Below are positions 1 to 64,000 of a DNA stretch of 64,000 nt, in pieces. Location of the stretch: positions 248,001 through 312,000 of the forward strand of contig NZ_NEVT01000007.1 in the NCBI RefSeq assembly GCF_002261345.1, in the 5' to 3' direction. The translations under genes were made by a program, and so were the position numbers. Source of the stretch: Bordetella genomosp. 2. Its GTDB lineage: Bacteria; Pseudomonadota; Gammaproteobacteria; Burkholderiales; Burkholderiaceae_B. The notes under the pieces were generated by a model, which did not search any database, was not told the origin of the DNA, and saw only the letters and a list, made by a program, of their open reading frames with translations. Within the stretch, counting starts at the first letter, position 1. Every line of letters begins with the position of its first letter.

Positions 1-1
1 G

Positions 2-127
2 CTGCGGCTGCTGGCCGCGGGCCCGCAGCAGGCCGGAGGCGACCCGGGGCCGGGCGGCGCCGGCGAGCCGCGCCAGCCGATGCGGCCGTTCTCGGCCGCC
101 GACGAGGAGGCGCCCCATGGGAATTGA
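2..127 (+). CDS. cydA: Cytochrome bd-type quinol oxidase subunit I, C-terminal end (partial)
   Basis: Only the last 41 codons lie in the window. The frame is open from base 2 to a TGA at 125-127 and reads as a hydrophilic Pro/Gly-rich tail ending ...EEAPHGN. The tail itself has no diagnostic motif. The assignment rests on position, because the stop overlaps the start of cydB by 11 bases, as in tightly coupled cydAB/cioAB operons. In the family this subunit carries the haems and the quinol site in the cytoplasmic membrane. Confidence 0.75.
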   Translation: MRLLAAGPQQAGGDPGPGGAGEPRQPMRPFSAADEEAPHGN

Positions 128-1124
128 CCTGCCGCTGCTGTGGGCCATCATCATCCTGTTCGGCGTGATGATGTACGTGGTGATGGACGGCTTCGACCTC
201 GGTATCGGCCTGCTGTTTCCGTTCTTTCCGGACGCGGCCGACCGCGACGTCATGATGAACACCGTGGCGCCGGTCTGGGACGGCAACGAGACCTGGCTGG
301 TGCTGGGCGGCGCCGGCCTGCTCGCGGCCTTCCCGCTGGCATATTCGGTGGTGCTCAGCGCGCTGTACCTGCCGTTGACGCTGATGCTGGTGGGGCTGAT
401 CTTTCGCGGCGTCGCCTTCGAGTTCCGCTTCAAGGCGCGCCCCGGCCGCTGGCGCCTGTGGGACCAGGCCTTCGCGGGCGGCTCGCTTGTGGCCACGATG
501 TTCCAGGGCATCACCCTGGGCGCTTTCCTGAACGGACTGCCGGTCATCAATGACCGCTATGTCGGCGCCCCGTTCGCCTGGCTGGCGCCCTTTCCCGTCT
601 TCACCGGCCTGGGGCTGGCGATCGCCTACGCGCTGCTGGGCGCCACCTGGCTGGTGATGAAGACCGAGGGCGCCCTGCAGCGGCAACTGCGGCGCATGGC
701 CCGGCGCCTGGTCTGGGCGCTGCTCGCGGTCATCGCGGTCATCAGCGTCTGGACCCCGCTGGCGCACCCCGCCATCGCCAGCCGGTGGTTCAGCCTGCCC
801 AATCTGTTCTGGTTCGCGCCGGTGCCGCTGCTGGTGGCGGTGGCCGCCTGGCGGCTGCTGGCCGCGCTGCGCGCCGACGCCCAGACCGCGCCGTTCCTGC
901 TGACCCTCGCCCTGGTGTTCCTGGGCTACAGCGGGCTGGGCATCAGCCTGTGGCCGCATGTCACACCGCCCTCGATCACCATCTGGCAGGCGGCCGGCCC
1001 GCCGCAGAGCCTGGGCTTCGCCCTGGTCGGCGCGCTGCTCGTCATCCCGCTGGTGCTGACCTACACCGGCTGGGCCTACTGGGTGTTCCGCGGCAAGGTG
1101 CGGCATGGCGAGGGATACCACTGA
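117..1124 (+). CDS. cydB: Cytochrome bd-type quinol oxidase subunit II
   Basis: Integral membrane subunit of the bd/CIO quinol oxidase, which reduces O2 to water with quinol electrons in the inner membrane. The 335-aa product has the family hallmarks: an N-terminal segment followed by MDGFDLGIG (about residue 23), the WDGNETWL motif (about residues 54-61), FRGVAFEFR, and about eight or nine hydrophobic segments. The length is usual for CydB/CioB. The ATG lies inside the end of cydA, implying translational coupling, and a small DUF2474 gene follows after one base. Whether this is the cyanide-insensitive (Cio) type cannot be settled without the body of cydA. Confidence 0.95.
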   Translation: MGIDLPLLWAIIILFGVMMYVVMDGFDLGIGLLFPFFPDAADRDVMMNTVAPVWDGNETWLVLGGAGLLAAFPLAYSVVLSALYLPLTLMLVGLIFRGVAFEFRFKARPGRWRLWDQAFAGGSLVATMFQGITLGAFLNGLPVINDRYVGAPFAWLAPFPVFTGLGLAIAYALLGATWLVMKTEGALQRQLRRMARRLVWALLAVIAVISVWTPLAHPAIASRWFSLPNLFWFAPVPLLVAVAAWRLLAALRADAQTAPFLLTLALVFLGYSGLGISLWPHVTPPSITIWQAAGPPQSLGFALVGALLVIPLVLTYTGWAYWVFRGKVRHGEGYH

Positions 1125-1125
1125 T

Positions 1126-1257
1126 ATGAAACGCAACGCCCCGCTCTGGATCCGGCGGTTCGGATGGCTGGTCATCCTGTGGGCCGGCGGCGTCGCCGCG
1201 CTGTTCGGCGTGGCGCAACTGCTCAAGGCCATCATGCGCGGCAGCGGCCTGGCCTGA
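1126..1257 (+). CDS. Small DUF2474-type membrane protein of the bd oxidase operon
   Basis: A 43-aa ORF starting one base after the cydB stop. It reads MKRNAPLWIRRFGWLVIL and continues through a single hydrophobic helix (about residues 13-33) to a short basic tail ending SGLA. The W..R.GWLV.LW pattern and single helix match the DUF2474 family, whose members typically follow cydB/cioB. By analogy with CydX/CydS it may be a small structural or stability subunit of the oxidase; that role is inference. The TGA (1255-1257) ends the operon before the 74-bp gap to the next gene. Confidence 0.8.
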   Translation: MKRNAPLWIRRFGWLVILWAGGVAALFGVAQLLKAIMRGSGLA

Positions 1258-1331
1258 ACCAGCCAGCGGCCACATCGCCCGGCACGCTATCATCGCGAAA
1301 ACCCCCGCAGCGGCGGACCGCCGCCTCCTCC

Positions 1332-4300
1332 ATGCCCGATACGCCATCCAAACCCGTCAACCAGAAGAGCCTGCTGCGCAGCGACCTGCCATTCCCGGTG
1401 GTCGGCATCGGCGCGTCGGCCGGCGGCATCGAAGCGCTGAAGACCTTCTTCAAGCACATGCCGGCCGAGCCGGGCATGGCGTTCGTGGTGGTGCTGCACC
1501 TGTCGCCCCACCATGAAAGCATGCTCGACCGCATCCTGCAGTCGACCACTTCCATGCCGGTGCTGGCGGTCACGCGCAGCGTGCCGGTGCAGTGCAACCA
1601 TGTGTATGTCATCCCGCCGGGGGTCAGCCTGTCCATGAACGACGGCTACCTGCGGCTGACCCGCGCCGCGCGCCCGCACGGCCAGCATATCGCCATCGAC
1701 GTGTTTTTCCGCACCCTGGCCGATGTGCACCAGGCGCGCGCCGTCGGCATCGTGCTCACCGGCGGCGGCGCCGACGGCTCGATCGGCATCGCCCGCATCA
1801 AGGAACAGGGCGGCGTCACCTTCGCCCAGCAGCCCGAGGACGCCGCGCACGACACCATGCCGCGCAGCGCCATCGCCACCGGCATGGTCGACATCGTCCT
1901 GCCGGTGGCCGAGATCCCGGCCCGCCTGCTGGAGTTCGCCGCCAACCAGGCGCGCATCCACATTCCCGCCCCCATCGACCAGGAAGTCCACCCGCGCGCC
2001 GACGCGCCGGCCGACGAGACGCCGGCCGACCGCAACGCCCTGCACGACATCCTGGGCCTGCTGCGCGCCCGCACCGGGCACGACTTCCGGCATTACAAGC
2101 GGGCCACGGTGCTGCGCCGCATCGAGCGGCGCATGCAGGTCACCGGGGTGCCCGACATGACGGCCTATGCGGCCATGCTGCGCGAAACCGCCGACGAAAC
2201 GCCCAAGCTGCTGAGCGACATGCTGATCGGCGTGACGCAGTTCTTCCGCGACCGCGACGCCTTCCAGGCGCTCGAGCACCTGGTCGTGCCCGCCCTGTTC
2301 AACCGCGGGTCGCGCGGCGAACGCGCCGCCACCGTACGGGCCTGGGTAGCCGGCTGCTCCACCGGCGAAGAGGCCTACTCGCTGGCCATGCTGCTCAGCG
2401 ACGAGGCGGAGCGGCTGGCGGCCCCGACCAAGATCCAGGTGTTCGCCACCGATATCGACGCCCACGCCCTGGCCGCCGGCCGTACCGGGCTGTATCCGCA
2501 GGCCATCGAGACCGACGTCGCCGCCGCGCGGCTGCATACCTACTTCACCAAGGAAGACGCCAGCTACCGGGTCAAGAAAGAAATTCGCGAGAAAGTCCTG
2601 TTCGCGCCGCACAACATCCTGCACGATCCGCCTTTCTCCAAGCTCGACCTGGTCACCTGCCGCAATCTGCTCATCTACCTCGACCGCGAAGTGCAGGCCG
2701 ACGTGCTGCGCATGTTCCATTTCGCGCTCAACCCGGGCGGCTACCTGTTCCTGGGCAGCTCCGAATCGGCCGATGCCTGCGAGAACCTGTTCAAGGTCGT
2801 GGACAAGCGCAATTGCCTTTACCAGGCCCGGGACGCGGCCTCGCTACCGCGCGCCATCCGCATGCACGCGACCGCGCCGTTCGACAAGATTCCGCCGGCG
2901 CCGGTCGACGCGGCCGTCGGCCGGCACGGCAAGCCCTCGTTCGCCGAGCTGCACCGGCGCGCGCTGGAACAGTACGCGCCGCCCAGCGTCGTCGTCGATC
3001 TCGAAGGCAACATCGTCCACATGTCCGAGCGCGCCGGGCGCTACCTGCGCTACGTGGGCGGCGAGCCCTCGCGCAGCCTGGCCTCGCTGGTGCATCCCGA
3101 ACTGCGCATGGAGCTGCGCACCGCGCTGTTCCAGGCGCTGCATTCCCGCAAGAGCATCGAGGCGCGGCGCGTCGCGCTCAGCATGGGCGAGCGGCGCGTC
3201 TACGTGAACATCGTGGTGCGGCCATTCAGCGACGCGGAAACCGGCGGCGACTTCGTGCTGGTGATCTTCGACGAAGTCGAGGACGTGCTCGACGAGACCA
3301 GCGCGGTGCGCGGCCCGCACCCGGAGCAGAGCGTACTGACCCAGATCGAGGCGGAGCTGCGCCAGACCAAGGAACAGCTGCAGCTCACCATGGAGCAGTC
3401 CGAGACCTCGACCGAGGAACTGAAGGCCTCGAACGAAGAATTGCAGGCCATCAACGAAGAGCTGCGCTCGGCGACCGAAGAACTCGAAACCGGCAAGGAA
3501 GAACTGCAGTCGGTCAATGAAGAACTGATCACCGTCAATGCGGAACTGAAGTCCAAGGTCGAGGAAACCGCCAAGATCAACGACGACCTGCAGAACCTGA
3601 TCGCCTCCACCGACATCGCCGCCGTGTTCGTCGATCGCAGCATGCGGATCAAGTGGTTCACGCCGCGCGCGGCCGACATCTTCAGCGTCATCACCAGCGA
3701 CGCCGGCCGATCGCTGCTGGATATCACCCACCGCCTCGATTATGCCGACCTGGCGCGCGACGCCGCCGGGGTGTTCGAATCGCTGCGTCCCATCGAGCGC
3801 GAAGTGTGCAGCATCGACGGGCGCTGGTACCTGGCGCGGCTGTTGCCCTACCGCAGCTCGGAGCACCGCATCGACGGCGCGGTGCTGACCTTCATCGACA
3901 TCACCGACCGCCGCAAGGCCGAGGAGCGCATGCGCCTGGGCGAGGCGCACATGAAGCTGGTGGCCGAGAGCGCCAAGGACTTCGCCATCATGACGATCGG
4001 TCCCGACGGCACCATCGTGACCTGGAGCTACGGCGCCGAACTGATGTTCGGCTACACCGAAGCCGAGGCCATCGGCCAGTCGATCGCCATCATCTTCACG
4101 CAGGAAGATATCGAGGCGGGCGCCCCCGCGCAGGAAATGGAGCGCGCGCGCCACAACGGCTACGCGCCCGACGAACGCTGGCACCGCCGCAAGGACGGCA
4201 CGCGCATCTTCTGCACCGGCGGCGTCAACCCCATGGAAGACTCCACCTTCCGCGGCTACGCCAAGATCACGCGCGACGTCACCGAGCAGAAGCGGCGCGA

Positions 4301-5453
4301 TCACGAGCGCGAGACCACACTGGAGCGCACGCGCGCCGACAACGTCCAGAAGGACGCTTTCTTCGCTGTCATGTCGCACGAGCTCAAGCATCCGCTGAAC
4401 CTGGTGCAGCTCAACACCGAACTGCTGCTGCGCATCCCGGAAATCAACGCCAGCCGGCCGGCCCGGCGAGCGGCCGAGGCCATCCAGCGCTCGGTCCAGA
4501 GCCAGGCGCGCATCATCGAGGACCTGCTCGACCTGTCGCGCGTGCGCACCGGCAAGCTCAAGCTCAATCGCGGCGTGGTCAACCTGACCGCCACGGTGCA
4601 GAGCATCGTCGACGTGCTGGCGCCGCTGGCCGCCGATGTCGGCGTGGCGCTGCAGCCGCTGTACGATGCCTCCCAGCCGCTGAACATCGATGCCGACCCG
4701 GTCCGCATCGAGCAGATCGTCTGGAACCTGGTCAATAACAGCATCAAGTTCACGCCGTCGGGCGGCACGGTCACGGTCGGGCTGTGCCGCGACGGCGAGA
4801 TGGCGCGGCTCGACGTCCGCGATACTGGCGACGGCATCGATCCCGCCTTCCTGCCGAAGATCTTCGACATGTTCACGCAGGGCCAGGCGCGCCTGCACGG
4901 CCAGCGCCGCGATGGGCTGGGCATCGGTCTGGCGATCGTGCATCAGCTGGTGCTGGCGCACGGCGGCCGCATCGAGGCCGCTTCCGAGGGCGCGGGCCGC
5001 GGCGCGCTGTTCACGGTGTGGCTGGCCGGCGCGACGGCGCAGCCGGAGGCGGACGCCGCCGGCGCGTCCGCCGCCCAGGGGCAGCTGGCCAATGTGCGCA
5101 TCCTGGTGGTGGACGACTCCGACGAAGTGCTCGAGACCTTCCAGGCCCTGCTCGAAATGGAGGGCGCCGTGGTCCAGGCCTACGACAACGGCGCCGCGGC
5201 GCTGGCGGCGCTCGGCCACGCCGAATTCGATCTCATCATCAGCGACATCGCCATGCCGGGCATCGACGGCTACCAGTTGCTGCGCGCCGTGCGCGAGCGC
5301 CTGCCCGACACACCCGCCATCGCCCTGACCGGCCACAGCAGCAAGGACGACGTGGAGCGGGCCATGCGGGCGGGCTTCTCCACCCACCTGAGCAAGCCGG
5401 TCCCGATGACGGCCCTGCTGGAGACCGTCAGCCGCATCCTGCAATGGTCCTAG
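1332..5453 (+). CDS. CheB-CheR-PAS hybrid sensor histidine kinase
   Basis: A 1373-aa multidomain signalling protein. Domains in order: CheB-type methylesterase (about 20-205; active-site GASAGG, with GGGADG where GxGxDG is usual); CheR-type methyltransferase (about 235-500; AGCSTGEEAYSLA, RNLLIYL); PAS; a long coiled coil of repeated EEL heptads (about 690-770); two more PAS; HisKA with SHELKHPL (His near 1016); HATPase with N-box WNLVNNSIKF; C-terminal receiver with VVDDSD and phospho-acceptor in SDIAMPG (about 1303). It lacks the N-terminal receiver of true CheB. The start ATG at 1332 was chosen because the upstream in-frame extension is low-complexity Arg-rich. No chemoreceptor genes adjoin, so this is probably a stand-alone phosphorelay. 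Confidence 0.93.
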   Translation: MPDTPSKPVNQKSLLRSDLPFPVVGIGASAGGIEALKTFFKHMPAEPGMAFVVVLHLSPHHESMLDRILQSTTSMPVLAVTRSVPVQCNHVYVIPPGVSLSMNDGYLRLTRAARPHGQHIAIDVFFRTLADVHQARAVGIVLTGGGADGSIGIARIKEQGGVTFAQQPEDAAHDTMPRSAIATGMVDIVLPVAEIPARLLEFAANQARIHIPAPIDQEVHPRADAPADETPADRNALHDILGLLRARTGHDFRHYKRATVLRRIERRMQVTGVPDMTAYAAMLRETADETPKLLSDMLIGVTQFFRDRDAFQALEHLVVPALFNRGSRGERAATVRAWVAGCSTGEEAYSLAMLLSDEAERLAAPTKIQVFATDIDAHALAAGRTGLYPQAIETDVAAARLHTYFTKEDASYRVKKEIREKVLFAPHNILHDPPFSKLDLVTCRNLLIYLDREVQADVLRMFHFALNPGGYLFLGSSESADACENLFKVVDKRNCLYQARDAASLPRAIRMHATAPFDKIPPAPVDAAVGRHGKPSFAELHRRALEQYAPPSVVVDLEGNIVHMSERAGRYLRYVGGEPSRSLASLVHPELRMELRTALFQALHSRKSIEARRVALSMGERRVYVNIVVRPFSDAETGGDFVLVIFDEVEDVLDETSAVRGPHPEQSVLTQIEAELRQTKEQLQLTMEQSETSTEELKASNEELQAINEELRSATEELETGKEELQSVNEELITVNAELKSKVEETAKINDDLQNLIASTDIAAVFVDRSMRIKWFTPRAADIFSVITSDAGRSLLDITHRLDYADLARDAAGVFESLRPIEREVCSIDGRWYLARLLPYRSSEHRIDGAVLTFIDITDRRKAEERMRLGEAHMKLVAESAKDFAIMTIGPDGTIVTWSYGAELMFGYTEAEAIGQSIAIIFTQEDIEAGAPAQEMERARHNGYAPDERWHRRKDGTRIFCTGGVNPMEDSTFRGYAKITRDVTEQKRRDHERETTLERTRADNVQKDAFFAVMSHELKHPLNLVQLNTELLLRIPEINASRPARRAAEAIQRSVQSQARIIEDLLDLSRVRTGKLKLNRGVVNLTATVQSIVDVLAPLAADVGVALQPLYDASQPLNIDADPVRIEQIVWNLVNNSIKFTPSGGTVTVGLCRDGEMARLDVRDTGDGIDPAFLPKIFDMFTQGQARLHGQRRDGLGIGLAIVHQLVLAHGGRIEAASEGAGRGALFTVWLAGATAQPEADAAGASAAQGQLANVRILVVDDSDEVLETFQALLEMEGAVVQAYDNGAAALAALGHAEFDLIISDIAMPGIDGYQLLRAVRERLPDTPAIALTGHSSKDDVERAMRAGFSTHLSKPVPMTALLETVSRILQWS

Positions 5454-5481
5454 GGCCGGCGGCGCGACGGGCCGGGCCGCC

Positions 5482-5853
5482 CTAGCGCAGGTCGGGCATC
5501 CCGCCGGAGCCCGACGACGCCCCCGAGCCGGGCATGCCGCCGTGGCCGGTCGACCCGGTCGTGCTGCCTGGCTGGCCTTTCGAATCGCGCGTGTCGGTAC
5601 CGCCGGCCGCATCATGATCGCCGGACGCCGGCGCACGCCGCGTGTCGGGCGGTTCCTGCGCTTCGGGTTGCCGCTGGTCGCGCCCGCCTTCCTGCATTTT
5701 TTGCTTCCCGTCTTGTAAGGAAGGCGTCTGGCGGGTCGCGGCCGGGTCGGGCGCAGGGCGGGGCTTGCCGTCGCCGTGCGCCTGGGCAGGCCCGGCCGCC
5801 AGCAGCGCACCCAATAGGCAGGCGCCCGCGGCATGGATAGAATGGTTTCGCAT
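5482..5853 (-). CDS. Secreted Gly/Pro/His-rich hypothetical protein
   Basis: A 123-aa product with a clear Sec signal peptide (MRNHSIHAAGACLLGALLAA..., cleavage after AQA) followed by a hydrophilic, probably disordered tail rich in Gly, Ser, Asp, Gln and Pro with HGDGKP and GHGGMPGSG. I do not recognise a family. The ATG at 5853 is preceded by GGGAG at good spacing; a GTG two codons upstream overlaps that ribosome site and was rejected. It converges with the hybrid kinase and diverges from the GMC dehydrogenase operon across 125 bp. Confidence 0.65.
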   Translation of the reverse strand: MRNHSIHAAGACLLGALLAAGPAQAHGDGKPRPAPDPAATRQTPSLQDGKQKMQEGGRDQRQPEAQEPPDTRRAPASGDHDAAGGTDTRDSKGQPGSTTGSTGHGGMPGSGASSGSGGMPDLR

Positions 5854-5978
5854 ATGCACTCCCGGTTGCGGCCTTCAGGCCGGCGAATGCCGGCAAGCGG
5901 CGTGCCGGGCAAGTGAATTGCTGCAGGGCTGCCGTTGTCGATACGGGCGCCGCCGGCGTCCGGTTACCGGAGCCGCAC

Positions 5979-6716
5979 ATGGAAGACCATCCCGCCCGCG
6001 GGCGGCGCAACGTCCTCAAGGCGCTCACCGTGGGGCTGCCGGGCGCCGCCTGGGCAGGCCGCGCCCATGGCGCCCCCCAGCAAAGCCCCCCGCCAGACCC
6101 GGCCGGCGCCGGCCGCACCTTGCGCTTCTTCAACCCGCGCGAGGCGGCGGCGATGGACGCCATCGCCGCGCGGCTCATCCCCGCCGACGAACTCGGGCCG
6201 GGCGCCAAGGAGGCCGGCGTCACCTATTTCCTGGACGGGCAGCTGGCCGGCGCGTGGGGCGCGGGCGACCAGTTCTACCGACAGGGCCCCTTCCACGAGG
6301 GCACCCCGGAACAGGGCTACCAGCTCTCGTTCACGCCGGCCGAGATGATGCGGCGCGGGCTGGCGGCGCTGGACGAGGCCTGCCGCCAGCGCGACGGCAA
6401 GCCCTACGCCGAGCTGGACGCCGGGCGGCAGGACGCCTGGCTGCGCGCCATGCAGGAAGGCGAGGCGGATTTCTCGCCGCTGCCCTCGGCCGTGTTCTTC
6501 CAGGCCCTGCTGCAGGCCACCATCGAAGGTTTTTTCTCGGACCCGCTGTACGGCGGCAATCGCGACATGGTGGGCTGGAAGCTGGTGGGTTTCCCCGGCG
6601 CCTACGCCAGCTTCTCCAATGACATCGAGCGCCATGGCGTGCAATGGGCCGGCCAGCCGGTCTCCATCGCCATGGCCAAGCCCCACGCCGCCCACCAGGA
6701 GGACGAGCATGGCTGA
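5979..6716 (+). CDS. Gluconate 2-dehydrogenase subunit 3-like protein (Tat-exported)
   Basis: A 245-aa small subunit of a membrane-bound periplasmic sugar/alcohol dehydrogenase. The N-terminus has a twin-arginine signal (RGRRNVLKAL) and an Ala-rich stretch. The mature part begins with the family pattern LRFFNPREAAAMDAIAARLIPAD and includes GFFSDPLYGGNRDMVGWKLVGFPGAY, typical of the gluconate_2-dh3 family. The ATG at 5979 keeps the Tat motif near the N-terminus; an upstream in-frame GTG (5913) would bury it. The gene overlaps the FAD subunit by 8 bases. By family knowledge it escorts the FAD subunit through the Tat pathway and forms part of the periplasmic complex. Confidence 0.9.
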   Translation: MEDHPARGRRNVLKALTVGLPGAAWAGRAHGAPQQSPPPDPAGAGRTLRFFNPREAAAMDAIAARLIPADELGPGAKEAGVTYFLDGQLAGAWGAGDQFYRQGPFHEGTPEQGYQLSFTPAEMMRRGLAALDEACRQRDGKPYAELDAGRQDAWLRAMQEGEADFSPLPSAVFFQALLQATIEGFFSDPLYGGNRDMVGWKLVGFPGAYASFSNDIERHGVQWAGQPVSIAMAKPHAAHQEDEHG

Positions 6717-8481
6717 GAAACTGCCCCCCGTGGACGTGGCCATCATCGGCGGCGGCTGGACGGGTTCGATCATCGGCAAGGAGCTGGCCGCGGCCGGCCA
6801 GCGCGTGGTGATCCTGGAGCGCGGCGAGCCGCGCTGGCCCTCGCCCGATTTCCAGGGCCCGAACGTGCACGACGAACTGAAGTACACACGGCGGCACGCC
6901 CTGCACCAGAACGCCGCGACCGAGACCTACACATTCCGCAACAATACCGACCAGCGCGCCCTGCCGATGCGCCGCTGGCAATTCGCCTACCCCGGCACCC
7001 ACCTGGGCGGCGCGAGCAACCACTGGTCGGGCGCCTACTACCGCTTCCACCCCACCGACTTCAACCTGCGCAGCCACCATGTCGAGCGCTACGGCGCCGA
7101 CATCTTCGACGCCGACCTCACCTGCCAGGACTGGCCGCTCTCGTACGACGAGCTGGAGCCCTACTACGACCGTTTCGATTACCTGATCGGCGCGTCGGGC
7201 CAGGCCGGCAACCTGAAGGGCCAGAAGCAGGAAGGCGGCAACCCGTTCGAGCCCTGGCGCTCGCGGCCCTATCCCAACCCGCCCATGAAGGTGCCTTATG
7301 CGTCGGCGCTGTTCGGCGAAGCCGCGCGCAGCCTGGGCTACCACCCTTACGTGCAGCCCTCGGCGCTGGCCACGCGGCCCTATGTGAACTCGGAAGGCCT
7401 GCACATGAGCGCCTGCGTGTACTGCGGGTTCTGTTCCAACTTCGGCTGCGAGCATTTCGCCAAGGCCTCGCCGCAGGTCTGCATCCTGCCGGTGGCCATG
7501 AAAATGGACAACTTCGAGATCCGCACCGGCGCGCACGTGCTGCGGGTCGAACTCAGCGCCGACAAGCAGCGCGCCACCGGCGTGACCTACGTGGACGCGG
7601 CCGGCGCCGAGCGCTTCCAGCCGGCCGAAACCGTGGTGCTGTGCGCGTTCAGCATCAACAACGTGCGCTTGCTGCTGCTGTCCGGCATCGGCCAGCCCTA
7701 CGACCCGGTCGCCAACACCGGCGTGGTGGGACGCAACTACACTCACCAGACCACGTCGGGCGTGAACCTGTTCTTCGACGAATCGGTCCACATCAATCCT
7801 TTCATGGGTGCGGGCGCGGTGGCGGTCACCATGGACGACTTCTGCGCCGACAATTTCGACCACGGCCCGCACGGCTTCGTGGGTGGCGGCTACCTGCAGA
7901 TCCAGGTGGTCAGCGGCGCGCCGATCGGCTACCACCCCACGCCCAAGGGCACGCCCGCCTGGGGCCCCGAATGGAAGCGGGCGGTGCGGCGCTACTACAA
8001 CCACTCCGCCTCGATCACCATCACCGGCTCGGCCCAGCCCACGCGCGGCGCCTACCTGAGCCTGGACCCGACCTACAAGGACGCCTGGGGCCAGCCGCTC
8101 CTGCGCATCACCTATGACCTGCCCGACAACGACATCCGCATGTCGGCCTTCCTGACGGCCAAGGGCGACGAGATCGGCAAGGCCATGAAGGGCGTGCAGC
8201 ACACCGAGCCGGGGCCGCGCCAGCGCCCCTTCTCGGCCACCGCCTACCAGTCCACCCACCTGACCGGCGGCGCCGCCATGGGCGACGACCCGGCCACCAG
8301 CGTGGTCAACCGCTACGGGCAGGTGTGGGACGTGCCCAACGTGTTCGTGACGGGCGCCTCGCTGTTCCCGCAGAACTCCTGCTTCAACCCGACCGGCACG
8401 GTGGGCGCCACCGCGTACTGGATCGTCGAGAAAATCAAGGCGGACTACCTGCGTTCGCCGGGACCGCTGGTGTCGACATGA
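6709..8481 (+). CDS. GMC-family FAD-dependent dehydrogenase, large subunit
   Basis: A 590-aa flavoprotein, the catalytic subunit of a gluconate/2-keto-gluconate/sorbitol dehydrogenase-type complex. An N-terminal Rossmann FAD motif is present (VAIIGGGWTGSIIGKELA), a Cys-rich segment CVYCGFCSNFGCE sits near residue 240, and the GMC C-terminal region ends with NPTGTVGATAYWIVEKI. The Cys cluster is typical of this subfamily and may bind a 3Fe-4S cluster. It has no signal of its own, fitting hitch-hiker Tat export with the upstream subunit. ATGA overlap with the cytochrome gene indicates coupled translation. The substrate cannot be read from sequence. Confidence 0.92.
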   Translation: MAEKLPPVDVAIIGGGWTGSIIGKELAAAGQRVVILERGEPRWPSPDFQGPNVHDELKYTRRHALHQNAATETYTFRNNTDQRALPMRRWQFAYPGTHLGGASNHWSGAYYRFHPTDFNLRSHHVERYGADIFDADLTCQDWPLSYDELEPYYDRFDYLIGASGQAGNLKGQKQEGGNPFEPWRSRPYPNPPMKVPYASALFGEAARSLGYHPYVQPSALATRPYVNSEGLHMSACVYCGFCSNFGCEHFAKASPQVCILPVAMKMDNFEIRTGAHVLRVELSADKQRATGVTYVDAAGAERFQPAETVVLCAFSINNVRLLLLSGIGQPYDPVANTGVVGRNYTHQTTSGVNLFFDESVHINPFMGAGAVAVTMDDFCADNFDHGPHGFVGGGYLQIQVVSGAPIGYHPTPKGTPAWGPEWKRAVRRYYNHSASITITGSAQPTRGAYLSLDPTYKDAWGQPLLRITYDLPDNDIRMSAFLTAKGDEIGKAMKGVQHTEPGPRQRPFSATAYQSTHLTGGAAMGDDPATSVVNRYGQVWDVPNVFVTGASLFPQNSCFNPTGTVGATAYWIVEKIKADYLRSPGPLVST

Positions 8482-9371
8482 ATGAGTCCAGAGCGGGAAT
8501 ACCCGTCGTCCTCGGCCTGATCCTGGCCGCGCCCGTGCTGACGCTGGTCGCGACCGCCTACCAGATGATGGCGACCGGCGGCGATGGCCTGATCCGGCCG
8601 ACCGCCGTGACCGCGCCGGCGCCCGGCGCCGCCGGGCCCGCGCAGCAAGCCGGCGCGCCCGCGGCCGCCAGCACCCCGGCGCCCGCCGCGCCGCCCAAGC
8701 CGCCGGAACCGGTGCCGGGCCGCAGCGCGCAGGATTTCACGCCCTACCGCCCGGCATGGGAAGCGGCGCTGGCGCGCGCCGATCCCGAGCAAGGCCGCCA
8801 GTTGGCCCAGTCCGGCAAGCCGGGCGCGGGCGTGCAGGCGTGCGTGGCCTGCCACGGCCAGCAAGGCATTGCCACCGCCGCGGGCAACTTCCCCAACCTG
8901 GCCGGCCTGTCGGCCGACTACCTGGCCAAGCAGCTCGCCGACTATCGCGACGGCACGCGCACCCAGCCCTTGATGAACACCATCGCCAAGGGACTCAGCC
9001 CCGAAGAAGCCGCGCACTTGGCGCAGTACTACGCTGGCCTGCGGCCGCCCGCCCTGGCGCGCCCGCAAGGCCCGGAGGCGGCCCGCGCGCTCGATGTGCG
9101 CGGCGACAATGCGCGCGCCCTGCCGGCCTGCGCCAACTGCCATGGACTGGGCGGCCGCGGCGAGGGAGCGCTGCTGCCGCGCCTGGCCGGCCAGCCGGAG
9201 CGCTATTTCATCGAGCAGATGAACGCTTTCCGCAACGGCCAGCGGCGCAACGACGATGTCGGCGTGATGCGCGCCTTCGCGCAGCGCCTCACGCCGCAGG
9301 AAATCGAGGCGCTGGCCGCTTATTACGCCGGCGCGGCGCGCGACGGCTCGTCCGCGCCGCCCGGCCGGTAG
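8478..9371 (+). CDS. Dihaem cytochrome c subunit of the GMC dehydrogenase
   Basis: A 297-aa membrane-anchored cytochrome c. One N-terminal hydrophobic helix (about residues 8-30) is followed by a Pro/Ala-rich linker and two c-type haem domains with CVACH (near 121) and CANCH (near 217). Methionines positioned as distal ligands follow in each domain (QPLMNTIAKGLS; VGVMRAFAQRLT). It would pass electrons from the FAD subunit to the quinone pool or a terminal oxidase. Three-haem cytochromes are common partners in this family, so two haems is the smaller variant. It ends the three-gene operon. Confidence 0.92.
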   Translation: MNESRAGIPVVLGLILAAPVLTLVATAYQMMATGGDGLIRPTAVTAPAPGAAGPAQQAGAPAAASTPAPAAPPKPPEPVPGRSAQDFTPYRPAWEAALARADPEQGRQLAQSGKPGAGVQACVACHGQQGIATAAGNFPNLAGLSADYLAKQLADYRDGTRTQPLMNTIAKGLSPEEAAHLAQYYAGLRPPALARPQGPEAARALDVRGDNARALPACANCHGLGGRGEGALLPRLAGQPERYFIEQMNAFRNGQRRNDDVGVMRAFAQRLTPQEIEALAAYYAGAARDGSSAPPGR

Positions 9372-9375
9372 CCCG

Positions 9376-9903
9376 TCACAGCAGCTTGTACATGATGGTG
9401 GTCGGGTCGGTGCGCCGGCCGGTGACGTCCAGGCAGAACTCCGGGATGACGCCGGCGCGCTGGTAGCCCAGCGCCGCGTACAGCGGCTCGGCCAGGTCGC
9501 CGGTGCGGGTGTCGAGCGTCAGCAGGCGGCGCCGCGCGGCGCGCGCGCGCTGTTCCAGTTCCGCCATCAGGGCGCGGGCGATGCCGCGGCGGCGCCAATG
9601 CGGATGCACCAGCAGCTTGCGCACCTCGGCCCGGTGCGGCTGGTTCGGCGGCGTGTCGCAATCGAGCTGCACCGTGCCGACGATGCGCCCGCCCGTGCGG
9701 GCCGCCAGCAGCGTGCGGGTGCCGTCGCGCACCGCGGGCAGCACCTGGCCGGCCCAGAAGGCCTCGGCCTGGCGCGGCTCGTAGGGCAGGATGAAACCGA
9801 CGCTGGCGCCGTCATGCACGCAGGCGTGCAGCAGCGCGCCCAGTTCGGGCAGGCAGCCGGCGGCGTCATCCGCCGACAGCGCCGAAAACGAGAACGTATC
9901 CAA
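9376..9903 (-). CDS. GNAT-family N-acetyltransferase
   Basis: A 175-aa acetyl-CoA-dependent acetyltransferase. The acetyl-CoA binding motif A is visible as VHPHWRRRGIARALM, followed by LTLDTRTGDLAEPLYAALGYQ and a C-terminal VTGRRTDPTTIMYKLL typical of this GNAT group. The start codon is TTG at 9903, preceded by GAGG seven bases upstream and only 9 bp after the stop of the XRE-cupin gene, so the two are likely cotranscribed. XRE-cupin regulators are often paired with GNAT enzymes. Substrate unknown. Confidence 0.88.
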   Translation of the reverse strand: MDTFSFSALSADDAAGCLPELGALLHACVHDGASVGFILPYEPRQAEAFWAGQVLPAVRDGTRTLLAARTGGRIVGTVQLDCDTPPNQPHRAEVRKLLVHPHWRRRGIARALMAELEQRARAARRRLLTLDTRTGDLAEPLYAALGYQRAGVIPEFCLDVTGRRTDPTTIMYKLL

Positions 9904-9912
9904 GCTCGGACC

Positions 9913-10488
9913 TCACACGATGAACAGCAGATAACGCGCGCCGCTGCGGGCCGGCGTGTCGAAGGCGCTGGCGCCGGACAACTGGTAGCGCAGGCAGTCG
10001 CCGGGCCGCAACGCGTGGGCGCGGCCTTCGATGGTGACCTGCAGCCGGCCCTCCAGCAGCAGGAGATGATGCTCCAGGCCTGGCCGGGGCGGCGCGCTGT
10101 AGGCGATGTGCGCGCCGGGCGCCAGGGTGCATTCGAGCACCTCGCCGGCCAGCCGCTGGGCGGGCGGCGACACGGAGCGCCGCTCGAAGCCGACGCTCGC
10201 GTCCACCCATACCGGCTGGTCGGCGCGCGCCAGCAGCGGGGCGTAGTCGTCCTCGACCAGCCGCATCAGGCGCGACAGGGTCAGGCCATAGGCGGCGCTG
10301 AGCTTGCCCAGCACGCTGGCGGTGGGACTGACGGCGGCGTTCTCCAGCCGCGACAGCGTGGCGCGGCTGACCTGGCAGCGGCTCGCCAGCTCATCGAGCG
10401 ACCAGCCGCGCTCGGCGCGCAAGGCGCGCAGGCGCTGGGCGATCTGGCGATCGATCGGGTCGGCGGCAAGCGTATCCTCTTTTTCCAT
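9913..10488 (-). CDS. XRE-family regulator with C-terminal cupin domain
   Basis: A 191-aa repressor-type regulator. The N-terminal helix-turn-helix (about residues 15-70) has WSLDELASRCQVSRATLSRLE; the C-terminal cupin (about 105-188) has HHLLLLEGRLQVTIEG and GDCLRYQ. Such proteins usually sense a small ligand in the cupin barrel and control a neighbouring transport or enzyme gene, here the GNAT 9 bp downstream. A 9-5-9 inverted repeat overlaps its own start codon, suggesting autoregulation. Confidence 0.9.
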   Translation of the reverse strand: MEKEDTLAADPIDRQIAQRLRALRAERGWSLDELASRCQVSRATLSRLENAAVSPTASVLGKLSAAYGLTLSRLMRLVEDDYAPLLARADQPVWVDASVGFERRSVSPPAQRLAGEVLECTLAPGAHIAYSAPPRPGLEHHLLLLEGRLQVTIEGRAHALRPGDCLRYQLSGASAFDTPARSGARYLLFIV

Positions 10489-10510
10489 ATTCGAGATATT
10501 CTCTCAAATA
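10488..10510. promoter_or_regulatory. Putative XRE autoregulatory operator
   Basis: Inverted repeat TATTCGAGA-TATTC-TCTCAAATA, nine-base arms with one mismatch and a five-base spacer, touching the start codon of the XRE-cupin gene. It is the only AT-rich patch in the neighbourhood. Position and symmetry suit binding by a dimeric HTH protein. Confidence 0.55.
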
Positions 10511-10580
10511 CGAAAAACAAGCAAGCTCCGCCCGGATGCCGCCCGGGCGGCGAAGCCGGCCCGCGCCGGCGGCCCGCCGC

Positions 10581-11006
10581 TCAGCGGGCCGGCTGGGCCG
10601 GCGACGAGACGCTTGCCAGCGTGGAGCCGGCGTCGCCGGCCTTGACGGCCAGGTCGCCCAGCGCCACCACGCCCACCAGTTGCTTGTCGCGGTCCAGCAC
10701 CATCAGCCGGCGCACCTGTTCGTCGGCCATCTTGGCCTTGGCGTTCTCCACCGAGTCATCCTGATAGCACCACAGCACGCGCTCGGTCATGGCGTCGCCC
10801 ACCCGCGCATTGTCGGGCGATACTCCGCGGGCTGTGCAGCGCACCGTGATGTCGCGGTCGGTGATGACGCCGACCAGGCGCCGGCCGTCGCACACGGGCA
10901 GTTCGCCGATATCCAGGTCGGCCATCATCTCGGCGGCATGGCGCACCGTTTCATGGGTGCGCAGTATGGTCGCGCCGGGCGTCATGACTTGGGACAACTG
11001 CGTCAT
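10581..11006 (-). CDS. Tandem CBS-domain protein
   Basis: A 141-aa protein made almost entirely of a CBS pair. The first domain contains VRHAAEMMADLDIGELPVCDG.RLVGVITDRDI and the second ends RRLMVLDRDKQLVGVVALGDLA. CBS pairs bind adenine nucleotides or NAD(H) and often act as energy or stress sensors. There is no catalytic domain and no obvious partner next to it. A 14-bp GC palindrome (10538-10551) lies downstream, but its T-rich stretch is some 25 bases further on, so I do not call a terminator. Confidence 0.92.
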   Translation of the reverse strand: MTQLSQVMTPGATILRTHETVRHAAEMMADLDIGELPVCDGRRLVGVITDRDITVRCTARGVSPDNARVGDAMTERVLWCYQDDSVENAKAKMADEQVRRLMVLDRDKQLVGVVALGDLAVKAGDAGSTLASVSSPAQPAR

Positions 11007-11071
11007 GGTTTCCTCCGTCGGTTGCGTGGATCAGGACCAGGACCGCAGCAAGCCCCATGCCGTGGCCGGGC

Positions 11072-11377
11072 TCAATCCTCGCCGCGCGGCGGGCGGCGGC
11101 CGCCCTTGGCGCCGGGGTCTTCGCGGCCCGTGTCCGGCGGCGTGAAATTGCCCTCGTCGGTGATGCCGCCGGTGCGGGCCGCCTGGTCGGCCGACGCCGT
11201 GCCGCGGTCGAACAAGGGCCGGTCGCCGCCGCCCGCCGGCGGCGGATGGTCCATGTCCGGACGCTGCGCCTGCTCGTCGGAGACATGGCGCGGCCGCGGC
11301 GCACCGCGGTTGGGATCGGGCTGGGGCAAGCGCTGGCCGGCGCGCGGGTTGCGGTCCGGCGGGTCGGATCGTGTCAT
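11072..11377 (-). CDS. Hypothetical Pro/Gly/Arg-rich small protein
   Basis: A 101-aa hydrophilic, probably disordered protein (MTRSDPPDRNPRAGQRL...) with no recognised domain, signal or membrane segment. AGGAG sits at good spacing before the ATG at 11377. It lies downstream of the copper receptor on the same strand after 105 bp and could be the third gene of that operon or independent. Codon composition resembles its neighbours. A real but uncharacterised gene is likely, though a shadow ORF cannot be excluded in such GC-rich DNA. Confidence 0.5.
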   Translation of the reverse strand: MTRSDPPDRNPRAGQRLPQPDPNRGAPRPRHVSDEQAQRPDMDHPPPAGGGDRPLFDRGTASADQAARTGGITDEGNFTPPDTGREDPGAKGGRRPPRGED

Positions 11378-11482
11378 GGCGGTCTCCTGTCTGGCTGGGA
11401 AGGCGGCGTCCGCCGCCCTCCCCCGCACGCGCGCAAGCGCCGTTCCCGGCCAGTGCGGCGCTCCTTTCAGCGTGGACAGGCC

Positions 11483-13540
11483 CTAGTACTTGATGCCGAT
11501 GCGCGCCCACACGGTGCGGCCGGGCTCGTTGAAGCGCGTGGCCGCCGGAAACCCGAACCCGCTGTCGCCGGCCAGGTTCAGGTGCTCGCTGTAGGTCTTG
11601 TCGAACAGATTGTCCACGCCGACGGCCAGCTTGACACGCCGGTTGACGGCGTAGCCCGCATTGAGCGAGAACACGCCGAACCCGGCGCTCGGGCCGAAGT
11701 CCTTGCCGACCACGTTGCCGGTGCCGGCGGCATAGCGGTGCTGCGCCGCCACCAGCCGCCACAGTGCGCCGGCCGACCATTTGCCGTCGTCATAGGCGGC
11801 GCTGAGCTTCGCTTCCAGCGGCGGCATCTGCGGCAACGGCCGGCCGTCGCTGCGATTTTCGCCCCAGGCGTAGGCCAGCGTGGCGCCCACCGTCCAGGCC
11901 GGCGCGGCGCGGTATGACACGCCCAGCTCGCCGCCGGCGATGCGCGCATCGACGTTGCGCGCCTGCGAGGTCGCGCCCATCATCCCGCCGGCGTGGTAGT
12001 TGAACAAGATGAAATCGTCGACCCGGCCCGCGTACGCCGAGACCCACGCGTCCACCGTGTCGGTGCGGTACTGCGCGCCGATATCGACCTGCGTGGTCTT
12101 CTCGGGCCGGACGCCTTCGAACGCGTTGGCCGCACCCGCGGGGCCCTGGCTGGGCGAGAACAGCTCCCAGTAATCGGGGAAGCGCTGCACGTGGCCGATG
12201 CCCGCGTACCAGGTCGCGGGCATGTCCCGCAGGTCGCGCTCGTAGCGCAGGAAGCCGCTCGGCAGGGTATCGGTGCGGCGCTCGCCGGCGGTCGGGTTGG
12301 GCATGGCCATCATGCGGCCCACGGTCTTGCGGAAATCCTTGGCCGAGGCCCGGTCCACGCGCGCGCCGCCGATCACGCGCGCCTGTTCGTCCAGCGTCCA
12401 GGTCAATTCACCGAACAGGCCGGCGTTGTCGAATTCGGCGTCCTTGACCCACGCGTGGTTGCGGTATGAATCCATCTCGGTGCCGCTGCGCGCGCGATGG
12501 CGGCTGCGCTGGAAATCCAGCCCGCCCTCCAGGCCGAGCCGCTCGGCCAGCTGGAACTTGCCGGCCACGCGGCCGCCCCAGGTGGCGCGCTCGACCGCCG
12601 ATGCCATGCCCATGGGCATGGCGCTGTGCGGATCGGGCGAACGCAGCGTGTAGTTGTCCATGACGTGATCGGCGTTGTTGTAGTAGAGCTGCGCCTCCAG
12701 TTCGCGCAGCACGGTTCCCAGATTGCGGCGCTCGGCCCGCAGGCCGAAGCTTTCGCGCTTGAAGCGCACGCCGTCCATGCCGCGGCCCGCGTAGCGCGCC
12801 TCGCCGTCGCCCGTGCCGGCGCTCAGCTCCAGCAGGGTATCGGCACCGGGCGTGAAGCCCAGCGCCACGTCGGCGTTCCACTTGTCCCAGCGCGACGGCA
12901 CCCGGTCGCCATCGCCGTCGCGATAGTCCTGCGAATGCGAGTGGTTGGCCGTAATGCGCGCATAGCTGCGCGCATTGCCCACGGTCAGGTCGGCGGCCTG
13001 GTCGTTGCGGCCCCATGAGCCGGCCAGCAGGCTGCCGTCGAAGCGCACCCCCGGGGCGTCGAAGCGCGGCGTGTCGCGGTCGAATTTCACGGTGCCCGCG
13101 GATGCGCCGGGCCCCCACAGCACCGTCTGCGGGCCCTTGATGACGGTGAGCTGATCGAAGTTCTCCGGCGAGATGTACGAACTGGGCGCGTCCATGCGCG
13201 ACGGGCAGGCGCCCGGCATCGAGGCGCCATTGGCCAGGATGTTCAGGCGCGAGCCGAACATGCCGCGCAGCACCGGGTCGCCGTTGCTGCCGCCGTTGCG
13301 GATGGCCGAGAACCCCGGGATCGTCCTCAGGTAGTCGGTGCCGTCGCTGGCCGGCACCGGCTGGCGGGGAATCTTGGGATCGGTGGTGAATGTCAGCGGC
13401 GCCTCGGGCGCGACGCCGGTGATGACAATGGGATCGAATTCATAAGGCGGGACCAGCCCTTGGTCGGCCCAGGCGGCGGAGACGGCCGCCGCGGCGGCGC
13501 ACAGGCCCAGCGCCTGCGAAAAGCGGAAATTTCTGTCCAT
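11483..13540 (-). CDS. bfrG: TonB-dependent outer-membrane copper receptor (OprC/NosA type)
   Basis: A 685-aa TonB-dependent transporter. A signal peptide (to about residue 25, ...SAAWA) is followed by a plug domain and a 22-strand barrel ending in aromatic-rich WARIGIKY. The plug holds MPGACPSRMD (residues 109-117), where C112 and M116 form the CxxxM pair that binds copper in Pseudomonas OprC, then SYISPENFDQLTVIKGPQTV. Met-rich DPHSAMPMGM in the barrel may add ligands. Cu uptake across the outer membrane is the family role. The start ATG at 13540 was chosen for the signal peptide; long upstream in-frame reading is a shadow. Symbol assigned from the cruR-bfrG context. Confidence 0.88.
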   Translation of the reverse strand: MDRNFRFSQALGLCAAAAAVSAAWADQGLVPPYEFDPIVITGVAPEAPLTFTTDPKIPRQPVPASDGTDYLRTIPGFSAIRNGGSNGDPVLRGMFGSRLNILANGASMPGACPSRMDAPSSYISPENFDQLTVIKGPQTVLWGPGASAGTVKFDRDTPRFDAPGVRFDGSLLAGSWGRNDQAADLTVGNARSYARITANHSHSQDYRDGDGDRVPSRWDKWNADVALGFTPGADTLLELSAGTGDGEARYAGRGMDGVRFKRESFGLRAERRNLGTVLRELEAQLYYNNADHVMDNYTLRSPDPHSAMPMGMASAVERATWGGRVAGKFQLAERLGLEGGLDFQRSRHRARSGTEMDSYRNHAWVKDAEFDNAGLFGELTWTLDEQARVIGGARVDRASAKDFRKTVGRMMAMPNPTAGERRTDTLPSGFLRYERDLRDMPATWYAGIGHVQRFPDYWELFSPSQGPAGAANAFEGVRPEKTTQVDIGAQYRTDTVDAWVSAYAGRVDDFILFNYHAGGMMGATSQARNVDARIAGGELGVSYRAAPAWTVGATLAYAWGENRSDGRPLPQMPPLEAKLSAAYDDGKWSAGALWRLVAAQHRYAAGTGNVVGKDFGPSAGFGVFSLNAGYAVNRRVKLAVGVDNLFDKTYSEHLNLAGDSGFGFPAATRFNEPGRTVWARIGIKY

Positions 13541-13689
13541 GATGCGTGACGTTCGAATGCCGCGGCGGCGCCGCCGCGGCGCAGGAACGCCGCCGGCAAT
13601 ACGCCAGCCGCATGCGGGGGATGCGAGTCGGCAGCCGCGGCGCGCCCGCGGCAGGCGGGCACGCTGGAACGGACTACCGGTGGAAGCGG

Positions 13690-14079
13690 TCAGGCGGACA
13701 GGGTCGGCGGGGCGCGCGGCCCGAGCGGCGGGCCGGCCGGCGGCAGCGGCCGCAATGCGCGCGCGGGCGGCGGGTCCGGCCGCATGCCGGAGAGCGCGGC
13801 CAATACCGCCACGTAGGGCGAAGGAGGAAGATCGAGCGCCTGGTGCACGACCATCCAGAACGGGCATTCCTGGGCGGTCGCGTCGTCCTGGTGCGCGTCG
13901 TGCGGCACGGTGTCGATGAGAGCCCGCAACACGGTGGGCGCGCCGCCGGCGGCCGAGCAGAAGCTGATTTCCAGCCGCCCCTGGCGCAGGGCCGCGGCAT
14001 CCGGCATGTAGCCCACCGGCACCAGCGCGCGGAACAGCGTGGCCAGCGCCAGCAGGCACAGTATCGTGCGTGCGCGCAT
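13690..14079 (-). CDS. cruR: DUF2946 protein, CruR-type copper-responsive upstream regulator
   Basis: A 129-aa protein (165 if read from an ATG at 14115; neither start has a clear ribosome site) with an N-terminal hydrophobic segment (RTILCLLALATLFRALVPVGYMP), the signature of DUF2946. In B. pertussis the homologue (bp2923) is reported as an upstream ORF: copper sensed by a CXXC motif in the nascent chain relieves arrest on a C-terminal RAPP motif, and Rho then terminates before bfrG. The RAPP motif is present (122-125), but the expected CXXC reads C72-P-F-W75, with TGG at the second position. C41 is the only other mature-region Cys. It heads the copper receptor operon, 149 bp upstream of it. 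Confidence 0.82.
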   Translation of the reverse strand: MRARTILCLLALATLFRALVPVGYMPDAAALRQGRLEISFCSAAGGAPTVLRALIDTVPHDAHQDDATAQECPFWMVVHQALDLPPSPYVAVLAALSGMRPDPPPARALRPLPPAGPPLGPRAPPTLSA

Positions 14080-14187
14080 GCCTGTGCTGTAACCACGGAA
14101 GGCCGGTGCGGACATGGCGCGATTCTATCCCAGCCATGCCGGCCGCTCGGCGGCGGCATCGCGCGTGTGAGGTTCGTCTGATGCGCG

Positions 14188-15189
14188 TCAATCGGCGCGC
14201 GGCGGCGCCGGCGCCCGGCTCTCGCGCAACCAGCGCGCCACGGCCACGATCTCGTCGGTATAGATGCCGCCGCCGTAGCCGCGCGGCAGGCGGGCCAGGT
14301 CCTGCGCAGAGTCGAGGCCGGCCGAGAAGCCGCCGTGGTAGGGCCCCAGCGCGTACACCTCGCTGCCCGCGGCGCGCATGCGCGCCAGGAAACGATTGGG
14401 CCAGCCCCACAGCCACGGCGCGATATTGATCGGCACGAACACCGGCATATTGGCGCAGGCCGCCGGCACGATGCCGCTCCATCCGTATGCCGCATAGCGC
14501 AGCAGGCACGCCCGCAGCAATGTCCGCGACATGGCCGCGACCCGCGGCAGGCGTTCGCGCAGCCGGGCTACCGGCGCGTCGCCGCCGTACACCATGACGC
14601 GCGCCCGCGACGGCTCGGGCAAGGCCGCCAGGAACGCCGCCAGGCGCTCGCCTTCGTCCGCATCATTGCTCTTGACGTTGACCAGGAAGCGGCGCCCGGG
14701 GAAAGCCTCCAGCACCTCGTCCAGCGCGGGCATCAGGCCGACGCCCTTGCCGCGGAACGGGAAGGTGCGCCCGCCGTCGGCCGTGTAGCCATGGCCGATG
14801 TCGAGCGCCTTGAGTTGCGCCATGGAATGCTCGCGCGTCACGCCGGCGCCATCGGTGCGGCAGTCGAGCGTCCAGTCGTGGAACACCGCGAAGCGCCCGT
14901 CGGTAGTCGGATGCACGTCGATCTCGACCACATCGGCGCCGGCCGCGAAGCTGGCGCGCATCGAGGCCAGGGTGTTTTCCAGGTAGGGGTGGCGCGGCGG
15001 CAGCATGCGCGCCGCCGTGCAGGTATCGCCCGCCAGCCCGGCGGTGTCGAAGCGCTGCGCGATGCCGCGATGCGCCAGCAGCGTGGGCGCGGTGCCGGGC
15101 GCGGGCGCCAGGCTGCTGCTGTTGGCCGCGAACAATGCCGCCCCGGCCGCCAGCGCGGCGAATATCATGGCCCCGCGCCGGCTGCGCAT
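14188..15189 (-). CDS. Glycerophosphodiester phosphodiesterase family protein
   Basis: A 333-aa secreted or membrane-tethered GDPD-fold protein. The N-terminal hydrophobic segment (about residues 8-22) is a signal or anchor. Family motifs are LLAHRG (catalytic His), VVEIDVHPTTDGRFAVFHD (metal-binding Glu/Asp and second His), VNVKSND and the late YALGPYHGG. Enzymes of this family hydrolyse glycerophosphodiesters to glycerol-3-phosphate and alcohol; substrate here is not determined. It lies upstream of cruR on the same strand with 72 bp between. Confidence 0.88.
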   Translation of the reverse strand: MRSRRGAMIFAALAAGAALFAANSSSLAPAPGTAPTLLAHRGIAQRFDTAGLAGDTCTAARMLPPRHPYLENTLASMRASFAAGADVVEIDVHPTTDGRFAVFHDWTLDCRTDGAGVTREHSMAQLKALDIGHGYTADGGRTFPFRGKGVGLMPALDEVLEAFPGRRFLVNVKSNDADEGERLAAFLAALPEPSRARVMVYGGDAPVARLRERLPRVAAMSRTLLRACLLRYAAYGWSGIVPAACANMPVFVPINIAPWLWGWPNRFLARMRAAGSEVYALGPYHGGFSAGLDSAQDLARLPRGYGGGIYTDEIVAVARWLRESRAPAPPRAD

Positions 15190-15195
15190 GGCGCG

Positions 15196-15858
15196 CTAGC
15201 CCTGCGCGCGCTGCAACCGATAGACCAGCGTGTCGAGCCGGTCCAGGCCGCGCTCGGCGAACTTGGGCTCCTTGGCGAGGATGTCGCGCCGGTCGATCAG
15301 CAGGGCCTCGGAATGCCCGGCGTAGAGGGCCTGCACTTCGTCGTCGCGCACCGAGAACGGCGGCCCTTCCATCTGGTCCTGGTCATAGTCCAGCGTGATG
15401 AGCAGGCCGCGGTAGGAGCCGGCCAGCTGGCCATAGACGTGGCGCGCGTAGCGGGCGCGCATGTCGGCCGGCAGCGCCACCAGCGCGGCGCGGTCGTAGG
15501 CGCCGGCGCACTCGCCCAGCACGTCCGCGCCCAGCGCGAAGATGTCGCCGCAATAGATCTCGATGTCGCCCGCCGCGTAATAGCGGCCCTGGCCGGCCTC
15601 GCGCACGCTGGGCTGCAGGCCGTTCTCGGCGTAGAACTGCTCGACCGCCAGCGGCGACAACTCGACGCCCAGCACGCGATATCCCTGCTGCGCCAGCCAC
15701 ACCATGTCGAGCGACTTGCCGCACAACGGCACCAGCACCCGGCTGCCGGCGGGCAGCTCGAGCGACGGCCAGTACTTGGCCAACAGCGGCGTCACCCGCG
15801 TCTGATGAAAATGCGTGCGCCCGTCGCGCCAGCGCTCCAGCCAGAAATCCGCGTCCAT
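15196..15858 (-). CDS. tpm: Thiopurine S-methyltransferase
   Basis: A 220-aa SAM-dependent methyltransferase of the TPMT family, which in bacteria methylates thiols and confers tellurite/selenite resistance. Diagnostic features are the opening [19 protein letters not shown], the [19 protein letters not shown] motif, [15 protein letters not shown], and [18 protein letters not shown]. Length is normal. The ATG at 15858 has AGAGG upstream and matches the usual N-terminus; the longer in-frame reading runs into the adjacent hydrolase gene. Its stop lies 7 bp before the GDPD start, so the two may be cotranscribed. Confidence 0.95.
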
Positions 15859-15874
15859 GCAATCAGCCTCTTGC

Positions 15875-16756
15875 TCATCTGTACAAGTTCGAGCCGTATT
15901 GTAGAGAGCCGGCGGCGACCGCGGCCAGGAATTCCGCCAGATGCGCGGCCACGGCCTCCGGGGCATCTTCCTGCATCAGGTGGCCGGCCTGCGGCACGGG
16001 CCGGAAATCGGCCTGGCGGAAGCGGCTGGCCAGTTCGCGGCCGCGCTCGATCGGCAGCCAGGCGTCCTCGGTGCCCCACAGGATCATCACCGGGCAATCG
16101 ATCTCGCCATAGCGGTGCTCGATCTCGTCGGTGTAGCGCTGGTCCGCCTGCGCGGCCTGCCGATAGAAGGCGGCCTGGCCGGCCTCGCCCATCCACGGCC
16201 GGGTATACAGCGCCATGACATCGTCCGGCAGCGGGCGGTGGGCGGCGCCCTGGATGTAGGCCTTCAGGATGGCGGCATGGATGTACGGCGGCATGCCGGC
16301 GAACGCGGCCTCGTGCGCCTTGGCGTGGCGCGCGAAGGGCGAGCCCCACGGTGCCAATGCCACCGCGTCGATCAGGGTGAGGCTGCCGTACGCGCAGCCT
16401 TCCAGCAGCGCCGCGCGCAGGGCCGTGGCGCCGCCGAAATCGTGCGCCACCACGTCGGGACGCGCCAGGTTCCAGTGGCGCAGCAGCGCGGCGAACAGGC
16501 GGCCCTGGGTCGCCAGGGATACATCCTGCCCGGCGCGCTGCTCGGACTGGCCATAGCCCAGCAGGTCGTACGCGACCACCTGCCGGCCGCGCGCCAGCAA
16601 GGGCGCGAGCTTGCGCCACACGGCGGCGGAAAACGGCGTGCCGTGCAGCAGCACCAATGGGCGGCCCTCGCCCCACACGGCGTAGCGCACCGTCTGGCCC
16701 TCGAACTCGAAGCGCTGCGGCAGCGGCGGCAGCGGATGGCTGTCAATGGATTCCAT
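15875..16756 (-). CDS. Alpha/beta hydrolase with aspartate nucleophile (dehalogenase-like)
   Basis: A 293-aa alpha/beta-hydrolase-fold enzyme. The oxyanion motif LLHGTPF, the nucleophile elbow VVAHDFGG (Asp106 where esterases have Ser), the acid in WGTEDAWLP and the catalytic His in AGHLMQED are all visible. An Asp nucleophile is the signature of haloalkane/haloacetate dehalogenase relatives, though many such genes have unknown substrates. It is transcribed divergently from a CGNR zinc-finger regulator across 78 bp of unusually AT-rich DNA, suggesting that regulator controls it. Confidence 0.88.
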
Positions 16757-16834
16757 GATAACCCTTTAAGTAGATTAATACGGTTAGTTTTCCCATACCT
16801 TAAAATAACCACTCAACACGGTCAAGGCGGTTAT

Positions 16835-17455
16835 ATGGACAATTCCGGCGGACAGCGGTGGGGCCCCGAGTCCTTCGTGGGCGGGCATCCCTACCTGGAT
16901 TTCCTCAATACAGGCGGCGGCAAGACCAAGGCGCGCGACGTCCGCGGCTTTGCCGACTGGGCCGGGCTGCTGGACTGGCTCGCCGCGGCCGGCCAGCTCG
17001 AGCCGGGCGAGCGCGCCGGCCTGCAGCGCCTGGCGGCCGGCCGACCGGCGCGCGCAGCGCTGGACCGGCTGGTCGCGCACCGCGAGAACGCCTATGAGGT
17101 GCTGGCGGCGGTGGCGCACGGCCTGCCCCCGCCGGCCGCCGGCGTGGCGCGCCTGGAAAACGACCTGCGCGCGGCGCTGCGGCACGCGACGCTGCGCTTG
17201 TCCGCGCCCGGCCCGGGCGCTTGGCGCGTGGACGCGGCGGCCGCCGGGCTCGACCTGCCCCGCCACCGCCTGGCCCTGGCGGCGCAGACGCTGATCGCCG
17301 ACGGCCTGCTGCCGCGCCTGCGCCAATGCGAGGCCTGCAGCTGGCTGTTCCTGGACACTTCGCGCGGCGGCCGGCGGCGCTGGTGCTCGATGGCCACTTG
17401 CGGCAACCGCGCCAAGGCGCGGCGCCACTATCGCGCGCAGAGCCCGGCGGACTAG
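16835..17455 (+). CDS. CGNR zinc-finger / ABATE-domain regulator
   Basis: A 206-aa protein of the ABATE + CGNR zinc-finger family. The N-terminal ABATE domain starts with FVGGHPYLDFLNT; the C-terminal treble-clef finger reads LRQCEACSWLFLD...RRRWCSMATCGNRAKARRHY with four cysteines and the name-giving CGNR. Members are presumed stress-linked transcription regulators. It is divergent from the alpha/beta hydrolase. Its TAG stop shares the palindrome CTAG with the stop of the convergent exporter gene. Confidence 0.92.
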   Translation: MDNSGGQRWGPESFVGGHPYLDFLNTGGGKTKARDVRGFADWAGLLDWLAAAGQLEPGERAGLQRLAAGRPARAALDRLVAHRENAYEVLAAVAHGLPPPAAGVARLENDLRAALRHATLRLSAPGPGAWRVDAAAAGLDLPRHRLALAAQTLIADGLLPRLRQCEACSWLFLDTSRGGRRRWCSMATCGNRAKARRHYRAQSPAD

Positions 17456-18459
17456 GGCTTGCCCGCCCTGAAGGAAGCCCCGCATCCGGGCGGCCGCGCC
17501 ATGCCCCGGCGGGCCGGCCGGCCTGGCGGGGCCGCCGCCGGCTCGCCGCGCACCACCAGCAGGATGCCCGCCGCCGAGATGGCGAAGCCCGCCGCCATGG
17601 ATCCTGTCAGCGGTTCGTCGAACATGGCCCACGCCCACACCGCCGTCACGCCCGGGCTCAGGTACAGCACGCTGGCCACGCGCGTCGCCGACGAGCGGCG
17701 CAGGCATGCCCAGTAAAGACCGTAGCCGCCCAGCGTGGACAGCAGCGCGGTCCATGCCACACTGACGGCGAAGCCGTAGCTCAAGGGCGGCGCCAGGCCG
17801 CCTTCCATACCGGCCAGTACCGCGAAGGCCGCGCCGGTGGCGACGCATTGCAGCCACAGGCCGGCGGCCAGGCCGGGCGCGTCCCGCTCCGCCTGCTCCT
17901 GCCGCCATAGCGTGGCCACCGCGAGCGACAGCATGCCCAGCACCGGCAAGGCGTAGGCGACGGCGGGCGCATCGCCCCATGCCAAGGCTCCCTGGGTCAC
18001 CAGCAACACGCCGGCCAGGCCGACCAGCAGGCCGGCCCATACGCGCCGCCCGATCCGCCGGCGCAGGAACAGCGCGCCCAGCAGCGCCGTGCCCAACGGC
18101 AGCAGGTCGGCGATCAGCGCGGCCAGGGCGGCCGGCACGCCCAGTTCGACGCCTTTCACGACGCCGGCCAGATAGCCCGCCATGGCCAGCAGGCCGATGC
18201 CGGCTTGCGCCGCCAGGGCCCGCGCCGAGGCGCGCCGCAGGCTGGCCAGCGCCCAGGGCAGCAGCAGCGCCGACACGCATACGCAGCGCCAGAACACCAC
18301 CAGGAAGGCCGGCGCATGGTCCACCGCGTAGCGCGCGCCCACGAAACCGGAACTCCAGGCCACCACCAGCGCGGCTTCGGCCAGCCAGAGCGGGACGCGC
18401 CGACCACGCGGGGCGCAACGGGCAGGCCAGGACCAGGGCAGGCGAAAACAGCGCGGCAT
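17452..18459 (-). CDS. EamA/DMT-family membrane exporter
   Basis: A 335-aa inner-membrane transporter with about ten hydrophobic helices arranged as two EamA repeats; typical signatures are AALVVAWSSGFVGARYA near the start, PLGTALLGALFLRRR in the first repeat and GYGLYWACLRRSS...YLSPGVTAVWAWAMFDEPL in the second. Likely a drug, amino-acid or metabolite exporter. It is divergent from a LysR regulator, a common arrangement in which the regulator controls the exporter. The C-terminal 30 residues are a Pro/Arg-rich cytoplasmic tail. Translation may begin slightly downstream of the 18459 ATG, as the first 20 residues are Arg/Pro/Trp-rich. Confidence 0.88.
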   Translation of the reverse strand: MPRCFRLPWSWPARCAPRGRRVPLWLAEAALVVAWSSGFVGARYAVDHAPAFLVVFWRCVCVSALLLPWALASLRRASARALAAQAGIGLLAMAGYLAGVVKGVELGVPAALAALIADLLPLGTALLGALFLRRRIGRRVWAGLLVGLAGVLLVTQGALAWGDAPAVAYALPVLGMLSLAVATLWRQEQAERDAPGLAAGLWLQCVATGAAFAVLAGMEGGLAPPLSYGFAVSVAWTALLSTLGGYGLYWACLRRSSATRVASVLYLSPGVTAVWAWAMFDEPLTGSMAAGFAISAAGILLVVRGEPAAAPPGRPARRGMARPPGCGASFRAGKP

Positions 18460-18555
18460 GGGCGAAGAATCCGGACGGGGATGCTTGACCTTAGCCTGGC
18501 CGTCGTATTCAATAAATCAAAACCTTCATGACACGATATTCTGTTTTTTTAAACC

Positions 18556-19407
18556 ATGTCCGCCACGCTCGACATCGAACTGCTGCGCACCTTCCACGCG
18601 GTCGCGCGCCTGGGCCGTTTCCGCGCCGCCGCGGCGCACGTGCACAAGAGCGCGGCCGCCGTCAGCGTGCACATCCAGCGGCTCGAGGCCCTGGTCGGCG
18701 CGCGCCTGCTGGAACGCGACAACCAGTCCGTGACGCTCACGCCGCTGGGCCAGCGCTTCCTGGCCCGCACCGCCGAACTGCTCGACGCCCACGACCGCGT
18801 GCTGGCCGACCTGCGCGGCGCGCCGCCGGCCGGCCGGGTGCGCCTGGGCATCCCCGACGAATACGCGGAACACGTGATACGCGACATCCTGCCGGCGTTC
18901 GCGCAAGCCTGGCCCGGCGTCACGCTGGAACTCGCCACGGCGCCCAGCCTGGTGCTGCGCGACCAGGTCGCCCGCCGCCGCCTGCACCTGGCGGTCGTGG
19001 CGCAGCCGGCGGCGGCCGGCCGCCGCGCGAGCCGGCCGCTGGCGCTGACGACGCCCTTGTGGGTGGCCGGCGCCGCGGCCGGCCCCTTGCCGGCCCCGGT
19101 TCCGCTGGCATTGCACGCCGCCGACTGCCCATACCGGACCGCCATGATCGAAGCGCTGGAACGCGCCGGCCGGGCCTGGCGCACGGTGCTGGCCAGCCCG
19201 TCGAGCCGCGCCGTAGAAGCCTGCGTGGAGGCCGGCCTGGGCATCAGCATCGTCGATCGCAGCCGGATCACGGCGCGCATGCGCGTGCTGGACGACATGC
19301 CCAAGGTAGCGCCGCATGAGGTGGTGCTGCTGCGCGACGGCTCGGCCGGCGGCCAGGCGGCCGCCGACGTGCTCGAGGAAACGCTACGACAGCATTTCAG
19401 GCTGTAG
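18556..19407 (+). CDS. LysR-family transcriptional regulator
   Basis: A 283-aa LTTR. The N-terminal winged helix (residues 5-65) has LRTFHAVARLGRFRAAAAHVHKSAAAVSVHIQRLE; the effector domain follows from about residue 92 (GRVRLGIPDEYAEHVI). Its target is probably the divergently transcribed DMT exporter: the 96-bp intergenic region is AT-rich for this genome (CAATAAATCAAAACC) and can hold T-N11-A sites. The last 11 bases overlap the convergent hypothetical gene. Confidence 0.93.
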   Translation: MSATLDIELLRTFHAVARLGRFRAAAAHVHKSAAAVSVHIQRLEALVGARLLERDNQSVTLTPLGQRFLARTAELLDAHDRVLADLRGAPPAGRVRLGIPDEYAEHVIRDILPAFAQAWPGVTLELATAPSLVLRDQVARRRLHLAVVAQPAAAGRRASRPLALTTPLWVAGAAAGPLPAPVPLALHAADCPYRTAMIEALERAGRAWRTVLASPSSRAVEACVEAGLGISIVDRSRITARMRVLDDMPKVAPHEVVLLRDGSAGGQAAADVLEETLRQHFRL

Positions 19408-19849
19408 GCGCCGGCGGCGGCGCATCGGCCGGCGCCTGGCGCAAGGCCCGCAGGCGCCGCACCTGTTCGTCCAGCTGCAGCCGCAGTTGCTCGACTGCGC
19501 GCGGGTCGTCGGCCCGCTCGGCCGCCGCGCGCAGGTCGGCCACCAGCTGCGCCAGGCGCGCGATCTCGGCATCCGGCAGCGGGCCGCTGGCGCGCCGCAC
19601 GCGGCGGCGCCGCCATAGCGACGCGATGCGGTCGCGCACCGCCACCGCCGCCATCGCGCGCAGCGGCTGCCGCAGGAACGGCGGCCAGCCGACCGCGGCG
19701 CCGGCCGCCAGGGCGGTGGTCGCCGCCCAGCCGCGCCCGGGCTGCCTGGCGGGCGCGGCGCGCCCGACCGCATCGGCCAGTTCGCGGCGCTCGCGCGCCA
19801 TCTTGGCGAGCAGGGCTTCCTTGTCAGCCTGCGTGGTGGTCTTCGGCAT
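19397..19849 (-). CDS. Hypothetical protein downstream of the holin-superfamily gene
   Basis: A 150-aa protein with a charged, Ala/Arg-rich N-terminus (TTTQADKEALLAKMARERRELADAV), a short hydrophobic patch in the middle, and a helical, likely coiled-coil C-terminal half (AEIARLAQLVADLRAAAERADDPRAVEQL). Position after a YqjE-like gene resembles the yqjD-yqjE-yqjK gene order of enterobacteria, but I cannot assign it to YqjK by sequence. GAGGAG precedes the ATG at 19849, which lies inside the end of the upstream gene (26-base overlap). Confidence 0.6.
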   Translation of the reverse strand: MPKTTTQADKEALLAKMARERRELADAVGRAAPARQPGRGWAATTALAAGAAVGWPPFLRQPLRAMAAVAVRDRIASLWRRRRVRRASGPLPDAEIARLAQLVADLRAAAERADDPRAVEQLRLQLDEQVRRLRALRQAPADAPPPAPTA

Positions 19850-20216
19850 AGTGGCTCCTCGCGGCATCGGTATCCAGGCGCACCTGCCGGCTCAGCTCGG
19901 CGAACGGCGACGACCTGGGCGCATTGCGGACGGCGACATACAGGGCGATAAGCGTGATCAGCAGCCAGGCGCCGGCCACCAGCCAGGCGGCCAGGCCGCG
20001 CTGCGGCGTGTCCCAGAAACTCACCACGACCGCCACCGAAACGAACGCCAGGGTACCCAGCGCGCAGAACAGCAAGGCCACGCAACTGAGCAGGGTCGTG
20101 ACCAGCGCGGAACGGTACAGCGACAGCTCGATGCCCACCAATTCCACGTAATCGCCCATGCGATTGGCCGCGAACTCCGCGATGTGGCGCAAGCGCCGCA
20201 ACCGTTCCGAAATCAT
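19824..20216 (-). CDS. YqjE-like phage-holin-family membrane protein (DUF1469)
   Basis: A 130-aa protein with two strong transmembrane helices (about residues 38-62 and 77-102) after an amphipathic N-terminus. The layout MISERLRRLRHIAEFAANRMGDYVELVGIEL...ALLFCALGTLAFVSVAVVVSFWDT is typical of the Phage_holin_3_6/YqjE family. Members are chromosomal inner-membrane proteins of unknown function, not phage lysis genes; no other phage genes are nearby. It is translationally coupled to the following hypothetical gene. Confidence 0.85.
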   Translation of the reverse strand: MISERLRRLRHIAEFAANRMGDYVELVGIELSLYRSALVTTLLSCVALLFCALGTLAFVSVAVVVSFWDTPQRGLAAWLVAGAWLLITLIALYVAVRNAPRSSPFAELSRQVRLDTDAARSHYAEDHHAG

Positions 20217-20283
20217 GGCTGGCTCCCTTGAGGTTGAGACGGCCGCGCAGCAAACAGCATACCCGCCGCCGGGACGGCCGCCG

Positions 20284-20865
20284 CTACGGGCGGCGCAGCG
20301 CCTCGACCTGGATCTCCAGCTCGACCTTGGGATCGAAGCCCATGTCGAGCGCGAAATCCAGCCCGTAGTCGCCGCGGTTGAACGAGGTGGACACGTCGGC
20401 GCCGCAGACTTCGCGCTTCTCCATCGGGTGATGCATGCACTTGAAGTCGTCGATGTCCAGCGTGAGCGTGCGGGTGACGCCGCGCAGCGTGAATTCGCCC
20501 ACGGCCTCTTCGGGACGGTCGCCGTCGAATTTGGTGAAGCGCCCCTTGAAGGTGGCGGTGGGATAGCGCGCCGCGTCGAAGATGTCGGGCGCCACGGCAT
20601 GGCGGTTCATCTCGTCGTGGCCGAAGTCCACCGAATCGATCTGCACGGTCACGTCGATGGTGCCGGCGCGCGCCTCGCGGTCCAGCACGATCACGCCCGA
20701 CGAGCGGTTGAACTTGCCGCGCCAGGTCGACAGCCCGCCCATGTGGTCGGCCTCGAAGCTGGGATAGGTATGCGACGGGTCGATGTCATAGGTGACGGGC
20801 GCCGCATTCGCGACGGCCGCCGTGACGATGCCGGCGGCCGACAACAACGCAAAGGCGATTCTCAT
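20284..20865 (-). CDS. YceI-family periplasmic lipid-binding protein
   Basis: A 193-aa secreted protein with a signal peptide (MRIAFALLSAAGIVTAAVANA) followed by the YceI lipocalin-like fold: TYDIDPSHTYPSFEADHMGG, RSSGVIVLD, IDVTVQIDSVDFG, FKGRFTKFDGDRPEEAVGEFTLRGVTRTLTLDI, and a conserved Cys pair-like region MHHPMEKREVCGADV. The family binds polyisoprenoid lipids in the periplasm. GGAG precedes the ATG at 20865; the in-frame extension upstream has no signal and was rejected. Confidence 0.93.
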   Translation of the reverse strand: MRIAFALLSAAGIVTAAVANAAPVTYDIDPSHTYPSFEADHMGGLSTWRGKFNRSSGVIVLDREARAGTIDVTVQIDSVDFGHDEMNRHAVAPDIFDAARYPTATFKGRFTKFDGDRPEEAVGEFTLRGVTRTLTLDIDDFKCMHHPMEKREVCGADVSTSFNRGDYGLDFALDMGFDPKVELEIQVEALRRP

Positions 20866-21023
20866 GCAGGACTCCAGTAAAAGCGTGGCGGGCGCATGCC
20901 ACAATACGTGCGCGCCCCGGGATGGACCGGCGCGACGCCGTTCAGTTCAACGTAAGCATAAAGCAAGCGCGCCGCCGGGCGGCAGGCCGGCCGGCGGCGC
21001 CCTTTCACGAGACGGACCGCCGC

Positions 21024-21398
21024 ATGGATGTGAAACGCACTTACTTCCTGCAGCGCCTCGATGCCGCGGCGCTCGACCAGCTCATCGCGCAGCGCGTCTC
21101 GTTCTTCCTGGAAGACGTGGCCGATGTGGACGCCACCGCGACGCAAATGGCGCGCGCCCTCGAGGCCCAGGGCCTGGCCTGCCAGGTGCGCGACCGGCGC
21201 GCGCCGTTGCTCGACGAGGCGACCTCCGGACTCGTGCCCTGGTGGGTCGCGCTGCCGGCGCTGGCCGGCAGCATCCTGCAAGCCGCCGCCCACCGCCTGG
21301 CCCGCCCGCGCCCCCATGTGGTGATCGTGCAATCCGCACGGGCGCTGGACGTGCGATTCCATGCTCGCGCGGCCGGCGTCCGCGCCGCGCGCGCCTGA
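21024..21398 (+). CDS. Hypothetical protein
   Basis: A 124-aa protein of unknown family (MDVKRTYFLQRLDAAALDQL...). The first two thirds are amphipathic and helical; one hydrophobic segment (PWWVALPALAGSILQAAAHRLA) could be a single membrane helix, followed by VVIVQSARALDVRFHA. It is divergent from the YceI gene over 158 bp and convergent with kdpE. The ATG at 21024 was preferred because the in-frame extension to 20922 reads as Arg/Ala-rich shadow; the ribosome site is weak. Confidence 0.5.
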   Translation: MDVKRTYFLQRLDAAALDQLIAQRVSFFLEDVADVDATATQMARALEAQGLACQVRDRRAPLLDEATSGLVPWWVALPALAGSILQAAAHRLARPRPHVVIVQSARALDVRFHARAAGVRAARA

Positions 21399-21420
21399 CG
21401 TCCACGGCGGGGCCGGCGGC

Positions 21421-22113
21421 TCAGGCCGCGCAGCGGTATCCCACGCCGACTTCCGTCAGCAGGAAGCGCGGCTGCGCAGGATCGGCCTCGAGCTTGTGCC
21501 GCAGATGGCCCATGTAGATGCGCAGGTAGTGCGCATGCTCCACATGCGACGGCCCCCACACTTCGCGCAGCAGCTCGCGGTGCGTCATGACCTTGCCGCG
21601 CCGCGCCAGCAGCGCGGCCAGCAGCCGGTATTCGATGGCGGTCAGGTGCACGTGCGCGCCGCCACGCGTCACTTCGCGGCGCGCCAGGTCCACCCGCACG
21701 TCGCCGAAGGCGATCTCCGCCGGGTTGCCGGCGCCGCCGCGGGCGTGCCGCCGCAGCAATACCCGCAGGCGCGCCAGCAGCTCGCCCACGCCGAACGGCT
21801 TGGCCAGGTAGTCGTCGGCGCCGGCATCCAGCGCGGCGATCTTGTCGGTCTCGGCCGTGCGGGCCGACAACACCAGCACCGGCACTTCGGTCCAGGCGCG
21901 CAGGTCGCGTATCAGCACCATGCCGTCGGCGTCGGGCAAGCCGAGGTCCAGGATGACCGCATCGGGCTGGCGCGTGCCGGCCTCGATCAGGCCGCGCGCC
22001 ACGGTCTCGGCCTCGAACGCCTCGCAGCCTTCGCCCTCCAGCGCCGTGCGCACGAAGCGGCGGATGTGCGGGTCGTCTTCGATGAGCAGGATCCGGGGCG
22101 AATAATCGAACAT
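21421..22113 (-). CDS. kdpE: Response regulator of the Kdp potassium system
   Basis: A 230-aa OmpR-class response regulator. The receiver (residues 6-118) has LLIEDDPHIRRFV, phospho-acceptor Asp in VILDLGLPDADG and the Lys in DYLAKPFG; the C-terminal winged helix (about 130-228) includes LTAIEYRLLAALLARRGKVMTHRELLREVWG and ends GVGYRC. Family role: phosphorylated by KdpD, it activates kdpFABC under K+ limitation. It appears intact, 7 bp after the stop of the damaged kdpD, and a KdpE box lies upstream of the operon. Confidence 0.95.
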   Translation of the reverse strand: MFDYSPRILLIEDDPHIRRFVRTALEGEGCEAFEAETVARGLIEAGTRQPDAVILDLGLPDADGMVLIRDLRAWTEVPVLVLSARTAETDKIAALDAGADDYLAKPFGVGELLARLRVLLRRHARGGAGNPAEIAFGDVRVDLARREVTRGGAHVHLTAIEYRLLAALLARRGKVMTHRELLREVWGPSHVEHAHYLRIYMGHLRHKLEADPAQPRFLLTEVGVGYRCAA

Positions 22114-22120
22114 GGGCGCC

Positions 22121-24605
22121 TCAAGCGGGGTCGGGCTGGACGGCCGGCGGCTCGCCCAGCGGCAGAGTGAAGACGAAACGGGCGCCGCGCGCCTGCCCGG
22201 GCGCCGGCTCCACCCAGATGCGGCCGCGGTGCGCCCGCACGATGGCTTCGCAAACGGCCAGGCCCAGGCCGACCCCGGGGGTGGCCGACTCGCGCGCGCC
22301 GCGCGTGAACTTCTCGAAAATGCGCCGCGCATCGCCGGCCGGTACGCCGGGCCCGTCGTCGCTCACGCTTACCTGCAGGCCGGCCTCTTGCACCGTCGCC
22401 TCGAGCCGGATGGCGCCGCCGGCCGGCGTGTACTTGGCGGCGTTCTCCAGCAGGTTGCACAGCACCCGCTCGATCAGCACGCCGTCGCATTCCACCAGCG
22501 GCAAGTGCGACAGCGGCGCCACGGTCACCGCATGGCCGGCCAGCGCCTCGCGCATGGCGGCCAGGGCCGCGCCCGCCAGTTCCTCGATCCACATAGTGCA
22601 GCCGCTCCAGGGCGATGGCGATCAGCGTCGCGTACGTCTCGATCAGCCGGCGCGCGTCCGGCCCGCTGAACGCCGCCCGCGCCGGGTTCTCCACCGCCAG
22701 CACGCCGCGCGCGCGCAGCGGCGCCTTCAGCGGCAAGTACAGCAACGCGCTGGTCGCCAGCGTGGCGGTGCCGGCGCCGGCGGGCTGGCCATGGTCGTAC
22801 ACCCACTGCGCCACGGCGGGGTCGAGCCCGCCGGGTTCCTGCCCGGGCGCCGCCGCCTGCGCCAGGCGCTCGTCCAGGCCGAGTATGAACAAGGCGCAGC
22901 GCGCGCCGAATGCCGCCTGGATGAACGCGTCCGCCGAAGCCACGATCTGCTGCGGCTGCAGGGCCGACGACAGTTCGCGCGCGAACTCGTACAGGCCGCG
23001 CGCCTCGGCCTCGCGCCGGATCGAGGTGCGCGCCTGCAGGCGCAGCCCGGCGGTCAGCTGACCGATCAGCAGCCCCACCCCCAGCAATACCAGGAAGGTC
23101 AGCAAGTACTGCACGTCCGAAACGGCGAACGAGGCCAGCGGCTGCACGAAGAAGAAATCGAACAGCCCCACGCTCAGCACCGACGCCAGCGCCGCCGGCC
23201 CGCGGCCATGGCGCAGCGCCACCGCCACGACGGCCAGCAGGAACAGCATGACGATATTGGTCTGGTGCAGCAGCGGAAACGCCAGGGCCGACAGCGCCGT
23301 GGCCACGCCGCAGTACAGCAGCGCCCACAGGTAGCCCGCATGCAGGCGCGCGCCCGCGCCGGCCGGCGCGGCGCCTGCCGCATCGCGCGGCGGCGGTGAA
23401 TGCGGCGGCGCGCCCAGGCGTATCACGTCGATATCGGGACACGCCGCCGCGAGCGCGTCGGCGAAACTGCGGCGATGCCAGATCCAGCCGGGCTCGAGCG
23501 CCGCGCCCAGCGCGGCCGACCATGACGGCCGGGCGCGCCCCGCCGCGTCGGCGCGGCCGCGCCCCAGCACGATCTTGGTGATGTTGTGGCGGCGCGCATA
23601 ATTGGCCACGGCCAGCACCCGGTCGCCGCCGGGCAGGGTTTCGATGCGCGCGCCCATTTCTCCGGCCAGGGCCAGCGCGCGCTCCAGGCGCCCGCGCGCC
23701 GCCTGCGAACCGGACGTCACGCGCGGGGCGTCCAGGGTGATGACGTGCCAGTCGCAGTCCAGCTCCTGCGCCAGCCGGTGCGCGCTGCGCACCACGTGCT
23801 CGGCGTCCGCGCCGGCGCCGATGCACGCGACCAGCGCCTCGCGCGTGCGCCATACCGTCTCGATGGCGCGGTCCCGCCGGTAGCTCTGCACGTCGTCGTC
23901 GACGTGGTCGGCGGTGCGCCGCAAGGCCAGTTCGCGCAACGCGATCAGGTTGCCCTTGCGGAAGAAATGCCGGCCCGCGTGGCTGGCCTGCTCGCCCAGG
24001 TAGACCTTGCCTTCGCGCAGGCGGCGCAACAGCTCGTCGGCCGAGGTATCCACCAGGATGACCTCGTCGGCCGCATCGAACACCGCGTCCGGCACGGTCT
24101 CCCAGACCCGCACGCCGGTGATGCCGCCGACCGCCTCATTCAGGCTGTCCAGGTGCTGCACGTTCAGCGTGGTCCAGACGTCGATGCCGGCGGCCATCAG
24201 CTCGTGCACGTCCTGCCAGCGCTTGGCGTGGCGCGCTCCGGGCGCGTTCGAGTGCGCCAGCTCGTCCACCAGGATCAGCGCCGGGCGGCGCGCCAGCGCG
24301 CCGTCCAGGTCGAACTCCCGCAGCTCGCGGCCGCGATGCGGCAAGGGGCGCAGCGGCAGTTGCTCCAGCCCGTCGAGCAGACCGGCGGTTTCCTGGCGGC
24401 CGTGGGTCTCGACGATGCCGGCCACCACGTCCGCGCCGCCGGCCTGCTGGGCGCGCGCGGCGGCCAGCATGGCGTAGGTCTTGCCGACGCCAGCCGATGC
24501 GCCGAAGTAGATGCGCAGCTTGCCGCGCGTGGCCTGGCGGGCGGCCTCGTCGAGCGTGCGCAGCAGGCTGTCGGGATCGGGGCGGCGATTGTCAGGGTCG
24601 GCCAT
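22121..24605 (-). pseudogene. kdpD: Sensor kinase KdpD, broken by an internal deletion and frameshift
   Basis: The N-terminal 672 codons from 24605 are normal KdpD: nucleotide motif FGASAGVGKTYAML, VDELAHSNAPG, a USP-like domain, four membrane helices (about 400-500) and a GAF-like region ending IALERLHYV. At about 22585-22600 the frame jumps: the next recognisable KdpD sequence, IEELAGAALAAM..., followed by N-box ERVLCNLLENAAKYTP and G-box DDGPGVPAG, continues in another frame (22594-22121). The HisKA helix region with its phospho-acceptor SHD-type motif is absent from every frame. The N-terminal frame reads an unrelated tail to a stop at 21987 inside kdpE. Autophosphorylation should be lost. 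Confidence 0.88.
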
Positions 24606-24649
24606 GTGTCGGCGTGGGCGGGAACGGCATCGCTACTATACGCCCGGCC

Positions 24650-25258
24650 TCAGCGCGGCGGCGCCAGCCGGTCCAGGTCCAGGTTGAGGGCCAGCACATT
24701 CACGGCCGGCTCGCCCAGCAGCCCGACGATGGGCCGGCCGGTGTGCGCGGCCACCAGCTGCTCCACCTGCGCGAGCGGCAGGCCGCGCAGGCGCGCCACG
24801 CGCGGCGCCTGGTACAGGGCGGCCGCCGGGCTGATATGCGGGTCGAGGCCGCTGCCCGAGGCGGTCACCAGGTCGGCCGGAATGGGCGCGGTATTGCCCG
24901 GGTCGGCCGCCCGCAGCGCGGCGACGCGTTCGCGCACCGCTTCGGCCAGCGCCGGATTGCGCGGCCCCAGGTTGGATCCGCCCGAGGCGGCCGCGTTGTA
25001 GGGCGCCGGCGCGGTGGCCGACGGCCGGCCCCAGAAGTACTGCGGCGAGCTGAACGCCTGGCCGATCAGCTCGGAGCCGACCACGCGGCCATCGCGCTCT
25101 ATCAGGGAGCCCGCCGCCTGGTGCGGCAGCAGCAGCCGGGCCACGCCGGTGGTGGCCAGGGGATACAACAGGCCGGTCAGCGCCGACAGCAGGACGAACA
25201 CGACCAGCGCGGGCCGCAGCAGGCCGGCGCGGCCCGTGCCGGAAGATGGGATGTGCAT
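24650..25258 (-). CDS. kdpC: K+-transporting ATPase subunit C
   Basis: A 202-aa accessory subunit of the KdpFABC P-type K+ pump. One N-terminal membrane helix (about residues 12-34; [21 protein letters not shown]) and periplasmic family motifs [56 protein letters not shown] and [11 protein letters not shown] are all present. Length is normal. The start at 25258 has GGAG upstream and lies 23 bp after kdpB. The gene looks functional. Confidence 0.95.
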
Positions 25259-25281
25259 GATGGTGCTCCAGGATGATGAGG

Positions 25282-27360
<2,079 letters not shown>

Positions 27361-27382
27361 GGTTTGCTCTTTCTCGTTCATT

Positions 27383-29131
27383 TCAGGGTTGCAAATGCTC
27401 GGCCACGGGGCCCAGCGCCAGGGCCGGCACATAGGTCAGGGCGCCCACCAGCAGCACCGCGCCCATGAGCAGGGCGACGAACAGCGGCCCGTTGGTCGGC
27501 ATGGAGCCGGGGCCGGCCGGCAGGCGGCGCTTGGCGGCCAGCGAACCGGCCAGCGACAGGATCGCCACGATCACCCAGAAGCGGCCGAACCACATGGCCA
27601 GCCCGGTCAGCACGTTGTAGAACGGCGTGTTGGCCGACAACCCGGCGAAGGCGCTGCCGTTGTTATTGGCGGCCGAGGACAGCGCATAGAGGATCTCGGA
27701 ATAGCCGTGTGCGCCCGGATTGAGCACGCCGGCCTGCCCGGCCGGCGCCGACACCGCCAGCGCGGTGCCCAGCAGCACCAGCAATGGCGTGGCCAGGATG
27801 ACGATGGACACCATCTTCATTTCATGGGCCTCGATCTTCTTGCCCAGGTACTCCGGCGTGCGGCCGATCATCAGTCCGGCGATGAACACGGCCAGCATGG
27901 CGAACGCCAGCATGCCGTACAGCCCCGACCCCACCCCGCCGAACACCACCTCGCCCAACTGCATCAGCAGCAGCGGCGCGAAGCCGCCCATGGCGTTGAA
28001 CGAGTCGTGCATACCGTTGACCGCCCCGCACGAGGCGGCGGTGGTGATGGCGGCGAACAGCGCGGTGGCGGCGACGCCGAAGCGGGTTTCCTTGCCTTCC
28101 ATGTTGCCGCCCGGCGCCAGCGCGCTCGCGGCCGTGTCGACGCCGGGCTGCGCCACCATGGGGTTGGGCTGGTGCTCGAAATAGGCGGCGGTGGCGGCGA
28201 ACAGCGCGAACAACAGGGTCATGGCCGCCAGGATGGCCACGCCCTGGCGCCGCCCGCCCACCATCTCGCCGAAGCTGAAGCACAGCGCGGCCGGAATGGC
28301 GAAAATGGCCAGCATCTCCAGCAGGTTGCTCAGCGCGGTCGGGTTCTCGTAAGGATGGGCGGAATTGGCGTTGAAGAACCCGCCGCCGTTGGTGCCCAGC
28401 AGCTTGATGGCTTCCTGGGACGCCACCGGGCCCATGGCGATGCGCTGCACGCCGCCCGCCCCGCTTTGCTGCGCAGCCGCCGGCTGCGCAGTGGCGGAGT
28501 CGAGCGTGGCCACGTCGCGATAGGCATCGAAATTCTGGACCACGCCCTGGCTGACCAGCGCCAGCGCCAGCACGAACGCCAGGGGCAGCAGCACGTACAG
28601 CGTGCTGCGCACCATATCGACCCAGAAGTTGCCCACGGTGGCGCTGCCGTGGCGCGCCAGGCCGCGGATCAGCGCGAACAGCACCGCGATGCCGGTAGCC
28701 GCCGACACGAAATTCTGCACGGTCAGCGCCAGCATCTGGGTCAGCAGGCTCATGGTGCTTTCGCCCGCATAGCCCTGCCAGTTGGTGTTGGTGACGAAGC
28801 TGATCGCGGTATTGAACGCCGAGTCGGGCGCCACCGGCCCCAGGCCGGCCGGGTTGAGGGGCAACGCCCCCTGCGCGCGCTGCAGCGCGTACACCGCCAG
28901 CACGCCCAGCACGTTGAACAGCAGCACGGCCCAGGCATACTGCTTCCAGCCCATCTCGGCCGCCGGCTCGACGCCCGCCAGCCGGTAGATGCCCCGTTCG
29001 ATGGGCCGCCCCCACGCGGTGGCGCGGCTGCCGCCCTGCATGGCGAGGCGGATGTAGCAGCCCAGCAGCGGCGCGATGGCCAGCAGGATGGCCAGATAAA
29101 GCGCCAGCAGGCCTGCGAATTGCCCGTCCAT
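27383..29131 (-). CDS. kdpA: K+-transporting ATPase K+-channel subunit A
   Basis: A 582-aa integral membrane protein with ten hydrophobic helices and the four degenerate selectivity-filter loops of the SKT superfamily, visible as [47 protein letters not shown] and [13 protein letters not shown]. It forms the K+-selective pore of KdpFABC. The ATG at 29131 overlaps the kdpF stop (ATGA) and has GGAG upstream; reading further upstream in frame covers kdpF out of frame and was rejected. Confidence 0.96.
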
Positions 29132-29220
29132 CAGAACTTCTCCGGCTTGAACAGCGCGACCAGCAGGTACGCGAACAGAAAGGCGGCCAGCGCGCCGGCC
29201 AGCCAATAGAAGCCGATCAT
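29131..29220 (-). CDS. kdpF: K+-transporting ATPase small subunit F
   Basis: A 29-aa single-helix peptide ([20 protein letters not shown] and a short VALFKPEKF tail), the canonical size and sequence style of KdpF, including the conserved KPE(K/R)F end. It stabilises the KdpABC complex in the membrane. Its stop overlaps the kdpA start, and its start overlaps the stop of a preceding 32-aa ORF. AAGGAGAG precedes the ATG. Confidence 0.93.
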
Positions 29221-29315
29221 GCGCGCTCTCCTTGTTTCAGCGAGCCGCAGAACTGCAGCAGGGCCGCCGCCAGGGCGGCCATGGCCGCGAAGGCGGCGAG
29301 GTAGACGAGATCCAC
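29217..29315 (-). CDS. Small membrane protein heading the kdp operon
   Basis: A 32-aa ORF with a GTG start at 29315, GGGAG ten bases upstream, and a TGA that overlaps the kdpF ATG. The product ([21 protein letters not shown] then [12 protein letters not shown]) is one hydrophobic helix followed by a Cys-containing polar tail. Similar short ORFs with an aromatic N-terminus, one helix and a Cys before a conserved Leu precede kdpF in other beta-proteobacteria (from memory). Function unknown; it may be a further small Kdp subunit or a leader coupling translation into kdpF. Confidence 0.65.
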
Positions 29316-29426
29316 GTTTTTTCTCCCGGAATGACCGCCGCGCGCGGCAACCCGAAGCCGTGGCGGCGCATGCCAGGCAGATTAAGGAGACGGGGATAAA
29401 AACGGGGTAAAGCTTGGCCGGCCGGG

Positions 29427-29443
29427 TGTAAAGAAGATATAAA
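29427..29443 (-). promoter_or_regulatory. Probable KdpE-binding site upstream of the kdp operon
   Basis: On the minus strand TTTATA, five bases, TTTACA, followed by CCCGGCC. This closely matches the direct-repeat KdpE box upstream of E. coli kdpFABC (TTTATA-N5-TTTACA, from memory). It lies about 110 bp upstream of the first small ORF of the operon, and a partial second copy (TTTACCCCGTTTTTATCC) lies just downstream at about 29395-29411. Confidence 0.75.
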
Positions 29444-29521
29444 AACGCGGCCGCCCGCCGCGGGCCGCGCCGGCCGGAACTTGCTAGACTTGCTGCTCCC
29501 GGTCCCTGCCCGTCCCGCACC

Positions 29522-30241
29522 ATGAACGAGATCTTCCATTCGCCCGCCGTGGCCGCCCTGCGCGCCGACCTGTCGCTGGCGCTGCGCGCGGCCGCCCTGC
29601 ACGGCCTGGGCGAAGGCGTCTGCAACCACTTCAGCGTCGCCCTGCCCGGCCAGGAAGGCCTGTTCCTGCTCAATCCGCGCGGCCTGATGTGGGACGAGGT
29701 CGGCCCCGACGACGTCGTGCTGGTGGACGCCCTGGGCAACAAGCTGGCCGGCCGCCACGAGGTCGAACCCACGGCCATGTTCATCCACGCGGCCATCCAC
29801 CGCATCGCCGGCAAGCATTGCGTGCTGCACACTCACATGCCTTATGCCACGGCGCTCACGCTGACCGACGCACGCGCGCTCGACACGACCCTGTCGCAGA
29901 ACGCCATGCGCTTCCACGGCCGGCTGGCCATCGACGAACACTACAACGGCCTGGCGCTGGACAGCAGCGAGGGCGAACGCATCGCGCGCGCCATGGGCGC
30001 TGCCGACATCGCGTTCCTGGGCAACCACGGCGTGGTGGTATGCGCCGAGCGCATCGACTACGCCTACGACGACCTGTATTTCCTGGAGCGCGCCTGTGCG
30101 GCGCAGGTGCTGGCGCAGTCCAGCGGACGGCCGCTGGCGCCCTCCACGGCCGGGATGGCCGCCAAGGTGGCGGCGCAGATTCAGTCCGAGCGGCTGCAGT
30201 CCACGCTGTTCTTCGAGGCCCTGCGGCGGCGCCTGGGCTGA
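29522..30241 (+). CDS. Class II aldolase/adducin family protein
   Basis: A 239-aa zinc-dependent aldolase-fold protein (AraD/FucA-like). The family pattern is clear: GLGEGVCNHFSVALPG, a HxH zinc pair in CVLHTHMPYATALT and a third His in AFLGNHGVVVCAE. Members act as L-fuculose-phosphate aldolases, epimerases or decarboxylases, so the substrate is open. It is divergent from the kdp operon; a weak -10 (TAGACT) precedes it. It converges on the amidase gene across a 15-bp gap filled by a GC palindrome. Confidence 0.9.
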   Translation: MNEIFHSPAVAALRADLSLALRAAALHGLGEGVCNHFSVALPGQEGLFLLNPRGLMWDEVGPDDVVLVDALGNKLAGRHEVEPTAMFIHAAIHRIAGKHCVLHTHMPYATALTLTDARALDTTLSQNAMRFHGRLAIDEHYNGLALDSSEGERIARAMGAADIAFLGNHGVVVCAERIDYAYDDLYFLERACAAQVLAQSSGRPLAPSTAGMAAKVAAQIQSERLQSTLFFEALRRRLG

Positions 30242-30256
30242 GCGCCGCGCGGCGCG

Positions 30257-31717
30257 TCAGCCCAGCAGCGGACTGCGCAGCCGGCTGAACCCGCTGGCGC
30301 GGTCATAGGCCAGGCCGACCTGTAGCACTTCCAGGTCGTGCTGGGCCGGCCCGATGATCTGGATGCCGGCCGGCAAGCCGCCCGGGCCGAAACCCGCCGG
30401 CGCCGCCAGCGCCGGCATGCCCGCCATGGTGGCGGGCACCACGGCTTCCATCCAGCGGTGATAAGTATCCATGGCGCGCCCGCCCACTTCGGCCGGCCAG
30501 TCCAGCTCGGCCGCGAAGGGAAACACCTGGGCGGCCGGCAGCACCAGGAAGTCGAACTGCTCGAACAAGCCGCGCAGCGCCGCATACCAGGACGAGCGCA
30601 CCAGCGCCGCCTGGTAGACGTCCTGCCCGGACAGCCGCAGCCCGCGCTCGATCTCCCAGACCGCTTCCGGCTTGAGCAGCGCCCGCTTGGCCGCGTCGTG
30701 GTAGAGCGGCGCGTTGGAGCCGGCGAACGTGAAGCTGCGCAGGTCCAGCCAGGCCTGCCACAGCCGCGCCAGCTCGAATGCGGGCACGACGGGCTCGACC
30801 TGGCAGCCGATGGTCTCGAAGTGCCGCAAGGCGTTTTCGCACACCTGCAGCACACCGGGTTCGGTCGGCAAGTAGCCGCCCAGGTCGCCCAGCCAGCCCA
30901 CGCGCAGGCCGGTGCAATCGCGCTCGAGCGCGGTGGCATAGGCGCGCGGGTCGTCGCGGCGGTGCGTCAGCGGCAGGCGCGCGTCGAACCCGGCCTGCAC
31001 CGACAACAGCAGCGCCAGGTCCGGCACGTTGCGCGCCATGGGGCCGCTGACGCTGAATTGCTGGAAATGCACTTCTTCGGTGGGGCCGTGCGGCACCACG
31101 CCCGGCGTGGTGCGCAGGCCGTATACGTTGTTGAATGCCGCCGGCGTGCGCAGCGACCCCATCATGTCCGAGCCGTCGGCCACCGGCAGCATGCGCAGCG
31201 CCACCGCCACGCCCGCGCCGCCGCTGCTGCCGCCGGCCGAACGGGCCGGGTCGAAGGCGTTGCGGGTGATGCCGTACACCGGGTTGTAGGTGTGCCCGCC
31301 CAGGCCGAATTCGGGGCTGTTGGTGCGGCCCACGAACAGCGCGCCGCCGGCGCGCATGCGTTCGTACACGATGGCGTCGGCGTCCGTCACCTGCCCGGCG
31401 TAGATCGGCGACCCCTTGGTGGTGACCATGCCGCGCACCGGCATGATGTCCTTGGGCGCCTGGGGAAAGCCATGCAGGGGGCCCAGGCTGGTGCCGCGCG
31501 CCAGCAGCGCGTCGCGCTCGGCGGCCTGCGCACGCAGCGCCTCGCGGTCCTGCGGCGCGACGATGGCATTGACGGTGGGATTGCAGCGGTCGATCTGGCC
31601 CAGGTACGCGTCCAGCACTTCCACGCACGACACCTGCCGGCCGTGGATGGCGGCGGACAGCGCCGTTGCATCCAGGGACACGATATCGGAGGACGGGCGG
31701 GCAGCGGAGGATGTCAT
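30257..31717 (-). CDS. Amidase-signature family hydrolase
   Basis: A 486-aa amidase-signature enzyme. The Ser-Ser-Lys triad is readable: Lys in FPQAPKDIMPV, cis-Ser and nucleophile in SAGGSSGGAGVAVALRM, plus DGSDMMGSLRTPAAFNNVYGLR. The product is full-length for the family (indoleacetamide/aliphatic amidase or GatA-like). No gatBC genes adjoin, so a catabolic amidase is more likely than the tRNA amidotransferase. The ATG at 31717 begins MTSSAARPSSDIV; upstream in-frame sequence is Pro/Arg-rich and was rejected. Confidence 0.92.
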   Translation of the reverse strand: MTSSAARPSSDIVSLDATALSAAIHGRQVSCVEVLDAYLGQIDRCNPTVNAIVAPQDREALRAQAAERDALLARGTSLGPLHGFPQAPKDIMPVRGMVTTKGSPIYAGQVTDADAIVYERMRAGGALFVGRTNSPEFGLGGHTYNPVYGITRNAFDPARSAGGSSGGAGVAVALRMLPVADGSDMMGSLRTPAAFNNVYGLRTTPGVVPHGPTEEVHFQQFSVSGPMARNVPDLALLLSVQAGFDARLPLTHRRDDPRAYATALERDCTGLRVGWLGDLGGYLPTEPGVLQVCENALRHFETIGCQVEPVVPAFELARLWQAWLDLRSFTFAGSNAPLYHDAAKRALLKPEAVWEIERGLRLSGQDVYQAALVRSSWYAALRGLFEQFDFLVLPAAQVFPFAAELDWPAEVGGRAMDTYHRWMEAVVPATMAGMPALAAPAGFGPGGLPAGIQIIGPAQHDLEVLQVGLAYDRASGFSRLRSPLLG

Positions 31718-31769
31718 GGCGGGCCTCGTGGCGCGTGGAAAGGCCCAGTATAGAGACAGACGGCCGGCG

Positions 31770-32201
31770 TTATGCGGCGGGGGGCTGGTGCAGTTGCCAG
31801 GACACGCCGTATTTGTCCTGCACCCAGGCAAAGCGCGGGCTGAACGGGTAGGCGTCGAGCGGCATCAGCACGGTGCCGCCCTCGGAGAAGGCGGCATAGA
31901 GGCGGTCGACTTCGGCGGCCGATTCGCAGTCGACGAACAGGGAGATGGCGGGCGTGAAGCCGAAGGCATGCTTGGCGGGGCTGTCGATGCACATGAATTC
32001 GCGGCCGTTCAACTCGAAGCGCGCCTGCACGATCGAACCCTCGCGGCCGGGACCTTCCGGCCCGTAACGCTGGATGTGGCGCATGGCCGAGCCGGGGAAC
32101 AGCGACATGTACCAATTGACGGCCTCTTCGGCCTGGCCTTCGAACATCAGGAACGGGGTGACGGCGGGCAACGCGCCGGTCGGCGGGACGGTGGCTGGCA
32201 T
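31770..32201 (-). CDS. VOC-family protein (PhnB/3-demethylubiquinone methyltransferase-like)
   Basis: A 143-aa protein of the VOC superfamily subgroup annotated as 3-demethylubiquinone-9 3-methyltransferase. Typical strings are PFLMFEGQAEEAVNWYMSLF, FELNGREFMCIDSP, FTPAISLFVDCESAAEVDRLY, and PLDAYPFSPRFAWVQDKYGVSWQL. Members of this subgroup rarely have proven methyltransferase activity; a glyoxalase-like or binding role is equally possible. Its promoter faces the hairpin-repeat region. Confidence 0.9.
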   Translation of the reverse strand: MPATVPPTGALPAVTPFLMFEGQAEEAVNWYMSLFPGSAMRHIQRYGPEGPGREGSIVQARFELNGREFMCIDSPAKHAFGFTPAISLFVDCESAAEVDRLYAAFSEGGTVLMPLDAYPFSPRFAWVQDKYGVSWQLHQPPAA

Positions 32202-32383
32202 GACGGATCTCCAGGGTCGCGCCGCGCCTGTGCGCGGCGGTATCACGATACTCGATGCTTGTGTCGTGGGTGCGTAATTGGGGGTTTCAGTGGTGAGCTA
32301 TTGCGACGGGGGGTGACGAGGCTCTTGGTGGGGGGCGTGCGCCGCGCCTGCCGGTGCGGTTGAACGGCCCGGGTTCGTGGGCC

Positions 32384-32513
32384 GCCCGCGCCTGCCGGTG
32401 GGGCCTGGTCGGCCACGTCGCTCGGCTCGGGCGCGCCACCAGGCGCCCTCGGCCCCCTGCGGGGGCTGCCCTCGCTCCAACTGGCCGCCCAGGCCCCACC
32501 GGCAGGCGCGGGC
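32384..32513 (+). repeat. Conserved-core hairpin element, copy 1
   Basis: A 130-nt element: arms 32384-32415 and 32482-32513 are complementary at 31 of 32 positions and enclose a 66-nt core (32416-32481). The core is 65/66 identical to that of copy 2 in the opposite orientation. Only the innermost arm bases (GGCCA/TGGCC) are shared with copy 2; the outer arms (GCCCGCGCCTGCCGGTGGGG) are unrelated to those of copy 2. The core contains its own GC palindrome CCCCCTGCGGGGG. Confidence 0.9.
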
Positions 32514-32586
32514 TCACAGCATCTCGGGTCGAGGCACCCGAGGCCTCATGTCGGCATGTCAGTGCCAGGGCATGGTGTCTCGTGTT

Positions 32587-32650
32587 GGTGTCAGACACCC
32601 CATGCACGCCGTCTCGACACGCAAGACGGTGCACAGGGGTGTCTGACACC
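32587..32650. repeat. Central imperfect hairpin with GGTGTCAGACACC ends
   Basis: GGTGTCAGACACCCC (32587-32601) is repeated inverted as GGGGTGTCTGACACC (32636-32650). Between them TGCA and CCGTCT/AGACGG also pair, leaving the loop CGACACGCA, so about 25 base pairs form in all. The 13-bp end motif is itself a palindrome except for its central base. Confidence 0.8.
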
Positions 32651-32743
32651 TGCGTGCATCCAAACCACGGCGCCCTCACGTCGATGTCTGCCCCCCCATG
32701 CCCCACCCAGTGATTAGTGGACCGGCGCGTGCGGTTGGTGTGA

Positions 32744-32877
32744 GTCCAGGGCGGGGCTGGGGAGTGCGGGACGGCCAGTTGGAGCGAGGGCAGCCCCCGC
32801 AGGGGGCCGAGGGCGCCTGGGGGCGCGCCCGAGCCGAGCGACGTGGCCGGCCCGCACTCCCCAGCCCCGCCCTGGAC
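32744..32877 (-). repeat. Conserved-core hairpin element, copy 2 (inverted)
   Basis: A 134-nt element: arms 32744-32777 and 32844-32877 are complementary at 33 of 34 positions and enclose a 66-nt core (32778-32843), the reverse complement of the copy 1 core with one difference. The outer arm sequence (GTCCAGGGCGGGGCTGGGGA) is unrelated to copy 1. It ends 31 bp from the P450 stop codon. Confidence 0.9.
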
Positions 32878-32908
32878 GCCCTACGAAGCGAACCCACCCC
32901 GCCAAGAC

Positions 32909-34174
32909 CTACAACACCGCCGCCCGCACCACCAACTCACTCCGCGGCAACGCCGGCAACCGCGCATAATCCAGCGCCATATCCCCCCCGGCAGTCACGC
33001 ATTGCGTACGCCCCAGCAGGAAATCCAGCGACACCTTCATGATGGCCAGCGCAGCGTCCTCGCCGGGGCAGCGATGCCCGCGCGCCGCATCCGCCCCGCC
33101 CTGCGGAATGAACTCGAAAGCCGTCGGCATGCGCGCGCGGAAGCGGCCCGGGTCGAACCGGTCGGGGTCGTTCCAGGCGCGCGGGTCATGGTTGGTGCCG
33201 TACAGGTCCAGCACCGCGCGCCGCCCCTTCGGAAACCGGTAGCCGTTCCATTCGAAATCGCGCACCGTGGCCATCACCGCCGGAAAAAACGGGTAATAGC
33301 GGCGCACCTCGTTCAGGAAATCCATCCCCACGCCGCCCGGCTCATCGCGCCGCGAGCGCAGGACTTCCGGATGCGCCTGCGCCGCATGCAGGCAGAACAC
33401 GATATACACCGACACCGCCACCACCGGCCGCAGCACATTCAACAACTCCGTGGCGGCCAGCCGCGCGTCCAGCGGCCTGCCCACCACATCACGGAACGCC
33501 GCCACCTGCTGCAACGGAGAATCGCCGGCGAGCGCCCCGCCCTGGCGCCGCGCCCGCTCGACCTGGCCCGCCAGCCATGCCTGCAGGCGCAGGCGCGACC
33601 AGCGCGCCCGTCCATGCGCCAGCAGCCCGCGCGCCGCGTCGTCGAACAGCGCCACCAACTGCCGGGTGCGCGCCGGCGCCTCGGCCTCCGGCAGGGACAC
33701 CCCCGCCCACTCGCACACCGCGCGCGCCAGGACATCCTGCGCCGCGCCATAGAGCGCCACGCCGTCGCGCGGCCAGCGCGCCAGGGCCGTCTCCCAGTGG
33801 CGCCCGACATGGCCCGCCAGCGCCGCCACCGCCGGAGGGGCCAGGGTGTCCAGGAACAGCGCCTTGCGGCGCCAATGGTCCGGCCCATCCAGCGACTGCA
33901 CCGCCCGCTTGCCGAACAGCGTGGCCTGCAGGGGCTCCGGCGCCGCGCCGCGGCGCTGGAAGCGCTCGCCGTCATAGAAGAGTTGCGCCGCGCGCGGCCC
34001 CGACAGGAAGATCGTCGGCGCGAGCAGCAGCCGCGCCTGGAACACGTCCGTATTCAGGGCGCGGCACTGGCCGCCGATGTACCGGTAGGGGTCCGAAAAA
34101 AATTCCCGCGTGCTGTCGAAAGCGCGCGGCCGCGGCATGGAAGTGGCGGACGGGGAACGATGGATGGCGGGCAT
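32909..34174 (-). CDS. Cytochrome P450, CYP152-type peroxygenase
   Basis: A 421-aa P450. The haem-binding loop is FIPQGGADAARGHRCPGED with axial Cys369, the style of CYP152 fatty-acid peroxygenases (FIPQGG..GHRCPGE). The I-helix segment reads ELLNVLRPVVAVSVYI, with Arg-Pro in place of the usual acid-alcohol pair; that Arg anchors the fatty-acid carboxylate in this family. EVRRYYPFFPAV is the ExxR region. CYP152 enzymes use H2O2 directly to hydroxylate or decarboxylate fatty acids and need no redox partner; none is encoded nearby. Substrate is inferred. Confidence 0.9.
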   Translation of the reverse strand: MPAIHRSPSATSMPRPRAFDSTREFFSDPYRYIGGQCRALNTDVFQARLLLAPTIFLSGPRAAQLFYDGERFQRRGAAPEPLQATLFGKRAVQSLDGPDHWRRKALFLDTLAPPAVAALAGHVGRHWETALARWPRDGVALYGAAQDVLARAVCEWAGVSLPEAEAPARTRQLVALFDDAARGLLAHGRARWSRLRLQAWLAGQVERARRQGGALAGDSPLQQVAAFRDVVGRPLDARLAATELLNVLRPVVAVSVYIVFCLHAAQAHPEVLRSRRDEPGGVGMDFLNEVRRYYPFFPAVMATVRDFEWNGYRFPKGRRAVLDLYGTNHDPRAWNDPDRFDPGRFRARMPTAFEFIPQGGADAARGHRCPGEDAALAIMKVSLDFLLGRTQCVTAGGDMALDYARLPALPRSELVVRAAVL

Positions 34175-34211
34175 GGCCCCGCGTCAGCACGACGCGTGCC
34201 AGGCGGCGCCG

Positions 34212-34424
34212 CTACGGCTTGGCGGGCGGCTCGCCGGCGGTGGCGGGCGGGGCGTCCAGCCCCCAGTCGCCCACCGTGTACCAGTCGTCCCCCAGCAATT
34301 CGGCGGGATGCATGGTGCGGCTCGAGCCATTGCCGCAGGCCAGCGCGCCGGTGGAACAGTACTTGTCGCAGCCCCAGCAAATGCGCTCGGGATGCTGCGG
34401 ATGCAGGGGGAATTTCTTTGCCAT
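34212..34424 (-). CDS. DUF3079 Cys-rich small protein
   Basis: A 70-aa protein matching DUF3079: MAKKFPLHPQHPERICWGCD, then KYCSTGALACGNGSSRTMHPAELLGDDWYTVGDWG. Four Cys (C17, C20, C23, C30) form a CxxCxxC...C pattern that could hold zinc or an Fe-S centre; no function is established. No strong ribosome site is visible. It is divergent from the structured leader and acetyltransferase, and in the same direction as the P450 37 bp downstream. Confidence 0.88.
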   Translation of the reverse strand: MAKKFPLHPQHPERICWGCDKYCSTGALACGNGSSRTMHPAELLGDDWYTVGDWGLDAPPATAGEPPAKP

Positions 34425-34482
34425 GGAAGGCTGCCGTTGACAACAGTAGACGTCAAGATACTGCCGCCCCCGCCGCGCTCCT

Positions 34483-34510
34483 TTGACGTCGAGCAAGCTT
34501 CCGGTATGCT
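34483..34510 (+). promoter_or_regulatory. Strong sigma-70-type promoter
   Basis: TTGACG (34483-34488), a 16-bp spacer, and TATGCT (34505-34510). Initiation would fall at about 34517-34518, at the base of the structured RNA and at the ATG of a 21-codon mini-ORF. It is one of the few near-consensus promoters visible in the window. Confidence 0.7.
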
Positions 34511-34517
34511 TACGCAC

Positions 34518-34583
34518 ATGGACAACGCTCCCCATACCCTGCATCGCGCCCCCGCGCGACGAACCACTCGACGCCGACGTTGA
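34518..34583 (+). CDS. Possible Arg-rich leader peptide
   Basis: A 21-codon ORF, MDNAPHTLHRAPARRTTRRRR, running from the ATG at 34518 to TGA at 34581-34583. It would be nearly leaderless given the promoter. Codons 14-15 are CGA CGA and 18-21 are CGA CGC CGA CGT just before the stop, reminiscent of an attenuator leader tuned to charged tRNA-Arg. The codons overlap hairpin B of the RNA. Expression is unproven; the Arg run could be a by-product of the GC-rich stem. Confidence 0.4.
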   Translation: MDNAPHTLHRAPARRTTRRRR

Positions 34584-34628
34584 GTGGCTTTGCGTTGTCC
34601 GAACGCCGCACCCGCGGTGTTTGTCCCG

Positions 34629-34655
34629 AAGGCCACGGTACCTCGTGGCCTTTTT
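34629..34655 (+). terminator. Intrinsic terminator ending the structured RNA
   Basis: Stem AAGGCCACG / CGTGGCCTT (nine pairs), loop GTACCT, followed by five T (34651-34655). It lies 68 bp before the GNAT start codon and no gene ends immediately upstream, so it must terminate the leader RNA itself. Confidence 0.85.
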
Positions 34656-34722
34656 GCTGTTGCGCCCCTTCCCGCCCGAGGCATCCGCCGGCCTTCGTAT
34701 CCCAGACCTCGAGGAACGAAGC

Positions 34723-35175
34723 ATGAACCCACCCGCGCTTTCCATCCGGCAATTCCAACCCGCCGACGCCGACGCCGTCGTACAGCTATGGCGCGACTGC
34801 GGCCTGACGCGCCCCTGGAACGATCCCTACAAGGACATCGCCCGCAAGCTCACCGTCCAGCCGGAACTGTTCCTGGTCGGCACGGCCGGCGGCGCCCTGG
34901 TCGCGGCGGTCATGGCGGGCTACGACGGCCATCGCGGCTGGGTCAACTACCTGGCGGTGGCGCCGGGCTGCCAGCGGCGCGGCTACGCCACCGCGCTGAT
35001 GCAGGCGGTGGAACGGCAGCTGCTGGCCATGGGCTGCCCCAAGATCAACCTGCTGGTGCGCGGCGGCAACGAGGCGGTGGTGGCGTTCTACCGCAAGCTG
35101 GCCTTCACGCAGGACGAAGTGATCAGCCTGGGCAAGCGGCTGATCCCCGACCTGGCGCCGGCCGCCACGCCGTAG
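34723..35175 (+). CDS. YpeA-like GNAT acetyltransferase
   Basis: A 150-aa GNAT enzyme closely resembling E. coli YpeA in layout: LWRDCGLTRPWNDPYKDIARKL, MAGYDGHRGWVNYLAVAP, the acetyl-CoA loop CQRRGYATALM, and the C-terminal ISLGKRLIPD. The acceptor substrate of YpeA is not established. GAGGAA precedes the ATG at 34723. The gene lies downstream of a terminator-bearing leader, so its expression probably depends on read-through. Confidence 0.9.
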   Translation: MNPPALSIRQFQPADADAVVQLWRDCGLTRPWNDPYKDIARKLTVQPELFLVGTAGGALVAAVMAGYDGHRGWVNYLAVAPGCQRRGYATALMQAVERQLLAMGCPKINLLVRGGNEAVVAFYRKLAFTQDEVISLGKRLIPDLAPAATP

Positions 35176-35191
35176 CGCGGCCGGCGCGCGC

Positions 35192-37666
35192 CTACACCAC
35201 CAGGCGGTCCCACGGCCCGTAGCGGCCCTCGATCCGGCCGCGCGGAAGCGCCAGGCCGATCAGCGCCAGGCCGGCCGCCATGTCCAGGCCGATCTGCAAC
35301 ATGCCGGCCCCGTACACCGGGGCCGCCACCAGCAGCCCCACGCCCAGCGGCACCAGCAGCAGGCGCGCCAGCCGCGCGACTTCCGCCGCCGCGACCGAGA
35401 TCACGGTCAGCACCAGCGCGCCCACCAGGTGATCGATATTGGCCATGGTGCCCTCGGTGCCCAGGGTCAGGCGCGTGCACATCAGCCAGGCGCCGATGGC
35501 CGCCGCCAGCCACAGCGACGGCGGCATCGATACCCCGCCCGCCACGATGTCGCGCACGATGGCGCCAGGGCGCCGGTCGAACTCGTCGCGCGGCTCGGCG
35601 CGCGGCCCCTCGTCGGTATCGCCGAACAGGAACACCCGCAGCAGGCTCTTGCCGGCCTTGCGGCGGCGCTGCAGGAACTGGCAAGTGGCCAGCAGCTCGT
35701 CCAGCGAATACGGGATCTGCACCAGCATCGCCGCCGCGCCGACCAGCGCCAGCGTGCTCCAGGTTCCGATCACGATCGGCTGGATGATGACGAACGTAAT
35801 GGAGACGATGCCCAGGGGCGCGATCATCAGGCCGAAGATCACCACCAGCCAGGGCATGGTGCGCCAGCGCGCGCGCGAGCCGACCACGCCGGTGAGTATC
35901 TCCAGCATGTACGTATAGGCGCCCACCGCCGCGTCCGGCACGGGCCAGGCGCGCGACACGCTCGAGGTGATGATCTCTTCCGTGCCGTTGCGCGGGTCGG
36001 CCGGGCTGCCGGCGAAGAACGGCTCCCACACATGGCCGATCTGCTCCATCTGGTAGGCGGCCAGGTAGCGCGACACATACAGGCCCACCAGCGCCAGCGC
36101 GATGATGGGCACGCGCTGGGTCCAGGCGGACGGGTTGTAGGTCCAGCCCGGCGGCGTCTCGGGGCCGGTCAGGCGGGCCAGCGGCGCGGGCCCGGGCTCG
36201 GGTTTCAGGCCCACCGCCAACCCGAACGCCAGCCCGCCCACCAGCGTGTCCGACAGATAGGCCGCCGCGTTGCCGGTCCACAGCACGAACGGCGCGGCCA
36301 TGATCAGCGCGCCCAGCGCGGCGCAAACCCAGCGCGCGAAGGCCATCTGCCAGCCCAGCGACAGGAAGGCGAACACCACCAGCAGCGCGCCCAGCACGAT
36401 CTCCGCGCCGCGCAGCAGCGGCTCGGTCAGCCCCACCAGCGGCGGCTGGCAAAGCAGCCAGGTGCCCAGGGCGATGTTGACGAAATGCGCCCAGCGGTGC
36501 TGGGCGTGCTCGGCGCGATACTGCGCGACGTGGCGGGCGCGGAACTGCTCGGGGTCGTCCACCTGCCCGGCGCTTTCGCGCAGGAATTGCGGCGGCGTCA
36601 TGCCCTGCGCGCGGTACCAGCCCAGCGGGTCGCGCTTCAGGTTGGCGATGATCGCGGGCAAGGTGCGCTTGAGCCGGTGGCGCGGCCGCCAGCCCAGCAG
36701 CTCCTCGGCGCGCGCGGTGTCGAGGGCGTAGTGCGCGTCGGACATGGCCACCATGTAGGGCTTGATGAACGGCTTCTCGCCCTGGTCCAGCGCATCGGGC
36801 ACCAGCGGCTCGAGTTTTTCGCGCATCCAGGTGCCGGTGGCGGCCACCGCCTTGGGCACGCGCAGCGTGGGCCAGTCCTCGGCGCCGTGGATCAGGTAGC
36901 CGATCTCGTCCTGCAGCGCGTCGTAGCCCAGCGCCTCGGTCTCGCCGATCAGCAGTTCGGTCTGCGGCGGCAGGTCGGCGCGGCGGGCCAGCGTCAGGCG
37001 CACGGCTTCGTGCAGGTCGTCCCGGTGCAGCATGGACTGGCCCACCTGGTTCGAGGCCGAATAGAAGTAGCTTTCCAGGTCGCGCTCGTAAATGCGGGCG
37101 ATCTGCTGCGCCAGCGTCGGCACGACGGATTGTTCATCGTAGACCCCGGCCAGCCTCAGGATGGCGTAGGGCATGTCGCCATGCTCGCGCCGCAGCACTT
37201 CCTCGGCCTGCAGCTTCGATTGCGGGTACACATACTCGGGCCCGAACGGCTGGCTTTCGTCGATCAGTTCGCCCGGCTTGCCCGGCGCGTGGACCAGCAT
37301 GGTGCTGGCATACACGAAGCGCTCCACTTCGAAGCCGTCGCGCAACATCCGCAGCAGCCGCGCGGTGCCGTCGACGTTGACAGTGCGGTACAGGGGGTTG
37401 TCGGCGCCGGTCGAATCGAAGTACGCCACCAGGTGGATCACGGCGGCCAGGCGGCCGCCGCACTCCTGGCGCACCTCCTGCAGCGCCCGGCGCACCGAGT
37501 CGTCCGAGGCCAGGTCCACTTCGAACATCGGGAACCCCGGGTCCGCGCCTTTGCGGTCCAGGCCGACGATGCGGTAGTCGGCTTCCAGATAGCGGGCCAG
37601 CGATCTTCCCAGGTTGCCGGACGCGCCCGTGATGAGGATCACGGGCAGGTCTGCGGTGACAGGCAT
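35192..37666 (-). CDS. SDR epimerase/dehydratase fused to a polytopic membrane domain
   Basis: An 824-aa two-part protein. The N-terminal half (about residues 8-330) is an extended SDR with the NAD(P) motif ITGASGNLGRSLARYL and a YxxxK pair in YVYPQSKLQAEEVLR. After a linker (about 340-430) the C-terminal half has roughly ten hydrophobic helices resembling a DoxX-like domain (ARWVCAALGALIMAAPFVLW...). It probably modifies a nucleotide-sugar or lipid-linked substrate at the membrane; the function is not established. The ATG at 37666 puts the Rossmann motif at the N-terminus. Confidence 0.85.
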   Translation of the reverse strand: MPVTADLPVILITGASGNLGRSLARYLEADYRIVGLDRKGADPGFPMFEVDLASDDSVRRALQEVRQECGGRLAAVIHLVAYFDSTGADNPLYRTVNVDGTARLLRMLRDGFEVERFVYASTMLVHAPGKPGELIDESQPFGPEYVYPQSKLQAEEVLRREHGDMPYAILRLAGVYDEQSVVPTLAQQIARIYERDLESYFYSASNQVGQSMLHRDDLHEAVRLTLARRADLPPQTELLIGETEALGYDALQDEIGYLIHGAEDWPTLRVPKAVAATGTWMREKLEPLVPDALDQGEKPFIKPYMVAMSDAHYALDTARAEELLGWRPRHRLKRTLPAIIANLKRDPLGWYRAQGMTPPQFLRESAGQVDDPEQFRARHVAQYRAEHAQHRWAHFVNIALGTWLLCQPPLVGLTEPLLRGAEIVLGALLVVFAFLSLGWQMAFARWVCAALGALIMAAPFVLWTGNAAAYLSDTLVGGLAFGLAVGLKPEPGPAPLARLTGPETPPGWTYNPSAWTQRVPIIALALVGLYVSRYLAAYQMEQIGHVWEPFFAGSPADPRNGTEEIITSSVSRAWPVPDAAVGAYTYMLEILTGVVGSRARWRTMPWLVVIFGLMIAPLGIVSITFVIIQPIVIGTWSTLALVGAAAMLVQIPYSLDELLATCQFLQRRRKAGKSLLRVFLFGDTDEGPRAEPRDEFDRRPGAIVRDIVAGGVSMPPSLWLAAAIGAWLMCTRLTLGTEGTMANIDHLVGALVLTVISVAAAEVARLARLLLVPLGVGLLVAAPVYGAGMLQIGLDMAAGLALIGLALPRGRIEGRYGPWDRLVV

Positions 37667-37828
37667 GGCGACTCCCAAAATTACAAAATGCCGGGCCGGC
37701 AGGCGGGCGCCGCGCCGGCCTGCCGCGGTCACAGCAAGCCGCATGCCGGGCCGCCGCCAGGTTATTGACAAGTCAAACGAACTGACTCAGTGTTGATGCT
37801 CGCCTTCAACCCATGAGGAGAGACCACG

Positions 37829-39145
37829 ATGTTGCAGGACGCTCGGCGTGTGGCAGTTGTGTTGGCGGTATCCATGGCGTGCGCGGCTGCGCCCGTCATC
37901 GGCAAGGAAGCAATCGAGTCCAGCGCGGCGCACGACCAGGCCATGCGCAAGGTGCTGGACTCCGGCGCCTACAAAAAGGCCCTGGCGCTGCTGGACGAAC
38001 AGCACGGGCGCATCGTCGACGACGGCATCGCCCTGACGGAGATCCCCGCCCCGCCCTTCAAGGAAGCCAGGCGGGCCGAGGCATTCGCCCAGTTGCTGCG
38101 CGACAGCGGCCTGAAGGACGTGACGATCGACGAGGAAGGCAACGTGCTGGGCCTGCGCCCCGGCACGACCGGCGACGACAAGGTCGTGGTGGTGTCGGCT
38201 CACATGGACACGGTCTTCCCCGAAGGCACCGACGTCAAGGTCAAGCGCCAGGGCACGCGCCTGGCGGCGCCCGGCATCGGCGACGACACCATGAGCCTGG
38301 CGGTGCTGGCCGGCTACGTGCGGGCCATGGACGCCGCCGGCATCCAGACGCGCGACAACATCCTGTTCGTGGGCACCGTGGGCGAGGAAGGCCCCGGCGA
38401 CCTGCGCGGCGTGCGCTACCTGTTCACCAAGGGCCAGTACCAGGGCAGGATCAAGGCGTTCTTCTCGGTCGAGTCGGGTTCGGTGGCGCGCGTCACGCAC
38501 GGCGGCGTGGGTTCCAAGCGCTACCGCGCCACCTTCCAGGGGCCCGGCGGCCACAGCTTCGGCGCCTTCGGGCTGGTCAACCCCATGTATGCGCTGGGCC
38601 AGGCCGCCACGGCGTTCTCCACGATGGCGGTGCCGGCGCAGCCCAAGACCACCTACAGCATCGGCCGGCTGGGCGGCGGCACCTCGGTCAACTCCATTCC
38701 GGTCGAAGCCTGGATGGAGGTCGACATGCGTTCGGAAGACGTCGAGGCGCTCAAGCGCATCGAGCAGCGCTTCCTCACCATCGTCAAGGAGGCAGTCGCC
38801 ACCGAGAACTTCGCGCGCTCCACCAAGGAAGGCGAGATCAAGCTCAAGCTCGATCCCATCGGCGACCGGCCGGCCGGCACCACGCCGGTCGATTCCGATA
38901 TCGTGCAATACGCGATTTCCGCCATCAAGGCGGGCGGATACGAGCCCGAGCTGAACCGCAGCTCGACCGATTCGAACCTGCCCATGAGCCTGGGCGTGCC
39001 CGCCCTGACAGTCGGCCGGATGGCGCCGGGCAAGTTCGGCCGCGCGCACGCGCTGGACGAATGGATCGACGTCGAGAAGGCGCCCATGGTGAAGGCCATG
39101 GGCACGACGCTGGGAACCATCCTGGCGACTTCGGGCATGCAATAG
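37829..39145 (+). CDS. Secreted M20-family metallopeptidase
   Basis: A 438-aa exported zinc peptidase or amidohydrolase. A signal peptide (about residues 1-25, ending in APVIGKEA) precedes the M20 catalytic domain: metal-binding SAHMDTVFPEGTD, GIGDDTMSLAVLAGY, catalytic Glu-Glu in GTVGEEGPGDLRGV, then a dimerisation domain (KRYRATFQGPGGHSFGAFG). The Cys-free mature protein likely acts in the periplasm on peptides or acylated amino acids. A good -35 (TTGACA, about 37765) lies in the 162-bp region shared with the divergent SDR fusion. Confidence 0.9.
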   Translation: MLQDARRVAVVLAVSMACAAAPVIGKEAIESSAAHDQAMRKVLDSGAYKKALALLDEQHGRIVDDGIALTEIPAPPFKEARRAEAFAQLLRDSGLKDVTIDEEGNVLGLRPGTTGDDKVVVVSAHMDTVFPEGTDVKVKRQGTRLAAPGIGDDTMSLAVLAGYVRAMDAAGIQTRDNILFVGTVGEEGPGDLRGVRYLFTKGQYQGRIKAFFSVESGSVARVTHGGVGSKRYRATFQGPGGHSFGAFGLVNPMYALGQAATAFSTMAVPAQPKTTYSIGRLGGGTSVNSIPVEAWMEVDMRSEDVEALKRIEQRFLTIVKEAVATENFARSTKEGEIKLKLDPIGDRPAGTTPVDSDIVQYAISAIKAGGYEPELNRSSTDSNLPMSLGVPALTVGRMAPGKFGRAHALDEWIDVEKAPMVKAMGTTLGTILATSGMQ

Positions 39146-39206
39146 CACGACCCCCGGGCGGAAGGCTCCGCGCAGCGGCCGCCGGCCCCTGCCGCGCAGC
39201 GCCGCG

Positions 39207-39229
39207 AAAAAAAGCCGCCCGCGGGCGGC
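39207..39229 (-). terminator. Intrinsic terminator of the efflux operon
   Basis: The perfect 16-bp palindrome GCCGCCCGCGGGCGGC (39214-39229) followed on the minus strand by seven T (39213-39207). It sits 42 bp beyond the stop of the HlyD adaptor gene, between it and the convergent peptidase. Confidence 0.85.
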
Positions 39230-39270
39230 CAAGGGGGTCGCCCCCCGGGAGGAACCGGCCCCGGCCCACG

Positions 39271-40317
39271 CTATGGGGAATCCAGGCCAGGACCGGTCTC
39301 GATCTCGGGCCGCACCGACATGCCCACGCGCAGGCGCGCGAGCGCCGGCTGGCCGGCGTCGAACTCGATGCGCACCGGAATGCGCTGCACGATCTTGGTG
39401 AAATTGCCGGTGGCGTTATGCGGCGCAATAGGCGCGTAGCTGACGCCGCTGGCCGGCCCCAGGCTGGCGACGCGGCCCGTCAGTTCGACGCCTGGCAAGG
39501 CGTCGACCGCCATGCGCACGCGCTGCCCGGGCCGCACCCGCGCCAATTGCGTCTCGCGGAAATTCGCTTCCACATAGGCGTGTTCCAACGGCACGATGGC
39601 CAGCAGCGGCTTGCCGGGCTGGACCTGCGCGCCGACCCGCAGTGTCCGGTGGCCCACCATGCCACCCACCGGCGCCGTAATCCGCGTATAGGAAAGCTGC
39701 AGTTGCGCGGCCGTATGCGCAGCCTCGGCCTGGGCCAGGCTGGCGCGGGCCCCGCGCAGCCGCGCATCGAGCACCTCGGCCTGGCGGCGCGCCGCCTCCA
39801 GGGCGGCCAGGTGCTGGGCGCGCCCGGCCTGCAGCACATCCAGCCGCGCTTGCGCCTGCTGACGCTGCTGCACCGTGCCCGACCCTTCGGCCGCCAGGCT
39901 GCGATAGCGCGCCAGCTCGGCGCGCGCCAGCGACAGCGAGGCGTCGTCGGCATCGATGGCGGCCGCGGCCTGGCGGATGGCGGCCTGCTGGCGCGCCTGC
40001 TCCGCCTGCAGGGCGTCGAGGGCGGCGCGCGCGCCGTCCACCCGGGCGCGCGCGCCGGCCAGCGCGGCCGCGAAATCGCGGTCATCCAGCGTGGCCAGCA
40101 GATCGCCCGGCGCGACTTGCTGGTGATCCTCGACCAGCACCTGGCTGATCGTGCCGGCCACGCGCGGCGCCACCACGGTGAAATCGGCGTGCACGTAGGC
40201 GTAGTCGGTGGCCTGGCGCGCGGCGGCGCTCTCCGGCCGGTCGAGCCACAGAGCGCCGCCCAGCAGGGCCGCGGCCGCCAGCAGCGCGCCGGCACGGGCG
40301 TTCCTGGAAAAAGCCAT
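39271..40317 (-). CDS. HlyD/EmrA-family membrane fusion protein
   Basis: A 348-aa periplasmic adaptor of a tripartite exporter. One N-terminal membrane helix (about residues 9-25) is followed by a lipoyl half-motif (PRVAGTISQVLVEDHQQVAPGDLLATLD), a long helical hairpin rich in Ala/Gln/Arg (about 75-190), the second lipoyl half (YTRITAPVGGMVGHRTLRVGAQVQPG) and a beta-barrel domain (ANFRETQLARVRPGQRVRMAVDA). It links the DHA2 pump to the outer-membrane channel encoded upstream. It is last in the operon, 8 bp after the pump gene. Confidence 0.93.
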   Translation of the reverse strand: MAFSRNARAGALLAAAALLGGALWLDRPESAAARQATDYAYVHADFTVVAPRVAGTISQVLVEDHQQVAPGDLLATLDDRDFAAALAGARARVDGARAALDALQAEQARQQAAIRQAAAAIDADDASLSLARAELARYRSLAAEGSGTVQQRQQAQARLDVLQAGRAQHLAALEAARRQAEVLDARLRGARASLAQAEAAHTAAQLQLSYTRITAPVGGMVGHRTLRVGAQVQPGKPLLAIVPLEHAYVEANFRETQLARVRPGQRVRMAVDALPGVELTGRVASLGPASGVSYAPIAPHNATGNFTKIVQRIPVRIEFDAGQPALARLRVGMSVRPEIETGPGLDSP

Positions 40318-40325
40318 GATGCGAT

Positions 40326-41831
40326 CTATCCGTGTTGTCGTTGAGAAGAATCCGGCGGCGCCTGGCGATGCAGGCTCAGCACCAGCGGGATCAGCAGCAG
40401 CGCCAGCAGGCCGGCCGCGCGATAGGCGTCGGCCGTGGCCAGCACGAAGGCCTGCTCGCGGAGCGGACCGGCCAGCGCGGCCACCCCGTCGGTGTCCGGC
40501 AGGGCGCCCTGCACCCGGCCCAGGCGGTCCAGCAGCGCGTCGGCATGCCAGCGCTCGCGTACCACCAGCGCCTGGCCGATCACCGTGCCGCCGAGCAGGG
40601 TGCCGAGCGCCCGCAGGGTATTGATGGTGCCCGTCACGTAGGGGCCTTCCGACGGCTGCACCACGCTGGTGGCCAGGAACAGCATCGACACCACCGCCAT
40701 CGGCTGCCCCGCCGCATGCAATAGCTGCACCCAGGCGAACTGCTGCCAGACCCAGCTCGAGTCGAGCCGCGCGCTCAGCCAGCAGGCGCAGGCGATCAGC
40801 GCCAGGCCCAGGCTGAAGACCAGCCGCGCATCGACCCAGCGGCGATACAACAACGCCGCGACGGCCGGCGCCAGCACCAGTTGGGCCAGTGCGATGATCA
40901 GGCCGACGGGCGCGCTCTGCTGCGCGCGGTAGCCCCACACTCGCGCCAGGTAGCCGAGCGGCAGCAGCGAAGCGCACAACACCAGCGTCAGCATGCAGAA
41001 GAAGATGGTGAAGCCCAACCCCAGGTTGCGCCGCGACAGCATGCGCAGCCTCAGGAACGGATCCGGATGGCGCCATTCGGTGACCAGGTAGGCCGCCAGC
41101 AGCACCAGCCCCGCATACGCGCAGAACACCACCAGGCGCGAATGGATGGTGTCGAGGCGGACCGCCTGGTCCAGTGCCACCGCCAGCAGGCCCAGCGCAG
41201 CCGCGCCGCACGCCAGCCCGGGCCAGTTGCACTGGCGCCAGCGGGCGGCGCGCGCCGGCTCGCGCGGCAAGCCCCAGCCAGCCAGCGCCGCCGCCAGCGC
41301 CAGCAGCGGCACACATTGCCAATACACCAGCCGCCAGTCGGCGAAGCCGTCCGTCCATACGCCGACCAGCCAGACCGCGATGGTGGAAGCGAATGTGGCG
41401 GTCAGGGAATACAGCGCCAGCCCGTAAAGTTTGACGCGCGGCGGCAGGAACTTCAGCGCCACCATCATCAACAGGGGAATCAGCGCCCCGCCGGCCAGGC
41501 CCTGCAGCGCGCGCAGCGCCAGCATCAGTTCCAGGCTGCGCGCCAGCGGCAGGGCCAGCGCGGCCAGGCCCGACAGCCCGATGGCCCACAACACGAAGCG
41601 CCGCACCGACACGGTGATGGCGAACCAGGCGGCGAACGGCATGGCGATCAGCTCGGCGGCCGCATGCGCGGTGCCCAGCCAGGACGCGGCATCGAAACCG
41701 AACCCCAGGGCGCCGCGCAGGTCGGCCAGCGCCAGCGCGCCCATGCGGCTGGCCAGGCTGGCCGTCGTGGCGGCCACGAAAATGCCCAGCAGTCCGCAGA
41801 CCGGGCGCAGGGGCGAACCGGCGGCGTCCAT
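40326..41831 (-). CDS. DHA2-family MFS drug exporter (EmrB-like)
   Basis: A 501-aa, 14-helix major facilitator protein. Family motif C appears as ALQGLAGGALIPLLMM and the second half has MAVVSMLFLATSVVQPSEGPYVTGTINTLRALGTLLGG. It is partnered with the HlyD adaptor and OMF channel to export drugs or organic compounds across both membranes. The ATG at 41831 shares a base with the stop of the OMF gene (TGATG); a GTG one codon upstream is possible. Control is probably by the divergent TetR. Confidence 0.93.
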   Translation of the reverse strand: MDAAGSPLRPVCGLLGIFVAATTASLASRMGALALADLRGALGFGFDAASWLGTAHAAAELIAMPFAAWFAITVSVRRFVLWAIGLSGLAALALPLARSLELMLALRALQGLAGGALIPLLMMVALKFLPPRVKLYGLALYSLTATFASTIAVWLVGVWTDGFADWRLVYWQCVPLLALAAALAGWGLPREPARAARWRQCNWPGLACGAAALGLLAVALDQAVRLDTIHSRLVVFCAYAGLVLLAAYLVTEWRHPDPFLRLRMLSRRNLGLGFTIFFCMLTLVLCASLLPLGYLARVWGYRAQQSAPVGLIIALAQLVLAPAVAALLYRRWVDARLVFSLGLALIACACWLSARLDSSWVWQQFAWVQLLHAAGQPMAVVSMLFLATSVVQPSEGPYVTGTINTLRALGTLLGGTVIGQALVVRERWHADALLDRLGRVQGALPDTDGVAALAGPLREQAFVLATADAYRAAGLLALLLIPLVLSLHRQAPPDSSQRQHG

Positions 41832-43315
41832 CACGGCCCGCCCACGCTAGAAGAAGCCCCGCGCGCCATGCGCGGCGCGGCCTGCGCAGGCGGTTGCCAG
41901 CCGCCGCCCAGCGCCTTGTACAAGGCCACCACGGCCAGGGCCGCGTCGGCATGGCCGGCATCCAGGGCCAGCCGCGCCGTCAGCAGCGCCTGCTCGGCCT
42001 CGGTCACGGCCAGCCGGTCGGCGGCCCCGGCGCGGTAGGCGCCGGCGACATGCCGCAGCGCCTGCTGCTGCTGCGCATGGGCATCCACCAGCGCGCGCTG
42101 GCGGCGCTGCTGCGCGGCCCAGGCATTGAGGGCGTCGTCGATCTCGTGCCAGGCCCGCAACACGGTGCTGCGGTAGGCAACGGCGGCTTCCTGCTGGCGC
42201 GCCTCGGTGAGCGCCAGCCGGGCCTTGAGCCGCCCGCCCTCGAAGATCGGCAAGTAGATCGCCGGCCCCAGGAAGAACTGCCGCGACGCCCAGTCGCCCA
42301 GGTCCTCGCCGTCGAAAGCCTCGCTGCCGAAGCGGCCGATCAAGTCGATGCGCGGATAGAAATCGGCCTTGGCCACGCCGATGGCGGCGGTAGCCGCATG
42401 CAGGCGGGCCTCCGCCTGGCGGATGTCGGGACGCCGCTGCGCCAGCTCCGACGGCAGGCCGACCGGCAGGACGGGCGGCGCCGGCGGCTGCGGCGCCGCG
42501 CGCGCCAGTTCGGCATCCAGTGCGCGCGGCGCCGCGCCGGTCAGCAGGGCCAGCGCATTGAGCAACGCGTCGCGGCGCTGCTCGAGTTCGGCGATGCGCG
42601 CCTGCAGGCCGTCCAGCCGCGACCGCGCCGCGGCGAGCTCCTGCTGGGTCGCGGCGCCATGGTCGCGGCGGCTGCGCAGCAGGGTCCAATGGCGCGCGGC
42701 CGCGTCATGCAGCTCGCGCGCGGTGGCCAGCGCGGCCTGGGCGCCGCGCAGCCGGAAATAGCCGGCCGCCGTTTCCGCCGCCAGCGCCACGCGCAGCGCT
42801 TCGCGCTCGTACGCGCTGGCGCGCGCCGCCGCGCCGGCGCCCTCGCGCAGGCGCCGCGCACGGCCCCACAGATCCAGTTCCCAGCTCGCATCGAACCCCG
42901 CCCGCCAATAGTCGAACGGGTCGGTGCTGGCGCCCATGGCCACGAACTTGCCATGCTCGCTGACGGCTTCGCGCGACACGCTGCCGCTCATCGCCAGCCG
43001 CGGCCAGGCGGCAGCCGCCGCAACGCCGGCGCGCGCCCGGCTTTGCGCGACACGGCTGGCGCCCGCCTGCAGGTCGAGGTTGCCGGCCGCCACGCGCGCC
43101 TGCAGCTGGTCCAGCACCGGGTCGCCGAACAGCCGCCACCACTGCTGCGGTACTTCGCCCGCGTGCAGCGCCGCCGCGTCGGCCGGCGGCTGGCGCGGCG
43201 CCAGCACGACATGCGCCAGGCCGTCCGGCGGCGGCGCGAAATCCGGCCCGACAGCGCAGCCGGCCAGCAACGCCGCCAGCGCAAGGCCGGCCAGGCGCGG
43301 CGGCACGGTATTCAT
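41831..43315 (-). CDS. Outer-membrane efflux lipoprotein (NodT/OprM family)
   Basis: A 494-aa TolC-like channel subunit. Signal peptide II with lipobox LLAGC (RLAGLALAALLAGCAVGPDF) marks a lipoprotein; the body has two outer-membrane efflux repeats (GNLDLQAGASRVAQSRARAGVAAAAAWP and the later RRPDIRQAEARLHAATAAIGVAKADFYPRIDL). It opens the efflux operon. I chose the ATG at 43315, directly before the signal peptide; ATG 43339 eight codons upstream is an alternative. Palindromic TetR sites lie immediately upstream. Confidence 0.92.
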   Translation of the reverse strand: MNTVPPRLAGLALAALLAGCAVGPDFAPPPDGLAHVVLAPRQPPADAAALHAGEVPQQWWRLFGDPVLDQLQARVAAGNLDLQAGASRVAQSRARAGVAAAAAWPRLAMSGSVSREAVSEHGKFVAMGASTDPFDYWRAGFDASWELDLWGRARRLREGAGAAARASAYEREALRVALAAETAAGYFRLRGAQAALATARELHDAAARHWTLLRSRRDHGAATQQELAAARSRLDGLQARIAELEQRRDALLNALALLTGAAPRALDAELARAAPQPPAPPVLPVGLPSELAQRRPDIRQAEARLHAATAAIGVAKADFYPRIDLIGRFGSEAFDGEDLGDWASRQFFLGPAIYLPIFEGGRLKARLALTEARQQEAAVAYRSTVLRAWHEIDDALNAWAAQQRRQRALVDAHAQQQQALRHVAGAYRAGAADRLAVTEAEQALLTARLALDAGHADAALAVVALYKALGGGWQPPAQAAPRMARGASSSVGGP

Positions 43316-43348
43316 TCCGGGGAAGTTCAGTGGGCTCATTGTCACTAT

Positions 43349-43413
43349 ACCGAACGGTTCGGTTCGATACATTAGGGATAGTTTGTGCTAATGTCAATGA
43401 AAATCGAACCGAT
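43349..43413. promoter_or_regulatory. Putative TetR operators between efflux operon and its regulator
   Basis: A perfect 7-1-7 palindrome ACCGAAC-G-GTTCGGT (43349-43363) is followed by a related imperfect palindrome ATCG-AAC-CGAT (43403-43413), both built on the half-site CGAACC/GGTTCG. They lie in the 108-bp region between the divergent start codons, placed to repress both directions. Confidence 0.65.
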
Positions 43414-43423
43414 AGGTACAGAC

Positions 43424-44056
43424 ATGAACCAGCCCCCTGCCGCCCTCGGCGAGAAGGCCCGGGCCGTCCTGGCGGGCGCGCGCCGGATCTTCCTGGAACA
43501 CGGCTTCAGCGCCGCGTCGACCGACATGATCCAGCGCGCGGCCGGCGTATCGAAATCCACGGTCTATGCCCACTTCCCCACCAAGGAAGCCCTGTTCATC
43601 GCGGTCATCGAAGCCGAGTGCGCCTCCTTCATGGACACCGTGCGGCGCATCGACTTCCGCCCCGGCGCCCTGCCCGAAACGCTCAAGGCGCTGGCCGTGC
43701 GCTACCTGGAAGTGGTGTTGTCGCCCGCCGCGCTGGCGCTGTTCCGCGTCACCGTGGCGGACGCCCCGCGCTTCCCGCAACTGGCGCGCACCTTGTACCT
43801 GGCCGGCCCGCACGTCATGACCACGATGGTCGCCGAACACCTGGCGCGCGCCGCGCAGGCGGGCGAGATCGATCTCGCCGAGCCGGGCCGCGACGCCGCC
43901 GCCAGCCTGTTCGTCAGCATGGTGCGCGGCGAGCCCCACGTCGAATACCTGACCCACCCGGACGCCCGCCCCACCGAAGCGCAGCTCGACCAGTGGGCCA
44001 CGCTGGCGGTCGGCACCTTCCTGCGGGCCTATGGGCGTACGCCCACCGGCAAGTAA
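43424..44056 (+). CDS. TetR-family transcriptional regulator
   Basis: A 210-aa TetR repressor. The N-terminal HTH is ARRIFLEHGFSAASTDMIQRAAGVSKSTVYAHFPTKEALF (about residues 19-58); the C-terminal ligand domain resembles the AcrR group (RYLEVVLSPAALALFRVTVADAPRFPQLAR). Divergent to the OMF-MFS-HlyD operon, with shared palindromic sites, it is almost certainly its local repressor. Start 43424 (MNQPPAALGEKARA) was chosen as the most natural N-terminus; two upstream in-frame ATGs (43391, 43397) are possible but would place the second palindrome within the coding region. Confidence 0.92.
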   Translation: MNQPPAALGEKARAVLAGARRIFLEHGFSAASTDMIQRAAGVSKSTVYAHFPTKEALFIAVIEAECASFMDTVRRIDFRPGALPETLKALAVRYLEVVLSPAALALFRVTVADAPRFPQLARTLYLAGPHVMTTMVAEHLARAAQAGEIDLAEPGRDAAASLFVSMVRGEPHVEYLTHPDARPTEAQLDQWATLAVGTFLRAYGRTPTGK

Positions 44057-44103
44057 CATCGACAGGTCCGCTCAACCTCGCGTACCGCGCGCCAGAGCCG
44101 CCC

Positions 44104-44946
44104 ATGCCCAGAATCCTCGAACCCGGCGATTATTTCGGCGCCACCCTGCCGCGCTACCACGACGACGGCATCGCCATCGCCGAAACGCGCTTCGCCGCCG
44201 ATCTCGTCATTCCGCAGCACGAACACTTGAACCCGTTCTTCTGCTTCGTGCTGAACGGACGCGGCACCCGTTCATGGCCGGCGCGCGCCGGCGCCGACCG
44301 GCCCATGGCGCTGACCCTGTTCCCGGCCGGCGTGCCGCACGCCAACCGCTGGTACGGCGGCGGCGGCGAGGCATTGCACGTGGAATTCTCGCCCCTCTGG
44401 CTGGAACGGCTGGGCGGCCATGCAGGCGTGCTGCGCACGCCCAGCGACTTCGCCGCCGGCGCGCCGGTGTCATTGATGCGCCGGCTGGTGGCCGAGTGCC
44501 GCGAGCCCGATACGGCCACGCCCCTGGCGGTCGAGGGCCTGGTGCTCGAGCTGGTGGCCGCCTGCGCGCGCTCGGCCGCCCCGCGCGCCGCCGCCGGCGG
44601 GCGCCGCGCATGGCTGGATCGCGTCGAAGCCATGCTGCGCGAACGCTTCCATGAAAGCCTGGCGCTGGACGAGATCGCCGCCGCCAGCCATGTCTCCGCC
44701 GACCACCTGGCGCGCGAATTCCGCAAGCGCTTCGGCTGCAGCGTGGGCGAATACGTGCGCCAGCTGCGGCTGGAATTCGCCTGCCGGCAATTGGCCGCCG
44801 GGGGCGAACCGCTGGCGCGCATCGCGCAGGCCGCCGGCTTCGCCGACCAGAGCCATTTCACGCGGGTGTTCCGCCGCGCCATGGGCGCGACGCCGGCGGC
44901 CTATCGCGCCCAGCTCGCGCCGCATCGCTGCCGTTCCAGGAATTGA
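44104..44946 (+). CDS. AraC-family transcriptional regulator
   Basis: A 280-aa regulator with an N-terminal cupin-like sensing domain (VIPQHEHLNPFFCFVLNGRG...LFPAGVPHANRW) and a C-terminal double HTH (about residues 180-275): LALDEIAAASHVSADHLAREFRKRFGCSVGEYVRQLR and LARIAQAAGFADQSHFTRVFRRAMGATPAAYR, the classic AraC signature. It is followed by a small cupin gene 83 bp downstream in the same direction, a plausible target. Effector unknown. Confidence 0.93.
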   Translation: MPRILEPGDYFGATLPRYHDDGIAIAETRFAADLVIPQHEHLNPFFCFVLNGRGTRSWPARAGADRPMALTLFPAGVPHANRWYGGGGEALHVEFSPLWLERLGGHAGVLRTPSDFAAGAPVSLMRRLVAECREPDTATPLAVEGLVLELVAACARSAAPRAAAGGRRAWLDRVEAMLRERFHESLALDEIAAASHVSADHLAREFRKRFGCSVGEYVRQLRLEFACRQLAAGGEPLARIAQAAGFADQSHFTRVFRRAMGATPAAYRAQLAPHRCRSRN

Positions 44947-45029
44947 CGCCGGCGTTCAAGACCGGCGCGCCGCGCCGGCATAGAGTCTGCCTGCATCGCC
45001 GCATTCCGCCGGCGCCCAGGAGAGCTCCC

Positions 45030-45407
45030 ATGAATACCGCCCCGTTTCCCTATCTGACGCGACTCGACGTGCTGCACGGCGCCGGCGAGCGCATCGACGT
45101 GCCCGCGCTGGTCGCCGCCAATACCCATCCCTGGTACAACCAGACGCTCTGCCGCGTCAACGATTCAGTGGTCCGCCTGGGCGTGGTACAGGGCGAATAT
45201 CACTGGCACAAGCACGATACCGAAGACGAGTTCTTCTATGTGGTCAGCGGCAATCTGCTGATCGACCTGGAGGACCGCACGGTCGACCTGCAGCCCGGCC
45301 AGGCCGTCGTCGTGCCCAAGGGCACCCGCCACCGCCCACGCGCGCCCGGCCAGACCGTGATGCTGATGGTCGAAGGCGCCGGCATCGTGCCCACCGGCGA
45401 CGCCTGA
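45030..45407 (+). CDS. Small cupin-domain protein
   Basis: A 125-aa single-domain cupin. Motif 1 is GEYHWHKHDTEDEFFYVVSG (metal-binding His/His/Glu) and motif 2 is LQPGQAVVVPKGTRHRPRAPG with the fourth ligand. Such proteins are often isomerases, dioxygenases or sugar-binding accessory proteins; no function can be named. AGGAGAG precedes the ATG at 45030. It converges with the SulP gene across 27 bp that contain a GC-only hairpin. Confidence 0.9.
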   Translation: MNTAPFPYLTRLDVLHGAGERIDVPALVAANTHPWYNQTLCRVNDSVVRLGVVQGEYHWHKHDTEDEFFYVVSGNLLIDLEDRTVDLQPGQAVVVPKGTRHRPRAPGQTVMLMVEGAGIVPTGDA

Positions 45408-45434
45408 CGGCGGCGGGGCGCGGCCGCCGCCCTG

Positions 45435-46913
45435 TCAGTGCGGCGCCGCTGCCGCGCGCCCCGGCTTGTCGTGAGTGCCGTAGCGTTCGATCATGGTGCG
45501 GCTGGCGCGGTTCAGGCCGGTCACCTCCACCGCCACGCCGTGGCGCCGGAACTTGTGCACCACCCGGTCCAGCGCGTCGACCGCCGTGATGTCCCAGAAA
45601 TGCGCATGGGCCAGGTCGATGCATACCGCCGGCACCGCTTCGTGGAAATCGAACGCCGCCACCATCGCCTCGGACGACGCGAAGAAGACCTGCCCGTGCA
45701 CCGCATAGCGCCGCAGCGCCCCGCCCTCGGCCAGCGCCGACTCGACGCGCAGCACCATATGCACCTTGGAGGCAAAGAACACCGCGCTCAGCAGCACCCC
45801 CACCAGCACGCCGAGCGCCAGGTTGTGGGTCGCCACCACGACCGCCACGGTCGCCAGCATCACCGCCGACGAGCTCTTGGGATGAGTCGCCAGGTTGCGC
45901 AGCGAGGTCCAGCTGAAAGTGCTGATCGACACCATGATCATCACCGCCACCAGCGCGGCCATGGGAATCTGCCGCACCCAGGGGCCCAGGAACACCACCA
46001 GCACCAGCAGCACCACCCCCGCCGTGAAGGTGGACAGGCGGCCGCGCCCGCCGGATTTCACGTTGATGACGGACTGGCCGATCATGGCGCAGCCCGGCAT
46101 GCCGCCGAGCAGGCCGGCCGCGATGTTGGCCAGGCCCTGGCCCTTGCATTCGCGGCTCTTGTCGCTGGGCGTGTCGGTGAAATCGTCGATGATGGAAGCG
46201 GTCATCAGCGATTCCAGCAGGCCCACCGCGGCCACCGTCACGGCATAGGGGAAGATGATCGACAAGGTCTGCCAGTCCAGCGGCACCGCGGGCAGCGCGA
46301 ACGCGGGCAGATGCTCGGGGAAGGCGCCCATGTCGCCCACGGTACGGATCGGCAGCTCCAGCCACATGGCGATGGCGGTCAGCACCACGATGCACACCAG
46401 CGGCGACGGAATGGCGCGGCTCAGGCGCGGGAACAGATAGATGATGGCCAGCCCGCCCGCCGTCATGGCGTAGACCGTCCAATGCACGCCGGTCAGCTCG
46501 GGCAGCTGGGCCAGGAAGATCAGGATCGCCAGCGCATTGACGAAGCCGGTGATGACCGAGCGCGACACGAAGCGCATCAGCGCGCCCAGCCGCAGCAGCC
46601 CGGCGCCGATCTGCAGCAGGCCGGCCAGCACCGCGGTGGCGAACACATACTGCACGCCATGGTCGCGCACCAGCGAGGCGATCACCAGCGCCACGGCGCC
46701 GGTGGCGGCCGAGATCATGCCCGGCCGCCCGCCGGCGATCGCGCAGACCACCGCGATACTGAACGCGGCGTACAAGCCCACCTGGGGATCGACGCCGGCG
46801 ATGATGGAAAACGCCAGGGCCTCGGGAATGAGGGCGAGCGCGACGACGATGCCGGCCAGCAGGTCGCCGCGGACATTGCCGAGCCAGTCCCGGCGCAATG
46901 TGGAAAACGTCAT
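45435..46913 (-). CDS. SulP-family anion transporter with STAS domain
   Basis: A 492-aa inner-membrane permease. The SulP core starts [35 protein letters not shown], with the conserved [31 protein letters not shown] and [28 protein letters not shown]; a C-terminal STAS domain (about 385-475) includes [23 protein letters not shown]-type sequence. Substrates in this family are sulfate, bicarbonate/Na+ or C4-dicarboxylates. The ATG at 46913 gives the normal N-terminus; upstream in-frame reading is Arg/Pro-rich shadow. Confidence 0.93.
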
Positions 46914-47048
46914 GGAGGATTCAAGCGAGGATGGTGCTGCAAGACAGCGGAGACCATCGGGGAAGTTTCGCGCGCATTGCGGGCGCGGCCGGTCGGCCGG
47001 CGCCCGGCACCGCATGCAAGCGCGGCGCGCGACAGCGCGCCCACCCGC

Positions 47049-47084
47049 GAATCTTCGTCCGAGGAGTTCAGGAGGAAGATTCGG
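47049..47084. repeat. Nine-bp inverted repeat in the SulP upstream region
   Basis: CGAATCTTC (47049-47057) and GAAGATTCG (47076-47084) are perfect inverted repeats separated by 18 bases, in the 274-bp gap between the SulP start and the Bug gene stop. It could be a regulatory site or an RNA hairpin in the SulP 5' leader; there is no T-tract on either side. Confidence 0.45.
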
Positions 47085-47187
47085 CTGATGTCACATGGGT
47101 AGGCGCGGGCGAAATGACGGGATGAAGGCCGGGATTGTACACGTCCCGGTTGCCGCTCCCGCCGGCCGGAGGCATGAACGGAATGAG

Positions 47188-48144
47188 TCAGTCGGCGCCG
47201 ATGCGCTGCCGTTCGATGATCTCGCGCCAGCGGGCTTCCTCTTCGCGGTTGAACTGCGCGAAGGCCGCCGGACCCTGCGGCGCGCCAATCAACCCCAGCC
47301 CCTTGATCTTGTCCTTTACCGCGGCCGTCTCGCTCACCGCCAGGATGGCCTCGGCCAGCCGCGCCCGCAGATCGCCCGGCGTCGCGGCCGGCAGGTAGAA
47401 CCCGAACCAGCTGCTGGATACGACATCGGCGACACGGCCGCTCTCATTTACCGTGGGCAGGCCCGGCAGGTCGTCCAGCCGCTGCGGGGTCGCCACCGCC
47501 AGCGCGCGGATCTTGCCCTCGCGCGCGTAGGGCATCGACTGCATGGTGTCGAAATAGGCGTTGACCTGGCCGCCCAGGAAGTCTGTCATGGCGGCTCCCG
47601 TGCCCTTATAGGGCACCTGGATGACTTCTATGCCCGCCTTGGCGGCGAACAGCTCCGCCGCCAGGTGCGGGCTGGAGCCCACACCGGACGAGGCAAAACT
47701 GAGCCTGCCCGGATGCGCGCGGGCGAAGTCGACCAGCTCGCCGACATTGCGGGCCGGCACCGAGGGATGCACGTACAACACGTTCGGCGCCAGCGCCACG
47801 CGCGCCAGCGGCGCCAGGCTGGCCGGCTCATAAGGCATCTGCTTCAGCATGTACGGGTTGGTCACCATGCCGACGCTGCCCACCAACAGGGTATAGCCGT
47901 CGGCCGGCGCGCGGGCCACAGCGGCCGCGCCGATGGAGGCGCCGCCACCCGGCTTGTTCTCCACCACCACGGGCTGGCCCCAGCGCTGGCCCAGCGCATC
48001 GGCATACAGGCGCGCGATGTTGTCGGTCAGGCCGCCGGGCGAATATGGCACGACGATGGTCACGGGCCTGGCGGGAAAATCCGCCGCGGCGGCGGGCGCG
48101 GCGAAAGCCGTTAAACTGGCCAGCAGAAATAGAAAGCGGCGCAT
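47188..48144 (-). CDS. Bug/TctC-family periplasmic solute-binding protein (1)
   Basis: A 318-aa tripartite tricarboxylate-type binding protein. The signal peptide MRRFLFLLASLTAFAAPAAA is followed by the family fold FPARPVTIVVPYSPGGLTDNIARL, VVENKPGGGASIGA, ADGYTLLVGSVGM, FASSGVGSSPHLAAELF and VQVPYKGTGAAMTDFLGGQV. It captures carboxylate ligands in the periplasm; no TctAB permease lies nearby, as is common for Bordetella Bug genes. GAGGAG precedes the ATG. It is divergent from a LysR regulator that probably controls it. Confidence 0.93.
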   Translation of the reverse strand: MRRFLFLLASLTAFAAPAAAADFPARPVTIVVPYSPGGLTDNIARLYADALGQRWGQPVVVENKPGGGASIGAAAVARAPADGYTLLVGSVGMVTNPYMLKQMPYEPASLAPLARVALAPNVLYVHPSVPARNVGELVDFARAHPGRLSFASSGVGSSPHLAAELFAAKAGIEVIQVPYKGTGAAMTDFLGGQVNAYFDTMQSMPYAREGKIRALAVATPQRLDDLPGLPTVNESGRVADVVSSSWFGFYLPAATPGDLRARLAEAILAVSETAAVKDKIKGLGLIGAPQGPAAFAQFNREEEARWREIIERQRIGAD

Positions 48145-48236
48145 GGGGGTCTCCTCGTGGTCGTGGCGTATGGCCGTTGCATACGGCGCTGTTGGCAGTC
48201 TATTGGCGTCCCTGCCCGCATACGAGCGCCGCACCT

Positions 48237-48250
48237 GCAAACCAGAATTG
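48237..48250. promoter_or_regulatory. Shared 14-bp promoter motif, site 1
   Basis: GCAAACCAGAATTG, identical to 52635-52648. It lies 12 bases before the LysR start codon and about 93 bases from the divergent Bug start, where an autoregulatory LysR site would be expected. Confidence 0.5.
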
Positions 48251-48261
48251 CGACAAGTGAT

Positions 48262-49197
48262 ATGGCTACGCGTACGCCCCAATGGGATCTGCAACGACTA
48301 TCGATCTTCATGAGCGTGGCCTCGGCCGGCAGCCTCAAGGGCGCGGCGAATGCGCTGGGCCTGCCGCAATCCGCGATCAGCAGGCAGATCACGCGCCTCG
48401 AAAGCCAGTGCAATGGCCGCCTGTTCAGCCGTACCGGCCGGGGAATGGTGTTGACCGAACTGGGCGAACGCCTGATGCCGCAGATCGACCGCCTGCTGGA
48501 CCAGGCCGACGAGCTGTCCGGCGTCGTGGCGGAAAGCGCGGCCCAGCCCTTCGGCGAGGTGACGGTCGGCGCCCTGCCCTCGCTGTACCTGTCCGCCATC
48601 GTGCCGCTGTTCTTCGCGCTGCGCGACCAGCACCCCGGCATCAAGCTGCGCATCCTCGAAGGCTCGGGCGGCCAGATCGACCAATGGCTCGGCAATGGCG
48701 AGGTGGATATCGGCCTGCCCTATCGCTACGGGCCCTCGGCCGCCAATGATGCGGACCTGCTGTTCGACCTGGCTTCCTATCTGGTCGGCAGGCCCGGCGC
48801 GCCGCTGCTGGGACGCGACCATATCGCCTTCGCCGATCTCGACGGCGTGCCGCTCGTCCTGCCAGGGCGGCCCAGCGCCGTCAGGCTGCTGCTGGACCAG
48901 ATCGCCCGGCGCGCCGGCATCTCGATCAACGTGGTGTTCGAGGCCGACTCTACTCAGTTGCAAAAAGCGCTGGCCGCGGGCGGCGGCGGCTACACGGTGC
49001 TTCCCATGCACGTGGTGCGCGACGAGATCGCGGCCGGCAAGATGCAGGCGGTGCGCATCGTCGAGCCGCAGTTGCGCCGCGGCCTGGTCCTGGCCGTGAC
49101 GCGGGCCCGTCCGGCCTCGCTGGCCGTGCGCTCGGTAGTGGCGCTGCTGCGCCAGCACTTCGGCTCCGAGGCGGTGATGCGCAAGTTCCTGGACTAG
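48262..49197 (+). CDS. LysR-family transcriptional regulator (catabolic cluster, 1)
   Basis: A 311-aa LTTR with N-terminal HTH (LQRLSIFMSVASAGSLKGAANALGLPQSAISRQITRLE) and an effector domain containing LRILEGSGGQIDQWLGNGEVDIGLPYRYG. The same ILEGS(G/S)GQI(D/E)(Q/E)WL segment occurs in the LysR at 59546, so the two are paralogues. ATG 48262 follows AAGTGAT; the longer in-frame reading is a shadow. Divergent from Bug gene 1 and convergent with Bug gene 2. Confidence 0.92.
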   Translation: MATRTPQWDLQRLSIFMSVASAGSLKGAANALGLPQSAISRQITRLESQCNGRLFSRTGRGMVLTELGERLMPQIDRLLDQADELSGVVAESAAQPFGEVTVGALPSLYLSAIVPLFFALRDQHPGIKLRILEGSGGQIDQWLGNGEVDIGLPYRYGPSAANDADLLFDLASYLVGRPGAPLLGRDHIAFADLDGVPLVLPGRPSAVRLLLDQIARRAGISINVVFEADSTQLQKALAAGGGGYTVLPMHVVRDEIAAGKMQAVRIVEPQLRRGLVLAVTRARPASLAVRSVVALLRQHFGSEAVMRKFLD

Positions 49198-49200
49198 GGC

Positions 49201-50166
49201 CTATTCCAGGCGCGCGCCCGAGACTTCGATCACCTGCTTCCATTTGGCCGCCTCGCGCTGCACGATGGCGGCCATTTCCTGCGGCGTGCTGCTCTCCGGC
49301 AGCAGGCCTACGTCGATCATGCGCCGCTGCAGGCCGGGCTGGGCAAGCACCTGCGCCACCGCGGCGTTCAGCTTGTCGATCACGGCGGCGGGCGTGCCGG
49401 CCGGCACCGTCAGGTAATTGACCGGCGACGCGTCGAAGCCGGCCAGATCGTCCGCGATGGGCGGCACGCCGGGCAGCATGGGCAGCGATTGGGGCGTCGT
49501 CACACCCAACGCCTTGACCGCGCCGGACTGGATGTGCGGCAAATAGACGGCGACACTGTCGATGGCGATCTCGACCGTGCCGCCCAGCACGTCGCGCAGC
49601 GCCGCGCCCGTGCCCGGATAAGGCACGTGGTCGATCTCGATGCCGGCCATGGCCTTGAACAGTTCGCCGGCCAGGTGGCTGGAGGCGCCGATTCCGGCGC
49701 TGGCAAAGCGCACCTCATGCGGGTGACCCTTGGCGTACGCCACCAGTTCCCGCACCGAGGCAACGGGCAGCGTCTTGCCCGCCACCAGCACGCTGGGCAC
49801 GACCGCCAGCTTGGATACCGGCACGAGGTCCTTCTGCGGATCGTACGGCAGGCTTTTCATAAGATAGGGATTGGTGATCTGCGGACCCGGCGTCGTGTAC
49901 AGCAGGGTATAGCCGTCCGGCGCCGCGCGCGCCACCTGTGTGGCGCCGATGGTGCCGCCCGCGCCCGGCTTATTTTCCACCACTACCGGTTGGCCGAGGA
50001 TCTTGCCGAGCGGCTCGGCCACCAGGCGCGCCGTCAGGTCGGCGCCGCCGCCGGGCGCGAACGGCACGATCAGGCGCAGCGGACGGTCCGGATACTCCGC
50101 CTGGGCCGGCGCCATGGGAACCAGTGCGGCGAATAATGCGATAGCGTGCAAAAGACTGCGCGGCAT
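49201..50166 (-). CDS. Bug/TctC-family periplasmic solute-binding protein (2)
   Basis: A 321-aa binding protein with signal peptide MPRSLLHAIALFAALVPMAPAQA and family motifs YPDRPLRLIVPFAPGGGADLTARL, VVENKPGAGGTIGATQVARAAPDGYTLL, FASAGIGASSHLAGELF and DHVPYPGTGAALRDVLGG. It lies 53 bp downstream of the first fused acyl-CoA dehydrogenase in the same direction, suggesting that it captures the acid degraded by that operon. It converges on LysR 1 with a 3-bp gap. Confidence 0.93.
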   Translation of the reverse strand: MPRSLLHAIALFAALVPMAPAQAEYPDRPLRLIVPFAPGGGADLTARLVAEPLGKILGQPVVVENKPGAGGTIGATQVARAAPDGYTLLYTTPGPQITNPYLMKSLPYDPQKDLVPVSKLAVVPSVLVAGKTLPVASVRELVAYAKGHPHEVRFASAGIGASSHLAGELFKAMAGIEIDHVPYPGTGAALRDVLGGTVEIAIDSVAVYLPHIQSGAVKALGVTTPQSLPMLPGVPPIADDLAGFDASPVNYLTVPAGTPAAVIDKLNAAVAQVLAQPGLQRRMIDVGLLPESSTPQEMAAIVQREAAKWKQVIEVSGARLE

Positions 50167-50219
50167 GATGTTGTCTCCTGTTTGTAGGTTCTGTTCAAGA
50201 TACCGGGCACGACGGCGCT

Positions 50220-52562
50220 TCAGGCCGGCAACCCGAGCACGTGCTTGGCGAGAATATTGCGCTGTATTTCATTGGTGCCGCCGTAGATCGTGGTGATCGC
50301 CGAGTTGTACAAGCGCCCGGCCGGCGTGATGCGCGTATCGCCCGCCACATGCGAACCGGCGTCGCCGCCATGCTCGGCGGCCGCCTCCACTACCTGCATG
50401 GCGATGCGCGAGTACACCTCGGTCGCCCATACCTTCAGCAGGGATACGCTGGGCGGCAGCTTCTCGCCGCGCTTGACCATGTCGGCGTATTCCGCGTACA
50501 GCGACTGCAGGTCGGCCACATCCAGCAGCGACGCCGCGTACATGGCCTGGAAGCGCTCGCTGGCGAACAGGCCGGCGGCCTCGCCAACCCGCCGCAACTG
50601 GTTCAGGGCGTAGCGGGCCTGTGCCGGGCTGCCGACAAAGATGCGCTCGAATTCGAGGAGCGCCTTGGCGATGGTCCAGCCCTGGTTGAGTTCGCCCACC
50701 AGGTTTTCCTTCGGCACCCGCACCGCATCGAAGAACACTTCGCAGAACTCTTCCTCGCCGCCGATATTGCGGATGGGGCGCACCGTGATGCCGGGCGTCT
50801 TGATATCGGCCAGCAGGAAGCTGATGCCGGCCTGCTTCTTGGCGGTCTTGTCGGTGCGCACCAGCATGAAAATATGCGTCGCATCCTGCGCCAGCGTGGT
50901 CCAGATCTTCTGCCCCGTCACCACGAAGTCGTCGCCGTCCGGCACGGCCTCGGTGCGCAGCGAAGCCAGGTCGGAGCCGGCATTGGGTTCGGAGTAGCCC
51001 TGGCACCAGATATGATCGCCGGCGATGATGCGCGGCAGGTACTTGCGGCGCTGCGCCTCGGTGCCATAGCGGATCAGGATGGGCCCGATATTGATAATGC
51101 CCTGGTCGGGCATGCGGGCTACCCCATGGGCTTCCATTTCCTCGACCATGGCGATGATGCGCTCCGGCCCGAGCGCCATGCCCCCGTGCTCCCGGGGCCA
51201 GGCGGGCGCCAGCCAGCCCTTGCGGGCGAGCGCCAGATACCAGGGGCGCATGTCGTTCCAGTGCAGCCGCTGCGGCGGATGGCGCAGATGCTCGGGATAG
51301 TATTGCCGGATGAATGACCGTACGCGCGCCCGGAACGCTTCCTCGGGGATCGCGTTCCAGTCGATGCCGGCGTCCGATTCCGGCGGTTCGGGCGGCAGGT
51401 CCGGCGCGCCCGCATCACCCGCACCGTCGTGCCGCCAGTAGCGCAGGGCCAGCGCGCGGTTTTCCTGGACCCCGCCCAGCCAGCTGCACAAATGCAGCGC
51501 ACGCTTGAGATACAGGCCGACATCGCACTCATCGGTGTATCCGATGGCGCCATGCATCTGGATCGCTTCGCGCGTCATGTGCAGCGCGGCGTGCGCGCAG
51601 CGGCTCTTCAGCCGCGCTGCCCAGGCCTGGAAGTCCGCGCCGGCGACCTCGGCGGCACCGGCCGCATCCTGCAGCACCGCCTGCGCCAGCCGCACCTGGA
51701 GGTGGGCGTCCACCATCCGGTGCTGCAAGGCCTGGTTCGCGCCTATCGGGCGGTTGAACTGGACACGGGTCTTCAGATAGTCCAGCGTCAGGTCATGCGC
51801 CTGCAGCGCGATGCCCAGCAATTCGGCCGCCTGCGCCACGCGCGTCTGCCCATTGGCTGCGGCCACCGCCGCCTCGACTGCCGCGCCATGGGCCAGCAGC
51901 GCATCGCCATCGAGGGCGACGTCGTGGAACGACAAAGTCGCCGCCGGCGTCCCGTCGACGCGCTCGTGCATGCCGACCTCCAGCCCCGGCGTATCCGCGG
52001 CCAGCCAGCACAGCGCCGGCTCCTGGCCGCGACGGCATACCACCAGCCAGCCGTCCGCCCCGGCGGGATACACCCATTGCTTGCGGCCGTTCAACACATC
52101 GCCGTCCGGCCGCGCCGTCAGCGCGGCCGCCGGCGGTTCGTACTCCAACTGCCGGGCGCTTTCCTGCCAGGCCAACCCCACAACGCGGCGGCCGGCGGCG
52201 ATATCGGCCAGCAGCGCATCGCGACGCCCGCCGGGCGGGAGGGCGTTCAACGCCGCGACCGCCTGCACGCCCACGGCAATGACGGGCTCCGGCAGGGGAT
52301 GCCGGCCGATCTCGCACGCGATGGCGGCAAATTCCCGCAGGCCCAGCCCCAGGCCGCCATGCCGCTCGGCAACCAGCAGCCCGGGCCAGCCGGCCTGCGC
52401 AAGCTTGGACCAGGTCGCGCGTTCGAAGCCGGGCAGCGTGCCGCGCAGGGCTCGCAGCCGCGATAACGGACTTTCCTGGCGGAGCAGGTCCCTGGCGCTG
52501 TCCTGGAACGCGCGTATCACTTCGGCATCCGCGCCACTGCTCATCGCTCGACCTTCCTGCAT
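50220..52562 (-). CDS. Double-length fused acyl-CoA dehydrogenase (1)
   Basis: A 780-aa fusion of two acyl-CoA dehydrogenase units. Unit 1 (about 1-380) has ERHGGLGLGLREFAAIACEIG and IQMHGAIGYTDECDVGLYLKRALH; unit 2 (about 395-780) has the substrate/FAD segment YSEPNAGSDLASLRTEAVPDGD, VTGQKIWTTLAQDATH and a C-terminal YGGTNEIQRNILAKHVLGL. Ordinary family members are about 380 aa and homotetrameric; a tandem fusion resembles the alpha-beta heterotetramers of actinobacterial sterol degradation. The ATG at 52562 has GGAGG directly upstream. Divergent from the frameshifted CoA-transferase. Confidence 0.92.
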   Translation of the reverse strand: MQEGRAMSSGADAEVIRAFQDSARDLLRQESPLSRLRALRGTLPGFERATWSKLAQAGWPGLLVAERHGGLGLGLREFAAIACEIGRHPLPEPVIAVGVQAVAALNALPPGGRRDALLADIAAGRRVVGLAWQESARQLEYEPPAAALTARPDGDVLNGRKQWVYPAGADGWLVVCRRGQEPALCWLAADTPGLEVGMHERVDGTPAATLSFHDVALDGDALLAHGAAVEAAVAAANGQTRVAQAAELLGIALQAHDLTLDYLKTRVQFNRPIGANQALQHRMVDAHLQVRLAQAVLQDAAGAAEVAGADFQAWAARLKSRCAHAALHMTREAIQMHGAIGYTDECDVGLYLKRALHLCSWLGGVQENRALALRYWRHDGAGDAGAPDLPPEPPESDAGIDWNAIPEEAFRARVRSFIRQYYPEHLRHPPQRLHWNDMRPWYLALARKGWLAPAWPREHGGMALGPERIIAMVEEMEAHGVARMPDQGIINIGPILIRYGTEAQRRKYLPRIIAGDHIWCQGYSEPNAGSDLASLRTEAVPDGDDFVVTGQKIWTTLAQDATHIFMLVRTDKTAKKQAGISFLLADIKTPGITVRPIRNIGGEEEFCEVFFDAVRVPKENLVGELNQGWTIAKALLEFERIFVGSPAQARYALNQLRRVGEAAGLFASERFQAMYAASLLDVADLQSLYAEYADMVKRGEKLPPSVSLLKVWATEVYSRIAMQVVEAAAEHGGDAGSHVAGDTRITPAGRLYNSAITTIYGGTNEIQRNILAKHVLGLPA

Positions 52563-52634
52563 CAGTCCTCCGTCCCTCGGGTTGATCTCCCGGCGAGTCT
52601 AGGAGCAAACCGCCACGGCGGGCGCACGCCGCCG

Positions 52635-52648
52635 GCAAACCAGAATTG
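52635..52648. promoter_or_regulatory. Shared 14-bp promoter motif, site 2
   Basis: GCAAACCAGAATTG followed by ACAGAATTG, so the AGAATTG half is repeated in tandem. It lies in the 201-bp divergent region between the fused acyl-CoA dehydrogenase and the CoA-transferase, and is identical to the site upstream of LysR 1. Confidence 0.5.
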
Positions 52649-52681
52649 ACAGAATTGCAATGGGCGCGGATTGCACGCGGC

Positions 52682-52736
52682 CGCATAACAGCCTTGCCGA
52701 TCGCGGCATCCTGCCATGACGCTATCCGCCTAGACT
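52682..52736 (+). promoter_or_regulatory. Promoter with upstream site, CoA-transferase 1
   Basis: CGCATAACAGC (52682-52692) and, 46 bases on from its start, GCCTAGACT (52728-52736), whose TAGACT can serve as a -10. The same pair occurs upstream of the second CoA-transferase (54831-54886) at nearly the same spacing and distance to the ATG. Confidence 0.5.
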
Positions 52737-52763
52737 TGTCGCACCACACAGCCGTCAAGGAGA

Positions 52764-53991
52764 ATGGCTTTGCAGCCGCTGTTATCGAACATCAAGGTGC
52801 TGGACCTGAGCCGGGTGCTGGCCGGCCCGTGGGCCAGCCAGATACTGGCCGACCTGGGCGCCGACGTCATCAAGGTCGAGCGCCCTGGGCGCGGCGACGA
52901 TACTCGCGCCTGGGGTCCGCCCTTCCTCAAGGATCGCGACGGCGCCGACACCGCCGATGGCGGCTACTTCGTCGCCACCAATCGCGGCAAGCGCTCCATC
53001 ACGATCGACCTGCAGACGCCCGAGGGGCAGGATCTGGTTCGCCAGCTATGCCGCGACGCCGATGTCGTGCTGGAGAACTACAAGGTCGGCACGCTGGCGC
53101 GCCTGGGCCTGGACTACGCCACGCTCTCGCGGCTCAATCCCCGGCTGGTGTATTGCTCGGTCACCGGCTTCGGCCAGAGTGGTCCGCGCGCGCCGGAACC
53201 GGCCTACGACTTCCTCATCCAGGCCATCGGCGGCCTGATGAGCTTCACCGGCGAACGCGACGACAAGCCCGGTGGCGGTCCGCAGAAAGTCGGGGTGCCC
53301 ATCGTCGACCTGACCACCGGCGTGTATGCCGCGCTCGGCATCCTGGCGGCGCTGCTGCGCCGGGCCCAGGTCGGCGCCGGCGAGTACATCGACGTGGCCA
53401 TGCTCGACGTACAGGTCGGGCTGCTGGCAAACCAGGCGATGAACTTCCTGCTCGGCAACCGGGTGCCGCGCCGCACCGGCAATGCCCATCCCAACATCCA
53501 GCCGCAACGCACGTTCGCCTGCGCGGATGGCGACATTGTGCTGGTTGTCGGCAACGACCAGCAGTTCGCCGCGCTGTGCCGCGCCATCGGACGGCCCGAG
53601 CTGGCCGGCGACGAACGCTACGCAACCAACGGCCAGCGCGTGCGCAACCAGTCCGCGCTCGATCCCATCCTGGACGCCGCGTTCGCCGCCCGGCCGCGCG
53701 CCTACTGGCTCGATGCGCTCAAGCAGGCGGGCGTGCCCGCCGGGTCGATCAACACGGTGCCGGAGGTCTTCGCCGATCCGCAAGTGCGGCATCGCGACAT
53801 GCTGCGTCACCTGCCGCATCCGGTTGCAGGCAGCGTCCCGCAGGTCATGAACCCGTTGAAATTCGGCGCCTCCGGCCTGCGGGCCGACTTGGCGCCGCCC
53901 CCTGCTGGGGCAACACACCGAAGAGATCCTGGCGGAACTCGGCCTGGGCGCCGAACAGATCCAGGACTACCGCAACCGCAACATCATCTGA
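52764..53991 (+). pseudogene. CaiB/BaiF-type (family III) CoA-transferase, frameshifted near the C-terminus
   Basis: The frame from 52764 encodes a family III CoA-transferase: LDLSRVLAGPWASQILADLGADVIKVERPG.GDDTR, NRGKRSITIDL, LNPRLVYCSVTGFGQSGP, and the PQVRHRDML region near the end. At a run of five C (53898-53902) the frame is lost. In the +1 frame the expected C-terminus (LLGQHTEEILAELGLGAEQI...NRNII) resumes and stops at 53989-53991. As it stands, translation runs on in the wrong frame to 54131, adding about 78 unrelated residues and overlapping the hydratase gene. A four-C tract would restore the gene, so this is a strain lesion, slippage site or sequence error. Confidence 0.85.
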
Positions 53992-54006
53992 ACCCGGAGA
54001 CACCTC

Positions 54007-54804
54007 ATGACCACCCCGACCGACCTCGCCGGCCCGTACACCGCCCTGGATGTCAGGATCGAGGACGGCATCGCCGTCGTGCTGCTCGCCAATCCGCCCG
54101 TCAACGCGCTGAGCACGGAGATGATGAATGAGCTCACGCTTCTACTGGATCGTATTTCGGAGGTCTCCGACGTGCGCGCGGTCGTGCTGTCCGGCCAGGG
54201 CAAGACCTTCTGCGCCGGCGCCGACCTGAAGAACCGCGCCACCACCATACGCGGTCCCGGCGACCTGCCGCAACACTCGCGGCGCACGCGCGAGTGCTTC
54301 CATGCCATCCGCGAATGCGCCAAACCCGTGGTCGGCGCGATCAACGGCGCGGCGCTCGGCGCCGGCCTGGCCATCGTCGCGTCCTGCGACATCCTGCTGG
54401 CGGCCTCTTCGGCGGTGGTGGGCCTGCCGGAGATCAATGTCGGCCTGCTGGGCGGCGGCCGGCACGGCATGCGCCTGTTCGGCCATTCGCGCCTGCGCCG
54501 CATGATGCTCACCGGACTGCGCATCGACGGCGACGAACTCTATCGCCTCGGCGTGGTGGAAGCCTCCGTGCCGGCCGAAGCGCTGATGGACCACGCCATG
54601 GAGCTGGCGCGCGAGCTTGCCTCCAAGAGCCCGCTGGCCACCGTATTGGCCAAGCAGACCCTCAATGCGATCGAGGACATGAGCCTGCGCGACGGCTACC
54701 GCTATGAACAGGACATGACCGCGGCCATCGCCAAGACGGAGGACGCGGCCGAGGCGCGGCGCGCGTTCCTGGAAAAGCGCGCGCCGGTATTCCAGGGCCG
54801 CTAG
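54007..54804 (+). CDS. Enoyl-CoA hydratase/isomerase family protein
   Basis: A 265-aa crotonase. Oxyanion-hole motifs are VNALSTEMMNELT, GQGKTFCAGADLKN and VVGAINGAALGAGLAIVASCDILLAA; the catalytic-Glu region reads VVGLPEINVGLLGGGRHGMRLFG, with Glu in LPEINVG retained but the second Glu position less clear. It would hydrate the enoyl-CoA made by the adjacent dehydrogenases. It begins 15 bp after the restored stop of the CoA-transferase, so it is probably cotranscribed with it. Confidence 0.92.
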   Translation: MTTPTDLAGPYTALDVRIEDGIAVVLLANPPVNALSTEMMNELTLLLDRISEVSDVRAVVLSGQGKTFCAGADLKNRATTIRGPGDLPQHSRRTRECFHAIRECAKPVVGAINGAALGAGLAIVASCDILLAASSAVVGLPEINVGLLGGGRHGMRLFGHSRLRRMMLTGLRIDGDELYRLGVVEASVPAEALMDHAMELARELASKSPLATVLAKQTLNAIEDMSLRDGYRYEQDMTAAIAKTEDAAEARRAFLEKRAPVFQGR

Positions 54805-54830
54805 CGGCCGCGCGTCGAACCGCGGCGGCG

Positions 54831-54886
54831 CGCATAACAGCTATTACCGCGCAGCCGTAGGTCCGTCCCGGACACCTGCCTACACT
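54831..54886 (+). promoter_or_regulatory. Promoter with upstream site, CoA-transferase 2
   Basis: CGCATAACAGC (54831-54841), extended here to the near-palindrome TAACAGCTATTA, then GCCTACACT (54878-54886) with TACACT as possible -10. It parallels 52682-52736 upstream of the first CoA-transferase. Confidence 0.5.
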
Positions 54887-54910
54887 GCCTTCCAACAATC
54901 AGGAGGCGAT

Positions 54911-56134
54911 ATGGCAGGTGCTCTGAGCGGCTTGAAGGTGCTGGACCTGAGCCGTGTATTCTCCGGGCCGTGGGCGGCCCAGATGCTGGCTGACTTCGGC
55001 GCCGACGTCATCAAGGTCGAACGGCCCGGCAGGGGCGACGACGTGCGCCACCAAGGCTATCCCATGCCGGACCGCGACGGACGGCCCAGCGGCCCGACGT
55101 CCTCGTTTGTCGCCATGAACCGCGGCAAGCGTTCCGTGACCATCGACATCTCCCGTCCGGCCGGCCAGGAGCTGGTGCGGGAGCTGGCGCGGCAGTCGGA
55201 TGTGCTGATCGAGAACTTCAAGGCAGGCGACCTGCGCCGCTACGGCCTCGACTATGCGGCCCTGTCCGGGCTCAATCCGCGGCTGGTCTATTGCTCCATC
55301 ACCGGCTTCGGCCAGGACGGCCCCTACAGCCACCTGCCCGGCTACGACCCCATCTTCCAGTCCATGAGCGGGCTGATGAGCCTGACCGGCATGCCCGACG
55401 GCGAACCGGGCGCGGGGCCGGTCAAGGCGGGGTATTCCGTGTCCGACCTCACGGCCGGGTTCTATGCAGTGGCGGCCATTCTCGCGGCGCTGCGGCACCG
55501 CGACCAGGTATCCGGCGCGGGGCAGCATATCGACCTGGCGTTGCTGGACGCACAGATCGCCGCCATCTCGCACATGGGCATGAATTATCTCGCTACCGGA
55601 CGCCAGCCGGAGCGTGTGGGCAGCGCTTCGCAGATCACCGCCCCATTCCAGGCTTTCCCCTGCCGGGACGGACACATCATGATCGCGGTCGGCAACGACG
55701 CGCAGTTCCGCAGCTTCTGCCACGCCATCGACAGGCCGGAACTGGCATCGGATCCGCGTTTCGGGACCAATCCCCAGCGGGCCGCGCAGCGCGCGGAATT
55801 GGCGGCGCTGATCGAACCGGCCATGCGCACGCGCACGGTGCGGCAGTGGAACGATGCGCTGGCGGCGGCGAATGTTCCCTGCGGCCCCATCTACACCATG
55901 GAGCAGGTCTTCCAAGACCCGCAAGTCCGGCATCGCGGGCTGCTGGGCGAGGTGGCGCATCCGCAACTCGGCCGGCTGCCGGTCATAGGCAACCCGATTC
56001 ATTTCTCGCAGACGCCCGTGCAGATCGGGGTGCCGCCGCCCATGCTGGGCGAACACACCGCCGCGGTGCTGGCGTCGGAGCTCGGCATGGGCGAGTTGGA
56101 CATCGGCCGCCTGCGCGCGGAGGGCATCGTATGA
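54911..56134 (+). CDS. CaiB/BaiF-type (family III) CoA-transferase
   Basis: A 407-aa intact family III CoA-transferase: LDLSRVFSGPWAAQMLADFGADVIKVERPG, the catalytic-Asp region EPGAGPVKAGYSVSDLTAGFYA, GQHIDLALLDAQIA, and DPQVRHRGLLGEVAHP followed by a complete C-terminus PPPMLGEHTAAVLASELG. It activates a carboxylic acid to its CoA thioester using a CoA donor. AGGAGG precedes the ATG, and ATGA overlap couples it to the second fused dehydrogenase. Similar in length and layout to the frameshifted paralogue, for which it may substitute. Confidence 0.94.
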   Translation: MAGALSGLKVLDLSRVFSGPWAAQMLADFGADVIKVERPGRGDDVRHQGYPMPDRDGRPSGPTSSFVAMNRGKRSVTIDISRPAGQELVRELARQSDVLIENFKAGDLRRYGLDYAALSGLNPRLVYCSITGFGQDGPYSHLPGYDPIFQSMSGLMSLTGMPDGEPGAGPVKAGYSVSDLTAGFYAVAAILAALRHRDQVSGAGQHIDLALLDAQIAAISHMGMNYLATGRQPERVGSASQITAPFQAFPCRDGHIMIAVGNDAQFRSFCHAIDRPELASDPRFGTNPQRAAQRAELAALIEPAMRTRTVRQWNDALAAANVPCGPIYTMEQVFQDPQVRHRGLLGEVAHPQLGRLPVIGNPIHFSQTPVQIGVPPPMLGEHTAAVLASELGMGELDIGRLRAEGIV

Positions 56135-58470
56135 CGGCCATCGACCACCAACTGATCGAGGCGGTGCGCGACAGCGCGCGCGACTTCCTGCAGCGGCGCG
56201 ACCAGCGGCGGCGCAAGCGTGCGCAGCCCGCCCGGGATGCCGGCTACTGGCGGGAGATTGCCGCCATGGGATGGCTGGCGATGACGGTGCCGGAGGCACA
56301 GGGCGGGCTGGGCATGGGATGGCACGCCATGGCGACGGTCGTGCAAGAAGCCGGCCGGGCCGCGCTGCCCGATCCGTTGGTGGCCGCGGGCATCATCCCT
56401 GCAGCGTTGCTGGCGCGCCTGCATCGGCAGGCCGGCCCGGACCGGTGCGAGCGCCTGCTGGCGGACGTGTGCGAAGGCGGGCGCGTGGTCTGCCTGGCCT
56501 GGCAGGAAAGCGAGGGACAGCTCGAAGCGAGCGAAGCCTCGGGCGCATTCGGCGTCAGCTTTGCGCCCCGCGACGGCGGTTATGTGCTGAACGGCGAAAA
56601 GCGCCACATAGTGCCCGGCGCGCACGTCGACGCCTGGCTCGTCACCGCGGACGGCCCGGATGGCACCGCGCTGTTCCTGGTTCCCGCCGGCACGCCCGGG
56701 GTCGGCGCGCATGCGCATGAACGCGCGGACGGCACACCCGCCTGCCACCTGTCCTTCGACTCCGTCTGCCTGCCGCCGGACGCGCTGCTGTCGGCGCACG
56801 CCATCGCGGATACTGTCGATGCGGCGCTCGACCATGGCCGCCTGATGCAGGCGGCCGAACTCATCGGCATGGCGCGCCAGGCGCTGGCCGACTCGGTGGC
56901 GTACCTGAACACCCGCCAGCAGTTCGGCCGGCCGCTGGCCTCATTCCAGGCCTTGCAGCATCGCCTGGTGGACGCCGCCATGCAAGTGGAGCTGGCCCAG
57001 AACAGCCTGACGGACGCGCTCGACACACTGGCGGACGCGCCCCGGGCCGGCGCCAATGCGCTCAAGAGCCTCGCCAGCCGGGTGAAGGCCCGCGCGGCGC
57101 ATGCCAGCCTGCAGGCCTGCCGGCTAGCCATCCAATTGCATGGCGCCATCGGCTACACCGACGAATGCGACATCAGCCTGTATTTCCGCGCCACCTTGCA
57201 CCAGGCCGCCTGGCTCGGCAATGCCGCCGCCCATCGCCAGCGCTATGCGGCCCTGGCCGCCGATGTCCCGGCCGAAGACGCTGCGCGCCCGCGCCAGGAA
57301 TGGACCGAGTTCCCGCGCCAGGCCGACTGGAATGCCATGCCGGAGGCCGAATTCCGCGCCATGCTGCGGGAGTTCTTCCGCCGGCATTATCCCGACCGCC
57401 TGCGTCATGCCGCATGGCGCCTGCACTGGAACGACATCAAGGAATGGTATTTCACCCTGTCGCGCCAGGGCTGGATCGCGCCTTCCTGGCCGCGCGAACA
57501 TGGCGGCATGGAGCTGTCGCCGGCGCGGCAGATCGCCTTCATCGAGGAAGCCGAACGCTACGGGGTGGCGCGCGCTCCCGACCAGGGGCTGGTGATGCTG
57601 GGCCCGATCCTGATCCGCTACGGCACGCCCGAGCAGCGGGCCCGCTTCCTGCCAGGCATCCTGTCCGGCCGGGACGTCTGGGCCCAGGGCTACTCGGAGC
57701 CCAACGCCGGCTCGGACCTCGCGGCGCTGCGCTGCGAAGCGGTGCCCGATGGCGACCACTTCGTGGTCACGGGCCAGAAGACCTGGTCGACGCTGGCGCA
57801 GGATGCCACTCACATGTTCATGCTGGTGCGTACCGACAAGACCGTCAAGAAGCAGGCGGGCATCAGCTTCCTGCTGGTCGACCTGGATAGCCCGGGCGTC
57901 AGCCGGCGGCCCATCAGGACCGTATCCGGCCACGAGGAGTTCTGCGAAGTGTTCTTCGACCAGGTCCGCGTGCCGCGCGCGAACCTGGTCGGCGATCTCA
58001 ATGCGGGCTGGGGCATCGCCAAAGCGCTGTTGGGCTTCGAGCGGCTATTCAGCGGCAGCCCCAAGCACGCCAACCACGCGCTGCAGCAGATCCTGCAGAT
58101 CGCCCGGCAGCGCGGCCTGCTGGCCGACCCTGCGTTCGGCGACCGGCTGGCGGAATTGCGCCTGGACACCGCCGACCTGACCGCCATGTACCGCGTATTC
58201 GCCGACATGGCCAGGGCCGGCCGCCCGCTGCCTCCCGAGCTCTCGCTATTGAAGATCTGGGCGACCGAAACGCACGAGCGCCTTGGCGCCCTGTTGATCC
58301 AGATCGCGGAGGAATACGGCGGCGCCGCCATGACGGACACCTACCCCAATAGCGGCGTCCACGTGCTGGCGCCCTACACCAACGCGCTGGCGGCCACCAT
58401 CTTCAGCGGCACCAACGAAATCCAGAGAAACATCTACGCCAAGCAGGTCCTGGGCCTGCAAGGCGCCTGA
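56131..58470 (+). CDS. Double-length fused acyl-CoA dehydrogenase (2)
   Basis: A 779-aa tandem acyl-CoA dehydrogenase, paralogous to the one at 50220. Unit 1: EAQGGLGMGWHAMATVVQEAGRAALPDPLV and IQLHGAIGYTDECDISLYFRATLH. Unit 2: REHGGMELSPARQIAFIEEAERYGV, YSEPNAGSDLAALRCEAVPDGDHFVVTGQKTWSTLAQDATHMF, and FSGTNEIQRNIYAKQVLGL. It is translationally coupled to CoA-transferase 2, pointing to oxidation of the acyl-CoA that enzyme makes. The two fusions in oppositely oriented modules suggest parallel or sequential steps. Confidence 0.93.
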   Translation: MTAIDHQLIEAVRDSARDFLQRRDQRRRKRAQPARDAGYWREIAAMGWLAMTVPEAQGGLGMGWHAMATVVQEAGRAALPDPLVAAGIIPAALLARLHRQAGPDRCERLLADVCEGGRVVCLAWQESEGQLEASEASGAFGVSFAPRDGGYVLNGEKRHIVPGAHVDAWLVTADGPDGTALFLVPAGTPGVGAHAHERADGTPACHLSFDSVCLPPDALLSAHAIADTVDAALDHGRLMQAAELIGMARQALADSVAYLNTRQQFGRPLASFQALQHRLVDAAMQVELAQNSLTDALDTLADAPRAGANALKSLASRVKARAAHASLQACRLAIQLHGAIGYTDECDISLYFRATLHQAAWLGNAAAHRQRYAALAADVPAEDAARPRQEWTEFPRQADWNAMPEAEFRAMLREFFRRHYPDRLRHAAWRLHWNDIKEWYFTLSRQGWIAPSWPREHGGMELSPARQIAFIEEAERYGVARAPDQGLVMLGPILIRYGTPEQRARFLPGILSGRDVWAQGYSEPNAGSDLAALRCEAVPDGDHFVVTGQKTWSTLAQDATHMFMLVRTDKTVKKQAGISFLLVDLDSPGVSRRPIRTVSGHEEFCEVFFDQVRVPRANLVGDLNAGWGIAKALLGFERLFSGSPKHANHALQQILQIARQRGLLADPAFGDRLAELRLDTADLTAMYRVFADMARAGRPLPPELSLLKIWATETHERLGALLIQIAEEYGGAAMTDTYPNSGVHVLAPYTNALAATIFSGTNEIQRNIYAKQVLGLQGA

Positions 58471-58519
58471 GAAAACGGGTCACCCGCGACCGCGGGCCCC
58501 ATCATTTTGGAGAGAGACA

Positions 58520-59491
58520 ATGAAAAAGACGTGCGCGTCCATCGCGGCGGCGCTGCTGCTGGCCGCCAGCCTACTGCCGGCCGCGCGGGCCGGCGAGTCC
58601 TGGCCCAGCCAGCCGATCCGCCTCATCGTGCCCTATCCGCCCGGCGGCTCGGTGGACAACCTGGCCCGCCTGCTGGCGCCGGTGCTGGGCAAGCGACTGG
58701 GCCAGAGCATCGTGATCGAGAACCGGGCCGGCGCCAGCGGCACCATCGGGGTAGACGCGACGATCCGCGCGGCGCCGGACGGCTATACGTTCGGATTCGG
58801 CGTGCCGGGCGCCATCAGCGGCCTGCCGCATGTCATGAAAGTCCCCTATGACTTGGCGAAAATCCAGTACGTCTCGCTGGTGGCGCGGGTGCCCCAGGCG
58901 ATCATGGTGAACCCGTCCAATCCGGCGCGGACCCTGCCGGATTTCGTAGCCGCGGCCAAGGCGGCGCCCGGCCGGTACAACTACGGCTCGGCTGGCAACG
59001 TCACCACTCCCCATCTGGGCGGCGAACTGCTCAAGCAGCAGACCGGCATCGACCTGGTCCACGTGCCCTACAAGGGCGCGTCGCCCGCGCTGACCGCCTT
59101 GATGGCCAATGAAGTGCAGATGTTTGCCGGCGACGTGTCGGCTGCGCTGGGCTTCATCAGGTCAGGCAAGGTGCGGCCGCTGGCGGTCAGCAGCCCCGAG
59201 CGCTTTGAAGGCCTGCCGGATGTCCCCACCACCGGAGAACTCGGCTATCCCGGCGTCATCGTCGAATCCAACTACGGGATCATCGCCCCCACCGGCACGC
59301 CGCCCGCCATCGTCGGGCAAATGGCCGAGGCGGTTGCCGCGGCGCTGGCCGAGCCGGCGCTGCACCGGCAGATCGTCGCCCAGGGAGCTGTCCCGCAGGC
59401 CACCACGCCGCAAGCATATCGGCAGCTGATGGAGGACGAGTCGCGCAAGTGGGGCGAGGTCATACGCAAGGGCAAGCTGGGCCTGCAATAG
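58520..59491 (+). CDS. Bug/TctC-family periplasmic solute-binding protein (3)
   Basis: A 323-aa binding protein with signal peptide MKKTCASIAAALLLAASLLPAARA and family sequence WPSQPIRLIVPYPPGGSVDNLARLLAP, VIENRAGASGTIGVDATIRAAPDGYTF, YGSAGNVTTPHLGGELL and VHVPYKGASPALTALMANEV. GGAGAGAGAC precedes the ATG. It follows fused dehydrogenase 2 by 49 bp in the same direction, likely in one operon, and would deliver the acid substrate. Confidence 0.93.
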   Translation: MKKTCASIAAALLLAASLLPAARAGESWPSQPIRLIVPYPPGGSVDNLARLLAPVLGKRLGQSIVIENRAGASGTIGVDATIRAAPDGYTFGFGVPGAISGLPHVMKVPYDLAKIQYVSLVARVPQAIMVNPSNPARTLPDFVAAAKAAPGRYNYGSAGNVTTPHLGGELLKQQTGIDLVHVPYKGASPALTALMANEVQMFAGDVSAALGFIRSGKVRPLAVSSPERFEGLPDVPTTGELGYPGVIVESNYGIIAPTGTPPAIVGQMAEAVAAALAEPALHRQIVAQGAVPQATTPQAYRQLMEDESRKWGEVIRKGKLGLQ

Positions 59492-59545
59492 GCTGCCGCC
59501 CGGCCGGTGATTTATAGTGTCTGCGCTTCTTCACGACCTCCTGCC

Positions 59546-60523
59546 ATGCCTTCCGCCAAAGCCACAGGCCTGAGCCTGGACATTACCGCCGACCTGCATA
59601 AGTGGCGCGCCTTCCTGGCCATCGCTGAACTGGGCAGCATCACACGTGCCGCCTTGTATCTGGACCAGGACCAGTCGGTGCTGAGCCGGCGCATCAATGC
59701 GCTGGAACGCGAATGCAATGCCCGCCTGTTCAACCGCACCGGCCGCGGCGTGCAGTTGTCGGAGGTGGGAACGCGCCTGTTCCCGCTGGTGCGCACGCTG
59801 CTGGGCGATGCCGAGCGGCTCGAGCTCGAGCTCAACGGCCAGGCCCGCGAGCCCGCCGGCGAAGTGACGCTCGGGCTGCTGCCGTCCACCGCGCATCCGC
59901 TCATCCGCCGGCTGTTCTCCCGCCTGCGCAAGGCCTTTCCCAAGGTGCACCTGAAGATCCTGGAGGGTTCGAGCGGGCAGATCGAGGAATGGCTCACCGA
60001 CAACCGGGTCGACATCGCCATCCTGTATCGCTACGGCGAAAAATGCCCTCCCGGCGAACAGGCGCTGGCTTACGTGGACTCCTACCTGGTCGGCGCCGCC
60101 GACGATCCCCGCACGCGGGCCGACGATATCCCGTTCGCCGAACTGGACGGCCTGCCCTTCATCCTGCCGGGCGCGCCCAATGGCGTGCGCAATGCGCTCG
60201 ACGGCCTGGCGCGCGCGCGCAAGATCACCATCGCGCCGCTCATCGAGGCGGATTCCCTGCCATTGATGAAATCCATCGTCGCCCAGGAACGGATGTACAC
60301 CGTGCTGCCGCTGCACGCCGTCTGGCAGGAAGTACAGGAAGGCTGGCTGAGCGCCGCCCTGCTGCGCGACCCGTCGATGGGCCGCATCATCTCGATGGCC
60401 CTGTCGCGCACCAAGGGGCCGGGCCGCACGGTCATGGAAGTGGCCGCGCAGATCGAAGACCTGGTGCGCGAAATGGGCGACGAAGGCGTATGGCGGACGC
60501 GCCTGGAAAAAGCGACGGAATAG
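59546..60523 (+). CDS. LysR-family transcriptional regulator (catabolic cluster, 2)
   Basis: A 325-aa LTTR with HTH (LHKWRAFLAIAELGSITRAALYLDQDQSVLSRRINALE) and effector segment LKILEGSSGQIEEWLTDNRVDIAILYRYG, paralogous to the LysR at 48262. The start is set at ATG 59546; an in-frame GTG at 59507 overlaps a plausible -10 (TATAGT, 59513) and was rejected. It lies downstream of Bug gene 3 in the same direction and converges on the amidohydrolase operon, so it has no divergent partner. Confidence 0.9.
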   Translation: MPSAKATGLSLDITADLHKWRAFLAIAELGSITRAALYLDQDQSVLSRRINALERECNARLFNRTGRGVQLSEVGTRLFPLVRTLLGDAERLELELNGQAREPAGEVTLGLLPSTAHPLIRRLFSRLRKAFPKVHLKILEGSSGQIEEWLTDNRVDIAILYRYGEKCPPGEQALAYVDSYLVGAADDPRTRADDIPFAELDGLPFILPGAPNGVRNALDGLARARKITIAPLIEADSLPLMKSIVAQERMYTVLPLHAVWQEVQEGWLSAALLRDPSMGRIISMALSRTKGPGRTVMEVAAQIEDLVREMGDEGVWRTRLEKATE

Positions 60524-60532
60524 CGGGCGCGG

Positions 60533-61435
60533 TCAGCGGAATCCGTAGAGCCGCGCCGGGTTGTCCACCCATACTTTGCGCCGCAGCGTGTCGTCGCCCA
60601 GCCATTCGTACTCGAGGTCAACGAGCGCGTCGGCATAAGGCGCAGCCTGCCCCATCCGCACGAACGGCCAATCCGACCCCCACAATACCTGGTCCGCATT
60701 CGCGGCCACGAAGGCATCGTGCAGTCGCCGGGCATCCTCGTAGCCCGGCGCGCCGCCGACGCGGCACACGGTCAGCTTGATCCACACCAGGCCGTCGGCC
60801 AGCAGCCCGCGCAGCAGTGCGAACGCCGCATCGCCGGGGCCGCGCGCCGAGGCCAGGCTGCCCAGGTGATCGATCACCAGCGGCACCTGCAGCCTGGCGA
60901 GCGCGGGCAGGTGCCGCAGATAAGCCTCGGATGGCGCCCATAGCTGCGCATGCAAGCCGAACTGGCGCATGCGCGGCGCCAGCGCAGCCACTTGGTCAAA
61001 GCCGACGCTGCCCGGGAACAGGCGGCCGGCCGGATCGCGCGCCTCGACGAAGCGCAGCCCACGCACGCCGCCGTCATACAGATTCTGCAGTTGCGCGTCA
61101 CTGATATCCGGATCGGCCACGGCGATGCCGCGCAGGCGTTCCCCGCCTGCGGCCAGTGCATCCAGCAGCGCCGCGGCCTCGGTGCCATAGGGTGCGGGCT
61201 GGACCAGCACGCCGCGTTGCGCGCCTAGCGTATCGAGCATGTGCAGGTAGCGTCCGACCGGCGCGTCCGGGGCGGCATACGACGAAGGATGTTGCAGTGG
61301 AAAGCGGTCATACGGGCCGAACACGTGACAGTGAGCGTCGCAGGCCAGCGGCGGCAACCGGTGACGCGGGCGTCCCGGCATGCGCGGGGCCTCGGTGCTG
61401 GCCGGAACGTACGGCTTGGTGGCATCGACAGGCAT
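60533..61435 (-). CDS. PDC-lactonase-like amidohydrolase
   Basis: A 300-aa metal-dependent amidohydrolase_2 family protein resembling 2-pyrone-4,6-dicarboxylate lactonase: CDAHCHVFGPYDRFP (N-terminal HxH), GGVRGLRFVEARDP, LVIDHLGSLASARG and LWGSDWPFVRMG (catalytic Asp). PDC lactonase acts in protocatechuate 4,5-cleavage, but many relatives open other lactones, so the substrate is not assigned. It starts 2 bp after the stop of the CMD-like gene and is third in the GST-CMD-amidohydrolase operon. Confidence 0.87.
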   Translation of the reverse strand: MPVDATKPYVPASTEAPRMPGRPRHRLPPLACDAHCHVFGPYDRFPLQHPSSYAAPDAPVGRYLHMLDTLGAQRGVLVQPAPYGTEAAALLDALAAGGERLRGIAVADPDISDAQLQNLYDGGVRGLRFVEARDPAGRLFPGSVGFDQVAALAPRMRQFGLHAQLWAPSEAYLRHLPALARLQVPLVIDHLGSLASARGPGDAAFALLRGLLADGLVWIKLTVCRVGGAPGYEDARRLHDAFVAANADQVLWGSDWPFVRMGQAAPYADALVDLEYEWLGDDTLRRKVWVDNPARLYGFR

Positions 61436-61437
61436 CG

Positions 61438-62049
61438 TCAGCGCTCCCGCCCAGGCGCCGCCGGCAATCGGCTCAGCGCGGCGCAGCCGTCCCGCAGCGG
61501 CGTATCCAGGGGCGCAGGCGCATTGTCCGGCATCGGAATTTCGTGCGCGTTCAGGGTCATCGATACCATGGTGTAGTAGCCCACCACGGCAGTCAGCTCC
61601 ACGACGCCCACCACCTGCCAAGCTGCCAGCGCGCGCCCGTACAGCTCTTGGGCGACCTGGCCGGTTTCCTGCAATTGACGGCTGAACTCATAGGCGATCG
61701 CGTCGCCGGCTTGTTCGAAGACCGGCTCGCGCCGGGTGCGGATCGCCTCGATCACGACGGACGGCACGCCGGCGGCGGCCGCCGCTTGCGCATGAATATG
61801 CCATTCGATCTGGCTGTTCCAGCGCCGCGCCGTGACCAGGATGGCCAGCTCGCTGACGCGCGGCGGCAGGCTCGTGCCATAGCGCAGCAGGGCCCCGAGC
61901 GCCTGCCAGCGCTCGGCCAGGTCCGGATTGTGCAGCGCCGCGCGCAGCGGGCCGACCAGCCGGCCACGCGGCCCGGAGACGATCTGCTCGTAGACGCGTT
62001 TCTGGTCGGCGCTCATCGCGTCCGGGCTGGGCAAGGGAATTCGGCTCAT
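61438..62049 (-). CDS. Carboxymuconolactone decarboxylase family protein
   Basis: A 203-aa AhpD/CMD-fold protein. The core reads LRYGTSLPPRVSELAILVTARRWNSQIEWHIHAQAAAAAGVPSVVIEAIR, with the EW.IH..AA pattern typical of CMD-like members lacking the CxxC of peroxidase types. Possible activities include decarboxylation or lactone handling in an aromatic or cyclic-acid pathway. It is the middle gene of a three-gene operon with GST and PDC-lactonase-like protein. ATG 62049 (MSRIPLPSPDAM) is preferred over a long Arg/Pro-rich extension. Confidence 0.88.
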   Translation of the reverse strand: MSRIPLPSPDAMSADQKRVYEQIVSGPRGRLVGPLRAALHNPDLAERWQALGALLRYGTSLPPRVSELAILVTARRWNSQIEWHIHAQAAAAAGVPSVVIEAIRTRREPVFEQAGDAIAYEFSRQLQETGQVAQELYGRALAAWQVVGVVELTAVVGYYTMVSMTLNAHEIPMPDNAPAPLDTPLRDGCAALSRLPAAPGRER

Positions 62050-62062
62050 GGACGAGGCTCGT

Positions 62063-62677
62063 TCAAGGGGTTTCAGTGGGCGCGCTGCGCAGCACGGAAG
62101 GCCGCTGCGCGAATCGCTCATGCCAGGCCGCGAGCTTGGGATGCCCGTCGCGCCAGGCAATATCAGGAAAGCGGTAATCCAGGTACGACAGCGCGCAGCC
62201 GATGGCGATACGGCCCAGGTCGAAGGGGCCCGCCTGCAGCTCGTGCGCCTCGGCCTCCAGTGCCGCCAGCACCGCCTCGACCTTCAGGGAAAAAGCGTCC
62301 AGCCAAGCCTCCGTCTGCCGCTGCGGCGGCTTGGCGCGCTCCTGGCGGTAAAGCAGCAGCACATCCAGCAAGCCGTCGCCAAGCGCCTGGCGCCGCTCGG
62401 CCAGCAGGCGCGCGCGCGGCTCGGCCGGCAGCAAGCCGCAACCGCCCAGCGTATCGAGGTAGGCGCAGATCACCCGCGAGTCGTACACGGACGTGCCGTC
62501 GTCGAGCACCAGGGTCGGCAGCTTGATCAGGGGATTGTCGGGCAGCAGATCCAGGTTGGGCTTGTCCATCGCCACCGGCGTGCGCACCAATTCCACCGTG
62601 TCCGCCAGGCCGGCTTCGTGCAGGACGATCATGACTTTGCGCACGAAAGGCGAACGCGGCGACCAGTGCAGTTTCAT
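62063..62677 (-). CDS. Glutathione S-transferase family protein
   Basis: A 204-aa GST. The N-terminal thioredoxin-fold domain starts MKLHWSPRSPFVRKVMIVLHEAGL, with the active-site Ser/Pro region (SPRSPFVRK) and LIKLPTLVLDDGTSVYDSRVICAYLD (the cis-Pro and Ser-Arg glutathione site). The C-terminal helical domain ends GHPKLAAWHERFAQRPSV. It heads the operon with CMD and amidohydrolase genes, hinting at a glutathione-dependent isomerase or detoxification step in the same pathway. Confidence 0.92.
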   Translation of the reverse strand: MKLHWSPRSPFVRKVMIVLHEAGLADTVELVRTPVAMDKPNLDLLPDNPLIKLPTLVLDDGTSVYDSRVICAYLDTLGGCGLLPAEPRARLLAERRQALGDGLLDVLLLYRQERAKPPQRQTEAWLDAFSLKVEAVLAALEAEAHELQAGPFDLGRIAIGCALSYLDYRFPDIAWRDGHPKLAAWHERFAQRPSVLRSAPTETP

Positions 62678-62823
62678 ACCAACTCCTATGAGGACTTGGC
62701 GTATGGTAGCCAGCGGGGGCCGCCCGGGATATGCCGGACACCGCATATCAGCTATGTGCCGGCGCGGCCGGGCACGCTGCTTGCCGCCACGGCGGTTGCC
62801 CCATGACCCGCAAGGAGACCCTC

Positions 62824-63210
62824 ATGCTCGACCACACCGGCATCACCGTCTCGGATTTCGAGGCCAGCAAGAAGTTCTACCTGACGGCCCTGGCGCCCCT
62901 GGGCTACGCCATTCGCAAGGAGCACCCCGGCGCGGCCGGCTTCGGGGCCGGCAACCCGCGCGACGGCGGCGACCCGGGCGGCGATTTCTGGCTGATGCAG
63001 GGCGAACCCTCGACGCCGCGCATCCACATCGCGTTCCGGGCGCAAAGCGTCGAGCAGGTGCAGGCCTTCCATCGGGCCGCCCTGGCGGCCGGCGGACGCG
63101 ACAACGGCGCGCCCGGCCTGCGCCCCCAATACCACGCGCATTACTACGGCGCCTTCGTATACGACCCGGACGGCTACAACATCGAAGCCGTCTGCCACCG
63201 CGAAGCGTGA
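62824..63210 (+). CDS. VOC-family glyoxalase-like protein
   Basis: A 128-aa vicinal-oxygen-chelate protein: MLDHTGITVSDFEASKKFYL, GDFWLMQGEPSTPRIHIAFRAQSVEQVQAFHRAALAAGG, YYGAFVYDPDGYNIEAVCH. Metal-binding His/Glu residues (DHTG, IHIAF, NIEAV) are present. Members include glyoxalases and dioxygenase-like enzymes; the substrate is open. AAGGAG precedes the ATG at 62824, which decides the start. It is divergent from the GST operon over 146 bp. Confidence 0.93.
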   Translation: MLDHTGITVSDFEASKKFYLTALAPLGYAIRKEHPGAAGFGAGNPRDGGDPGGDFWLMQGEPSTPRIHIAFRAQSVEQVQAFHRAALAAGGRDNGAPGLRPQYHAHYYGAFVYDPDGYNIEAVCHREA

Positions 63211-63267
63211 CGCCACGGCGGTGGCGGGATGCGGATGACGGATGCGCCCGCCGGGTTGTATATTTCC

Positions 63268-63284
63268 ATTAGAAATAAGCTAAT
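63268..63284. promoter_or_regulatory. AT-rich inverted repeat, possible BigR/ArsR-type operator
   Basis: ATTAG-N7-CTAAT within an AT-rich patch (63257-63301) that stands out from the GC-rich surroundings and lies 36 bases before the start codon of the metallo-hydrolase. BigR-type ArsR repressors control related persulfide-handling hydrolases through AT-rich palindromes of similar kind. Confidence 0.45.
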
Positions 63285-63319
63285 TATTCCGATTTATTTA
63301 TCAGCAGGCAGGAGTCCTC

Positions 63320-64000
63320 ATGCCCGAACCCCACGCCGACCCGGCGCTCGCCCAGGCCATCGACATCGTGCGGGACGCGAGCCGGGGCGCGGCGCTGCGG
63401 CCTGAGGTCGCCTCGTTCTTCGATCCCGCCACCAACACGGTCAGCCACGTCGTGTGCGATCCCGGCAGCCGCGCCTGCGCGATCATCGACAGCGTGCTGG
63501 ATTTCGACCCGGCCAGCGGCCGCACACAGCATGCCAGCGCCGACGCCCTGCTCCAGTTCATCCGCGCACGGGGCCTGCAGGTGCAGTGGGTACTGGAAAC
63601 GCACGCCCACGCCGACCATTTTTCCGCCGCGCCGTGGCTGCAGGAACAAGTGGGCGGCCAGCTGGCGATCGGCGAGCGGATCACTGTCGTGCAGCACACG
63701 TTCGGCAAGCTGTTCAACGCGGGCACGCAATACGCGCGCGACGGCAGCCAGTTCGACCGGCTGTTCGCCGACGGCGACCGGTTCCGCATCGGCTCGCTCG
63801 ATGCGGCGGTCCTGCAGGTGCCCGGCCATACGCCGGCCTGCATCGCCTATGTGATCGGCGATGCGGTCTTCGCCGGCGACACGCTGTTCATGCCCGACTA
63901 CGGCACGGCGCGCTGCGACTTCCCCGGCGGCGACGCCGCCACGCTGTACCGGTCGATCCGGCGCCTGCTGCGCCTGCCCGGCAACACGCGCATGTTCCTG
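63320..64000 (+). CDS. Metallo-beta-lactamase-fold hydrolase, persulfide-dioxygenase-like (partial)
   Basis: The first 227 codons are present; the gene runs off the window in frame. The MBL metal motif is LETHAHADHFSAAPWL, followed by FADGDRFRIGSLDAAVLQVPGHTPACIAYVIGDAVFAGDTLFMPDYGTARCDFPGGDAATLYRSI, the ETHE1/Blh-like pattern with the short metal loop. Such proteins oxidise glutathione persulfide or related sulfane sulfur. GGAG precedes the ATG, and an AT-rich inverted repeat lies upstream. A sulfide-detoxification role is inferred. Confidence 0.9.
   Translation, partial: MPEPHADPALAQAIDIVRDASRGAALRPEVASFFDPATNTVSHVVCDPGSRACAIIDSVLDFDPASGRTQHASADALLQFIRARGLQVQWVLETHAHADHFSAAPWLQEQVGGQLAIGERITVVQHTFGKLFNAGTQYARDGSQFDRLFADGDRFRIGSLDAAVLQVPGHTPACIAYVIGDAVFAGDTLFMPDYGTARCDFPGGDAATLYRSIRRLLRLPGNTRMFL

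Follow-up and report, generated by a model that had tools for sequence, protein, structure and literature searches.

Structured repeats of bacterial genomes

Bacterial MITEs such as ERIC are small, intergenic, non-coding and palindromic elements that carry short terminal inverted motifs and have no gene of their own, and attC sites are recognised as a folded single strand whose stem sequence is largely free. REP sequences and BIMEs comprise intergenic hairpins, often arranged as dimers of inverse orientation and in many families displaying two stem types, which lie downstream of genes and are recognised strand-specifically as a folded single strand (PMC3733652, PMC8266576); the BIME is there defined as two strand-specific hairpins in inverse orientation, separated by a variable linker (PMC8266576). 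In Bordetella, B. bronchiseptica and B. pertussis carry the Bor and Bor-1 sequences, which are described as repeated, intergenic and structured, the Bor-1 model spanning 117 nt with 196 hits (92 full) in B. bronchiseptica (PMC1590033, PMC2267715). BRE, a Beta-proteobacterial repeat element of about 90 bp, is described as lying in most cases between genes and as connected with the locus of a small RNA; where several units occur together, they follow one another in tandem, separated by few or no bases (PMC3110155).

The locus described here displays two long hairpins, A and B, facing each other across a spacer. Like REP/BIME, these hairpins are intergenic, adopt an inverse orientation (51 of 54 neighbouring pairs are convergent) and favour gene 3' ends; unlike them, they span 130-134 nt in the window against 20-50 nt, and comprise a branched core on a stem that measures about 30-35 bp where a REP stem has 5-13 bp. 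In addition, several hosts give no Y1_Tnp match, among them the ones richest in copies. The REP tag, read by eye on the strand running outward from the spacer, is approximately TGYGAG on the 5' side and GTCTCAAGAAC on the 3' side in the clearest copies, with no GTAG, and CGTC is readable across the stem foot and not as an unpaired tag. In anatomy and behaviour the pair works like an oversized BIME; given its size, the lack of a general RAYT link and an unclear tag, it is not classed as one here.

Compared to ERIC-type MITEs, the pair is likewise small, intergenic, non-coding, palindromic, bounded by terminal inverted motifs and gene-less, and differs in its two inverted hairpin modules, with neither a target duplication nor a related IS found. 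The proposed recognition of a folded single strand with a free stem sequence resembles that of attC sites, whereas the conserved part of the A/B hairpins is the core in the middle and not the ends. As for targets of IS110/IS1111 elements, one core of the family is occupied by an IS110-family element. The likeness to Bor/Bor-1 (repeated, intergenic, structured) and the difference from BRE (face-to-face, spaced pairs in place of tandem units) are drawn from the published descriptions; on those descriptions, Bor, Bor-1 and BRE are the nearest named Bordetella repeats met (PMC1590033, PMC2267715, PMC3110155). No title or abstract among the open-literature matches listed describes the A/B hairpin family, and a paper on intrastrand-triplex repeats makes no mention of Bordetella (PMC4666352).

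Architecture of the hairpin pair

The window, that is, the whole 64,000-nt stretch of Bordetella genomosp. 2 DNA analysed, contains the pair in one 707-nt intergenic region. Both flanking genes are on the minus strand: (i) a PF06983 gene (3-demethylubiquinone-9 3-methyltransferase; 31770-32201), with its 5' end towards hairpin A, and (ii) a cytochrome P450 gene (Pfam p450; 32909-34138), with 31 nt between its 3' end and hairpin B. Hairpin A (copy 1; 32384-32513, minus strand) comprises a 32-bp stem with arms at 32384-32415 and 32482-32513, 97% complementary, enclosing a 66-nt core (32416-32481, minus strand). Hairpin B (copy 2; 32744-32877, plus strand) comprises a 34-bp stem with arms at 32744-32777 and 32844-32877, also 97% complementary, enclosing an inverted 66-nt core (32778-32843, plus strand) that is 65/66 identical to that of A. 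The core of A is itself branched, with a small hairpin (arms 32429-32434/32443-32448) and a second one (arms 32452-32457/32461-32466) closed by a triloop at 32458-32460 that reads GCA on the minus strand. Both window copies fold as DNA with z-scores of -9.61 and -9.38, and none of 200 dinucleotide shuffles folds equally well.

The spacer (32514-32743) contains a REP pair, or REPIN (32587-32650), with arms of the GGTGTCAGACACC type at 32587-32601 and 32636-32650. Outside hairpin A lies the left terminal motif (32372-32383, plus strand), which reads GGTTCGTGGGCC against the common family form GTTCTTGAGACG; it was assigned by eye and does not match the pattern GTTCTTGAGRCGNC. The right terminal motif, outside hairpin B (32878-32889, plus strand; reverse complement GCTTCGTAGGGC), was likewise assigned by eye and repeats the left motif imperfectly in inverted orientation. 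Rfam returns no match at gathering score in the whole window, the only weaker one being MIR1437, far below gathering score, with E-values of 0.21 and 0.4.

The initial annotation of this DNA had pointed to two hairpins built on long inverted repeats, the second inverted, around a near-identical 66-nt core, in a structured repeat that lacks a protein gene, and all of this holds for the window copy. Its description of the two stems as unrelated needs correction: they are not one-off sequences, as each belongs to a class with many copies, and in the window the six innermost pairs are common to both. It had further read the contrast between the two stems as covariation around a conserved core. Covariation is indeed found within each class, but the contrast between A and B is a genus-wide split into two classes and no evidence of covariation. 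The earlier interpretation is thus partly supported.

Copies, stem classes and host range

The window's own genome (5.02 Mb) contains at least 43 matches to copy 1, of which 17 show at least 88% identity over at least 118 of 130 nt; the remaining ones are core-only matches (B-type and others), partial matches, or matches of the palindrome on the opposite strand. With the core and inner stem as query, matches occur in all nine genomes of the genus, the own genome having 34 and G007 a single one. Of 268 genomes of the family, 17 contain matches to a covariance model based on 30 diverse copies, namely (i) all nine of the window's genus, (ii) four of a second genus, (iii) two of a third, and (iv) G014 and G018, the matching groups including the B. 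ansorpii group and a few other Alcaligenaceae; the other 251 genomes yield no match to the model at 1e-4 under stricter filters. The richest hosts are G041 with 43, G042 with 26 and G043 with at least 16 matches, per-genome numbers being lower bounds, with limited candidates scored per genome; the match coordinates for these three are those of G122, G123 and G133 (listed as 100% complete).

A pattern scan of species genomes returned 86 stretches, and the 80 listed belong to Bordetella (ansorpii, genomosp. 13, petrii, BOR01 and genomosp. 7), Paracandidimonas soli and Mesopusillimonas faecipullorum. Achromobacter, which had been suggested as a search range, is absent from these listed records, and the range found is that of the 17 genomes above. 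Among the stretches listed (80 of 86), none comes from B. pertussis or B. bronchiseptica, which argues weakly against identity with Bor-1. The plasmid and phage collections gave a single short match each, neither convincing.

The fetched loci comprise 199 distinct copies, of which 190 display a stem. Copies were located through the core, so that the stems represent an independent test and coreless remnants are missed; orthologues from G041 and G042 are kept in the 199 copies as in the 54 pairs, 110 groups and 31 spacers discussed below. Flanks that are non-complementary, or identical between copies, would have spoken against the initial reading, and neither is the pattern seen across these copies. 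Stems in the family measure mostly about 30-35 bp and fall into two classes, assigned by foot letters only, A with a foot that is usually GCC and B with a foot that is usually GTC, both present in the own genome and in its relatives.

Pair order and terminal motifs

Neighbouring hairpins separated by under 900 nt form 54 pairs, of which 51 are face-to-face, three same-sense and none facing away, and 94 hairpins are solo within the fetched stretch. By foot letters, the convergent pairs comprise 36 A+B, six B+B and nine with one unclear foot, and their cores are separated by 137-727 nt.

The terminal motif, GTTCTTGAGACG in its clearest form, lies outside the hairpins and is, by eye, inverted at both ends in the clearest copies. 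MITE-type terminal inverted repeats are present in the form of imperfect GTTCTTGAG-type repeats of about 8-12 bp outside both hairpins, as judged by eye. The pattern GTTCTTGAGRCGNC occurs at 13 sites of the own genome against none for a reversed-pattern control, with a weaker signal at B ends. Ten of these sites are at full A hairpins, one lies close to the end of a contig, at a partial match, and at the other two (C1:154937 and C6:423205) the A hairpin has collapsed to the foot or little more with an intact B alongside. A search away from hairpins gave eight rows for the terminal motif, representing only four distinct places, two of which are the collapsed A hairpins. Because the motif marks A ends, even collapsed ones, the unit comprises an end motif, A, the spacer, B and a second end motif. 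A cassette-like arrangement occurs in the orthologous loci L192 (3570-4415) and L270, where a convergent A and B enclose a small gene of the glyoxalase superfamily.

Placement relative to genes

The elements form 110 groups, only one of which overlaps a predicted gene. Their flanking predicted genes are convergent in 40 cases, tandem in 60 and divergent in nine, with no flanking gene in one, compared to 24 convergent, 116 tandem and 56 divergent among 196 intergenic regions from the same loci that measure 100 nt or more and lack an element, gene calls in both sets coming from a simple codon-bias caller. Elements are therefore enriched between convergent genes and depleted between divergent ones, and 140 of 218 nearest gene ends are 3' ends.

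Their position between convergent genes and the high stability of the hairpins would suit bidirectional intrinsic terminators. Such terminators are, however, unlike 130-nt branched hairpins with a conserved core; a scan of 32202-32908 for a stem followed by a T-run (loops of 3-8, window copy only) found no terminator-like site, and 60 of 109 sites are tandem, which makes this reading very improbable. The intrinsic terminator was accordingly set aside as a candidate for the window copy.

Covariation of the stems and conservation of the core

Gapless alignments were prepared for 21 copies of class B, taken from 24 same-length candidates, and for 15 of class A, taken from 22 and containing window copy 1. 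Paired cells amount to 98.0% in class B and 97.9% in class A, percentages inflated by the preselection of candidates for complementarity at no fewer than the arm length minus five positions. In class B, 22 of 53 pairs show two-sided changes, with a covariation score of 0.241 against a shuffle mean of 0.079, and in class A the corresponding values are 21 of 48 pairs and 0.257 against 0.077. None of 500 shuffles reaches the observed score in either class, the p-values overstating significance given that the hairpin copies share ancestry; with the partners slid, the score is at most 0.050 (class B) and 0.063 (class A).

Two B. ansorpii genomes capture the process at close range. With the stem defined on the G041 sequence, 16 of its 43 copies have an orthologue under the cut-offs used, and of the 542 stem pairs in these 16 hairpins, 506 are unchanged, 19 carry one-sided changes (14 breaking and five re-pairing) and 17 carry double changes, against about 1.3 doubles expected with independent arms. 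All but one of the double changes restore Watson-Crick pairing, comprising 12 double transitions and four double transversions. The core diverges about three times less than the flanks (29/1041 versus 299/3265 positions). By eye, the core displays tandem G.A motifs, in which GAGCGA faces GAGCGA or, in some copies, GAGGGA faces GACCGA; one middle pair of the motif fails in 7 of 15 class-A rows (columns 40/93). About two hundred copies thus provide an unusually clean natural data set for the evolution of long hairpins, whose stems change in paired steps that close genomes catch.

The double changes are clustered, with three adjacent ones in L337 and four within 11 nt in L347, and template switching therefore probably helps to keep the arms matched; PMC8794818 argues that this process can maintain stems. 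Taken alone, the same process would account for a functionless repeat, a dead MITE or REP-like sequence whose arms match only through template-switch repair of imperfect palindromes, and the deletions through hairpin centres described below are also as expected of long palindromes. Correction of the arms predicts neither the slow core, nor the strand-dependent mismatch types seen in both classes, nor a triloop held to GNA; template switching is for these reasons insufficient as an explanation, and a dead repeat is improbable.

Strand asymmetry of the hairpins

Mismatches in the stems are unequal between the strands. On the core strand, class A displays 40 A.C against nine G.T in unique contexts and class B 60 against six, other mismatch types being not rare (41 and 34 unique contexts, respectively). 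Symmetric DNA pairing should yield equal numbers of both; an A.C on the core strand corresponds to a G.T (G-U) on the complementary, outward strand, which runs away from the spacer, so that over both classes 100 contexts place the G-T/G-U on the outward strand and 15 on the opposite one. The ratio of A.C to G.T is 31:8 in the petrii group, 56:3 in the ansorpii group, 6:1 in the own genome and 5:1 in G002; the asymmetry is absent from the four copies of other genera (A.C 1, G.T 2). The outward strand also folds better than its complement in 176 of 185 copies with DNA energies and in 160 of 185 with RNA energies, and of 190 copies, 176 show C(GNA)G on that strand as the triloop of one core hairpin (GCA 120, GTA 40, GAA 15, GGA 1). 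Mismatch and triloop counts omit nine of the 199 copies with a stem score below 18, and the folding comparison used 185 of the 199. For the window, the strand predicted to fold is the minus strand for hairpin A and the plus strand for hairpin B, both reading away from the spacer.

The tolerance of G-T/G-U on one strand in both classes, together with the C(GNA)G triloop, indicates that one folded strand seems to be conserved, as ssDNA or RNA. The stems, which change in sequence and nevertheless remain paired, likewise suggest that the folded single strand is what matters for these hairpins; the asymmetry also converts into a testable prediction of the strand that folds. Deamination of one exposed strand was considered as a source of the A.C excess. 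It predicts a T/G-rich outward strand nearby, which is not observed: the 15 nt outside 190 stems are A/C-rich on that strand (A 1014, C 901, G 632, T 303), the spacer side being even, and strand-specific deamination is hence unlikely.

If the conserved molecule is an RNA, the hairpins could act on 3' ends, on stability or on processing, possibly as an RNase III substrate, transcribed outward from the spacer or reached by read-through from a neighbouring gene with the relevant hairpin met second. Wobble tolerance and better outward folding fit RNA as well as ssDNA, and the enrichment at gene 3' ends adds to this reading, as does the excess of GC/UA over CG/AU pairs in the stems (2806:2087 and 720:468), an asymmetry that PMC8794818 reports for RNA stems. 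On the other side, a simple consensus scan of the window copy found no sigma-70-like promoter in 32202-32908, where the terminator-like site is likewise missing, and a single read-through transcript would present the two hairpins in opposite senses, so that an extra assumption is needed for the same asymmetry in both. GNA loops are, moreover, very stable minihairpins in DNA (Yoshizawa 1997, as cited in PMC6479982). An RNA is thus possible, if on the doubtful side. Since paired hairpins point outward on opposite strands, no promoter was seen in the window and the loop is of the GNA type, ssDNA is favoured over RNA, although the data are not decisive.

The REP pair in the spacer and the Y1 transposase

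The 15-nt inverted repeat in the spacer of the window is a REP pair and belongs to a repeat family separate from that of the hairpins. Its sequence GGTGTCAGACACC occurs at 354 exact sites in the own genome (175 + 179; control 0), clustering around the only Y1_Tnp (RAYT-like) match of that genome. REP sequences are present in 10 of 11 A-B spacers of the own genome and in both spacers of G001. A further REP pair locus is L278, around position 92268 of G000:C8. The presence of REPINs inside the hairpin family in some genomes represents a link between two repeat systems.

These observations, and the single Y1_Tnp gene ringed by REPs, would be explained if A, the REPIN and B moved as one unit through the Y1 transposase of the REP/RAYT system. 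Elsewhere the components part company: REP is found in none of the 31 A-B spacers of G041-G043 and in none of the seven in G002, G003, G005 and G006, although G003, G005 and G006 do carry a Y1_Tnp match; the G041 and G042 loci contain no REP in about 372 kb of overlapping stretches, and the G043 loci contain one. Y1_Tnp (PF01797) is unmatched in nine of the 14 genomes searched (G041, G042, G043, G002, G004, G007, G014, G018 and G129), no A/B hairpin occurs at any of six Y1 loci, and spacers are mostly dissimilar beyond the REP. A composite A-REPIN-B unit is therefore highly unlikely. In G004, REPs occur in the loci though Y1_Tnp is unmatched, so that the lack of a match need not mean that the system itself is lacking. 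Given the REP-less spacers and the lack of a Y1_Tnp match in G041-G043, the hairpin pairs are independent of the REP system of the own genome. RAYT was also discarded as a general mobiliser, the richest hosts G041-G043 having no Y1_Tnp match and the Y1 loci no hairpin.

Losses, insertions and mobility

Comparison of 29 G041 stretches with the fetched G042 sequence showed matches on both flanks for 17, on one flank for two and on neither for 10, eight of the last being then sought in G042 and G043. With 17 of 29 matching on both flanks, present mobility is not evident. The readable differences are losses, in which a deletion has removed the middle of the hairpin or affected one of its arms (L327/L376, L237/L373, L333/L388, L343/L383, L361/L381 and L366/L379); in L365/L371 one hairpin is absent, a case in which gain is indistinguishable from loss. 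Hairpins collapsed to the foot or deprived of their core are observed in L030 (G000:C1 154653-154950), L023 and L237/L373, a fate to be expected for long palindromes.

Comparisons among B. ansorpii and genomosp. 13 revealed no clean empty site or target duplication, showing deletions through hairpins or diverged intergenic DNA; in L339, L357 and L358, which appear empty or shorter in a relative, the intergenic DNA has diverged and a target duplication is not readable. As for an autonomous element, no ORF recurs at more than three other loci beside the 94 solo hairpins in the fetched stretches, many of which have less than 400 nt of flank, and the ORFs shared beside solo hairpins we take to be orthologous genes.

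Two loci carry additional DNA. In L206 of G042 (2057-3442), a 1386-bp IS110-family element is located inside the core of a B hairpin, as seen against L335, and the guide RNA of that element might target the hairpin core. In L382 of G043 (500-3020), about 2.4 kb with long open frames replaces the element locus of L361.

A model for the paired hairpins

The reading we prefer, tentatively, is a non-autonomous repeat resembling an oversized BIME, whose outward strand would be recognised folded as ssDNA by an enzyme acting in trans. The pair would be one copy of an intergenic unit in which inverse A and B hairpins are separated by a variable spacer and bounded by terminal motifs, and the recognised form may be the folded outward strand, by analogy with REP hairpins and the REP transposase. 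No mobilising enzyme was found, and the case for an ssDNA substrate comes from the indirect evidence of the strands. The core would be the part recognised, and the outer stem would need only to pair, and may drift for that reason. Joint correction of both arms would then reflect selection, probably aided by template switching in replication. The elements may have spread in the past, may now be largely inherited in place, and may persist downstream of genes, where they would be least harmful; the REP pair in the window spacer would be an insertion of a different family.

A broader claim is rather doubtful, namely that the family represents a design outside the definitions of REP, MITE and attC, with a fixed, branched core rich in G.A motifs set on a long stem of free sequence in which pairing is enforced, typically arranged as an inverted A/B heteropair and read on one folded strand by a putative dedicated enzyme or host protein. 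If an enzyme does read the fold, Bordetella-type bacteria would possess a new system for handling single-strand DNA (or RNA). Near a member of the family in G002, L186 (32-183) displays another long palindrome, with 42-nt arms and a 68-nt loop. Its core is not that of the A/B hairpins, and it may belong to a second family built in the same way.
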